From positions 1 through 38,394 of the forward strand of contig JAPKCM010000039.1 in assembly GCA_028822935.1 (NCBI GenBank): a stretch of 38,394 nucleotides of DNA. Direction: 5' to 3'. This stretch comes from Akkermansiaceae bacterium. Lineage in GTDB: Bacteria > Verrucomicrobiota > Verrucomicrobiia > Verrucomicrobiales > Akkermansiaceae. The notes under the pieces are model-generated. The model worked only from the letters and a program-made list of their open reading frames with translations, made no database searches and was not told the origin of the DNA. A program made the position numbers and the translations under genes. Shown here piece after piece: positions 1-38,394 of this stretch (the first letter of the stretch is position 1; every line of letters begins with the position of its first letter).

Positions 1-2
1 CC

Positions 3-854
3 TCCGCCGTTTTCGCACAGGACGTTTCACCCAAACTCTCGCTTCCAGAGATGCCCAAGCCGCAACATGGAGCGGACTCCAAGGAAAAAGCAGGTGTCCC
101 GAAAGGCGAAATCATCAAATTAAAGTTCTCCGATTCCAAAGTGTTTCCCGGCACGAAACGCAATCTTCACCTCTACCTCCCTGCGAACCACGACCCGAAA
201 AAGGAAGCGGCAGTGATGGTCTTCCAGGACGGTCATACCTACGTGAATCCCAAGGGTGATTTCCGCATCCCGACGGTTTTCGACAACCTCATCGCCTCGA
301 AAGAAATTCCCCCTGTGATCGGAATCTTCATCGATCCGGGGCACAAGGGAAATTCCGTGCCCCCCGCTCCCTGGAAAAACAACAACCGCAGCTTCGAATA
401 CGACACCCTTTCCGCCGACTACGCCACTTTTCTCATCGATGAGATCCTGCCCTTCGTCGGCAAGGACTACAAACTCACCACCGACCCCGAAATGCGCGCG
501 ATCTGTGGCACCAGCTCCGGCGGGATCTGCGCGTGGACGGTCGCATGGGAAAGGCCGGACCAGTTCCGGAAAGTCGTTTCATCCATCGGCTCATTTACGA
601 ACATCCGGGGCGGCGACGCCTACCCGGGCATGATCCGCAAGACCGAGAAAAAGCCGATCCGGGGATTTTTCGAGGAGGGGATCGACGATCTCGACAACAG
701 CCACGGCAACTGGCCGCTTGGTAACATGGCGATGGAGGCCGCTCTGAAATTCAAAGGCTACGATTACAAATACGTATGGGGCCACCACGGCCACAGCGGC
801 AAAAAAATGGGTACGCTTTTCCCGGATGCCTTGAGGTGGCTATGGCGGAAATAA
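3..854 (+). CDS. Secreted esterase, enterochelin-esterase-like alpha/beta hydrolase (5' partial)
   Basis: The reading frame is open from base 3. The residues before the first in-frame ATG (position 51) read SAVFAQDVSPKLSLPE, which resembles the end of a signal peptide and a mature N-terminus, so the true start lies left of the window and the ATG at 51 is internal. The protein shows the fold of the enterochelin-esterase/esterase D family (COG2382): a VMVFQDGH strand-turn, an IGIFIDPGH segment, the nucleophile elbow GTSSGG with its serine codon near 513, and a C-terminal GHHGHSGKKMG segment likely to carry the catalytic histidine. Relatives hydrolyse ester bonds of siderophores or of acylated sugars. 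The substrate here is unknown; in PVC bacteria such proteins are usually exported and associated with carbohydrate loci. No partner gene is visible because the upstream side is cut off. Confidence 0.85.
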   Translation, partial: SAVFAQDVSPKLSLPEMPKPQHGADSKEKAGVPKGEIIKLKFSDSKVFPGTKRNLHLYLPANHDPKKEAAVMVFQDGHTYVNPKGDFRIPTVFDNLIASKEIPPVIGIFIDPGHKGNSVPPAPWKNNNRSFEYDTLSADYATFLIDEILPFVGKDYKLTTDPEMRAICGTSSGGICAWTVAWERPDQFRKVVSSIGSFTNIRGGDAYPGMIRKTEKKPIRGFFEEGIDDLDNSHGNWPLGNMAMEAALKFKGYDYKYVWGHHGHSGKKMGTLFPDALRWLWRK

Positions 855-1303
855 TACCAAGTAGCAGAACAAAAAAGAGGCTGTCGCTTCGGCTGTTCAA
901 GTCCCTCGATACGCCGTTAGATCTGGCTCACCGAGCGGAGGATTTCCGAAGTGATCGACCAAACCAATCTTCACGACCCAAAATCAGCGCTGAATTGAAC
1001 GACTCCACTTCGCAAATCGTCAAAATAATGTAACCAGCATGGTAAGTCCGGAGTCATAACAAGTATCGATCCTCAGACGAGGCAACCAACACACGCACTG
1101 GCCTCTCAACTTGACCGCGAGCTTTCCAGCGCGCTTTCGATCAAACTCGATTCCGAAACGACCATTTGCGATAATCTCCACACCATGGATCAGGCGGGTA
1201 TTTGGAAAGGCTACTTTCTTGATCTCCAAGCCACCCAACACTAACGCAAGCGGGGCGGCGGATCCCTAATTTTACTCAATTAAAACCCTCCCCCCCAACC
1301 CAC
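855..1303. other. Intergenic region, no intact gene
   Basis: This 449-base stretch between the esterase and the phosphatase holds no convincing complete gene. It begins at the esterase stop codon with ATACCAAGTAG, a word that recurs at 38210. It also contains a reverse-strand open segment (listed separately) that reads like a C-terminal gene remnant. No clear terminator or promoter was found. The 40 bases before 1304 are AT-rich and then C-rich, without a Shine-Dalgarno sequence. Confidence 0.6.
1020..1265 (-). pseudogene. Possible C-terminal gene remnant, unidentified
   Basis: The reverse strand is open from just after a stop at 1266-1268 down to a stop at 1020. The first ~50 residues have protein-like composition, with alternating hydrophobic and charged stretches such as LVLGGLEIKKVAFPNTRLI and GRFGIEFDRKRAGKLAVKL, and then become unlike a normal protein. 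There is no ATG near the 5' end and only GTG/TTG codons could start it, so a truncated leftover is more likely than a working gene. I do not recognise the family. Chance openness of this length is possible. Confidence 0.22.
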
Positions 1304-2794
1304 ATGAACCGACGTAGCTACCTCAAAAAATCCTCTCTCGCAGGCATTGCCCTGACTTCTGGCTTCAATATCGAAAATGGCTATGGTTATCGAGGATCCA
1401 CTGATGGCGCTTTGAGCGACTCACTCGAAATCCTCAACCTTTGGAACAAACAATCCCCGGAGGATGCGAAACTCTTTTCGGCCATCTACAAAGCCCTGGA
1501 CACAAACCCGGCGGCGAACTTCGCCACTGTAGCGGGCGACAAAACGGTGCAAGCGATCTGCCAGGCACAAGGAACAACTCATTTCGGAGGCCCCATGCTC
1601 GGCTGCTTGGCAGAAGACGGAGTCAAGGTCTGGCTCCGCACCACAAAACCAGCCAGCGTCGAAGTGAAGCTCAAACTTAGTGACGAGGAAAAGACCTACG
1701 GTCCCGTCCAAAGCACTTTGGAATCTGATCTCACTGCGATCATTGACATTACCGGACTGGAGCCAGGCAGCGTCACACCCTACCAGGTGCTGATCGACGG
1801 GCATCCAATCAAAATCCCGGAACACGCCGCGATCACGACGCCTCAATCAGAAACCGATGGCAAAACCTGCATCACTTTTGGTACCTGCCAGCATCGCTGG
1901 GGACTCGGCCACCGCGAACTGTCAGACACCATCATCAAGCACAAGCCTCTCGCCATGCTCATGTATGGCGATGTGGCAGTGCAGGACCGGCGCAATCATT
2001 TCGGAATGCATCGCGCCGACTACGCAATGCGTGACTTCCATCCCGCTTGGCAAAACATCGTCTGCTCGACTCCTGTTTACACCTCGTGGGATGACCACGA
2101 TTATTTCGACAACGACCTCTCGGGAATTCCCCGTAAGTATACCGACAAAGATCGGCGCGGCGTTCGCAAGGTCTTTACCCAGGCTTGGAACAATCCCTAC
2201 TACGGTCTTGGAGACGAAGGCGGTGGGGTTTTTCAACACACCCGGATCGGCCCCTGCGACGTCATCATGACGGACAACCGCTACTTTCGCAAAAAGAACG
2301 GAAAGCACGCCTTCCTCGGCCCCGAGCAAATGGCATGGCTCAAGAAAACCCTCCTCGCCTGCAAAGGCCCATTTATTATTATCACCTGTGGCACGATGTG
2401 GGATGACCAGGTATCGAATGGTAAGGACTCATGGGGAACGTTCGATCCCGAAGGCCGCGAAGAAATCTTCAACTTGATTGAGAAGCACCGTATCCCCGGA
2501 GTCTTACTCCTTTCCGGCGATCGCCATGGCGCCCGTGGATTTAAAATTCCTCGCCCTTCAGGGTTTGAATTCTATGAATTCGAACCCGCCAGCCTTGGCG
2601 GTCGGAGCGGCCCGCCTCCAAAAAAATCAAGCTGGAAAAACCAACTCTACGGCTTCAGTGACAAATTTGCGTTCGGTGAATTCACCTTTGATCTGTCTGC
2701 CGATGACCCCACCGTCACCTTCCGACTTGTCGAAGCAAGCGGAGAAATTCTCTATGCATTGACCCTGAAACGTAGCCAACTGACACCCTCCTAA
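1304..2794 (+). CDS. Tat-exported PhoD-like metallophosphatase / alkaline phosphatase D family protein
   Basis: This 496-residue protein begins with a twin-arginine signal (NRRSYLKKSSLAGIAL), so it is probably folded in the cytoplasm with its metals and exported. After an N-terminal beta-sandwich-like region (residues ~100-180) comes a calcineurin-like phosphoesterase core of the PhoD type: FGTCQHRWG (~190), GDVAVQDRR, the metal-binding SWDDHDYFDND at 261-271, GPFIIITCGTMWDD near 360 and LLSGDRHG ending at 409. Family members hydrolyse phosphomonoesters or phosphodiesters with Fe/Ca centres. The sequence does not settle the substrate. The gene stands alone on the forward strand; a short CCTCC/GGAGG hairpin overlaps its stop codon but lacks a T-tract. 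The ATG at 1304 is favoured because the Tat motif follows directly. Confidence 0.9.
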   Translation: MNRRSYLKKSSLAGIALTSGFNIENGYGYRGSTDGALSDSLEILNLWNKQSPEDAKLFSAIYKALDTNPAANFATVAGDKTVQAICQAQGTTHFGGPMLGCLAEDGVKVWLRTTKPASVEVKLKLSDEEKTYGPVQSTLESDLTAIIDITGLEPGSVTPYQVLIDGHPIKIPEHAAITTPQSETDGKTCITFGTCQHRWGLGHRELSDTIIKHKPLAMLMYGDVAVQDRRNHFGMHRADYAMRDFHPAWQNIVCSTPVYTSWDDHDYFDNDLSGIPRKYTDKDRRGVRKVFTQAWNNPYYGLGDEGGGVFQHTRIGPCDVIMTDNRYFRKKNGKHAFLGPEQMAWLKKTLLACKGPFIIITCGTMWDDQVSNGKDSWGTFDPEGREEIFNLIEKHRIPGVLLLSGDRHGARGFKIPRPSGFEFYEFEPASLGGRSGPPPKKSSWKNQLYGFSDKFAFGEFTFDLSADDPTVTFRLVEASGEILYALTLKRSQLTPS

Positions 2795-2850
2795 TCGGAG
2801 GCGAAAACGGTATCTTTCTGAAAAGCATCGTAGAAAAAGACCCCGTATGA

Positions 2851-2973
2851 AAAATCTCGGCTACCTCACTAACCCGATCTAGTAGCATCGCCGAAAAAAT
2901 CTACCGCTCCCTCGGCTTCCAGGAACACTGCTCTCAATTCGGACTCTGCCGACAACGGGAATTATCACCCTTG
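2851..2973 (+). pseudogene. GNAT acetyltransferase C-terminal remnant
   Basis: Just after an in-frame TGA at 2848 the forward frame reads KISATSLTRSSSIAEKIY and continues RSLGFQEHC. The pattern [A/S]-x-x-IY-x-x-LGF-x-E is the signature of the last helix and strand of GNAT N-acetyltransferases. There is no start codon, and none of the acetyl-CoA-binding R/Q-x-x-G-x-G/A loop lies upstream, so only the C-terminal piece survives. The piece is flanked by the phosphatase and the convergent amidohydrolase. The match is short, so confidence is moderate. Confidence 0.45.
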
Positions 2974-3045
2974 AACAACCTGACGATCGAACTGATCTGC
3001 CACGCCTGCTCACTTTACCTGCATCTCAACATATTTCATCCACGA

Positions 3046-3978
3046 TCAGTCAAGCTTCAACCGGTATGCCTCGGCGGCATTCTTCCAAAAATAACGCTCG
3101 CAAGCCTCCTGTCCTTTGGCAGAAAAATACTCGTTTACGAGCTTCACAAGACTGGGGTAGTCGCCGCTGTTTCTGGTGCACGGCCAGTTGCTGCCGAAGA
3201 TGAGTCGTTCTTCCCCAAGGTTTTTCCAGAGGACATCAAGGACACTGCGATAGTGGTTGATGTCATGAGGCGCGGGCTGTGGGATGCTGCGCTGATACAA
3301 GCCAGAAATTTTGCACCACACGTTCTTGTTCTTCGCGAGCTTCTCAACCGCCGCGGCCCACTCGGGATTCGCTTCCTTACCATCAAAATTATACCCAATC
3401 ACATGGTTGATCACGATGTGCAGATCCGGAAGAGTTCGCGCTAACTGATCGATTTTCTTGACCGCGGCTACCCCTCCTCCATTCACGAGAATATCAACGC
3501 TCAGGTCACTCTTTGCGAGTTCCCGCAAACTGGTGAGGAACTTCGGGTCGGTATAATTGATCTTCTTCTTGCCTTTGCCATTGCGCGCCCGAATGCCAAC
3601 CAAACGTTTATCCTTTTTCAGCTCCCTCAACTGCTTCGTAAAGTCATTGGTATAGGGATCAATATTGCCCACCAGTCCAACGAAGTAATCGTCTCCCTTC
3701 ACGAGATCGAGGACCCACCGGTTATCCACAAGGCGGTCACTCGCTTCAACAATGATCACCCCCGTGAGGCCCGCAGGCTTCGAGACCTTTTTGAACTCCG
3801 CCGGCAAGTGCGGTCGGTAGAGCACCTCGTCGTCTTTCGGGGGCCAGGGAATACCATCTTCGCGCGTCGGGTCATAAAGATGGATGTGGGTATCGATCAT
3901 GTGCTTCACCTTGGGAAGTGGACGCTCGTCGGCTGACGCAATCGTGATCAGCAGTAAAAAGGAGAACAGGAATTTCAT
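3046..3978 (-). CDS. Secreted amidohydrolase (PF04909/COG3618-type TIM-barrel hydrolase)
   Basis: The start is placed at the ATG ending at 3978 because a clean signal peptide (MKFLFSFLLLITIASADE) follows. A longer open frame reaches 4044 but would put 22 unlikely residues ahead of it. The 310-residue protein has the family's first metal/active-site motif DTHIHLYDP, an ARNG strand after VGIR, INHVIG with a conserved histidine, and the C-terminal FGSNWPCT. Relatives include 2-pyrone-4,6-dicarboxylate lactonase and sugar lactonases, which open lactone rings, so a periplasmic lactonase role is plausible but not proven. The usual catalytic aspartate of a GSDWP motif is asparagine here (GSNWP), a variant also seen in some COG3618 proteins. 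The gene is monocistronic and convergent to the phosphatase. Confidence 0.85.
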   Translation of the reverse strand: MKFLFSFLLLITIASADERPLPKVKHMIDTHIHLYDPTREDGIPWPPKDDEVLYRPHLPAEFKKVSKPAGLTGVIIVEASDRLVDNRWVLDLVKGDDYFVGLVGNIDPYTNDFTKQLRELKKDKRLVGIRARNGKGKKKINYTDPKFLTSLRELAKSDLSVDILVNGGGVAAVKKIDQLARTLPDLHIVINHVIGYNFDGKEANPEWAAAVEKLAKNKNVWCKISGLYQRSIPQPAPHDINHYRSVLDVLWKNLGEERLIFGSNWPCTRNSGDYPSLVKLVNEYFSAKGQEACERYFWKNAAEAYRLKLD

Positions 3979-4694
3979 AGCAATGCCGACGACCCTAGGA
4001 GACAGCGGTAGCGCGACCAGAAAAATGTAGTATCCCTTCCCCATCTTTCTCCCGCGCCCTCCTGTTCAGAGTAAAAACTTGATCGTCACACGAGTTTCAA
4101 GTGGCTGGCACGCTTCTCGCTTGAGTGGATGCAACAAATTCTCATTTTTTCTCATGCCAGTGATGGCCAAGGAGTTTCTGGCGACACTATCACCAACCGC
4201 TCTTGCGCTGGCATCACCGTTTACATTACCTGGCAGCACTAATTTTACTGATGATCGGCGCAACGATGACGCCATCGGGTCCCCTTCCAGAATCGACGAT
4301 TCAGCTTCCGAAAGAAGCGCAACTCACAGTCAAAAATTCGGGAGACGTGGGAGCGCACAACTCCGAAAGAATCGTAGAAGGATTTCTCCTTTTGAGAGAT
4401 CCGGTCACGAACCGGATTGCCATGGGGCACTCTAGTTCGAGGTCCGAATCGAGTTTTATCTCATCCGCGAAGAGTTGGTCGGCGTGCATGTGAGAACAAT
4501 CGAATACCTGATCACGGAATAGTGGAGGACTTCCATCAAAGGCAAAAGGCCCGGGGCTGATTCCCGCCTCAAGCTCTCCAAGTGCCCAATCCCCAAAAAC
4601 AATGACCCGCTCAAAATCTCCATGAATGCAGTTACTGGGATCAAAGAGAATCCGATCCTTGTCGTGAAGGATTTCAGAGGTGTAAGCTTTCCTC
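3979..4694. other. Gap of ~0.7 kb with no convincing gene
   Basis: Between the divergent amidohydrolase and DUF1592 genes the sequence is AT-richer and coding signals are weak. Two overlapping forward ORFs (4079-4435 and 4203-4493) have poor composition and no family resemblance. A reverse ORF (4301-4696, listed separately) is the only one with protein-like composition. Promoters for both flanking genes must lie here, but I could not single out a convincing -35/-10 pair. Confidence 0.5.
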
Positions 4695-4696
4695 AT
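4301..4696 (-). CDS. Hypothetical protein, doubtful (possibly a remnant)
   Basis: The translation from the ATG ending at 4696 (131 residues) has a balanced, soluble-protein composition with segments such as FERVIVFGDWALGELEAGI and DGSPPLFRDQVFDCSH, faintly reminiscent of SUKH/Smi1-like immunity proteins. I cannot assign a family. Its ATG sits in the same CATG as the divergent ATG of the DUF1592 gene at 4695, an unusual arrangement that leaves no room for regulatory DNA. It may be the surviving part of a longer gene whose 5' end was lost. No Shine-Dalgarno sequence is evident. Confidence 0.35.
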   Translation of the reverse strand: MRKAYTSEILHDKDRILFDPSNCIHGDFERVIVFGDWALGELEAGISPGPFAFDGSPPLFRDQVFDCSHMHADQLFADEIKLDSDLELECPMAIRFVTGSLKRRNPSTILSELCAPTSPEFLTVSCASFGS

Positions 4697-6926
4697 GTTC
4701 AAAGCGCTTTGGCTCCTTGCCCTGCCTCTGCCGGTCGTCCATGCCGCGCTTGATGAGCAGGTCGGAGATTTTTTGGAGCAGCACTGTTACGACTGCCACG
4801 AGGATGGGGCCACCAAGGGCGGACTGCGTTTGGATAATCTCGCGGCGGATTTCACGGAGGTCGGGAGTATCGATATCTGGCAAGAAGTCCTCGAGAAACT
4901 GGAGACGGAGGAGATGCCTCCGAAGAAGAAGGAGAAACCTGCCACCAAGGATCGCAAGCAGCTCATGGAGTGGATTCGGGCACGATTTGTGGAGCACGAC
5001 ATCGACCCGGTCATTGATCACAAACGTCGTTCCCCGGAATTTGGAAATCATCTCGATCACAAAGCACTCTTCGATGGATCCCATCTTGGCCCCGCCTATT
5101 CACCGCCGCGCTTGTGGAGATTCGGACCACACGCGTATGATCGATTCGTCGAGGATGTGAAAGGATTACGCCGCGCCGCGACCATTCATCAGCCATTCAC
5201 GATTGATGAAAGTAAGGGGGTAATCGCCGATTACGCAGCCAAGCACTTTGCCGATTCGGCAACCCTCCAGCTCCTCATGATGAACTGCCAGTCCATCGCA
5301 GAGTATCAGACCACCGGGATCCTCAAGCGGGAGCATGATGGAAAAATACACCGACATCAAAACACCCCCGATCCCTTCCGGGTGATTCTTGAGAACGATG
5401 AGTCGCCGGACCAAGAGCAATTAGAGGCAGCCATCGCCTGGGAATATCAGCTCGTTTTGGAACGAGAGCCTTCCGAAGCAGAAATGATCTCCTCTTTGGC
5501 ATTCTGTAAAAACGCCATGCGCACGGCGGGAAAGAAGCGAGGTCTCCAGGCGACCTTGGTTTCCATCATGCTCAAACCGGATGCAGTCTATCGCATGGAG
5601 ATCGGATTGGGAGAAACGGACGTCCACGGGCGACGCCGACTCTCCGCGATCGAACTGGCATTCGCTCTTTCTTTTGCGCTCATGGACCGAGGCCCCAGCA
5701 AGGTGCTCGTCGGCGGGGAATCTCTCCTCGATCTGGCCCGGGACGGGAAGCTTGAGAGTCCTGAGCAGATCCGATCCGTGGTGAAACGCATCCTCGATGA
5801 GAACGACATGTCGACAGCCGATTTTACGATGTTTGCCCAAGATCATAAAATTCGAAACACCCGGGTGCTTCGCTTCTTCCGTGATTTCTTCGGCTATCAC
5901 CACGCGCCGCGCGTCTTTAAAGATGAGAACCGGATTAGCATCGATAGTGGTTTCGATACCAGGAAGATCGTGGATGACTGCGATCAGTTCGTCATGAACA
6001 TCTTTGATCAGGACAAGGACGTGCTTCGACGATTGCTCACGAGCAATGAATATTTCGTGGCATACCCCGGGTCCTTCGAGAAGTTCGAGAAAGATCTGGG
6101 CTACATTCGTAACAACAAGGACGATCAAAATTTCAAGGTCAACAAGAGATACATTGAACGCACCGAAGCAGCTGGGCGCACTCCCATCCCCATCGAGGGA
6201 CCGTCGAGCCGGAGCTATGTGGGCTTCTACAACATTGATCACGAGGCGTGGGATTTCCCCACGGAGCAACCGTTCCCCCTTCCCAAAGAAGAACGTGCCG
6301 GCATCCTGATGCACCCCGCATGGCTCATCGCCTGGTCGGGGAACTTCGACACCGACCCCATCCGCCGGGGCAAGTGGATCCGTGAACATCTCCTCGCCGG
6401 AACGGTTCCTGAAATTCCCATCACCGTTGATGCCGTCATCCCGGAGGATCGGCACCAGACACTCCGCGAACGACTCACCGCGACCACCGCCAGGTCGTGC
6501 TGGAACTGCCACGAGAAAATGAACCCCCTCGGCCTTCCCTTCGAGAACTTCGATGACTTTGGCCGATTCCGTAAGCGTGAAATGTTAGGAGAAGTTCTCA
6601 GCATCTTTCCCGACCGTCACCGGGAAGCGACAAGCGTTCCGGTTGACACAAGCGGCGCCATCACCGGGAGCGGAGAGCGAGCGATAGAAGGAAAGGTGAC
6701 GAACGCTTTCGAATTGGTCCACAAGCTCGCTGATTCCGATTTAGTGAGACAATCTTTCGTCCGTCATACCTTCCGCTATTGGCTGGGGCGCAATGAAACC
6801 TTCCATGATTCGCCCACCCTCATCGCGGCGGATCGCGCTTACACCGAGAATAGTGGAAGCATGAAAACACTCATCGCCTCGCTCCTCGCTTCAGATTCCT
6901 TTCTCTACCGCAAATCCCAGCCATGA
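4695..6926 (+). CDS. DUF1592/DUF1588/DUF1585 planctomycete-type cytochrome protein (PSCyt1)
   Basis: This 743-residue exported protein starts with a signal peptide (MFKALWLLALPLPVVHA). An N-terminal c-type heme site CYDCH follows at residues 31-35 and leads into the 'ATKGGLRLD' segment typical of PSCyt1 domains. The central part fits DUF1587/DUF1595/DUF1592. DUF1588 carries a second CxxCH, CWNCHEKMNP at 602-606, followed by the usual PLGLPFENFDDFG. DUF1585 closes the protein with RHTFRYWLGRNE and a LIASLLASDSFLYR end. Family members are restricted mainly to Planctomycetes and Verrucomicrobia and are of unknown biochemical function; they are thought to be surface or periplasmic redox proteins. 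The next gene overlaps by four bases (ATGA), so the two are translationally coupled, the standard DUF1592-DUF1552 pairing. Confidence 0.92.
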   Translation: MFKALWLLALPLPVVHAALDEQVGDFLEQHCYDCHEDGATKGGLRLDNLAADFTEVGSIDIWQEVLEKLETEEMPPKKKEKPATKDRKQLMEWIRARFVEHDIDPVIDHKRRSPEFGNHLDHKALFDGSHLGPAYSPPRLWRFGPHAYDRFVEDVKGLRRAATIHQPFTIDESKGVIADYAAKHFADSATLQLLMMNCQSIAEYQTTGILKREHDGKIHRHQNTPDPFRVILENDESPDQEQLEAAIAWEYQLVLEREPSEAEMISSLAFCKNAMRTAGKKRGLQATLVSIMLKPDAVYRMEIGLGETDVHGRRRLSAIELAFALSFALMDRGPSKVLVGGESLLDLARDGKLESPEQIRSVVKRILDENDMSTADFTMFAQDHKIRNTRVLRFFRDFFGYHHAPRVFKDENRISIDSGFDTRKIVDDCDQFVMNIFDQDKDVLRRLLTSNEYFVAYPGSFEKFEKDLGYIRNNKDDQNFKVNKRYIERTEAAGRTPIPIEGPSSRSYVGFYNIDHEAWDFPTEQPFPLPKEERAGILMHPAWLIAWSGNFDTDPIRRGKWIREHLLAGTVPEIPITVDAVIPEDRHQTLRERLTATTARSCWNCHEKMNPLGLPFENFDDFGRFRKREMLGEVLSIFPDRHREATSVPVDTSGAITGSGERAIEGKVTNAFELVHKLADSDLVRQSFVRHTFRYWLGRNETFHDSPTLIAADRAYTENSGSMKTLIASLLASDSFLYRKSQP

Positions 6927-8332
6927 ACCCCACTCGCCGACATCTTCTCAAAGGACTTTCGCTAGGTGCAGTCTCACCTCTCCTCATGCCATTCGTTAGT
7001 CGACTCCGGGCTGAGGGAACTGCAGCGGGCGCGCCCAAGCGATTCCTCTTCGTCGTAAAATCGAGCGGACTCACCCCTGCAGAACTTGTCCCAACCAAAC
7101 TCATTTCAACGATGGTGAGGCCAGGCGAGAAAGAGGGTTGGCCTATGGAATTAGAGCGCACCGACAAGTTGCTCGACCTGCCGCTCGCGGACTATGAACT
7201 CCCGGGTTCGCTCGGCGCCCTCAAGCCGTTCAAAGATCAATTGACCATCTTACAAGGACTCTCCGGCAAGATGTGCCGCGGGGGTCACTCGGCCTGGTAT
7301 GGCGCTCTGGGGTGCTATCACACCGGTGATGAAGGCAACCCGGGACGCCCCGTCTCCGCAACCATTGACGGTTTACTGGCTCGCGCCCTTCCGGCCATCT
7401 TTCCTCACATTGGCCTCACGCTGGGAGGCAAGGTTCTTTCGGGAGTCAAAGACTCCGTCGTCTACCCGGGCATCTCGGCGCTCGATATCGACCGACCACT
7501 CCCCTATCAGGCAAATCCCGCCATCGCCTTTCAGAGTCTCTTCGGCGTGGCCGCCACGGGGAAAGACGCGGCGGCGGAACAAGAAGTTCAGGCCATGTTG
7601 CTTGATCACATGGTGGGCGACATCAAGCGCGTCCAAGGCGCGATTGGAAACGAGGATCGGGAGAAACTGGATCATTACCTCGGAGCATTCGAGGGCCTGC
7701 AGGATCGCAATCGACGATTGAAGGGAATGGAAGCCAGGATTAGAAAGCACACACCCGAGGTCTCTGACAAATACACTTCAGAGGTAGAGACCGATCGATT
7801 GGAAGCCCACTTCGACATGGCAGGCGCCGCGCTCATCTCAGGCATCTCGAATGTCGTGACCGTTCGTGCCGATACCTTGGACGTGACCTATCGTGGCCTT
7901 GGGATTTCCAAACACGTGCACGGTCTGGGACACGCGGAGTCGGTCAATGGGATGACGTCGGTCGAAGCCCGCCGCCGGATCCGCACCTTTCATCTCGACC
8001 AGATCGGTCGCGTGGCGGCCAAACTCAAAGCGGTCCCGGAGGGAGACGGCACGATGTTGGACAATACGCTCATCGTCTACCTCAGTGATGCCGCCGAGAA
8101 GCACCACGGGAGTTGCCTGGAATGGCCCTTCATCTTGTTAGGCGGACTAGCGGGACGTCGTGGACGCTATCTCCAATACCCCGGCTATGGAGCCGAAGGT
8201 CACCGCACCATCGCCAATCTTTACAACACCTTAATGCACGCAGTGGGAAAGCCGCAGGATCAGTTCGGACGTCTCGACGTCAACCTTGCAAAAAGCCTCC
8301 AACAAGGTCCCTTGCCCGAATTAATGACGTAA
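6923..8332 (+). CDS. DUF1552 domain protein with Tat signal, partner of the DUF1592 cytochrome
   Basis: The ATG overlaps the upstream stop as ATGA. The 469-residue product opens with a twin-arginine signal (TRRHLLKGLSLGAVSPLLMPF) and then follows the DUF1552 layout: RFLFVVKSSG, a LQGLSGKMCRGGHSAWYGALGC-like segment around residue 110-130, and a C-terminal NTLIVYLSDAAEKHHGS region with conserved Asp and His. The fold is thought to be related to the DUF1501/sulfatase-like (alkaline phosphatase superfamily) group, but no reaction has been established. Co-occurrence with DUF1592 proteins is nearly obligatory in the family, which implies a joint exported complex. Tat export suggests a cofactor-containing or pre-folded protein. 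Confidence 0.9.
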   Translation: MNPTRRHLLKGLSLGAVSPLLMPFVSRLRAEGTAAGAPKRFLFVVKSSGLTPAELVPTKLISTMVRPGEKEGWPMELERTDKLLDLPLADYELPGSLGALKPFKDQLTILQGLSGKMCRGGHSAWYGALGCYHTGDEGNPGRPVSATIDGLLARALPAIFPHIGLTLGGKVLSGVKDSVVYPGISALDIDRPLPYQANPAIAFQSLFGVAATGKDAAAEQEVQAMLLDHMVGDIKRVQGAIGNEDREKLDHYLGAFEGLQDRNRRLKGMEARIRKHTPEVSDKYTSEVETDRLEAHFDMAGAALISGISNVVTVRADTLDVTYRGLGISKHVHGLGHAESVNGMTSVEARRRIRTFHLDQIGRVAAKLKAVPEGDGTMLDNTLIVYLSDAAEKHHGSCLEWPFILLGGLAGRRGRYLQYPGYGAEGHRTIANLYNTLMHAVGKPQDQFGRLDVNLAKSLQQGPLPELMT

Positions 8333-8355
8333 CTTCAAGAACCCCCCAATGGATC

Positions 8356-8393
8356 GAGAAGGGAGCAATTCCTGCCTCACTCTCGACCTTCTC
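8356..8393. terminator. Possible bidirectional terminator hairpin in convergent gap
   Basis: GAGAAGG (8356-8362) pairs with CCTTCTC (8387-8393) across a 24-base loop in the 77-base gap between the convergent DUF1552 and PQQ-dehydrogenase genes. Downstream on the forward side is CAGCTTTTCTTAA. The loop is long and the T-run short, so the assignment is weak and rests mostly on position. Confidence 0.3.
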
Positions 8394-8409
8394 TGAATCA
8401 CAGCTTTTC

Positions 8410-10626
8410 TTAATTCACCGGGTTCACCAGAAGCTCGTCGACGAATAGCCAGGCCTTGCGACCCTTGGCCTGATGCCAGTCGGGGATGGTTCCGAGGCTC
8501 TTGGCATGAACCCGAATGTAGCGTGCCTTAGTTCGGCTAATTTTGGTCGATAAAGTGATGTTTTCCGTGGGCTCTTTGACCGGGATTTCGTGCTTGATCG
8601 TTGCGACCGATTGGAAGGTCTTGCCGTCGCTTGAAGTCAAAAATTCGACAGTCGATGGCAGGAAGATCCCGGCCGCGGTCACCTGACATGAGGAAAGCCC
8701 CAGTTCGTGAATTGGCCTCGTTTCGCCAAGGTCGATCGTCGCGATCAGATCGTCGCCTTCAAAGCCCAGCCAATCGTTTTTGAGATCGTTTTCATCACCC
8801 ATGATGCCGTCGACCAACTCGGCGGAGCCTGTCCCGGAATACCTTTGGCTGGCCGGAGTTGCGAGAGCGACAGAACGGTCGCGGGCCGTGTGCTTGGCAA
8901 GCTTGAGCGCGAGAATAGCATCCACGATTTGTTCAATCTGGTCATTCTTCAAGTAAGGGTGGCCCGGCATTTGGTGGAGCTCCCCCCACACTCCCTTGCT
9001 TCCGTTTTGAATCTGCTTCTTCAGATAGTCCTTCCGCTTCGGAAGAGTTGCGTACCTTTCGATGATCTTCTCGAACGATGGTCCAATCAGCGTGCCCTCA
9101 CCCTGGTGGCAAGCCGCACAGTTATTTTGTCGCATCAATGCGGTGCCTGGATGTTTGGAGGGCAGCCCTCTGAGGGTGCGCACTGCGACGACTTGATTTC
9201 CCGCCAGTCCCCCATCGATGCGATGACTGATCCGTAGCAAGCTCCCTCCGTTGTTAGGATCCCAGCCGCCCTTGCCATACTGCAGGACAAAAAATTGTCC
9301 GTTCCGATTGAACTTCACGTTGATGGGAGTCTGGAAGCGATGGGCGGTGGGAAAGGGTTTGATCGCGACCATCTTTTCATTTTCGTCCAACTCCACCACC
9401 TTGACCCAGCCTCGTGCGTAGTCGGCGATGAACCAGTGATGGTCGAATGACTTCGGCAACCCGTCCGCATTAGCTTGGCGGGTGTCGTCGTGGTAATACA
9501 CCGGTCCGCCAATTGCCGAGGCACCCCCTTGACCCAATGACGGGAAAAAAAATGACGGAGGATGGCTGTACCAAATCATCGGCTCCTGCGCCGGAGGCAA
9601 CTCGCTGACACCCGTGTTTTCCTTCAGATCATTGATGGGCTTTTTTGGGTCAAAAGAACCCGTGACTGTCTTTTTGTCGAAGTCGTATGTTGGGTAGCTT
9701 TCGTTGAGGCCGATGAAGAAGGGCCAGCCAAAAAATCCCGCTTTTCGGGCCTGGTTGAACTCGTCGAAACCCAGCGGCAAGAGTTTCTCGTCGACGTTCT
9801 TCAGGTTGCCACAATAGTCATCAGCCGGTCCGTTTTCGCCCCAGTAGAGATGGCTCGTTCGTTGATCAATCGAGATCCGAAACGGATTGCGACAGCCCAT
9901 GACATAGATCTCCGGGCGGGTGTTTGGCATACCAGGCGGAAAGAGATTGCCGGGCGGAATGGTGTAGCCCCCATTTTCTCCGGGACGCACGCGCAGAATC
10001 TTTCCGTTCAAGACCGCGCTGTTGGTCGAGGTCCGTGCCGAATACAGGTATTGAGTGTGATCCTGATTATCGCCGCTACTGATATACAGGTTCCCCTCAG
10101 GACCAAAAGCCAACGAGCCTGCTTCATGAATGCGGTCCTGATCCCGGAGCGACGGGATCTTCAAAATGACCTGCTCGCTCGCCTTGTTCAGGAGTCCGTT
10201 TTCGTAGCGAAACCGTGACACCACGTGATCGTGCTCCAAGGACTCACCGCCCGGTTGCGTGTAGCAAAGGTAAACCCACTTGTTCGTGTCGAAATTGGGA
10301 TCAACCGTGATCCCCATGACACCGGATTCGACATCCCAGCTCCACCTTGGACCTTGCTTGCGGTAATCCACCTCCAGGTGGGCCGCGACGCGTGTGATGC
10401 CTGTCGTGAGGTCGACGACCTTGATGTTGCCGTGGAGCTCTGCAATAAAAACGAGGTCGCCGGCGATCGACATTTCCATAGGGTTCGACAAGTCCGTCGC
10501 GACAGTCTCCACCGCGAAATCCTTGGACGGAGGGAAGGGGCTCGCTTCACTGCGGGACTGCGCTCCAGCGAATGAAACGAGCAGGACAAGGAGAGTCGGG
10601 ATCAGCAGTCGTAAGTAGTGCATCAA
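8410..10626 (-). CDS. PQQ-type glucose/sorbosone dehydrogenase fused to cytochrome c and a discoidin-like domain
   Basis: The 738-residue exported protein has a signal peptide (LLIPTLLVLLVSFAGAQ). It then has a six-bladed beta-propeller of the soluble glucose/sorbosone dehydrogenase type at residues ~35-470, with the landmarks GVMGITVDPNF, HEAGSLAFGPEGNLYISSGD, NGKILRVRPGE, GCRNPFRI and YWGENGP. A cytochrome c domain has its heme site CAACH at 503-507 and a likely axial methionine in GELHQMPGHP. The last ~150 residues resemble an F5/8-type (discoidin) sandwich, with IDLGETRPIHELGL, SSDGKTF and ARYIRVHAKS. Such fusions would oxidise a sugar or other alcohol at PQQ and pass electrons to the fused heme. 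The C-terminal sandwich may bind carbohydrate. Adjacent Met codons (10626 and 10623) both fit as start. Confidence 0.88.
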   Translation of the reverse strand: MMHYLRLLIPTLLVLLVSFAGAQSRSEASPFPPSKDFAVETVATDLSNPMEMSIAGDLVFIAELHGNIKVVDLTTGITRVAAHLEVDYRKQGPRWSWDVESGVMGITVDPNFDTNKWVYLCYTQPGGESLEHDHVVSRFRYENGLLNKASEQVILKIPSLRDQDRIHEAGSLAFGPEGNLYISSGDNQDHTQYLYSARTSTNSAVLNGKILRVRPGENGGYTIPPGNLFPPGMPNTRPEIYVMGCRNPFRISIDQRTSHLYWGENGPADDYCGNLKNVDEKLLPLGFDEFNQARKAGFFGWPFFIGLNESYPTYDFDKKTVTGSFDPKKPINDLKENTGVSELPPAQEPMIWYSHPPSFFFPSLGQGGASAIGGPVYYHDDTRQANADGLPKSFDHHWFIADYARGWVKVVELDENEKMVAIKPFPTAHRFQTPINVKFNRNGQFFVLQYGKGGWDPNNGGSLLRISHRIDGGLAGNQVVAVRTLRGLPSKHPGTALMRQNNCAACHQGEGTLIGPSFEKIIERYATLPKRKDYLKKQIQNGSKGVWGELHQMPGHPYLKNDQIEQIVDAILALKLAKHTARDRSVALATPASQRYSGTGSAELVDGIMGDENDLKNDWLGFEGDDLIATIDLGETRPIHELGLSSCQVTAAGIFLPSTVEFLTSSDGKTFQSVATIKHEIPVKEPTENITLSTKISRTKARYIRVHAKSLGTIPDWHQAKGRKAWLFVDELLVNPVN

Positions 10627-10810
10627 GCACTAGGGAATAGCAGATCTGCCAACCGAGGACGATGACCAAGACACGATGAGGAAAGAGATCACTCAAGGCC
10701 AAAATCTTCGATACATTAGCTCCCTAAAAGTAGACAGAAGGGAAGGTCTGCGAGGCTTGGCGCAAAGATCTTTAAAGAGTCAGGCCCCCAGCTCAAATCA
10801 CATTCATAAC

Positions 10811-10839
10811 TCGACACTCCCTGCCAGCCGCGCTACAAT
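10811..10839 (+). promoter_or_regulatory. Sigma70-like promoter for the oxidoreductase gene
   Basis: TCGACA (10811-10816) and TACAAT (10834-10839) each differ from the housekeeping consensus at one position and are separated by exactly 17 bases. Transcription would start near 10846, giving a leader of about 30 bases before the ATG at 10876. It is the best promoter match I noticed in the window. Confidence 0.6.
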
Positions 10840-10875
10840 AATTTGTTTATCGACTTCATTTCCTAATCAATCCCT

Positions 10876-12213
10876 ATGAAATTCATCCAATCCAAATCTC
10901 GTCGTGAGTTCCTTCGCGACTCTGCCTTGATCACGGCCGGAATAGCAACCGCTGGGCACGGTGCCGTTATCCGATCTGATCCTGACAAGAAGCTAAACCT
11001 TGCCTTCATTGGGCCTGGCGGCCGAGGCTTCAGTAACCTGACGGCGCTTGCTTCAGAGAATATTGTAGCCTTCGCCGATGTGGATGACGCACGGGCGCGT
11101 CCTGCTTTTGAGGCCTATCCGAAGGCAAAGCGCTATCGGGACTTTCGGGTGATGCTGGAAAAAGAGAAATCGCTCGATGGTGTCGTGGTGAGCACTCCGG
11201 ACCACACCCATGCCACGGTCGCCATCGCAGCCATGCAACGCGGCTTGCACGTCTATTGTGAAAAACCGTTAGCGCATTCCATCTACGAAGTGCGCCGTAT
11301 GAAAGAGGAGGCCCGCAAAGCAGGCGTGGTGACGCAGATGGGCACGCAGGGGCATGCCATGGAAGGTACGCGCCGTGCCGTCGATGTCATCCGATCAGGG
11401 GCCCTCGGTGAGGTGCGCGAGCTTCACGTGTGGACGGATCGACCCGCTGGGTGGTGGCCGCAAGGAGAGGAGCGTCCGATGAAGAAGCACGACGTTCCTG
11501 CGACACTGGACTGGGATCTTTGGCTAGGGCCAGCGCCCTATCGTCACTATGATCCCGTCTATGTGCCCTTCAAATGGCGCGGGCGTTGGGACTTTGGGAC
11601 AGGCTCTATCGGCGATATGGGCGTGCACAATCTCGATACCGCTTTCTGGGCGCTTCAGTTAGGATTGCCGACCAGTGCCGAGGTCATCGATGCCGGGCCG
11701 AAGACCAAGGACTGCCCGCCGTTGTGGAGCATCATCCAGATGAACTATTCCGCACGTGGTGTACGCCCGCCTGTCAAACTCACCTTCTACGATGGCAAGA
11801 AACTGCCTCCCAAGGAGCTGTTCCACGGCGAGAAGATGACCGGCAATGGCTCACTGGTCATTGGCAGCAAGGGCACGTTGTTCACGCGCACTTGGCATGG
11901 TGGCGACAATTTGGGAGACGAGATGTTCATGCTCCTGCCGACGAAGAAGTTCGTGGGCTATGAAGCGCCCAAGGCGGTTCTGCCTCGCACCGAGAATCAT
12001 CACATTGAGTGGATCAAGGCCTGCAAAGGCGGTCCGCGCACCGAATCGGGATTTGACTATGCCGCAACGCTCACGGAAGGCTTGCTCGTCGGATTTCTCG
12101 CCTTACGCACGGGCAAACGCATCGAGTGGGACGCCGAGAACATGAAAGCCATCGGCTGTCCCGAAGCAGAACCCTTCATCAAGCCCACCTTCCGCAAAGG
12201 TTGGAAAATTTAG
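10876..12213 (+). CDS. Tat-exported Gfo/Idh/MocA family oxidoreductase
   Basis: The 445-residue protein has a twin-arginine signal (SRREFLRDSALITAGIA), then a Rossmann fold with the nucleotide loop IGPGGRG at 45-51, FADVDDARA, a TPDHTHA strand and the family's EKP motif at 129-131 (HVYCEKPLAHS). The C-terminal alpha/beta domain contains GSIGDMGVHNLDTAFWAL, with the usual active-site region. Exported members bind NAD(P) tightly, as in glucose-fructose oxidoreductase, and oxidise or epimerise sugars or sugar acids. Large secreted subgroups of this type are expanded in PVC bacteria. The gene is alone behind its own promoter. The substrate is not predictable. Confidence 0.92.
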   Translation: MKFIQSKSRREFLRDSALITAGIATAGHGAVIRSDPDKKLNLAFIGPGGRGFSNLTALASENIVAFADVDDARARPAFEAYPKAKRYRDFRVMLEKEKSLDGVVVSTPDHTHATVAIAAMQRGLHVYCEKPLAHSIYEVRRMKEEARKAGVVTQMGTQGHAMEGTRRAVDVIRSGALGEVRELHVWTDRPAGWWPQGEERPMKKHDVPATLDWDLWLGPAPYRHYDPVYVPFKWRGRWDFGTGSIGDMGVHNLDTAFWALQLGLPTSAEVIDAGPKTKDCPPLWSIIQMNYSARGVRPPVKLTFYDGKKLPPKELFHGEKMTGNGSLVIGSKGTLFTRTWHGGDNLGDEMFMLLPTKKFVGYEAPKAVLPRTENHHIEWIKACKGGPRTESGFDYAATLTEGLLVGFLALRTGKRIEWDAENMKAIGCPEAEPFIKPTFRKGWKI

Positions 12214-12673
12214 CATCGACACACCATCGGCAAAAGCGCTCATCCAGAATTGGTGTCATTTCTGGCCAAATCATCACCAGCGTGAGCCATTTCGAATGAC
12301 GGCTTTGCTCAAGGCACCCGGCAGCAGATGAAAGAGTGGCACAGGCGTCGGTAGTAGAGTCCGTCCGAACTTTCTTTCTAAGACTCTCCACCGCGCTCGT
12401 GTTCGCTTGTTCGAGCGCGCCAGTTCTTGCTGAAGTCCTCGTGCTGAGTGAATCACTCGGTAAGCCGGATACTTGGAATGCTGAAACGCTGGTGAGCGTG
12501 GCGAAGAACGAGAAGGTATTTGGCACCGTGTTCGGGAAAACCAGCGAACTGATCATTCAGTTTCGCGCTGATGCTTTCGTTGGCGTTTTATTGTTACCAA
12601 CCCCGTGGACCTGGAGGCCGATGAGAGAGAATGGTATTCCAACAGCAGGTGATTTGTGGCAGGCTAACATCAA
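12214..12673. other. Interval with a damaged ORF between oxidoreductase and cytochrome genes
   Basis: The 460 bases before the DUF1549/DUF1553 gene contain one forward ORF (12336-12701, listed separately) and a reverse ORF (12179-12556) that overlaps the 3' end of the oxidoreductase. The reverse ORF looks like a shadow with an unconvincing composition. No terminator for the oxidoreductase gene was evident. Confidence 0.4.
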
Positions 12674-12701
12674 GTGCACCGAATTTTCAATCTGCCGCTG
12701 A
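12336..12701 (+). pseudogene. Remnant of a secreted protein, possibly with a CBM9-like end
   Basis: This open frame (GTG at 12336) encodes a convincing signal peptide (VRTFFLRLSTALVFACSSAPVLA) followed by a short region. It then ends with ENGIPTAGDLWQANIKC, which resembles the 'xxPxxGDxWxxNxxR' end of CBM9-like sandwich domains found in many secreted proteins of this phylum. The stretch between is far too short for a whole CBM9 domain (about 180 residues), and the frame runs 28 bases into the next gene. The simplest reading is a gene that kept its signal peptide and lost its interior. A short genuine secreted protein cannot be excluded. Confidence 0.35.
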
Positions 12702-15571
12702 CTCTGGTGTTGTCGACCCTGCTCCCGATGAGTGCGTGTGGGAAAGGGGATCCGGCAGAACATTGGGCTTTTCAGCCGCTGGTGGAACCTGCGATTCCGC
12801 AGGTTCGTGACGCGAGCTGGCCGCGCACCCCGATCGATGCCTTCATCCTCGCCCGGCTTGAAGCGCAGGGATTGCATCCGGCACCGCAAACTGACCCACA
12901 GACGTTGCGGCGACGGGCGGCCTACAATCTCACCGGGCTTCCGCCTGCCTATGATCCGGATGCCACGAAGACCTTCGGCGAGGCCGAGATTGAGGGGCTG
13001 CTCGCCTCCCCGCACTTCGGCGAACGCTGGGCACGGCACTGGCTCGACGTGGCGCGGTATTCGGACACCAAGGGTTACGCCTACGCTTCTGAGGAATTTA
13101 CCTTTGTTCACAGCTGGGTTTACCGCGATTGGGTCGTGCGCGCCTTCAACGAGGATCTCCCTTACGACCGGTTTCTGATGCTGCAGCTGGCGGCCGACCG
13201 CCTGCTGGCACGCGGAGAGTGTGCCCCGGCAGACCTGGCCGCGATGGGCTTTCTCACGCTCGGCGGACGATTTATCGGCGTCCGTCAGGACATCATCGAT
13301 GACCGCATCGATGTTGTCACTCGCGGGATGCTCGGTCTGACGGTTTCCTGCGCGCGCTGTCACGACCACAAATTCGACCCGATTCCAGCGTCGGATTACT
13401 ACTCGCTCTATGGCATTTTGGACAGCTCCCGGGAGCACATGGTTCCGCTCGGCCAGGACGACGATGCCGAGTTGACCAAGCGTCGCGCTGCTCTCGAAAC
13501 CCAGTTCGAACAGGCAGCGAAGGAGGCGGAGGCGCGCTTCCTTGATCGGATCTCCGAATACCTGATCGCGGCGCTCGATATCAGCAAGGTGCCCAAGCCG
13601 AATTTCACTGAGATCATTAGCAAGGACGACCTCATCCCGGAACAGGTGCGACGGTGGTATCAATATCTCGCGCAATCCGATAAGGCGCGGCATCCGGTGT
13701 TCGGGGCCTGGCATGCGCTGGCGGGACTTCCACCCGAAACGTTCGCCGATGGCACGGCACGGCGGCTTGTCGAGAGCTTGAAAAATGTCGATCCGCTGGT
13801 CTCTGCGTCGCTCACCCAAGCCTCCCTCGTCGGGATGGAAGACGTCGCTCGCTGCTACGGGCAACTTTTCAAAAATCACGCTTCGAACCCTGTGATCGCG
13901 GAGGTGTTGAGTGGTCCCGGTTCGCCGATTGCCATCCCGCGCTGCCACCTGCACGATATTGAATGGCTTTTCGATGAGGCGACGAAGACCGGGCTGAAGG
14001 GGCTGTTTGCCAATGTCGAGCGCCGCATCATTGAGCTGGGCGAGTCGGCTCCGCACGCTGTGGCGATGGAGGACGCGCCGGTCCCGCAGAACGCGCACAT
14101 TCTGTTGCGCGGCGACTATTCGAGCCAAGGCGATGAGGTCCCGAGACGGGCCTTGGCGATCCTCGGAGCCGCCGATTTCAAAACTGGCTCCGGGCGGCTT
14201 GAACTCGCGCAAAGTATTGCCAGCCGAGACAACCCACTCACCGCACGGGTCATTGTCAACCGCATCTGGCAGGATCATTTCGGCACCGGCTTAGTCGATA
14301 CGGCGAGCGATTTCGGCCTCCGCACCGCGCCTCCGAGTCACCCTGAATTACTCGATTTTCTTGCCTTGCGTCTGATTGAAAACGGGTGGTCGTTGAAAGC
14401 CCTGCACCGCATGATTGTCAGCTCGGCGGTCTATCAGCAAAGCTCAACGCCGACGCCCGAAGCGCAGCGCGCCGATCCCAATAACCGGCTGCTCTCGTAC
14501 TTCCCACGTCGTCGGCTGGATTTCGAAGCGATGCGCGATTCGCTGCTGGCCGCCTCCGGCGAACTCGACCTTTCCATCGGCGGTCAGCCCGGGCTGCTGT
14601 TCGGTGCTGATGCGTCGTTGCGACGGAGCCTCTATGGTCGAATCGACCGAACGTTCTTGCCGAGCACCTTACGCAATTTCGATTTTGCCAACCCGGAGTT
14701 ACACAGCGCTCGGAGGCACGAGACCAATGTTCCACAGCAGGCGCTGTTCTTCATGAACAGCCCATTCGTCGAATCGCGTGCGATCGCATTGGCGGGGCGC
14801 GTCGCGGGGGAAGTGGAACCCGAGCAACGGATCCGATCGCTCTTCCAATTCACCCTGCGGCGCGAGCCGAGCCGGGGCGAGCTGGCCAGCAGCGGGAGGT
14901 TCATCGCAGCGGCACTGGCGGCGGATGCCGTGGCGGCATCGACCGAAGCCGCGCCGAGAGTTCCGTCGGCGTGGAGCTATGGGTTCGGCGAGTTCGAGGA
15001 AGCCGCTGGTCGGCTGGCGAACTTCACCTTGCTCCCGCATTTCGACGGTGAAGCTTGGGGAGGAGGGGCGCAATGGCCGGATGCACAACTCGGTTGGGTG
15101 CGTCTGACGGCAGTCGGCGGCCATGTCGGAAATGATCTCAAACACGCGGCGGTGCGACGTTGGACCGCACCGGTGGACGCCCGGATTCGCATCAGTGGCA
15201 CGATCGGGATGACCGCCGCGGGCGGGGACGGCGTCCGTGCCCTGATGATTTCAGATCGCCGCGGTGTCCTTGGCACATGGACCGCCGAGTTCGGGAATCC
15301 TGTCGCGGCCGAACTCGATGAGATCGCGGTAAGCGCGGGCGAGTACCTCGACTTCGTCGTCGATTGCCGACCCGCCGGCAACATCAGCTTCGACCAGTTC
15401 ACTTGGGCACCGGCGATCCTTCAGCTGGACGAGCTGGATGGCAAAGCCGCCCGGTGGAATGCCGAGCGCGAATTCGCGGGAAAGCCTTCCAATCCTCCGC
15501 ACCAGCTTACCGCTTGGGAGCGTCTCGCGCACACCCTCCTGCTGAGTAACGCCTTCATGTTCGTCGATTAG
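12674..15571 (+). CDS. DUF1549/DUF1553 planctomycete-type cytochrome protein with an inserted C-terminal domain
   Basis: A GTG at 12674 is preferred because it opens a signal sequence that ends in a lipobox-like PMSAC; the first ATG (12728) would remove it. Of 965 residues, ~50-260 fit PSCyt2/DUF1549: DAFILARLEAQGL, LTGLPP, SPHFGERWARHWLDVARYSD, and the heme site CARCHDHKFDP at 226-230. Residues ~500-750 fit PSD1/DUF1553, with ARVIVNRIWQDHFGTGLV, HPELLDFLA, RMIVSSAVYQQS, PRRRLDFEAMRDSLLA and ETNVPQQALFFMNS. An N-terminal PSCyt1 domain, present in many relatives, is missing. A beta-rich segment (~755-925) interrupts the usual C-terminus, which resumes as LTAWERLAHTLLLSNAFMFVD. The DUF1501 partner starts 11 bases downstream. 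Confidence 0.9.
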   Translation: MHRIFNLPLTLVLSTLLPMSACGKGDPAEHWAFQPLVEPAIPQVRDASWPRTPIDAFILARLEAQGLHPAPQTDPQTLRRRAAYNLTGLPPAYDPDATKTFGEAEIEGLLASPHFGERWARHWLDVARYSDTKGYAYASEEFTFVHSWVYRDWVVRAFNEDLPYDRFLMLQLAADRLLARGECAPADLAAMGFLTLGGRFIGVRQDIIDDRIDVVTRGMLGLTVSCARCHDHKFDPIPASDYYSLYGILDSSREHMVPLGQDDDAELTKRRAALETQFEQAAKEAEARFLDRISEYLIAALDISKVPKPNFTEIISKDDLIPEQVRRWYQYLAQSDKARHPVFGAWHALAGLPPETFADGTARRLVESLKNVDPLVSASLTQASLVGMEDVARCYGQLFKNHASNPVIAEVLSGPGSPIAIPRCHLHDIEWLFDEATKTGLKGLFANVERRIIELGESAPHAVAMEDAPVPQNAHILLRGDYSSQGDEVPRRALAILGAADFKTGSGRLELAQSIASRDNPLTARVIVNRIWQDHFGTGLVDTASDFGLRTAPPSHPELLDFLALRLIENGWSLKALHRMIVSSAVYQQSSTPTPEAQRADPNNRLLSYFPRRRLDFEAMRDSLLAASGELDLSIGGQPGLLFGADASLRRSLYGRIDRTFLPSTLRNFDFANPELHSARRHETNVPQQALFFMNSPFVESRAIALAGRVAGEVEPEQRIRSLFQFTLRREPSRGELASSGRFIAAALAADAVAASTEAAPRVPSAWSYGFGEFEEAAGRLANFTLLPHFDGEAWGGGAQWPDAQLGWVRLTAVGGHVGNDLKHAAVRRWTAPVDARIRISGTIGMTAAGGDGVRALMISDRRGVLGTWTAEFGNPVAAELDEIAVSAGEYLDFVVDCRPAGNISFDQFTWAPAILQLDELDGKAARWNAEREFAGKPSNPPHQLTAWERLAHTLLLSNAFMFVD

Positions 15572-15582
15572 AGTTCACCACG

Positions 15583-16986
15583 ATGAGTCCACAACACCCG
15601 CTATTTACCCGAAGATCCTTCCTACGCCGCTGTGGCATGGGGATGGGATCAGTCGGCCTCGAAACCTTGCTGGCAGAGCAGGGGCAGGGGCTCAATCCGC
15701 TCGCGTGGCGCTCGCCACACTTCCCGGGTAAGGCGAAGCGCGTCGTGCATTTCTTCCTCAATGGCGGGCCATCCCACGTTGATAGTTTTGATCCGAAACC
15801 GATGTTGGCGAAGTTCGCGGGCCAGCCCCTGCCGATTGAAAACTTGCGCACGGAGCGCAAGACCGGTGCCGCCTTCCCGTCGCCGTTCGCGTTCCAACGC
15901 TACGGCGAGAGCGGGATTGAAGTGAGCTCGCTGTTCCCAAAGATCGGCGAGTGCATCGACGACATCGCGGTGATCCGTTCGATGCAGGCCGAGCTGCCCA
16001 ACCACGAACCTTCGCTCATGCTGATGAACTGTGGCGACGCCGTACTGAGCCGCCCGAGCGTCGGATCTTGGGTGACCTACGGACTCGGTACCGAGAACCA
16101 AAACCTCCCGGCCTTCATCTCGATGTGCCCGGGTGGCTACCCGATCAAGGACGCGCAGAATTGGCAGTCGGGCTTCCTCCCAGGTATTTACCAGGGGACC
16201 TTCATCGACTCGCAGCACACCCGCATCGAGGCTCTCATCGAAAATATCCGCAACCGATCGACGACGCGCCAGAAGCAGCGCGCGCAGCTCGATTTCCTCA
16301 CCGAACTGAATGCCGAACACCGGCGCGATCGGGTGAGCGATCCACAGCTCGATGCGCGCATCCAGACTTTCGAACTCGCCTACCGCATGCAGATGGAGGC
16401 GAGCGACGCCTTCGACTTGAGCGCGGAGCCGGATCATATCCGTGATCTCTATGGGCGCGAGACCCACGGGCGCCAGACGCTCATCGCGCGCCGCCTGCTC
16501 GAGCGCGGCGTGCGCTACATCCAGCTATGGCACGGCAAGGGCCAACCGTGGGACCACCACGAAAACATCGCGGAGAACCACGCCAAACTCGCCCGCGAGA
16601 TCGACCAACCGGTCGCCGCCCTTCTGCGTGATCTCAAGCAGCGCGGAATGCTCGACGATACCCTCGTCATCTTCGGCGGAGAGTTCGGTCGCACCCCAAC
16701 CGTCGAGCTCAACAACGCCGGCAGTTCGAAGAACGGTCGCGATCACAACCCATACGGGTTCAGTGTCTGGATGGCGGGCGGCGGCATCCGCGGCGGGACG
16801 GTCTACGGGTCGACCGACGAATTCGGTTTCCAGGCCGAGAAAAATCCCGTCACCGTCCATGACCTCCACGCCACCATTCTCCACCTGCTCGGCTTCGACC
16901 ACGAGAACCTCACCCATCGATACGCCGGTCGCGATTTCCGCCTCACCGATGTCTATGGCAAAGTCATCCGCGGGATCTTGGCGTAA
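15583..16986 (+). CDS. DUF1501 domain protein with Tat signal, partner of the DUF1553 cytochrome
   Basis: The 467-residue protein opens with a twin-arginine signal (TRRSFLRRCGMGMGSVGLE). It continues with the DUF1501 landmarks KRVVHFFLNGGPSHVDSFDPKP, NHEPSLMLMNCGD, RPSVGSWVTYGLG, GVRYIQLWHG, DTLVIFGGEFGRTPTVE and DHNPYGFSVWMAGGG, ending in HATILHLLGFDHENLTHRYAGRDFRLTDVYGKVI. DUF1501 proteins belong to the alkaline phosphatase/sulfatase-like superfamily but lack an established reaction, and they nearly always travel with DUF1549/DUF1553 cytochromes. The 11-base gap to the upstream stop implies one operon. A hairpin follows the gene. Confidence 0.93.
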   Translation: MSPQHPLFTRRSFLRRCGMGMGSVGLETLLAEQGQGLNPLAWRSPHFPGKAKRVVHFFLNGGPSHVDSFDPKPMLAKFAGQPLPIENLRTERKTGAAFPSPFAFQRYGESGIEVSSLFPKIGECIDDIAVIRSMQAELPNHEPSLMLMNCGDAVLSRPSVGSWVTYGLGTENQNLPAFISMCPGGYPIKDAQNWQSGFLPGIYQGTFIDSQHTRIEALIENIRNRSTTRQKQRAQLDFLTELNAEHRRDRVSDPQLDARIQTFELAYRMQMEASDAFDLSAEPDHIRDLYGRETHGRQTLIARRLLERGVRYIQLWHGKGQPWDHHENIAENHAKLAREIDQPVAALLRDLKQRGMLDDTLVIFGGEFGRTPTVELNNAGSSKNGRDHNPYGFSVWMAGGGIRGGTVYGSTDEFGFQAEKNPVTVHDLHATILHLLGFDHENLTHRYAGRDFRLTDVYGKVIRGILA

Positions 16987-16998
16987 CCCGGTTCGATT

Positions 16999-17040
16999 AC
17001 GGAATGGAAGGATTTGAAGTACGATCCTTCACCCCGTTTT
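16999..17040 (+). terminator. Probable terminator of the DUF1553-DUF1501 operon
   Basis: GAAGGAT (17007-17013) pairs with ATCCTTC (17024-17030) around a 10-base loop. The helix can be extended past a small internal loop by ACGG (16999-17002) with CCGT (17034-17037), followed directly by a TTT run. It lies just after the DUF1501 stop, as expected for an intrinsic terminator, although the T-run is short. Confidence 0.45.
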
Positions 17041-17087
17041 GATCGCTGGATGGTCGATCCTTGGTATGCGCACCTGAAAATCTCAAG

Positions 17088-18266
17088 CTAGATCCGCACG
17101 AAGATTTTGCGGCGGGACATCCACCAAACGATGAGCCACAGCACAAAAAGCACGGTGCCGCGCTCTAACATTGACACCCACTGTTCGCCGAATGACTGGA
17201 ACACATCCTGGCCAAAATGGATGCGTAGCTGGTTGCGGATAAAGCTGCTACCCAGCTGCCAGGTGCAGTAAAGGGTGATCGGGTTGAGGCCGACGACAAC
17301 CAGCGGGAAGGTCCAGCGCTTCCAGCCGCGCCAATCGACCACGGCGACAAATCCCGCAAGCATGAGCGTGACCCATCCGGCACTGAAGATCGCCCAGCTC
17401 GGGGTCCAGATCCGTTTTGCGAGCGGGCAGATCCCGAGCGCGTCGATCAGAAACCCTAAGAGAATTCCAAGAACCCCGGCCACCACGAGGCGCTTGATCT
17501 TGGCGATCATCGAAAGCTCGCTGCGCAAGAGCCGACCCGCTAACAGACCGAAGATCATTGTGGCGAGCGAGGGGATGAAATTGAGGGTCTGATAACCGCC
17601 GCGATTGTGAGTGAAGAGCTCGGAGCGAGGGAACAGATTAAGGAACGATTGATCGAAAGCGGCGGCGAAGTTGCTGTTTTTCTCCCAATGGGCACCAAAC
17701 CCTCGTAGGTGGGTCCAATCGGCTGGCACCCCGACTGCCGCCCAATCGAAATCTTCGGCCGGCAGCGGGTAGAGGGCGAAGGCGAGCCAGTAGGCGGCCA
17801 GCACACCGAAGGCCGCGATCAAGGTCGTGCGCGATTTGGTGAAGGCGAGGAGGAAGAGGAGCGGGTAGCCGAGCCCAATTTGTGCGAGCACGTTAGGGAA
17901 TTCCCACTGGGTTTCGCGGCGCCACGCCGAGGTGAGGAATACTGCGATCAGGACCAGCAGCAGGCCGCGCCAGAAGGCGTGGCCGAGCATCGCGGTGAAG
18001 CTTTGCCCGCACGCCTGGCGTTTGGCGATCGACCACGGAAGCGCGACGCCGACCATGAACATGAAGGCGGGCTGAATGAGGTCCCAGAGCGAGCAACCGG
18101 TCCACTCAACGTGCTCGGTGTGGTGGCCGATGAACTGCCAGACGCCACTGTCGGAATGCTGTTTGGCGATCGACGCCAGTCCGAATCCACCCGACGCCAT
18201 GAGCAGCATGATGAAGCCTCGAAAGGCGTCGAGCGAGACGAGGCGTTCCGGTTTGGTCGTGTTCAT
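17088..18266 (-). CDS. Membrane acyltransferase, heparan-alpha-glucosaminide N-acetyltransferase-like (COG4299/DUF5009)
   Basis: The 392-residue polytopic membrane protein starts with the family signature RLVSLDAFRGFIMLLM, followed by a second conserved block, WTGCSLWDLIQPAFMFMVG. About ten hydrophobic segments follow, including LLLVLIAVFLTSA, IGLGYPLLFLLAF, the SLATMIFGLLAGRLLRSE segment and WVTLMLAGFVAVV, and there is a final membrane helix near VLFVLWLIVWW. The human relative HGSNAT transfers acetyl groups from cytosolic acetyl-CoA across the membrane to terminal glucosamine. Bacterial members are uncharacterised but presumably acylate a periplasmic glycan or sugar. An SGNH hydrolase lies immediately upstream on the same strand, so acylation and deacylation of the same polymer is an attractive but unproven link. 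Confidence 0.88.
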   Translation of the reverse strand: MNTTKPERLVSLDAFRGFIMLLMASGGFGLASIAKQHSDSGVWQFIGHHTEHVEWTGCSLWDLIQPAFMFMVGVALPWSIAKRQACGQSFTAMLGHAFWRGLLLVLIAVFLTSAWRRETQWEFPNVLAQIGLGYPLLFLLAFTKSRTTLIAAFGVLAAYWLAFALYPLPAEDFDWAAVGVPADWTHLRGFGAHWEKNSNFAAAFDQSFLNLFPRSELFTHNRGGYQTLNFIPSLATMIFGLLAGRLLRSELSMIAKIKRLVVAGVLGILLGFLIDALGICPLAKRIWTPSWAIFSAGWVTLMLAGFVAVVDWRGWKRWTFPLVVVGLNPITLYCTWQLGSSFIRNQLRIHFGQDVFQSFGEQWVSMLERGTVLFVLWLIVWWMSRRKIFVRI

Positions 18267-18399
18267 GGTTTGAGCGGGCGAAGGCTTACGCGGCAGAGAG
18301 GGTCAGAAGAGGAGGCGTCGTAGGAATTCGGAGCATGATGGTAGGGTAGAGGGAACGGAACCGGAGACGCTGATCTTATCGGGAATGTGACAACAAGGA

Positions 18400-18415
18400 G
18401 CGAAACTTGTTTCGC
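18400..18415 (-). terminator. Perfect 7-bp hairpin after the SGNH hydrolase gene
   Basis: GCGAAAC and GTTTCGC form a near-perfect palindrome (18400-18415) 18 bases past the SGNH stop codon. Read on the reverse strand it is followed by TCCTTGTTGTC, a weak T-rich tail. It may terminate or attenuate read-through into the acyltransferase gene. Confidence 0.4.
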
Positions 18416-18433
18416 CGCTCGAAGCGGACCATC

Positions 18434-19648
18434 TCAGTTTGAAGCTCCGTTGATGGCGGCGCCTAACTTTATCCGGGGTGATCTTTGAAGATGCGCAGAC
18501 TCCCGGCGCTTTTTGAGAATCTCTCTGATCACCGGTTCGATGCCATCGCCCATCTTCATAAAGCCGAGGTCGGTCGGGTGGACCCCGTCGACGGTACATT
18601 CGTCGGCGTGGTCTCCGAGGAGGGTGCCGCCGCCGAGGAAGTGGAGATTCATGTCGCCCGCTGACCGTCGCGTTTTGACGAAGTCGGCTTGAAACTTTTC
18701 GCGTGCTTTTGCGGACTTCAGGCTGGCAGGATTGTGCAATTCTCCGGCGTAGCGGATCTTAGAAATGATGAGGATGGAGAGGTCTTTATCGTGCTCACGG
18801 AGGAGATCGACGAAGGGGCGGAGCGTCTTGCGGATTGATTCTCCGGCATTGGCCTCGTAGTCGAGGACGACCAAGCTCTTCCGCTCGATCTGGTTGATGA
18901 GCTTTGCCAGCTCGGGCTCGCCCCTGCCGTTCCCGGAGAAGCCCAGATTGATGAACTCGCGGCCCAGCCGGCGGCTGAGAATATTGGGGTAGGCCATGCC
19001 CGGACGGGCGGCGCAGCCACCCTGGGTGATCGAGGTGCCGTAGACCACGATGCGACCGTCGTGCTTGTAGGGGAGCGGTGCCGCAATCGTCGCACCGGCC
19101 ACGACGCCGATCTCGACTGAGTCGACGCCATTGTAGAGCGGAAAGTTGAGAGTGAAGTGCCGGTTCGATTTCGATCCGGTGAACAAGGTGACCTCGTAAT
19201 CTTTCGCGCCCGAGTCGAACCTCGTCGTCCCGGCGTAGCGTTGCTCCCCAGCTTGGCCGAGGTAGAGATCGAAGCCGCTCTGCCCGGTGGCGGGCATGTG
19301 ATACATCCCGGACGGTTGCCTCAGCTTCACGCGGACGAGAACTTTCGGGCTATCGGATTGGAACTGAATCTGGCCGCCAGCGGTCGAGTCGGCAAGGCTG
19401 TCGACTGCTGGACGGATGGGCCACTCCGGCTTCACTGGCAAGCGGCGGTATACCTTGTCATCACTGATCCAAGGGAAGCCCACGAGGCGGAAGGGTGCGG
19501 TGCGCGGATCGAACCACGCGACGCCATTGGTATCGGCCTTCTCCAGAGTCATGTTGGGATCGAGCTTCTCGATGTCGATCTCCTGAGCTTGGAGAAATGA
19601 TAATCCCACGAGGGTGAGATGCATTGCGATGGTGATGAAGAGTTTCAT
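18434..19648 (-). CDS. Secreted SGNH/GDSL hydrolase
   Basis: The 404-residue protein has a signal peptide (MKLFITIAMHLTLVGLSFLQAQE) and an N-terminal beta-sandwich (residues ~30-190). The SGNH core follows with nucleophile Ser206 in GTSITQGG, the block II glycine/asparagine in GFSGNGRGEPE, and the catalytic Asp354 and His357 in DGVHPTD. Homologues deacetylate or de-esterify polysaccharides; the N-terminal sandwich plus SGNH layout is common in carbohydrate esterases. The last ~25 residues (HLQRSPRIKLGAAINGASN) look like an unconserved extension. The order SGNH hydrolase then acyltransferase on one strand suggests a shared promoter, with the small hairpin between them modulating expression. 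Confidence 0.88.
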   Translation of the reverse strand: MKLFITIAMHLTLVGLSFLQAQEIDIEKLDPNMTLEKADTNGVAWFDPRTAPFRLVGFPWISDDKVYRRLPVKPEWPIRPAVDSLADSTAGGQIQFQSDSPKVLVRVKLRQPSGMYHMPATGQSGFDLYLGQAGEQRYAGTTRFDSGAKDYEVTLFTGSKSNRHFTLNFPLYNGVDSVEIGVVAGATIAAPLPYKHDGRIVVYGTSITQGGCAARPGMAYPNILSRRLGREFINLGFSGNGRGEPELAKLINQIERKSLVVLDYEANAGESIRKTLRPFVDLLREHDKDLSILIISKIRYAGELHNPASLKSAKAREKFQADFVKTRRSAGDMNLHFLGGGTLLGDHADECTVDGVHPTDLGFMKMGDGIEPVIREILKKRRESAHLQRSPRIKLGAAINGASN

Positions 19649-19728
19649 AATTTTGAGAGAAGTATGCCGAATGGTCGATGTGATTGCGAGCCTATCCGCT
19701 GGTCACGGACAGGTCCTGATACCTCCGC

Positions 19729-19752
19729 CGCCCATGGGTCTTTCAATGGGCG
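19729..19752. repeat. Inverted repeat (hairpin) behind the shortened SGNH gene
   Basis: CGCCCAT (19729-19735) and ATGGGCG (19746-19752) form a 7-bp stem with a 10-base loop, four bases past the stop codon of the reverse-strand gene ending at 19757. No T-run follows on the reverse strand. It could be a terminator of the once intact gene or simply an RNA-stabilising 3' hairpin. Confidence 0.35.
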
Positions 19753-19756
19753 ACGT

Positions 19757-20200
19757 TTAACGTTTTTCGAACACTTCAAAATGGAGCTGGCGGATGGCGA
19801 GGAAGTTGATCCAGTTGCGGAGGGCGTAGCCGCAGACCTCGAGGTTGGTTTCGTGGTAGAGATTGTTCTTTCCGCCGGAGGGGTGCACGCCGTCTTTAGA
19901 GATGAGGGTGTCTTTCCACTTCCCGTTCGCTGGCGTCTTCGGGAGTCCGCCGTCAGCGACGAGGTATTTGCCGGGGTCATCCCAACTCAGCGACGACCAG
20001 AAGGCCATCGAGTAGGTGATGGAGTCGCCGAACTGTACAACGTAGCCTTTTTCACCCGCGAATTCAGTAGTGATCTTACGTGCCCGGACGAGCACCTCGG
20101 GGCTCAATTTTTCCGGGTGGGCGAGCTCGGCAGCTTGCAAGGAGGCAGCGAAAATTTGTGTGAACAGCACAAGGAGAAAAAAGAGGGATTGGTTTGTCAT
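19757..20200 (-). pseudogene. SGNH hydrolase with the centre of the catalytic domain deleted
   Basis: The frame is intact: a signal peptide (MTNQSLFFLLVLFTQIFAAS), block I with the nucleophile Ser60 in QFGDSITYSM, and block V with Asp103 and His106 in DGVHPSGG, ending in the family-typical GYALRNWINFLAIRQLHFE. Only 43 residues separate Ser60 from Asp103, compared with 148 in the neighbouring full-length SGNH protein. Blocks II and III, which supply the oxyanion-hole glycine and asparagine, are absent. At 147 residues it cannot form a complete SGNH fold. An in-frame internal deletion in a once larger secreted esterase explains this best. It lies next to another broken gene. Confidence 0.75.
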
Positions 20201-20300
20201 GTTTAAGTTCCATGGAATTTGGCCAGACGAGAAAATACCAATCCGGCGGACGCGGAGATGGCGATTGTATCGGGAGGCGCTTGGGAGCTAGGCTCTCTGC

Positions 20301-21237
20301 ATGAAAATGTTGCGCCTGCTTCTCACTGTTCTTGTGGCATTGCCATTCGGCGTTTTGTCCGCTGGATCGTTCACGCTGGAGTCGAAGGGCTACGGGGCGT
20401 GGTCGGACGCGGCAACCTGGCAGCCCGAGCGTCAGCCGAAAGCGGGCGATAAGGTGCATATCCGCTCCGGGCATGCGGTGGTTTTTGATTCCAAATCTTC
20501 CGATCTGATTCCCTTTCTTCACATCGAGGGTTCGCTCGTTTTCGCTTGTGACCGGGATACGGAATTGAATGTCGCGGTCATGAAGGTTGGTGGAGGAAAA
20601 GAGAAACACTCAGGCATCGCGGATGTGCATGGCACAAGATGGTACCGATCAGCGCACGCCTGGAAGTGGGCACACCTGAGAAGCCAATCCCGGCCGGGGT
20701 CACGGCGCGGATCCGACTGCACTTCATCGATGGACTCGACAAGGCCGAGGCACCGCTGCTCACCTCCCGGCCGGGCGGGCGCATGGATTTTCACGGGGTG
20801 TCGATGACGAGGAGTTCACTACCGAGGAGCGCCGTATCAAGAAGATCGACGGCACGCAGATCACGCTCGACCGCGCGCTCCAAAATTCCCACGCCGGTGC
20901 TGGGAAAAAGTATCGCTGTGAGGTGGCCAAACTGTTGGACCCGATCGATGACCAGCCGCCCGCGACCATCATCACGTGGCCGAAGCGTGGCTTGCCGGTC
21001 AAACTCGGCAAGGATGGCACGCTCAAAGTACGCGGCACCAGCACCGACGACTACGAGATCGCCGGAGTGGTGGTCAACGGTGTGGAAGCGAGCGACCTCG
21101 ATTATAATTTCACCGGGTGGAGCGTCAAGCTGAGCGGCTTGAAACCGGATAAACTAAAATTAACCGCACTCGCAACTGACAAGGCAGAAAATCGGGAGCA
21201 GACTGCGCACATCCTCATGATCACAATCATCGAATGA
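20301..21237 (+). pseudogene. Broken gene for a secreted G8-domain protein
   Basis: Three forward frames together make one interrupted protein. Frame one (from the ATG at 20301) gives a signal peptide and the start of a G8 domain: WSDAATWQPERQPKAGDKVHI, then FLHIEGSLVF. Frame two (around 20639) continues with ARLEVGTPEKPIPAG and SRPGGRMDFHG. Frame three reads TEERRIKKIDGTQITLDRAL and CEVAKLLD and ends in an Ig-like C-terminal domain up to the stop at 21237. The shifts lie near 20600-20640 and 20790-20810. Sequence expected between MDFHG and EERRI, and the whole beta-helix that normally follows G8, are missing. G8 proteins (relatives of CEMIP/TMEM2) are secreted beta-helix proteins linked to polysaccharide handling. 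The isomerase ATG at 21234 overlaps its stop codon. Confidence 0.75.
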
Positions 21238-22112
21238 AAATTCTAACTCTTATCCTAATCCTGTCCCTCGGGGCGTCCTTTGCCGACGAGGCGACGGAGA
21301 ACCTCAAGGGGAAGAATCTCGTCGCGTGGTGCATTGTCCCTTTCGATGCCAAGAAACGGAACCCCGCCGAGCGGGCGGAGATGCTTAAGGAACTTGGTAT
21401 TGGCCGCTGCGCCTACGATTGGCGCAATGAGCACGTCGTCGAGTTTGAGGAAGAGATCCTCCAATACAAAAAGCACGGCATCGAGTACTTTGCCTTTTGG
21501 GGCGGACATGAATCGGCTTTCGCGCTTTTCGAAAAGCACGGACTCCACCCGCAGATTTGGCAAACCGCCCCGAGCCCGAAGGCCGGCACGCAGGAGGAAA
21601 AAGTCGCGACCGCCGTGACGTCGCTGGAAGCGCTGGCAAAGCGCACCGCAACGCTCGGTTGCAAGCTGGGCCTCTACAATCATGGCGGCTGGGGTGGTGA
21701 GCCGGGAAATCTTGTCGCGGTGTGCCAAGGAGTCCGCGCCCGCGGCCACAAGCACGTTGGTATCGTCTACAACTGGCACCACGGCCACGGACATATCGAT
21801 GATTGGAAAAAATCTCTCGCCCTGATGAAACCATTCCTCCACTGCCTCAACCTCAACGGCATGAACGACGCAGCGCAACCAAAGATTCTCCCGCTGGCAC
21901 AGGGCGAGCACGATCTGGCGATGCTGAAGACGGTCGTCACAAGCGGCTACGAGGGGCCGGTCGGCATTCTTGATCATCAAAACCAACTCGATTCAAAGAT
22001 CGCGCTCGGCGACAATCTTGATGGTCTGGAGTGGCTCAAGAAAGAACTCGCGAACCCGGGCTCCGGTGGCACCAAGCCAAGCCCAAGGCAATCTTCAGAA
22101 TCAGGTAAGTGA
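21234..22112 (+). CDS. Exported sugar phosphate isomerase/epimerase-like TIM-barrel protein
   Basis: The 292-residue product carries a Sec signal peptide (MKILTLILILSLGASFADE) and a xylose-isomerase-like TIM barrel (AP endonuclease 2 superfamily): AEMLKELGIGRCAYDW, HGIEYFAFWG, LGCKLGLYNHGGWGGEP, KHVGIVYNWHHGHGHIDDW, LHCLNLNGMND and EGPVGILDHQ. His and Asp/Glu residues at strand ends are in the places expected for divalent-metal ligands. Exported versions are frequent in PVC genomes beside Gfo/Idh/MocA oxidoreductases, and a role in isomerising a free sugar is inferred, not shown. Its ATG overlaps the TGA of the broken G8 gene, so translation was probably coupled to that gene before it decayed. 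The C-terminal ~20 residues are low-complexity (SGGTKPSPRQSSESGK). Confidence 0.85.
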   Translation: MKILTLILILSLGASFADEATENLKGKNLVAWCIVPFDAKKRNPAERAEMLKELGIGRCAYDWRNEHVVEFEEEILQYKKHGIEYFAFWGGHESAFALFEKHGLHPQIWQTAPSPKAGTQEEKVATAVTSLEALAKRTATLGCKLGLYNHGGWGGEPGNLVAVCQGVRARGHKHVGIVYNWHHGHGHIDDWKKSLALMKPFLHCLNLNGMNDAAQPKILPLAQGEHDLAMLKTVVTSGYEGPVGILDHQNQLDSKIALGDNLDGLEWLKKELANPGSGGTKPSPRQSSESGK

Positions 22113-22134
22113 GGAAACTTTAGCGAGGTTCAAT

Positions 22135-23019
22135 TTAGGGATTTTTTCTCAGGTCGCCCTTGAACTTAAACGCCTTCTTTCCGGTGATATCCGCGCTCGT
22201 GAATGAAGGGCACCAGTATTTCTCCACGTGCCCGATGACCAGGTCGGTGCCAGTGAAGTGGTCGACACCCGGCGGACGTTCGGGGTTGTACATCGTATCG
22301 GTCATGTCACGCATCAGGGTGACGTTCTTTCCGAGTTTCGTCATCTGCCGGATTCCGAACGGCCGACCGAGGACACACATGTTCAGGTGCACGCCGCAAA
22401 GGATAACGTTTTCGATTCCGCGTTCGGCGAGCAGATTGTAGGTCTCCTGGCCGCTATCGGTCAAAGCGTCGCCCTCGACCATCTCGATCAGCTTAATCTG
22501 GCGCGACCAGGCTTCGCGAATCTCGCACTTCTCGCCCTTGCAACTGCAGCCCATATCCGAGTCGTCGATTGGAAGGACACCTTCGAACTTCGGATCCGTC
22601 CAACACCAGGAGGTTCCCCAGCGGGGCGCGGTCGAAAGTTCGATGGGTGCTTTGGCGAACTTCGCGGCTTGGGCGAGTTTGCGCTGCGGCATGGTCTTGT
22701 AAAAATCAACCACGCTGCTTGGGGCATGGATGATGAAGACGCCCCGAGCACGCGCCGCCTTCACCGTCTCATTCAATGCCGGAGCCATCTCCGCGACCCG
22801 GCGTGAAGCCGATTTGCACCAGTGATCGTCCCACATGTCACAGATGATCAGCGCCGTCTTCTCCGGCTTCCAATTCACCTGCTTGGTCGTCGGATCTGCG
22901 CTGGCGTCCTCTTTGCTGCGCGCACGCAAGTTGAGTTCGAGATCTTCAGCCAAGGCGCTCGTCGACGTCATCATGGTGATCAGCGCACTTGCACAGATCA
23001 ATTTTTGCAAGCCTTTCAT
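22135..23019 (-). CDS. Exported cysteine hydrolase, isochorismatase superfamily
   Basis: The start is set at the ATG ending at 23019, which opens a signal peptide (MKGLQKLICASALITMMTST, then SALAE). A longer frame to 23067 adds 16 unlikely residues. The 294-residue protein has the isochorismatase-like triad: Asp61 in LIICDMWDD, a candidate Lys176 in SRQIKLIEM and nucleophile Cys215 in GVHLNMCVLGRP, with IENVILCGV as the strand leading to it. Relatives are nicotinamidases, N-carbamoyl hydrolases and similar C-N hydrolases. It carries a cysteine-rich insertion (DSDMGCSCKGEKCEIREAW, residues ~153-171). It is divergent from the oxidoreductase gene at 23145, with 125 bases between, and convergent with the isomerase (22-base gap). 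Confidence 0.85.
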   Translation of the reverse strand: MKGLQKLICASALITMMTSTSALAEDLELNLRARSKEDASADPTTKQVNWKPEKTALIICDMWDDHWCKSASRRVAEMAPALNETVKAARARGVFIIHAPSSVVDFYKTMPQRKLAQAAKFAKAPIELSTAPRWGTSWCWTDPKFEGVLPIDDSDMGCSCKGEKCEIREAWSRQIKLIEMVEGDALTDSGQETYNLLAERGIENVILCGVHLNMCVLGRPFGIRQMTKLGKNVTLMRDMTDTMYNPERPPGVDHFTGTDLVIGHVEKYWCPSFTSADITGKKAFKFKGDLRKNP

Positions 23020-23144
23020 AAAAAGAGATTGCCAGTGCCGATGGGATCCCACAAGGCTCGACATCATCCATTTTAAGAATAGGCGGTCGGACCAGCCTCT
23101 TCGAAAAGCTCGCCAGCAGGAGCTGACTCGTCTAGTAATACGGA

Positions 23145-24377
23145 ATGCAAAACCGTCGCCATTTCATCAGCACTGCCGCTGCTGCCTCGCTCGTAACCAC
23201 CGCACACGCGGAGACCAAGCCCGGCCAGAAACTCCGCGTCGGTATCATGGGACTCAGCCGTGGCAAGGCACACATCAGCAACTTCGCCCAGCTCGAGGGT
23301 GTCGAGATCGCCTACGTCTGTGATGTGGACCAGAACCGCCTCGCCGCCGGGGCCAAATTCGCGGCCGACCGCCAGAATGGCAAGGCTCCCAAAGCCGTCA
23401 CGGACTTCCGCCGCATCCTCGAAGACAAAGACGTCGATATCCTTTCCATTGCTGCTCCGAATTTTTGGCACGCGCCCGCCACCATCCTCGCCTGCGACGC
23501 CGGCAAACATGTCTACGTGGAAAAGCCCGGCAGCCACAACGCGCGCGAAGCTGAACTCATGGTCGCGGTCGCGCAACGCACCGGGCGCAAAGTGCAGATG
23601 GGCAACCAGCGCCGCAGCGCCCCGGGTTTCCGGGAAGGGATTGAAAAACTCAAAGCCGGTGCCATTGGTCAACTCCGCTACGCACGCTGCTGGTACGACA
23701 ACAAGCGGACTTCGATCGGAAAGGGCAAACCCGCCGCCGTCCCGGCACACCTCGACTACGATCTCTGGCAGGGGCCCGTCCCCGCGCGCCCTTACAAAGA
23801 CAACCTGATCCATTACAACTGGCATTGGCACTGGCTCTACGGCGGCGGCGAACTCGCCAACAATGGCGTGCACGCCCTCGATATCGCCCGCTGGGCACTC
23901 GGAGTCGATCTACCGATCCTCACCAGCTACACTGGTGGGCGCTACCATTTCGACGACGATCAGGAGACACCCGACACCGCCGACGCGACCTACGATTTCG
24001 GGAAAGTCGGAATGAGCTGGCACGGTAGCAGTTGTCTGCAGCGCAAGCACGAAAAACACTCCTTCGTCAGCATCTATGGCGACGGTGGCATCATGTCATT
24101 CGACGGCGGCGGCTACCGCATCCATGACAACGCCGGCAAGCTCGTGGAGGAAAACATGCCGGGCCTCAGCGACATCCCCCACTTCCAAAACTTCGTCAAT
24201 GCCATCCGCAAAGGCGAGGCGCTCAATGCAGAAATCGCCGACGCCCAGAAGAGCACGATGCTCTGCCACCTCGGCAATATCGCCTATCGGGAGGGCGTTC
24301 AGATCAAGGGCACCAAGGCTCCCGGGAAGCTCTGGCAGAGAGAATACTCAGACCTCTGGAAGCCCGCCGGGATCTAG
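23145..24377 (+). CDS. Tat-exported Gfo/Idh/MocA family oxidoreductase
   Basis: The 410-residue protein has a twin-arginine signal (NRRHFISTAAAASLVTTAHAE). A Rossmann domain follows with VGIMGLSRGKAH, YVCDVDQNRLA, AAPNFWHAPA and the EKP motif at 126-128 (HVYVEKPGSHN). The C-terminal domain includes KVQMGNQRR, HLDYDLWQGPVP and a histidine-rich HYNWHWHWLYGGGELANNGVHALDIARWALG. It resembles exported members that act on sugars or inositol-like compounds using bound NAD(P). It is the first gene of a forward block: the PVC-type heme protein starts 110 bases later and a second oxidoreductase follows that. Electron transfer from this enzyme to the heme protein is conceivable but not shown by the sequence. 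Confidence 0.92.
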   Translation: MQNRRHFISTAAAASLVTTAHAETKPGQKLRVGIMGLSRGKAHISNFAQLEGVEIAYVCDVDQNRLAAGAKFAADRQNGKAPKAVTDFRRILEDKDVDILSIAAPNFWHAPATILACDAGKHVYVEKPGSHNAREAELMVAVAQRTGRKVQMGNQRRSAPGFREGIEKLKAGAIGQLRYARCWYDNKRTSIGKGKPAAVPAHLDYDLWQGPVPARPYKDNLIHYNWHWHWLYGGGELANNGVHALDIARWALGVDLPILTSYTGGRYHFDDDQETPDTADATYDFGKVGMSWHGSSCLQRKHEKHSFVSIYGDGGIMSFDGGGYRIHDNAGKLVEENMPGLSDIPHFQNFVNAIRKGEALNAEIADAQKSTMLCHLGNIAYREGVQIKGTKAPGKLWQREYSDLWKPAGI

Positions 24378-24487
24378 CCCGCTTCACTCTCGCAAAAAAA
24401 GCCCCCCACCTCACCAAAGAGATAAATGACATCCTGATCGGCAAGGAATTTCCTTCTCTCGCTGATCTCCTTGGCGATGATGGGAAA

Positions 24488-27400
24488 ATGGTCCGCATTT
24501 CCTTTGCCGTAGCTTGCTTCATTCTTCATTTTTTGACGAATGCCAGCGGATCCGAATGGACCCGGACCACCATTCCCACCAAGACCACTCCGGATTCTCA
24601 AAATCTCTGGCTGCGCTGTTTTCTTCAGGTCCCGGATCGCCTTGTCACCCCCGAAGGTGGCGAACGTGATCTCTGGCGAAGTTCCACCGTCCTCGCCGTC
24701 TCCGATCTTCCCGGTCGCTTTGAAATATTTCTAAACGGTCAAAGTATCGTCAAATCTGACGGGATTCCCTTGGGGAAAGAACAACGCTTCAAAATTCCCA
24801 AAGACGTTCTCGAGAAGACTCAATTTAACGCTCTGGTCATCCGGATCGACCACAAAACAGCCGACCATGGTTTCGCTTCAGCCCCCGTGCTGATCGATTA
24901 CTTTAACGAACTGATCCTGGATCAGGAGTGGGAATTCACGAGCACGAAACCTTCCATCGGCGAGCTTGAGGCCAGTCAAAAGAAACCAACATTCGCCGCT
25001 TATCCCGCCCATCAATTCAAACTCTCAAGCCGCCCTCTGGCACGGACGATGGATCCCATACGTGGACGACAGGTCCCTCCCGGAGAAGACCTCGCTTTGT
25101 TAAAGACCGACGATGACCTCGCTGTCGACGCCTTGCTCAGCGAGCCGGAAATCGCCCAACCAACCCACTTCAGTTTTGACACCCGGGGCCGCATGTGGGT
25201 CGCGCAATATCGCCAGTATCCCTACCCCGCCGGTCTGACGATGATTGGTCGTGACCAATACTATCGCTCGAAGTACGATCGTATCCCCCCCGCCCCGCCC
25301 CATCATGACCACGGAGCCGACATCATCAGCGTGCACGAAGATCTCGATGGCGACGGCATCTATGAAACGAGCAAGAATGTCCTCAAGGACCTGAACATGG
25401 CGAACTCGGTCGTCCGTGGTTGGGGCGGCCTCTGGGTCATGCACACTCCGCATCTCCTCTTTTATCGTGATCAAGACGGCGACGATATTCCCGAGGGAGA
25501 TCCCGAGATTCGACTCGCCGGCTTTGGGCTCGAAGATACCCATAGCGTGGCCAATGGTCTTGCCTGGGGACCTGATGGCTGGCTCTACGGAGGGCAGGGC
25601 AGCACCACCACCAGCCGTGTCACCCGACCCGGTTTTGATGATCCGGCGATCTACAATGAAGGCCCCATTGTTTGGCGCTACCATCCCCTCACCCAGGAAT
25701 TCGAAGTCTTCGCCGACGGCGGTGGCAACACCTTCGGCCTAAGCTTCGATGCCGAAGGACGGCTTTTCAGCGGTCACAATGGCGGCAATACCCGGGGCTT
25801 TCACTTCGTGCAAAACGGACAATACCTGAAGCAGGGAAAGAACCCCGGAAAGTTCGGCCCGCCCCCCAATCCCTTCTCATTCGGTGAGCTCTCGATGATG
25901 GCGACCACCAACCCGATCTCACGCTTTTCCCACTTGGGTGTCTGCGTTGACGCCGCCGCCCTTCCCGCCCGCCTCCAGGGACAGCTTCTGAGCGTCGATC
26001 CCCTGCATCACTATCTTGTCGCCTCAAACCGAAGCGCGATGGGCAGCACTTTCAAAACCTCTGACACTGGCTTCCCTCTTCGTAGCGATGACCTCACCTT
26101 CCGACCGGTCTATCTCGCCAACGCCCCGTGCGGAGGCATAATCTTCTCCGATTTCCGGGAGCAATACATCGCGCACGGGCAAAACTACCAAGGCCAGATC
26201 GATCCCGACAGCGGGCGCATCTATCGACTCCGGGGGAAAAACGCTTCGCTCATCAAGGACCGGAATTTGGAAAGCAAGACCTCCTTGGAATTGATAGAAT
26301 TCCTCGGACATGACAACCTTTGGCACCGACAAACGGCTGTTCGTTTGCTGGCCCAGCGGGCGGATCTCACCCTTGTCCCGCAATTGGAGGCACTCCTCGA
26401 ACAGAAGAACCCCCACCCTGCTTTGGAAGCTCTTTGGGTGCTCCATCAGATGGGCCGTCTTCATCTCGATGCTGCCCGCCTCCATCTTGATCATCCGTCC
26501 CCCATGGTGCGGGCGTGGATCATCAGGCTCTCTGGTGAGAACGGAAAAATTGAGCCGGAATTGTTCAACCCAATCAAAACCCTCGCCAGTCGGGAAACGA
26601 ATGCTGAGGTCCAGTGCCAGATCCTCTCTACCGCGAGTCGTCTTGGGCATCAGGAGGGCCTCGCTCTTGCCCGGCAAATCATCTCTCGGCCCAATCACCT
26701 TGAGGACCCCTTCATTCCCCTCATGGCCTGGCATGCCGTGGAAGCGCAGTGCGCGCAGAATTCGGAAGCCGTCTTGACGACTTTCGATGATCCCAAAATT
26801 TGGTCGTCCCCCTTCTTCCTGGATCATATCGCCCCCCGCCTGATGCGACGCTTTGCGGAAGCCGGATCCCGGCACGATTTCCTTCAATGCGCCCGCCTCC
26901 TCGAACTCGCTCCGGATGCCGCCGGTCGCACCGCTCTCATGACAGGCTTTGAAAAAGCATTCGAAGGAAGAACGGTCCCACTCCTTCCGGACGAACTGAC
27001 CACCAAGCTGGATCAATCTTCCCTCTCCATGCGTATTCGCAGGGGCGACTCACAGGCTCTGGCGGAAGGCAGCGCACTGCTTTCCAATCCCAAAGCAACT
27101 CCTACCGACCGGCTTTCAGCGGTGCGTGCTTTCGGCAGCTATCAGGGCGAAACCGAAGTTTCGAAAAAGCTCCTCGACCTCGCGACCTCGACTGACAATT
27201 CCGAACTGAGTCGTGCCGCCATCATCGCCCTACAAATCTACGACGACAAAGCGATTGGGGAGACCCTGGTAACTTCCTATCCGATGCTTTCTCCAGGCCT
27301 TCAAGCCACCACTCTGAACCTCCTCGCCTCCCGGCCGGTCTGGGCGGCAGCTCTCCTCGCAAACGTGGCTCTTGAAAGAATCCCTGCCAGCCACCTTGAC

Positions 27401-27955
27401 CAAGACCTCCTTTCCCGTCTTGCACTCCATGAGGACAGCAAAACCAAATCTCTCCTTCTTAAACACTTCCCCGACACCGAAAAACCAACCCCTTCCCTCC
27501 GGGCGGATACCTTGCGAAAGATTCTTTCCGAGCGACCCGGAGATCCCTACCTTGGCGAGCCCATTTTCGCCGCCCGCTGCGCAAGCTGCCACAAGCTCTT
27601 CTTCAAAGGTGGAGACGTTGGTCCGGATCTGACCCGCTACCAACGGGACGATCTCGGCACCATGCTGATCAGCATTCTCGAACCGAACGCCGAGATTCGT
27701 GAAGGCTATGAAAATGTCGTCGTGACCACCACCGACAATCGAATCCTGAGCGGATTCCTTTCCGACGAAGACGCGAATAGCATTGTCATCCGAGGCTTCG
27801 ACGGTGCCGACCTCACCATCCCTCGCAAACAAATGAAAACCCTCAAACCGGCTGGCCGAAGCCTCATGCCCGCGGGTCTCCTGAACGGACTCGATGACAC
27901 CGCGCTTCGAGACCTCTTTGCCTACCTCCGACTCTCCCAACCCATCACCAAATGA
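24488..27955 (+). CDS. PVC-type heme-binding CxxCH protein (membrane-bound dehydrogenase type) with HEAT repeats
   Basis: This 1155-residue exported protein begins with a signal peptide (VRISFAVACFILHFLTNASG). It has a beta-sandwich at ~25-150, a beta-propeller dehydrogenase-like domain at ~200-590 (FSFDTRGRMWVAQYRQYPYP, HEDLDGDGIYE, NGLAWGPDGWLYGGQG, GLSFDAEGRLFSGHNGGNTRG, APCGGIIFSDFREQYI), a helical HEAT-like repeat region at ~600-1000, and a C-terminal cytochrome c domain. The heme site is CASCHKLF at 1031-1035 and is followed by GGDVGPDLTRY and ILEPNAEIREGYEN. The architecture is the textbook PVC-type heme-binding family, mostly confined to Planctomycetes and Verrucomicrobia, with no established substrate. 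It is tightly followed (4 bases) by a small Gfo/Idh/MocA protein, a frequent partner. Confidence 0.93.
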   Translation: MVRISFAVACFILHFLTNASGSEWTRTTIPTKTTPDSQNLWLRCFLQVPDRLVTPEGGERDLWRSSTVLAVSDLPGRFEIFLNGQSIVKSDGIPLGKEQRFKIPKDVLEKTQFNALVIRIDHKTADHGFASAPVLIDYFNELILDQEWEFTSTKPSIGELEASQKKPTFAAYPAHQFKLSSRPLARTMDPIRGRQVPPGEDLALLKTDDDLAVDALLSEPEIAQPTHFSFDTRGRMWVAQYRQYPYPAGLTMIGRDQYYRSKYDRIPPAPPHHDHGADIISVHEDLDGDGIYETSKNVLKDLNMANSVVRGWGGLWVMHTPHLLFYRDQDGDDIPEGDPEIRLAGFGLEDTHSVANGLAWGPDGWLYGGQGSTTTSRVTRPGFDDPAIYNEGPIVWRYHPLTQEFEVFADGGGNTFGLSFDAEGRLFSGHNGGNTRGFHFVQNGQYLKQGKNPGKFGPPPNPFSFGELSMMATTNPISRFSHLGVCVDAAALPARLQGQLLSVDPLHHYLVASNRSAMGSTFKTSDTGFPLRSDDLTFRPVYLANAPCGGIIFSDFREQYIAHGQNYQGQIDPDSGRIYRLRGKNASLIKDRNLESKTSLELIEFLGHDNLWHRQTAVRLLAQRADLTLVPQLEALLEQKNPHPALEALWVLHQMGRLHLDAARLHLDHPSPMVRAWIIRLSGENGKIEPELFNPIKTLASRETNAEVQCQILSTASRLGHQEGLALARQIISRPNHLEDPFIPLMAWHAVEAQCAQNSEAVLTTFDDPKIWSSPFFLDHIAPRLMRRFAEAGSRHDFLQCARLLELAPDAAGRTALMTGFEKAFEGRTVPLLPDELTTKLDQSSLSMRIRRGDSQALAEGSALLSNPKATPTDRLSAVRAFGSYQGETEVSKKLLDLATSTDNSELSRAAIIALQIYDDKAIGETLVTSYPMLSPGLQATTLNLLASRPVWAAALLANVALERIPASHLDQDLLSRLALHEDSKTKSLLLKHFPDTEKPTPSLRADTLRKILSERPGDPYLGEPIFAARCASCHKLFFKGGDVGPDLTRYQRDDLGTMLISILEPNAEIREGYENVVVTTTDNRILSGFLSDEDANSIVIRGFDGADLTIPRKQMKTLKPAGRSLMPAGLLNGLDDTALRDLFAYLRLSQPITK

Positions 27956-27959
27956 CGAA

Positions 27960-28940
27960 ATGAAAAAAATCATCACCCTCTGTTGCACTCTCTTAGGACT
28001 CTCATCTCTCGCCGCCAAGGACCCCATCCGCATCGGCTTGATCGGTCTCGACACCTCTCATGTCATCGCCTTCACCAAGGTCCTCAATGACCCCACGACC
28101 AAGGGTCACGTCAAGGGAGCCAAAGTGGTCGCGGCCTTTAAGGGCGGCAGCGCCGATATCGAATCGAGCAGCTCAAGAGTCGAGGGATACACCAAAACTC
28201 TTAAAGAAGACTTCGGCGTTGAGATCTGTGAGACCATTGAGGATCTCTGCACCAAGGTTGATGCGATCATGATCGAAAGCGTCGACGGCCGCCCCCATCT
28301 CGCCCAAGCGAGACCCGTCATCGCAGCAGGATTACCACTGTTCCTCGACAAGCCCGTTGCCGGAACCTTGAGTGATACTCTTGAGATCTACCGTCTTGCC
28401 AAAGAAGCAGGTATTCCAATATTCTCATCGTCATCGCTTCGCTACGGAAAAAGCACCCAGGCCGTTCGCGCGGGCTCGCTTGGAGAAGTGACCTATGCCC
28501 TCTGTTCCAGCCCCGCCAAAATCGAGCCCCATCACCCTGATCTCTATTGGTATGGCGTCCACGGATGCGAATCTCTCTTCACCGTCATGGGAACCGGATG
28601 CCAATCTGTCGTCCGCCGAACCACCTCCGAGGGCTTGATCGAAGTCGAGGGCACCTGGGAAAATGGCAGAACGGGCATCTTCCGCGAAGGCAAGGGCTAC
28701 TCCGGCATTGCCCGCAATGCCAAGGGCGAAGAGGTCGCCGTCGGATCCTATGAAGGGTATGCCCCTCTCGTGGTCGAGGTCGTGAAATTTTTTGAAACAA
28801 AGAAGCCGCCGGTTTCAGCGGCCGAGACCATCGAGCTCTTCACCTTTATGGAAGCGGCCGATGAAAGTAAACGCCAGGGAGGTAAGGCCGTCACGCTCAA
28901 GGAAGTTCTCGCCAAGGCGGAAAAACAATCCCGCCAATAG
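27960..28940 (+). CDS. Exported Gfo/Idh/MocA-like oxidoreductase, short form
   Basis: The start at 27960 follows the PVC-type gene stop by four bases and opens a signal peptide (MKKIITLCCTLLGLSSLAAK). The frame extends upstream to 27894 but that part lies inside the previous gene. The 326-residue protein has a Rossmann domain whose glycine loop is unusual (IGLIGLDTSHVIAF instead of GxGxxG). The EKP motif is replaced by LDKP at 129-132. The second domain contains GSLGEVTYALCSSP and HGCESLFTVMGTG, a pattern seen in a subgroup that may not be a standard dehydrogenase. Cofactor binding is therefore uncertain. Close spacing implies co-translation with the heme protein. Confidence 0.87.
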   Translation: MKKIITLCCTLLGLSSLAAKDPIRIGLIGLDTSHVIAFTKVLNDPTTKGHVKGAKVVAAFKGGSADIESSSSRVEGYTKTLKEDFGVEICETIEDLCTKVDAIMIESVDGRPHLAQARPVIAAGLPLFLDKPVAGTLSDTLEIYRLAKEAGIPIFSSSSLRYGKSTQAVRAGSLGEVTYALCSSPAKIEPHHPDLYWYGVHGCESLFTVMGTGCQSVVRRTTSEGLIEVEGTWENGRTGIFREGKGYSGIARNAKGEEVAVGSYEGYAPLVVEVVKFFETKKPPVSAAETIELFTFMEAADESKRQGGKAVTLKEVLAKAEKQSRQ

Positions 28941-28961
28941 CTGATATCGCGCCCCTTTTTC

Positions 28962-30308
28962 CTACTTCTGTGATAGCCCGGCTGTAGGTTCTGCGCTGAC
29001 ATCTCCTCGCAGGGAGCAAGAGGCAATGAGATTTCCGCTTCCTTTTCCTTTGAAGCGGATCGAGGCCTCCGCTCGTGGGGTCTCGCGAGTGTCGGCAATG
29101 GTGCAGCCGGTCACGAGAACACCGTCACAATCGAGCGCATCAATTCCGTAGGGAACGCCATCGCTGAAGTTGCAACCATTCACCGCGATGCGTTGACAGT
29201 TTTTCAGCTCCAAAAGTGACGCGCCGTTTTCTTGACCCTCCAAGGATTCGTCGTGGAAACTACAGCCTGAAATTGTGCAGTCCCGGCTATCGATCAGGCG
29301 GACACCCATACCAGCCCTCTCGGTGTGGCGGCGGAAGTTGTTGCTACCGATGACAATCAAACGTGAATCTTCGATCAGGAGATTTCGATGGGAACAGGAG
29401 TAGATCGAGTTGCCGGTCAGAGTGATTCCGTAGCAACCGCTCAGATGAATATTAGTCTCTTGAGAACCGATTATATTTCCGGTGATGGTGATCAGGCCGG
29501 GGGGTCTCGAGCTGTCACGCTTCTCCATGATCCGGATGTTCCGCCCCTCTTTGGAAGAGGTCGCCTGGATTGTATTAGAGCCGATCGTGACTTCATTAAC
29601 GCTTGCTCCCTCCGCCGTGGTATCGATCCAGATTTCCGCCGTCGGCTCGTTCGGAAGCTCGGGGAAGGACCGCTCGGTATTATTGTATTCAATATCGTTC
29701 CCGGTGATTTGGAGGTTTCTAATTTCTGATCGTTCAATTCGGATCCCACCCAGGCGATTGTAGCTGATGTGCGAATTTGCGATGTTGATCTGATGAAGAT
29801 TGAGACCATCCATGAAGATGCCAACCCCTCGGTTGTGATAGATGTGGCAATTCACGATTTGTATATTTCGATTACGCTCCACGAGGTGAATACCATGCCT
29901 GACGTGCCGAATCATGACACCGTCAAAGATGGCCTGCATCGTTCCTTTTAGCTCGAATCCATCGGCTTCCGCGTGGGATCCCTCAATGACGATTTCCCGA
30001 ACCGTAGGCATTCTTTCCGACCGCCAAACTCCTGGCTTTACCGAACCAGGATCACCCGTTCCGCCGTGGTTCCCAAGAAGGCGGAAGGCGGGACCGGGGC
30101 CTGCCATGACAATCGTGGCGGTGCCCATCGATCCCGAAATACCGCGGGGACCTGATTCCTTGAGAGGAATTTCAAGCGGACTTGTGATCAGGTAGGTCCC
30201 CTTGGGAAACTCCAACAAGCCATCACCATCCTTGATGGCATGTTGAATCGCCGCGGTGTCGTCGGTCTGTCCATCGCCAGTTGCTCCAAAGTTTTTGACG
30301 TTACTCAT
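28962..30308 (-). CDS. Right-handed beta-helix protein, pectate-lyase-superfamily fold
   Basis: The 448-residue protein opens with the PF12708-type cap (NVKNFGATGDGQTDDTAAIQ, then a stretch ending GTYLI). A long series of beta-helix coils follows, each about 22-25 residues, e.g. IQIVNCHIYHNRGVGIFMDG, INIANSHISYNRLGGIRIE, LQITGNDIEYNN and ITLTGNSIYSCSHRNLLIEDS. No signal peptide is visible, and an in-frame TAG lies 9 bases upstream of the ATG, so the N-terminus is real. It is either cytoplasmic or exported by an unrecognised route. Proteins of this fold include polysaccharide lyases, epimerases and phage-tail-like depolymerases. The catalytic type cannot be assigned. The 162-base gap upstream holds no clear gene although short frames on both strands are open. 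Confidence 0.82.
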   Translation of the reverse strand: MSNVKNFGATGDGQTDDTAAIQHAIKDGDGLLEFPKGTYLITSPLEIPLKESGPRGISGSMGTATIVMAGPGPAFRLLGNHGGTGDPGSVKPGVWRSERMPTVREIVIEGSHAEADGFELKGTMQAIFDGVMIRHVRHGIHLVERNRNIQIVNCHIYHNRGVGIFMDGLNLHQINIANSHISYNRLGGIRIERSEIRNLQITGNDIEYNNTERSFPELPNEPTAEIWIDTTAEGASVNEVTIGSNTIQATSSKEGRNIRIMEKRDSSRPPGLITITGNIIGSQETNIHLSGCYGITLTGNSIYSCSHRNLLIEDSRLIVIGSNNFRRHTERAGMGVRLIDSRDCTISGCSFHDESLEGQENGASLLELKNCQRIAVNGCNFSDGVPYGIDALDCDGVLVTGCTIADTRETPRAEASIRFKGKGSGNLIASCSLRGDVSAEPTAGLSQK

Positions 30309-30470
30309 TGGAAAATTCTAGCGAAGAACCATTCGAAAGGGAAACAGATCTTCCTTTTTTGATAATCGTGCCGTTCGGACTCGCTCCGGAAAAATCTGTG
30401 CCCCCCCTTTTGCCCGAGGTTCTCGATCAATTGACGATCTTCGGACCGGATCGATCATCAACCTTCACGA

Positions 30471-33236
30471 TCATGGCACCATTCTCAAGCGATAGAATTT
30501 CCACGCTCCTTCGTTCGTGTAGTCGATTTCCTTGGGACTAACCGCATCTGGAACAGGAGCCCAGGTCACGAGGTCGGTGGATTCTTCCAACAGTTCGTTG
30601 CCGGTGTTGGTCCAGATGATCAGGGCTTTTGATTCAGCGATTGGAACAAGGAATAGCTTCGGCTCCAGTGGCCGTTCGAGCTTAAGTTCGAGATCGAAGC
30701 TCATATTCAACGATGTCGCGTTTGCCTGGTGAACTTCGACGGCGAGAATGTTGTCATCGCCATCGATGAGGAGAGAAGAGTCGATCGACACCGTAACATA
30801 TTCATCTTTGTCGTCGACGACGCCCAAGGCGAAATCTGAATGTGAGACCGGGCCGTCCGGCAGGTTACTGCGCATCACTTCAACCCCGTTGAGGTAGACG
30901 ATGGCCCCGTCGTCGCGCCTGAGGCGAATCGTGGCCTGTGTATCGCCGAAGAGGTCATCCGGCTCGAACGCGTGGCGAAAATAATAAGTTGGATAGTTCG
31001 CGGAAGAGTCGTCGATTTTGGTGGCCTCGTCGTCGTCACCGTAGCCGAATTCTGCAGGTCCATACTTCCAACTGGAGTCGTCGAAGTTCTCCTCGATCCA
31101 GCCTGGACCAGGATCGCTGCCGTTGTCGAGGTAAGCCCATTCTGATCCGAGTGGAACGACGACCTCGACATTGTCGACGCCGGGTGTGTCGATGTAGATG
31201 AGATTGCGCGGGGTGGTGATCTGACCGTTGTTGCCGTCGTGCAGGGTGAATCTGATGTATTCGACAAGTCCGCCACGAGGGGAGAAAGTGGGCTTGTAAC
31301 TGGCGAGCATTTGTCCAGAACTCGCCCGCAAACCTCCGAAAATGGTGGTCTCTTCGGACTTGCCGGCGACTTTCGAGGAGATCGTGAAGCCAAGCCCTGG
31401 TGGGATCGAACCGAACGAACTGAAGCCGAATTCGATCTCCTCACCGTAGCGCTGCATCGGCCGTTGAATCTCGTTGCTGCTGAAGCCGGCACCCACGACA
31501 GCGGTGGTTGGCTCAAGCGCTTCGATCAGGGTGAGATCGGAGCCGTCCCAGATGCGGTTGTCCGGGTGCATTGGGTTTTCCCGGGTGAGCCAATTGTCGC
31601 GGATGTCCATGGCATCGATACGATAGGTCCAGGAATCCCACTCGTAGCCCCAGACGTCCTTCTCGTTATAGAGCGATATCGAATCCGTGACGGTGAGAAA
31701 GCCCTTGTAGTCCCAAGTGTAGTTGTCACCGAAGCGCCAGCCGATGGAGTTTCCGATAGTAATTGAATCGGACACCGTGACGACCGGGCTACTGCCGCTA
31801 GTGCTAAACCCGCATTCGATTCCCTGCCCGCTGTTGAGAGCCACGGTGTTGCGCACGATGACGTCGCGACCACCGCCGCTCCATGCCATGGCTTCGTGGA
31901 AGCAGGACTCGAACCAGCATCCGTCGACCAGAACCGTTCCTGCCGAACCCGATCCGGCATCGACGCCGTCGTCTTTGGCCCAACCGATCACGGTATCGTG
32001 TAGTTCGTGATTTCCGGTTTTGAAGTAGATGCCGTCGTTGACCTTGTGGGCGAACTCAGGAGAGTCTCTCGGGAATTCGACAAGGTGGCAGTCGCGGAGA
32101 ACGACCGCGCCACCATTGAACTGCCCGGTAGTGGGGCTTCGCTGCACGAGGCATCGATCGAGGGTGAGCGTTGCGTCATTGCCGTGCAGCGCCTGTCCGG
32201 GATTCTCGATCCAGTAGCAATCCTCGAAGGAGCCGGAGCTGCCAGTATTAAACAAGAAAGTTGCCTGGTCCTTACGATGGGCAGAAAAACCGGAGCCGTT
32301 GAACCAATTCGGGTCCTCGCCGCCGCGGGTGACGAATAGGAAGGTGGCGTGGACCTCGCCGTTGACGAGACAACCGCCCCATGTAGAACCGGGCGCAGCT
32401 GTCATGACAGTCGGGTTGCTCTCCTCCCCGTTGAGCTGCAAGTTGCCATCAATCGTGAGATCCACGCCATTGCCGATCTCTACGATCACACCGGGACCGA
32501 TCGATAGCGTTGCGCCCACCGCAACATTCATGTCTGCGTTGATTTGAACGATTCCCGGGCTAGTCCAATTGGTGTCTAAATCGATGCTCGCGGGAGCGAT
32601 GATGATGGACAGGGAACTCATCAGCACATCTGTCGTCGCGGATTGAGACGCGGCCTCAATCGTGATGTTGTGAGTTTCATCGGCAAAAACAGCAGGGAGA
32701 TGCAAACTTCCGACCCCGCGGTAGAGTCGAACGGTCTGATCATTGATTTGCGCATCCGCCATCACGCGCAGAGGTTGATGATCTCCGTCGACAAGCTTTG
32801 CCACCACCGGGATGGGCCAGCTGATTGGGAACTGCCTCGGCGCGATGAGCTCCAATGAACCTGAGTCGATCTCTGCATCAGCGGCAGGGATATTCATCCT
32901 GGGCACCCATGGTCGAAGTCCGTTCTCAGAGCTGCCACGCTCGCTTGAACGGACGATGAAATGCACGGTCTCAGTTTCGACGATTTCGGACGACCCGGGA
33001 GCGAGTTTTTTGACAAGAAGTTCGTAGAAGCCTGCCTCGTCGATGGTGATTGGGGAACTCGTGGTGGCACTGTCTCCGTTGATTAGAAACTGGAGTCCGA
33101 AGCCGGGTTCGTGAACGACCTCGAAGGTGACGCTGTCGGTGTAGACCGTCTCGTCACTGAGTCCATTGATGGTGATCGCGGAGCAAGTTGCCTCGCTGGC
33201 AATGAACAGCGATAGGAACAAAAGGACGGCACGCAT
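30471..33236 (-). CDS. Large secreted parallel beta-helix protein with a C-terminal jelly-roll-like domain
   Basis: The start at the ATG ending at 33236 opens a signal peptide (MRAVLLFLSLFIASEATCSA). The ORF can extend 7 residues further, without merit. Of 921 residues, an N-terminal Ig-like region is followed at ~230-560 by a right-handed beta-helix (ATLTLDRCLVQRSP, GAVVLRDCHLVEF, DVIVRNTVALNSGQGIECGF). Residues ~690-855 form a domain beginning PLGSEWAYLDNGSDPGPGWI, with RRDDGAIVYLNGVEV and ILAVEVHQANATSLNMSFDL. That domain is also present at the N-terminus of the protein at 35865. The tail (LLEESTDLVTWAPVPDAVSP) is the short C-terminal module typical of verrucomicrobial secreted proteins. 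The protein is presumably extracellular; no enzyme activity can be read from the sequence. Confidence 0.85.
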   Translation of the reverse strand: MRAVLLFLSLFIASEATCSAITINGLSDETVYTDSVTFEVVHEPGFGLQFLINGDSATTSSPITIDEAGFYELLVKKLAPGSSEIVETETVHFIVRSSERGSSENGLRPWVPRMNIPAADAEIDSGSLELIAPRQFPISWPIPVVAKLVDGDHQPLRVMADAQINDQTVRLYRGVGSLHLPAVFADETHNITIEAASQSATTDVLMSSLSIIIAPASIDLDTNWTSPGIVQINADMNVAVGATLSIGPGVIVEIGNGVDLTIDGNLQLNGEESNPTVMTAAPGSTWGGCLVNGEVHATFLFVTRGGEDPNWFNGSGFSAHRKDQATFLFNTGSSGSFEDCYWIENPGQALHGNDATLTLDRCLVQRSPTTGQFNGGAVVLRDCHLVEFPRDSPEFAHKVNDGIYFKTGNHELHDTVIGWAKDDGVDAGSGSAGTVLVDGCWFESCFHEAMAWSGGGRDVIVRNTVALNSGQGIECGFSTSGSSPVVTVSDSITIGNSIGWRFGDNYTWDYKGFLTVTDSISLYNEKDVWGYEWDSWTYRIDAMDIRDNWLTRENPMHPDNRIWDGSDLTLIEALEPTTAVVGAGFSSNEIQRPMQRYGEEIEFGFSSFGSIPPGLGFTISSKVAGKSEETTIFGGLRASSGQMLASYKPTFSPRGGLVEYIRFTLHDGNNGQITTPRNLIYIDTPGVDNVEVVVPLGSEWAYLDNGSDPGPGWIEENFDDSSWKYGPAEFGYGDDDEATKIDDSSANYPTYYFRHAFEPDDLFGDTQATIRLRRDDGAIVYLNGVEVMRSNLPDGPVSHSDFALGVVDDKDEYVTVSIDSSLLIDGDDNILAVEVHQANATSLNMSFDLELKLERPLEPKLFLVPIAESKALIIWTNTGNELLEESTDLVTWAPVPDAVSPKEIDYTNEGAWKFYRLRMVP

Positions 33237-33343
33237 AGGAAGGCAACTTAAACCCATCGTCAGGAGTGGTCAATATCTGTCCTGCAGGGCGAGCGAGACG
33301 GACGTCATGACGGTGTCTTAACAAAACAGATCTCACCAGTAAT

Positions 33344-33979
33344 TTAGTTCTTACGACGAAAGACCAAACGGAATATCCCCCAGATCAAAGGTGGCAAGCC
33401 CGCACTCAGAATCAGAGCCATCACTGGTTGTTCATTTCCGGTCTGACCGATCCAGGCGAAAACAAATCCCATCGGAAAACACCCCGCACAGAGCGCCGCA
33501 AAGAATCGCTTGAAGGGCATCTTTGAAATTCCGGCGAGACAGGCCACGACTTCTGGCAGCACGGGCATCCAGCGTGAAAACGCCACCAGCCATCCCCCTG
33601 TTTCTCCGCCGAAGAGACGCTCTCCCTCAGCGATCCCTTTCTCACCCGCTAAAAACAGCACGGCTCGTCTCCCTAACTTCCGTGACAGCCCGTAGGCGAG
33701 CAAGCCAGCCCCGACTGAACCAAAACCGGATAAAAGACCACCCCAGAACCAGCCATAAACAAGCCCAAGTGCTGACATCACCACCGTGCCTAAAATGGGA
33801 AGAAAAAGATCAACGATGAGCAATCCGATTCCCGCTGCCCAAGCCCAACTCCCCGTCGACTGCATCCATGCCACGGTGTTCTCCAATGACATCGATTCTT
33901 CAATGTCATTCCCCCAGATCAGGAACGGGACGATGACCAGCAATGCTAGAACAAGAAAAATGAGGAAGAGTCGTTTCAT
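33344..33979 (-). CDS. TVP38/TMEM64 (DedA/VTT-type) family membrane protein
   Basis: The start at the ATG ending at 33979 begins a membrane helix directly (MKRLFLIFLVLALLVIVPFLI). The frame runs on to 34144, but the extra 55 residues are not membrane-like and would overlap the divergent gene. The 211-residue protein has about five hydrophobic segments and a VTT-domain core: GIGLLIVDLFLPILGTVV, GLVYGWFWGGLLSGFGSVGAG, LSRKLGRRAVLFLAG and WLVAFSRWMPVLPEVVACLAG, which holds the conserved Arg and Pro of the re-entrant region. Family members are implicated in lipid scrambling or undecaprenyl-phosphate recycling. The specific role is unknown. It is divergent from the PNPOx-fold gene with 54 bases between. 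Confidence 0.85.
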   Translation of the reverse strand: MKRLFLIFLVLALLVIVPFLIWGNDIEESMSLENTVAWMQSTGSWAWAAGIGLLIVDLFLPILGTVVMSALGLVYGWFWGGLLSGFGSVGAGLLAYGLSRKLGRRAVLFLAGEKGIAEGERLFGGETGGWLVAFSRWMPVLPEVVACLAGISKMPFKRFFAALCAGCFPMGFVFAWIGQTGNEQPVMALILSAGLPPLIWGIFRLVFRRKN

Positions 33980-34033
33980 ATTTTGTTGAATCGTGTTTAC
34001 TATTATCCAGCCAATCGTGCGCGAGATTTTTTC

Positions 34034-34489
34034 ATGAAACCCCAACCAGAACCCGTCGATCCGGACCAACTTTACGACCTTGCCCATGCCGTGATCAAGG
34101 ACGCAAAGTTCCCGATGCTCGCCTCCGTGGATTCCGGATCCCAAGCGCGCGTCCGGCCTGTTTCACCGGTGCGGGTTGACCCCGACTTTACCGTCTATGT
34201 CGCCAATCTGGCGTCCTACCACAAAACTTCGGAAATCGCTGCCAATCCGAAGGTTGAACTCGCCTACCTTGCCCCCGCCCACGATCAACTTCGGATCTCC
34301 GGCAGAGCAGAGATCGTCACCGATGAGTCAACTCTGGCAGAGATCTGGGCAGCCAATCCCCTTCTAAAGCAATACCTAGGCACTCCCGAAAATCCCGAAT
34401 TTATTCTTTATCGCATCGTGCCCGAACAAGTTCGCTTCATGCGCGAATGGGCGCTCGATTACCACGAAGTGCCCACGCAGCCGAGCTAA
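34034..34489 (+). CDS. Pyridoxamine 5'-phosphate oxidase-like (FMN-binding split barrel) protein
   Basis: The start at 34034 removes a 17-residue extension that lacks homology and lies in the divergent promoter region. The 151-residue protein is the size of single-domain PNPOx-fold proteins. It reads as one split barrel: LAHAVIKDAKFPMLASVDSG, RPVSPVRVDPDFTVYVANL, SYHKTSEIAANPKVELAYL, LRISGRAEIVTDE and the C-terminal ILYRIVPEQVRFMREW. Homologues bind FMN, F420 or heme and include general stress protein 26-like proteins. The ligand here cannot be told from the sequence. Confidence 0.85.
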   Translation: MKPQPEPVDPDQLYDLAHAVIKDAKFPMLASVDSGSQARVRPVSPVRVDPDFTVYVANLASYHKTSEIAANPKVELAYLAPAHDQLRISGRAEIVTDESTLAEIWAANPLLKQYLGTPENPEFILYRIVPEQVRFMREWALDYHEVPTQPS

Positions 34490-34562
34490 GCCTGCTGACT
34501 GACTGGAGTTTACCTTTCCGGAAGACCTTGCCCCTCTACCCTTCTTTCGATCCAGTCATCAC

Positions 34563-35402
34563 ATGCCCGCAAAATACGCCATTCAGTTTGCCTTCAACGG
34601 CACCCCTTTCTGTGGATGGCAGAAGCAAAGCGGCGTGGGATCCAAAGCCAACGAAAAACCGAGCATCGAGGAAATGCTGACAGAGGCAGTCGCGAAGGTG
34701 TGCGGGGAGAAGGTCACGATTGTCAGCAGCGGGCGAACCGATGCCGGAGTCCATTCCAGCGGTCAAATCGCTCATTTTTCCCTCTCCAGTCGACATGAAT
34801 CCGACGAGCACTTTATTGATGCCTTAAACCATCGGCTGCCTGAAACCATTCAAGTTCTTCAGATCGGCAGAGTTCCTGACTCCTTCAGAGCACAGAAAGC
34901 GGCCAGAAAGCAATACAGCTATTATTTTCAGCAAGGGCCAGCGAACCTTCCGCACCTGCGCAATTTCACGATGTGGAACCGGCGCACGCTTGATGCCGCG
35001 GCGATGGATGAAGCGGTTCGCCACTTAATCGGCCGACATGATTTTGTTCCCTTCTGCGGAGCCGGTGCCAAGGTCAATTCAACAGTTAGGGAATTGACAG
35101 AAGCGTGCGCTACTCAAGATTCCCTTCCGCTACCGGGATTTTCTCATTTTCCTGCGCAGTCCCTCATCCGGATTCGACTCGTTGGCACGGGATTTCTCAA
35201 ACACATGGTTCGAAGCATCGCAGGAACCCTCAAAGAGATTGGAGAGGGACGCCGGTCCCCTGAAGATATGCGCATCATTCTGGAATCCGGCGATCGCCAG
35301 GCGGTTGGTCCGACAGCCCCCGCCAGAGGCCTTTGGCTCGACCAAGTTTGGTATGACGATGGAAACCCGTTCGCTCATCAGCCTGACAAAGCCCCCGATT
35401 GA
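34563..35402 (+). CDS. truA: tRNA pseudouridine(38-40) synthase
   Basis: The 279-residue protein has the TruA hallmarks. The N-terminal strand YAIQFAFNGTPFCGWQKQ leads to the catalytic motif SGRTDAGVHSSGQIAHF with the nucleophilic Asp60. RAQKAARKQYSYYFQQGP is the conserved RNA-facing segment, and RLVGTGFLKHMVRSIAGTLKEIG is the C-terminal family motif. The enzyme isomerises uridines 38-40 in the anticodon arm of many tRNAs. It is a housekeeping enzyme of the usual length. The gene is 73 bases after the PNPOx-like gene on the same strand and may be co-transcribed. No Shine-Dalgarno sequence precedes the ATG. Confidence 0.95.
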   Translation: MPAKYAIQFAFNGTPFCGWQKQSGVGSKANEKPSIEEMLTEAVAKVCGEKVTIVSSGRTDAGVHSSGQIAHFSLSSRHESDEHFIDALNHRLPETIQVLQIGRVPDSFRAQKAARKQYSYYFQQGPANLPHLRNFTMWNRRTLDAAAMDEAVRHLIGRHDFVPFCGAGAKVNSTVRELTEACATQDSLPLPGFSHFPAQSLIRIRLVGTGFLKHMVRSIAGTLKEIGEGRRSPEDMRIILESGDRQAVGPTAPARGLWLDQVWYDDGNPFAHQPDKAPD

Positions 35403-35553
35403 ATTTTCGCTCAATTGCCTTCTCAATATTCATCGAGAAAGTCACCGGCCTTCCCATCTCATTTGGAGTGAAATCACCGGAGGGGGATCCCCTGAAAGTT
35501 GTGGCCTACCGTGCTGGCCCGCGGCGGATGACTTTCACGCAGCAGCGCAGCGA

Positions 35554-35772
35554 TCAGCCATACATGGCACTGGTGGTGAAACCGTCAACCGGGCCGGTCT
35601 CCTTGGTATCGCTCAAGAGGACATTGTTGTAGGTGAGGCTGGGGGAATCGGGAGCATCGAGATCGGTGGTCGCAAGCCAGACTGCCGGAGGCTCGTCCGG
35701 GTCGCTGCCGTCGGGAAAGTAACGCCCTCTTTTTGGCGGAAGGGATTTTCGCCGATTTTCATATCGGGGTAG
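35554..35772 (-). pseudogene. Remnant of a secreted protein
   Basis: One reverse frame reads PKRGRYFPDGSDPDEPP and AVWLATTDLDAPDSP, followed by SLTYNNVLLSDTKETGPVDG and a stop at 35554. The acidic, Asp/Pro/Ser/Thr-rich composition and the NVLLSDT stretch look like an extracellular beta-sandwich or linker segment. There is no start codon, no signal peptide, and nothing comparable continues upstream. I do not recognise the family. It is probably the relic of a gene removed from this spot. Confidence 0.3.
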
Positions 35773-35820
35773 ATGTTAAAGATTTGACGAGATTAAAATT
35801 AAGAAGAAAACTGCTCAACG

Positions 35821-35849
35821 TTGTCGAATGCGACTCGTCCGTATAAGAT
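35821..35849 (+). promoter_or_regulatory. Candidate promoter of the large secreted protein gene
   Basis: TTGTCG (35821-35826) and TAAGAT (35844-35849) are spaced by 17 bases, and an overlapping TATAAG begins at 35842. Each box matches the consensus only partly, and the implied leader before the ATG at 35865 is very short. An alternative -35-like TTGACG lies at 35784. The AT-rich context supports a promoter nearby, but the exact site is uncertain. Confidence 0.25.
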
Positions 35850-35864
35850 TTCTGGTCCCAACTA

Positions 35865-38060
35865 ATGGAGTTCTCTAAAAATCAACGTCAGCCCTTGCTC
35901 ACCTGTGCCTTTGTGATGCTTGCAATTGGCCTCTTGCCATCGGCGCTGCTCGCGAACCAGGTGATCCTTCCCTTCGGATCGGTGTGGAACTACCTCGACG
36001 ACGGCAGCGATCAGGGGACGGCCTGGGTCCAGCCGGGTTTCGATGATCGCACCTGGGCTTCGGGCCCCGCACAGCTCGGCTATGGCGAACGTGATGAGGC
36101 GACGGTCGTCGGCTTCGGCGGGGTTGGCTCCAACCGCTACCCGACCACCTACTTCCGGCGCACCTTCACCATCGCCGACCCTAAAACTTTTCCAGGACTG
36201 AGGATTAGCCTATTGCGTGACGATGGCGCGATCGTCTACATCAACGGAAGCGAGGTGCACCGCTCGAACATGCCCGCTGGCGAAATCGGCTACCTCGATT
36301 TCACAACCGGTTCTCTTGGAAGTGAGGAGAAGATCCCCGACGTCTTTACGGTGTTGCCTGAGGTGCTGGTGGCGGGAGAAAATTGGATCGCAGTGGAGGT
36401 CCACCAGGAAAGACCTGGCAGCTCGGACTTAAGCTTTGACCTCAAGGCCACGGACGGCTTCTACAATGCGCCGCCGGTCCTCGAAACCGCCCTGTTGGTG
36501 ATCGATGCCAACGGCGGGACATCGCTCCATCTGAGCGCATCGGATTGTGATACTGAGGCCGATGGACTGCTCTTCAATTTCAGTGGTGTCGGCTCGGGAC
36601 GCTTCGAGTTGAAAACCGCGCCCGGCATACCGATCTCGAGCGCGACCCAAGGACAGTTTGCCACGGGTCTGGTCACCTTCGTGCCACTCGCGCAGAGCTT
36701 CAGCTCCGCAAACATCGCCGGGAAATTGGCGGAGCCCGCCCGGCACGATGAGATCTCCGGCCTCGTCGCCTCGATTAAAAACCCCGGCATCCTCTGGGCC
36801 AGCGAGGACAGTGGCAACCCGGAGACGCTGATCGCACTCGGGAGTGATGCGAGCAACCGCGGCGAGTGGACGCTGACCGGCGTGACCAACACCGATTGGG
36901 AGGATATCGCAGCCGCTGAAGTTGAGGGCCAGGCGATGCTCTACATCGGGGATTTCGGTGACAACGACGCGAACAGGACCTCTCTCAGTATTCTGCGGGT
37001 CCAGGAACCGCTGGTCACCGGCACCTCCGGCGGATCGATCCCGATCACCGACATCGAAGCGATCAACTTCCAATACCCGGCCACCCCGGCCGGCGAAGGC
37101 GGCGGCGCCGGGCGCGACGCCGAGTCGATGATCGTCGATCCGCACACGGGCGATCTCTACATCCTGACCAAACGCGAGGTCGTCGGCCGGCTCTTCCGCC
37201 TCGCCCACCAGACGAGCTACACTGGGATTCAGACGCTCGAGTACCTCGGCGATCTCCCGGCGATCACCCACGACACCGTGCATGGTTTCTCTGCGAGTTC
37301 GACCGCCGCCGACATCTCGCGCGACGGCCTCGAGGTGCTGGTGCGCAACTACGGACACGTGCAGCTCTTCAGCCGCCCAGACCTGGGCACCTCGATCGCC
37401 GCAATGTTGACCGGAAGTAAAATCGAAGACCAGCCCTTCGTCGGGATTGCACAGGAGCGGCTCGGCGAGGCAATCTGCTTCTCGGCCGGCGGCGACGGCT
37501 ATTACACCGTGAGTGAGAGCTCGGCAGCCAGGGCGGACCTACCACTCTTCTACTATCCCCGCATCCCGCTCGGCTCACCGCCGAAATTCTCCGTGACCGT
37601 CAGCGATGGATTCCTCAGCGACGGTCCTTACAGCGGCACCGTGCTATTCGACCCGAATCCGAGAGATACGTGGCGGCACTTGTTCTTCGATACCGCGGAT
37701 CTCGAGAATCCGGCGCTGGAGCAATCGCGGTGGGGAGACCTCGCCGACCCCGATGCTGACGGGCGAGTGAACTTAATGGAGTATGCTCTGGGGACCAATC
37801 CGCTCAAACTGGAAACGCCGGACAGCCTCGAAGTTATTTCGAGTCCCGCTTCCCTGATCATGATCTACGAGATCGACACCTCTAAAACGGACATCGAGTT
37901 GCGAGGGCAGACGAGTTCTGACCTCAGGAGCTGGATCGATGTTCCCGGCGAGATGTTGGCCAGCACGAATGGGATCGAGACACGCCGTGTGACAATCCCA
38001 TTGGATGACTCGGGCCCTGGGTATCTGCGCTTAAAAGTGTCCGTTCCGGATCCCGAGTGA
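35865..38060 (+). CDS. Large secreted protein: jelly-roll-like domain, beta-propeller-like core and verrucomicrobial C-terminus
   Basis: This 731-residue protein has a signal peptide (PLLTCAFVMLAIGLLPSALLA). Residues ~31-180 form a domain clearly related to the C-terminal domain of the protein at 30471-33236: GSVWNYLDDGSDQGTAWV, FDDRTWASGPAQLGYGERDE, RDDGAIVYINGSEVHRSN and WIAVEVHQERPGSSDLSFDL. A central region (~290-560) has propeller-like repeats (ISGLVASIKNPGILWASEDS, EDIAAAEVEGQAMLYIGDFG, ESMIVDPHTGDLYILTKRE). The last ~140 residues carry the module with DPDADGRVNLMEYALGTNPL, a calcium-loop-like sequence widespread in secreted proteins of Verrucomicrobiota. No catalytic motif is recognised; a binding or surface role is likely. 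GC content appears higher than in the preceding gap. Confidence 0.85.
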   Translation: MEFSKNQRQPLLTCAFVMLAIGLLPSALLANQVILPFGSVWNYLDDGSDQGTAWVQPGFDDRTWASGPAQLGYGERDEATVVGFGGVGSNRYPTTYFRRTFTIADPKTFPGLRISLLRDDGAIVYINGSEVHRSNMPAGEIGYLDFTTGSLGSEEKIPDVFTVLPEVLVAGENWIAVEVHQERPGSSDLSFDLKATDGFYNAPPVLETALLVIDANGGTSLHLSASDCDTEADGLLFNFSGVGSGRFELKTAPGIPISSATQGQFATGLVTFVPLAQSFSSANIAGKLAEPARHDEISGLVASIKNPGILWASEDSGNPETLIALGSDASNRGEWTLTGVTNTDWEDIAAAEVEGQAMLYIGDFGDNDANRTSLSILRVQEPLVTGTSGGSIPITDIEAINFQYPATPAGEGGGAGRDAESMIVDPHTGDLYILTKREVVGRLFRLAHQTSYTGIQTLEYLGDLPAITHDTVHGFSASSTAADISRDGLEVLVRNYGHVQLFSRPDLGTSIAAMLTGSKIEDQPFVGIAQERLGEAICFSAGGDGYYTVSESSAARADLPLFYYPRIPLGSPPKFSVTVSDGFLSDGPYSGTVLFDPNPRDTWRHLFFDTADLENPALEQSRWGDLADPDADGRVNLMEYALGTNPLKLETPDSLEVISSPASLIMIYEIDTSKTDIELRGQTSSDLRSWIDVPGEMLASTNGIETRRVTIPLDDSGPGYLRLKVSVPDPE

Positions 38061-38295
38061 TCAAGCCCGCGAGGGGCCTGGGGCTCCGGTTCTGGCCAAG
38101 AAAGCTCGAAGCGCATCTGGAAAATCTCTCCCGTGTCGTTCTTTCTCACCGCGACGTATCCTCTCAGCCTCTTCGACAAAAAAATACTGCCTGAGGGAGC
38201 CGCTCTATTATACCAAGTAGTGTTTCAAAAGAGACGAATGCCGGAGTGATTTCTTGAAAGGGCAAGGCGGGACGAAGGCGGGGTGCGGGAGTAGT
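38061..38295. other. Non-coding region before the heptamer array
   Basis: No plausible gene is seen on either strand. A small GCCC/GGGC hairpin follows the stop codon at 38060 without a T-run. ATACCAAGTAG at 38210-38220 repeats a word found right at the first gene's stop codon (854-864). The purine-rich tract 38225-38290 leads into the repeat array. Confidence 0.5.
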
Positions 38296-38394
38296 CCGTT
38301 ATCGGTGGTCTGTTGTCGGTGTTTTGGAACTTGAAAGTTGTCGATTGTCTGACTTTCAGAGTTCAGACAACGGACAACGGACAACGGACAACGG
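38296..38394. repeat. Heptamer repeat array in inverted orientation, reaching the window edge
   Basis: Positions 38366-38393 hold four exact tandem copies of GACAACG, with one further G at the edge, so the array probably continues. To the left, 38296-38323 can be read as four degenerate copies of the complementary heptamer (CCGTTAT, CGGTGGT, CTGTTGT, CGGTGTT), and GTTGTCG/ATTGTCT follow at about 38338-38351. The two arms meet in a hairpin with stem TTGTCTGA (38345-38352) and TCAGACAA (38363-38370). This looks like a short-period intergenic repeat family with inverted symmetry rather than a gene end. Confidence 0.8.

Follow-up and report, generated by a model that had tools for sequence, protein, structure and literature searches.

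The heptamer array at the right edge of the stretch analysed here is very probably the core of a hairpin module that lies in one copy of a non-autonomous MITE, that spread together with this element and whose units were varied by slippage. The window, by which we mean the whole stretch of DNA under analysis, is an entire contig (C58) of 38,394 bases, taken from a genome assembly of 4.59 Mb in 156 contigs. Position 38394 is thus the end of a contig, and the array length reported here is a lower bound. A first-pass annotation, made from the letters of the window, had described four exact GACAACG units on the right, degenerate complementary heptamers on the left and a common period of seven bases, and all of these are present (Table 1). 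The contig end, the MITE and the paralogous copies are missing from that description, as they are invisible without tools.

The left arm reads TCCGTTA TCGGTGG TCTGTTG TCGGTG, a degenerate reverse complement of the core GACNACN, and two further inverse units lie at 38337–38349, within the inner hairpin. At a lag of seven bases, 15 of 24 positions of the left arm match one another, a value equalled by 3 of 2,000 dinucleotide shuffles of the arm. When four consecutive units were scored against the core GAC.AC., the region 38270–38365 reached 19 of 20, compared with a maximum of 15 in 1,000 shuffles; over 76,466 positions on both strands of window 1–38260, the same score peaks at 14. The period of the left arm is therefore beyond chance. 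The arms also form an inverted repeat: the best one pairs 38296–38338 with 38352–38394 at 72% complementarity, and the DNA fold of 38270–38394 has a z of −3.8, with none of 200 shuffles as good.

Table 1. Parts of the MITE copy and of its heptamer insert at the right end of the window (contig C58)
Feature	Position	Strand	Basis
Left target-site duplication of the MITE, TTA	38208..38210	+	Equal 3-base flanks in 10 of 15 copies; the C58–C12 join gives TTA/TTA
Presumed right target-site duplication, TTA	On contig C12	not on C58	C58–C12 join
Left terminal inverted repeat of the MITE, TACCAAGTAGTGTTTCAAAAGAGACGAAT	38211..38240	+	27 such ends in the genome
MITE body as far as the insertion point	38241..38289	+	Comparison with insert-free C145 and C65
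GGTGCGGG, left copy of the direct repeat flanking the insert	38282-38289	+	Right copy at C12 bases 38-45
Heptamer insert, cut by the contig end	38290..38394	+	Rest on C12, bases 30-37 after the shared 29
Left arm, degenerate heptamers	38295..38321	-	Unit alignment, shuffle statistics
Inner hairpin CTTGAAAGT / ACTTTCAG with two inverse units	38330..38359	+	DNA folding, inverted-repeat scan
Right arm, four exact GACAACG units plus G	38366..38394	+	Exact match; ends with the contig

The bases immediately to the left of the array, 38208–38289, are part of the same element. Judged by its sequence characters, this carrier of the heptamers is a MITE: a dispersed, gene-less element with terminal inverted repeats of about 30 bases and mostly matching TWA flanks. 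A DNA search of the genome with the complete copy on contig C93 returned 58 pieces at E up to 1; with neighbouring pieces merged, our own count places the element at about 28 sites at E below 1e-6. Its ends are TACCAAGTAGTGTTTCAAAAGAGACGAAT and, inverted, TACCACTCCGCATTTCAAAAGAGACGAAT, with the outermost pattern TACCA...TTTCAAAAGAGACGAAT, and these terminal inverted repeats cover the 15–30 bases expected of a MITE. Allowing up to three mismatches, the ends occur at 27 sites, compared with 0 for a backward control. Complete copies measure 200–220 bases without the insert and 325–332 bases with it, which is too short for a transposase and leaves the element without coding capacity. Among 15 copies examined, ten have equal 3-base flanks (TTA/TTA in eight, TAA/TAA in two), and five, including the insert-bearing C93a and C93b, have no perfect 3-base duplication. 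The TWA duplications presumably recall those of IS5-type elements. In a mechanical test against open reading frames of at least 150 codons, none of 26 copies lay inside such a frame and eight overlapped the end of one, so that the copies are dispersed and mostly intergenic; the 26 are what remained of 30 loci after L023, L037, L044 and L045 had been set aside as duplicates or a contig edge.

No pair of terminal repeats among the 27 end sites in the assembly encloses a gene that could mark an autonomous partner. A partner with the same ends is not strictly required of a MITE, and it may be lost or unassembled. A REP or REPIN, a palindrome of 20–40 bases with a GTAG tag, was rejected on the grounds of size, terminal inverted repeats and TWA flanks. 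Several copies carry internal deletions (L028, L039 and L042), the extreme being two 41-base remnants that keep both ends and a TTA duplication. The protein encoded before the element, at 35865–38060, contains a much expanded domain: its residues ~30–200 match 41 places in the genome, all 41 of which were scored, and matches occur in 27 of 27 genomes of the genus, with 5 to 41 in each.

The heptamers form the core of an insert of about 100 bases that is present in four copies of the element, namely C58/C12, C93a, C93b and C140. The inverted heptamer pairs in these four copies are alike enough to derive from one module. A search of the other 144 genomes of the family for the insert gave nothing below E 0.014, a match of about 20 bases. 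Within the genome, the string GACNACNGACNACNGACNAC, which covers three degenerate units, was found at up to one mismatch in ten places, all within the four insert-bearing copies (C12 being counted with C58), and a stand-alone STRR array is ruled out on this basis. At two mismatches there are 14 more places, eight of them elsewhere, and the control gives nine hits in all. The exact array occurs in the assembled genome only at the end of C58 and in the first 29 bases of contig C12. The first-pass annotation had named confinement of the heptamer to this place as grounds for refutation; within the genome the exact array is nearly so confined, the degenerate one is not.

The site and the lengths of the insert can be read by comparison with insert-free copies and among the paralogues. 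Insert-free C145 and C65 each have a single GGTGCGGG, whereas in C58/C12 and C93b one copy stands at either edge of the insert; in C93a and C140 the left copy is degenerate. The insert site corresponds to the place of the hairpin loop in several insert-free copies, for example GTGGTC CGGG GACCAC. Five of seven insert-free cores that were folded give a six-pair stem with a four-base loop; the two cores of the C145/C65 type, the subtype nearest to the insert-bearing copies and the one that took up the insert, adopt another fold with no simple hairpin. Measured from GCGGG to GCGGG, the insert is 107 bases long in C93a, 107 in C140, 114 in C93b and, provided that C58 joins C12, 121 in the joined copy. 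The step from 107 to 114 is a single heptamer, TCCGTTA, in the left arm, and the step to 121 is a single heptamer in the right arm, where the four units are identical. Compared with its paralogues, whose units at that place are degenerate, the right arm of C58 is homogenized. The first-pass annotation had ascribed the contrast between the arms to recent slippage expansion on one side. Slippage is supported by these seven-base steps and by the homogenized arm, as far as the paralogous sequences can tell; the one-sidedness is unsupported, as the copies differ in the left arm too, by one heptamer.

The left half of the element lies on C58 and the right half on C12, whereas the three other insert-bearing copies are complete. 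The ends of the two contigs overlap by exactly 29 bases, and we infer that the two halves are one copy cut by the assembly. In a gene-order test in four relatives, no protein of C12 (0 of 4) matched near the orthologues of the last gene of C58; this result says little about adjacency, because TruA and DedA, the gene's own neighbours on C58, are also absent there. The contig may stop because assembly failed to pass through the repeat, in which case the true array may be longer. Contigs C145 and C65, which are likewise broken inside the element, overlap by 55 bases rather than 29. The cause of the break at 29 is accordingly uncertain, and the longer overlap suggests that the assembler's word exceeds 29 bases and that the real array perhaps has more than four units. 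The heptamer repeat would account for two assembly breaks. The C12 half is itself among the copies with an internal deletion, GGCTCTT being joined directly to TTGAACTGCGG (C12 bases 100–130).

The element itself extends beyond this genome. At E up to 0.001 it matches 13 of 145 genomes of the family, this one included, from 4 of 16 genera; because scoring was limited to five candidates in each genome, relatives may hold more copies than were counted. Insert-free elements are present in the records of Akkermansiaceae MAG_316, g3_MAG_00010, Rubritalea profundi and a Verrucomicrobiales bin, and Akkermansiaceae MAG records with the element include JANRFH and JALZWA. Five elements of named records agree letter for letter with those of the family genomes. 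A scan of a genome collection, which possibly leaves out the window's own genome, gave 29 stretches, 20 of which were set aside by organism name alone. Among the nine inspected, six are real elements (L125, L128, L131, L140, L143 and L145, with L128 cut by a contig end), L134 has one element end only, and L126 and L146 look like chance. The two halves of the terminal inverted repeats co-vary across lineages: in nine lineage representatives of 13 full elements, the element's own pairs score 14.6 on average and mixed pairs 8.8, with 13 of 10,000 permutations as good. Some left ends in this test start two bases early, which lowers the scores of the own pairs. We document this MITE family of the Akkermansiaceae and make no claim that it is undescribed.

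Heptamers of the same form were then sought across the phylum. Three GACNACN units followed by GAC occur in 44 of 387 genomes and in 35 of 198 genera. The control, the string read backward and also with a 7-base period, is present by our own count in 26 of the 387; arrays of this period are evidently common in the phylum, and the GACNACN core is only moderately favoured. The likeness to cyanobacterial STRR repeats that had been pointed out for the window holds for the form of the repeat; it does not extend to a stand-alone array, since the array here is part of a MITE. The exact string GACAACGGACAACGGACAAC is found in 2 of 387 genomes, the window's own and G118. Among the places listed for six of these genomes, most are long runs whose units all point the same way. 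Of 31 contexts, 2 (L010 and L114) have a convergent partner with three or more units, as do 3 of 15 stretches drawn from three genomes (L212, L214 and L206, the last being the same place as L010). By the rule of the script, 12 of the 15 stretches had an array of three or more units, and the two inverse two-unit pieces of L217 were not counted as a pair. By these counts convergent pairs make up a minority of contexts, and the reading that arrays elsewhere in the phylum are always inverted pairs was rejected.

Several features of the arrays in other genomes were also recorded. An edge resembling GCAACTGAC is common to several GACNACN arrays of G118 and G012, two genomes from a different family of the phylum (L212:1962-2037, L214:3270-3332 and L206:2243-2310). 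Some of these arrays apparently lie directly against a start codon (AACAACTGACATG in L214 is one case), a position that many TAACTGA repeats of Beggiatoaceae also take. The convergent hairpin of L212 is strong (z −5.6) and that of L206 weak (z −1.1). Other period-7 units (such as GAACACT, GTTAGTG and GATAGAG, identified by eye) stand beside GACNACN arrays in L102, L116, L118 and L119, indicating that heptamer repeats of several sequences cluster in those genomes. Long perfect heptamer arrays (GACCACC and GACCACT) occur in the window's family at G319:C1:3506002-3506263 and in G327:C12, one of them over 250 bases long.

The sequence of events that we favour can be worded as follows. The heptamer module would have arisen in, or entered, a single MITE once, and would then have been copied along with the MITE to four sites by transposition in trans. 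Comparison of the paralogues suggests that units were gained, lost and homogenized by replication slippage on hairpin-prone DNA, and the exact four-unit run would be the stretch homogenized most recently. We infer the order of entry, spread and length change from the present copies. The spread of degenerate heptamer arrays has no settled mechanism, and an array-carrying MITE whose paralogues in a single genome are partly empty and partly filled offers a concrete route by which an array can spread within a genome; the paralogous inserts, moreover, allow the gain and loss of units to be read.

Two other histories of the insert were weighed against this one. The heptamer hairpin could itself have inserted, as an STRR-like unit whose separate entry into the MITE left the 7–8-base duplication GGTGCGGG. 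That string is single in C145 and C65 but doubled around the insert in C58/C12 and C93b, and degenerate GACNACN arrays, some in convergent pairs (L206, L212, L214 and L114), exist elsewhere in the phylum, both of which agree with such an event. In this genome, however, the module is found only within the MITE, which leaves no sign of another independent insertion; the same direct repeat would also result if slippage duplicated GTGCGGG; and the left repeat is degenerate in C93a and C140. We regard an own insertion as unlikely. The general form of the idea, that facing heptamer arrays enter hairpin loops independently, duplicating 7–8 bases, and afterwards grow by whole heptamers in both arms, strikes us as a little less likely again; were own insertion true, the MITE copies of one genome would record an STRR-type life cycle of entry, hitch-hiking spread, length change and homogenization. 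Conversely, the insert might be ancestral, with the insert-free copies arising by deletion between the short direct repeats on either side of the hairpin. Such an arrangement is a classical substrate for deletion, and the junction falls exactly at the direct repeat. Against this stand the elements found in other genera, which are all insert-free and in several cases have the small hairpin intact at that point, and the lack of any better insert match in the 144 other family genomes than the one given above, which together make such a loss highly improbable.

Two further readings concern the exact run and the purpose of the insert. The four-unit run might be an assembly artefact at the contig end, with a real copy resembling the degenerate right arms of the paralogues. 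C58 and C12 both stop at the same 29 bases, and the paralogues do have degenerate units at that place; yet the run is attached to different unique flanks on the two contigs and occurs at no other place in the assembled genome, and we consider an artefact very doubtful. Equally small is the chance we give to a functional RNA or DNA signal used by the host, such as a terminator, a transcript stabilizer or a protein-binding site. The intergenic position would suit such a signal, as would the DNA folds of the four inserts, which beat those of shuffles with z of −2.4 to −4.2 (C58 being cut at the contig end). On the other side, simple consensus scans of 37900–38394 gave no terminator-like or promoter-like site, and an Rfam search of ten element loci returned no family above threshold and one chance-level match far from the element. 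Moreover, the insert was found in only one genome and four element copies, and changes in the inner stem among the four paralogues are uncompensated by eye, although four copies are too few to judge. A host role for the insert is not needed to explain the array. The preferred reading thus remains a hairpin module that travelled with its MITE and changed in length by slippage.

Heptamer repeats and repeat-bearing MITEs are known from other bacteria, and the array described here can be compared with both. The STRR sequences of cyanobacteria are degenerate seven-base tandem units and are reportedly also present within an RNA gene. They differ from the heptamers here in sequence and phylum, and a location within a MITE is not stated for them in those parts of the sources that we draw on. 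A literature search found nothing pairing a heptanucleotide with Verrucomicrobia. The TAACTGA repeats of Beggiatoaceae are likewise intergenic heptamer repeats of patchy distribution (PMC4679880). According to the portion of that report used here, they are exact direct repeats, mostly near start codons, with just a single indirect copy in the genome concerned, and no spreading mechanism was evident to its authors (PMC4679880). The GTAG-tagged REPs abundant in Opitutus terrae are, like the present element, short dispersed palindromic repeats in a verrucomicrobial genome, and the left end of our element happens to contain GTAG, as does the tag of REPs; as described in the excerpt available, however, REPs are palindromes of 20–40 bases, whereas the element here measures 200–220 bases and has terminal inverted repeats and target duplications (PMC3733652).

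The closest parallels are found in two other systems, each compared on the basis of partial accounts. In Xanthomonas, GGGANTN arrays number 186 and 183 per genome, with 70 convergent pairs in one genome and 75 in another; as here, these are heptamers with two variable positions, often in convergent arrays able to form stem-loops (PMC4692102). The Xanthomonas repeats are G-rich, and the passages concerned do not state a location in a MITE, whereas the heptamers here lie inside one (PMC4692102). BrickBuilt of Porphyromonas gingivalis is an intergenic MITE with 19 copies in one strain and a limited host range, and resembles our element in being a bacterial MITE with a central tandem repeat predicted to form long stem-loops (PMC4596501). 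As far as that description goes, its repeat unit has 23 bases, stands in tandem without spacers and belongs to the definition of the element, in contrast to the facing heptamer arms here, which occur in another phylum and are carried by only four copies (PMC4596501). A MITE that bears facing heptamer arms where its loop would be did not come up in the literature searched, mostly at the level of titles and abstract openings. A MITE with an internal tandem repeat and convergent heptamer pairs are each already known, and the two are combined in this element.
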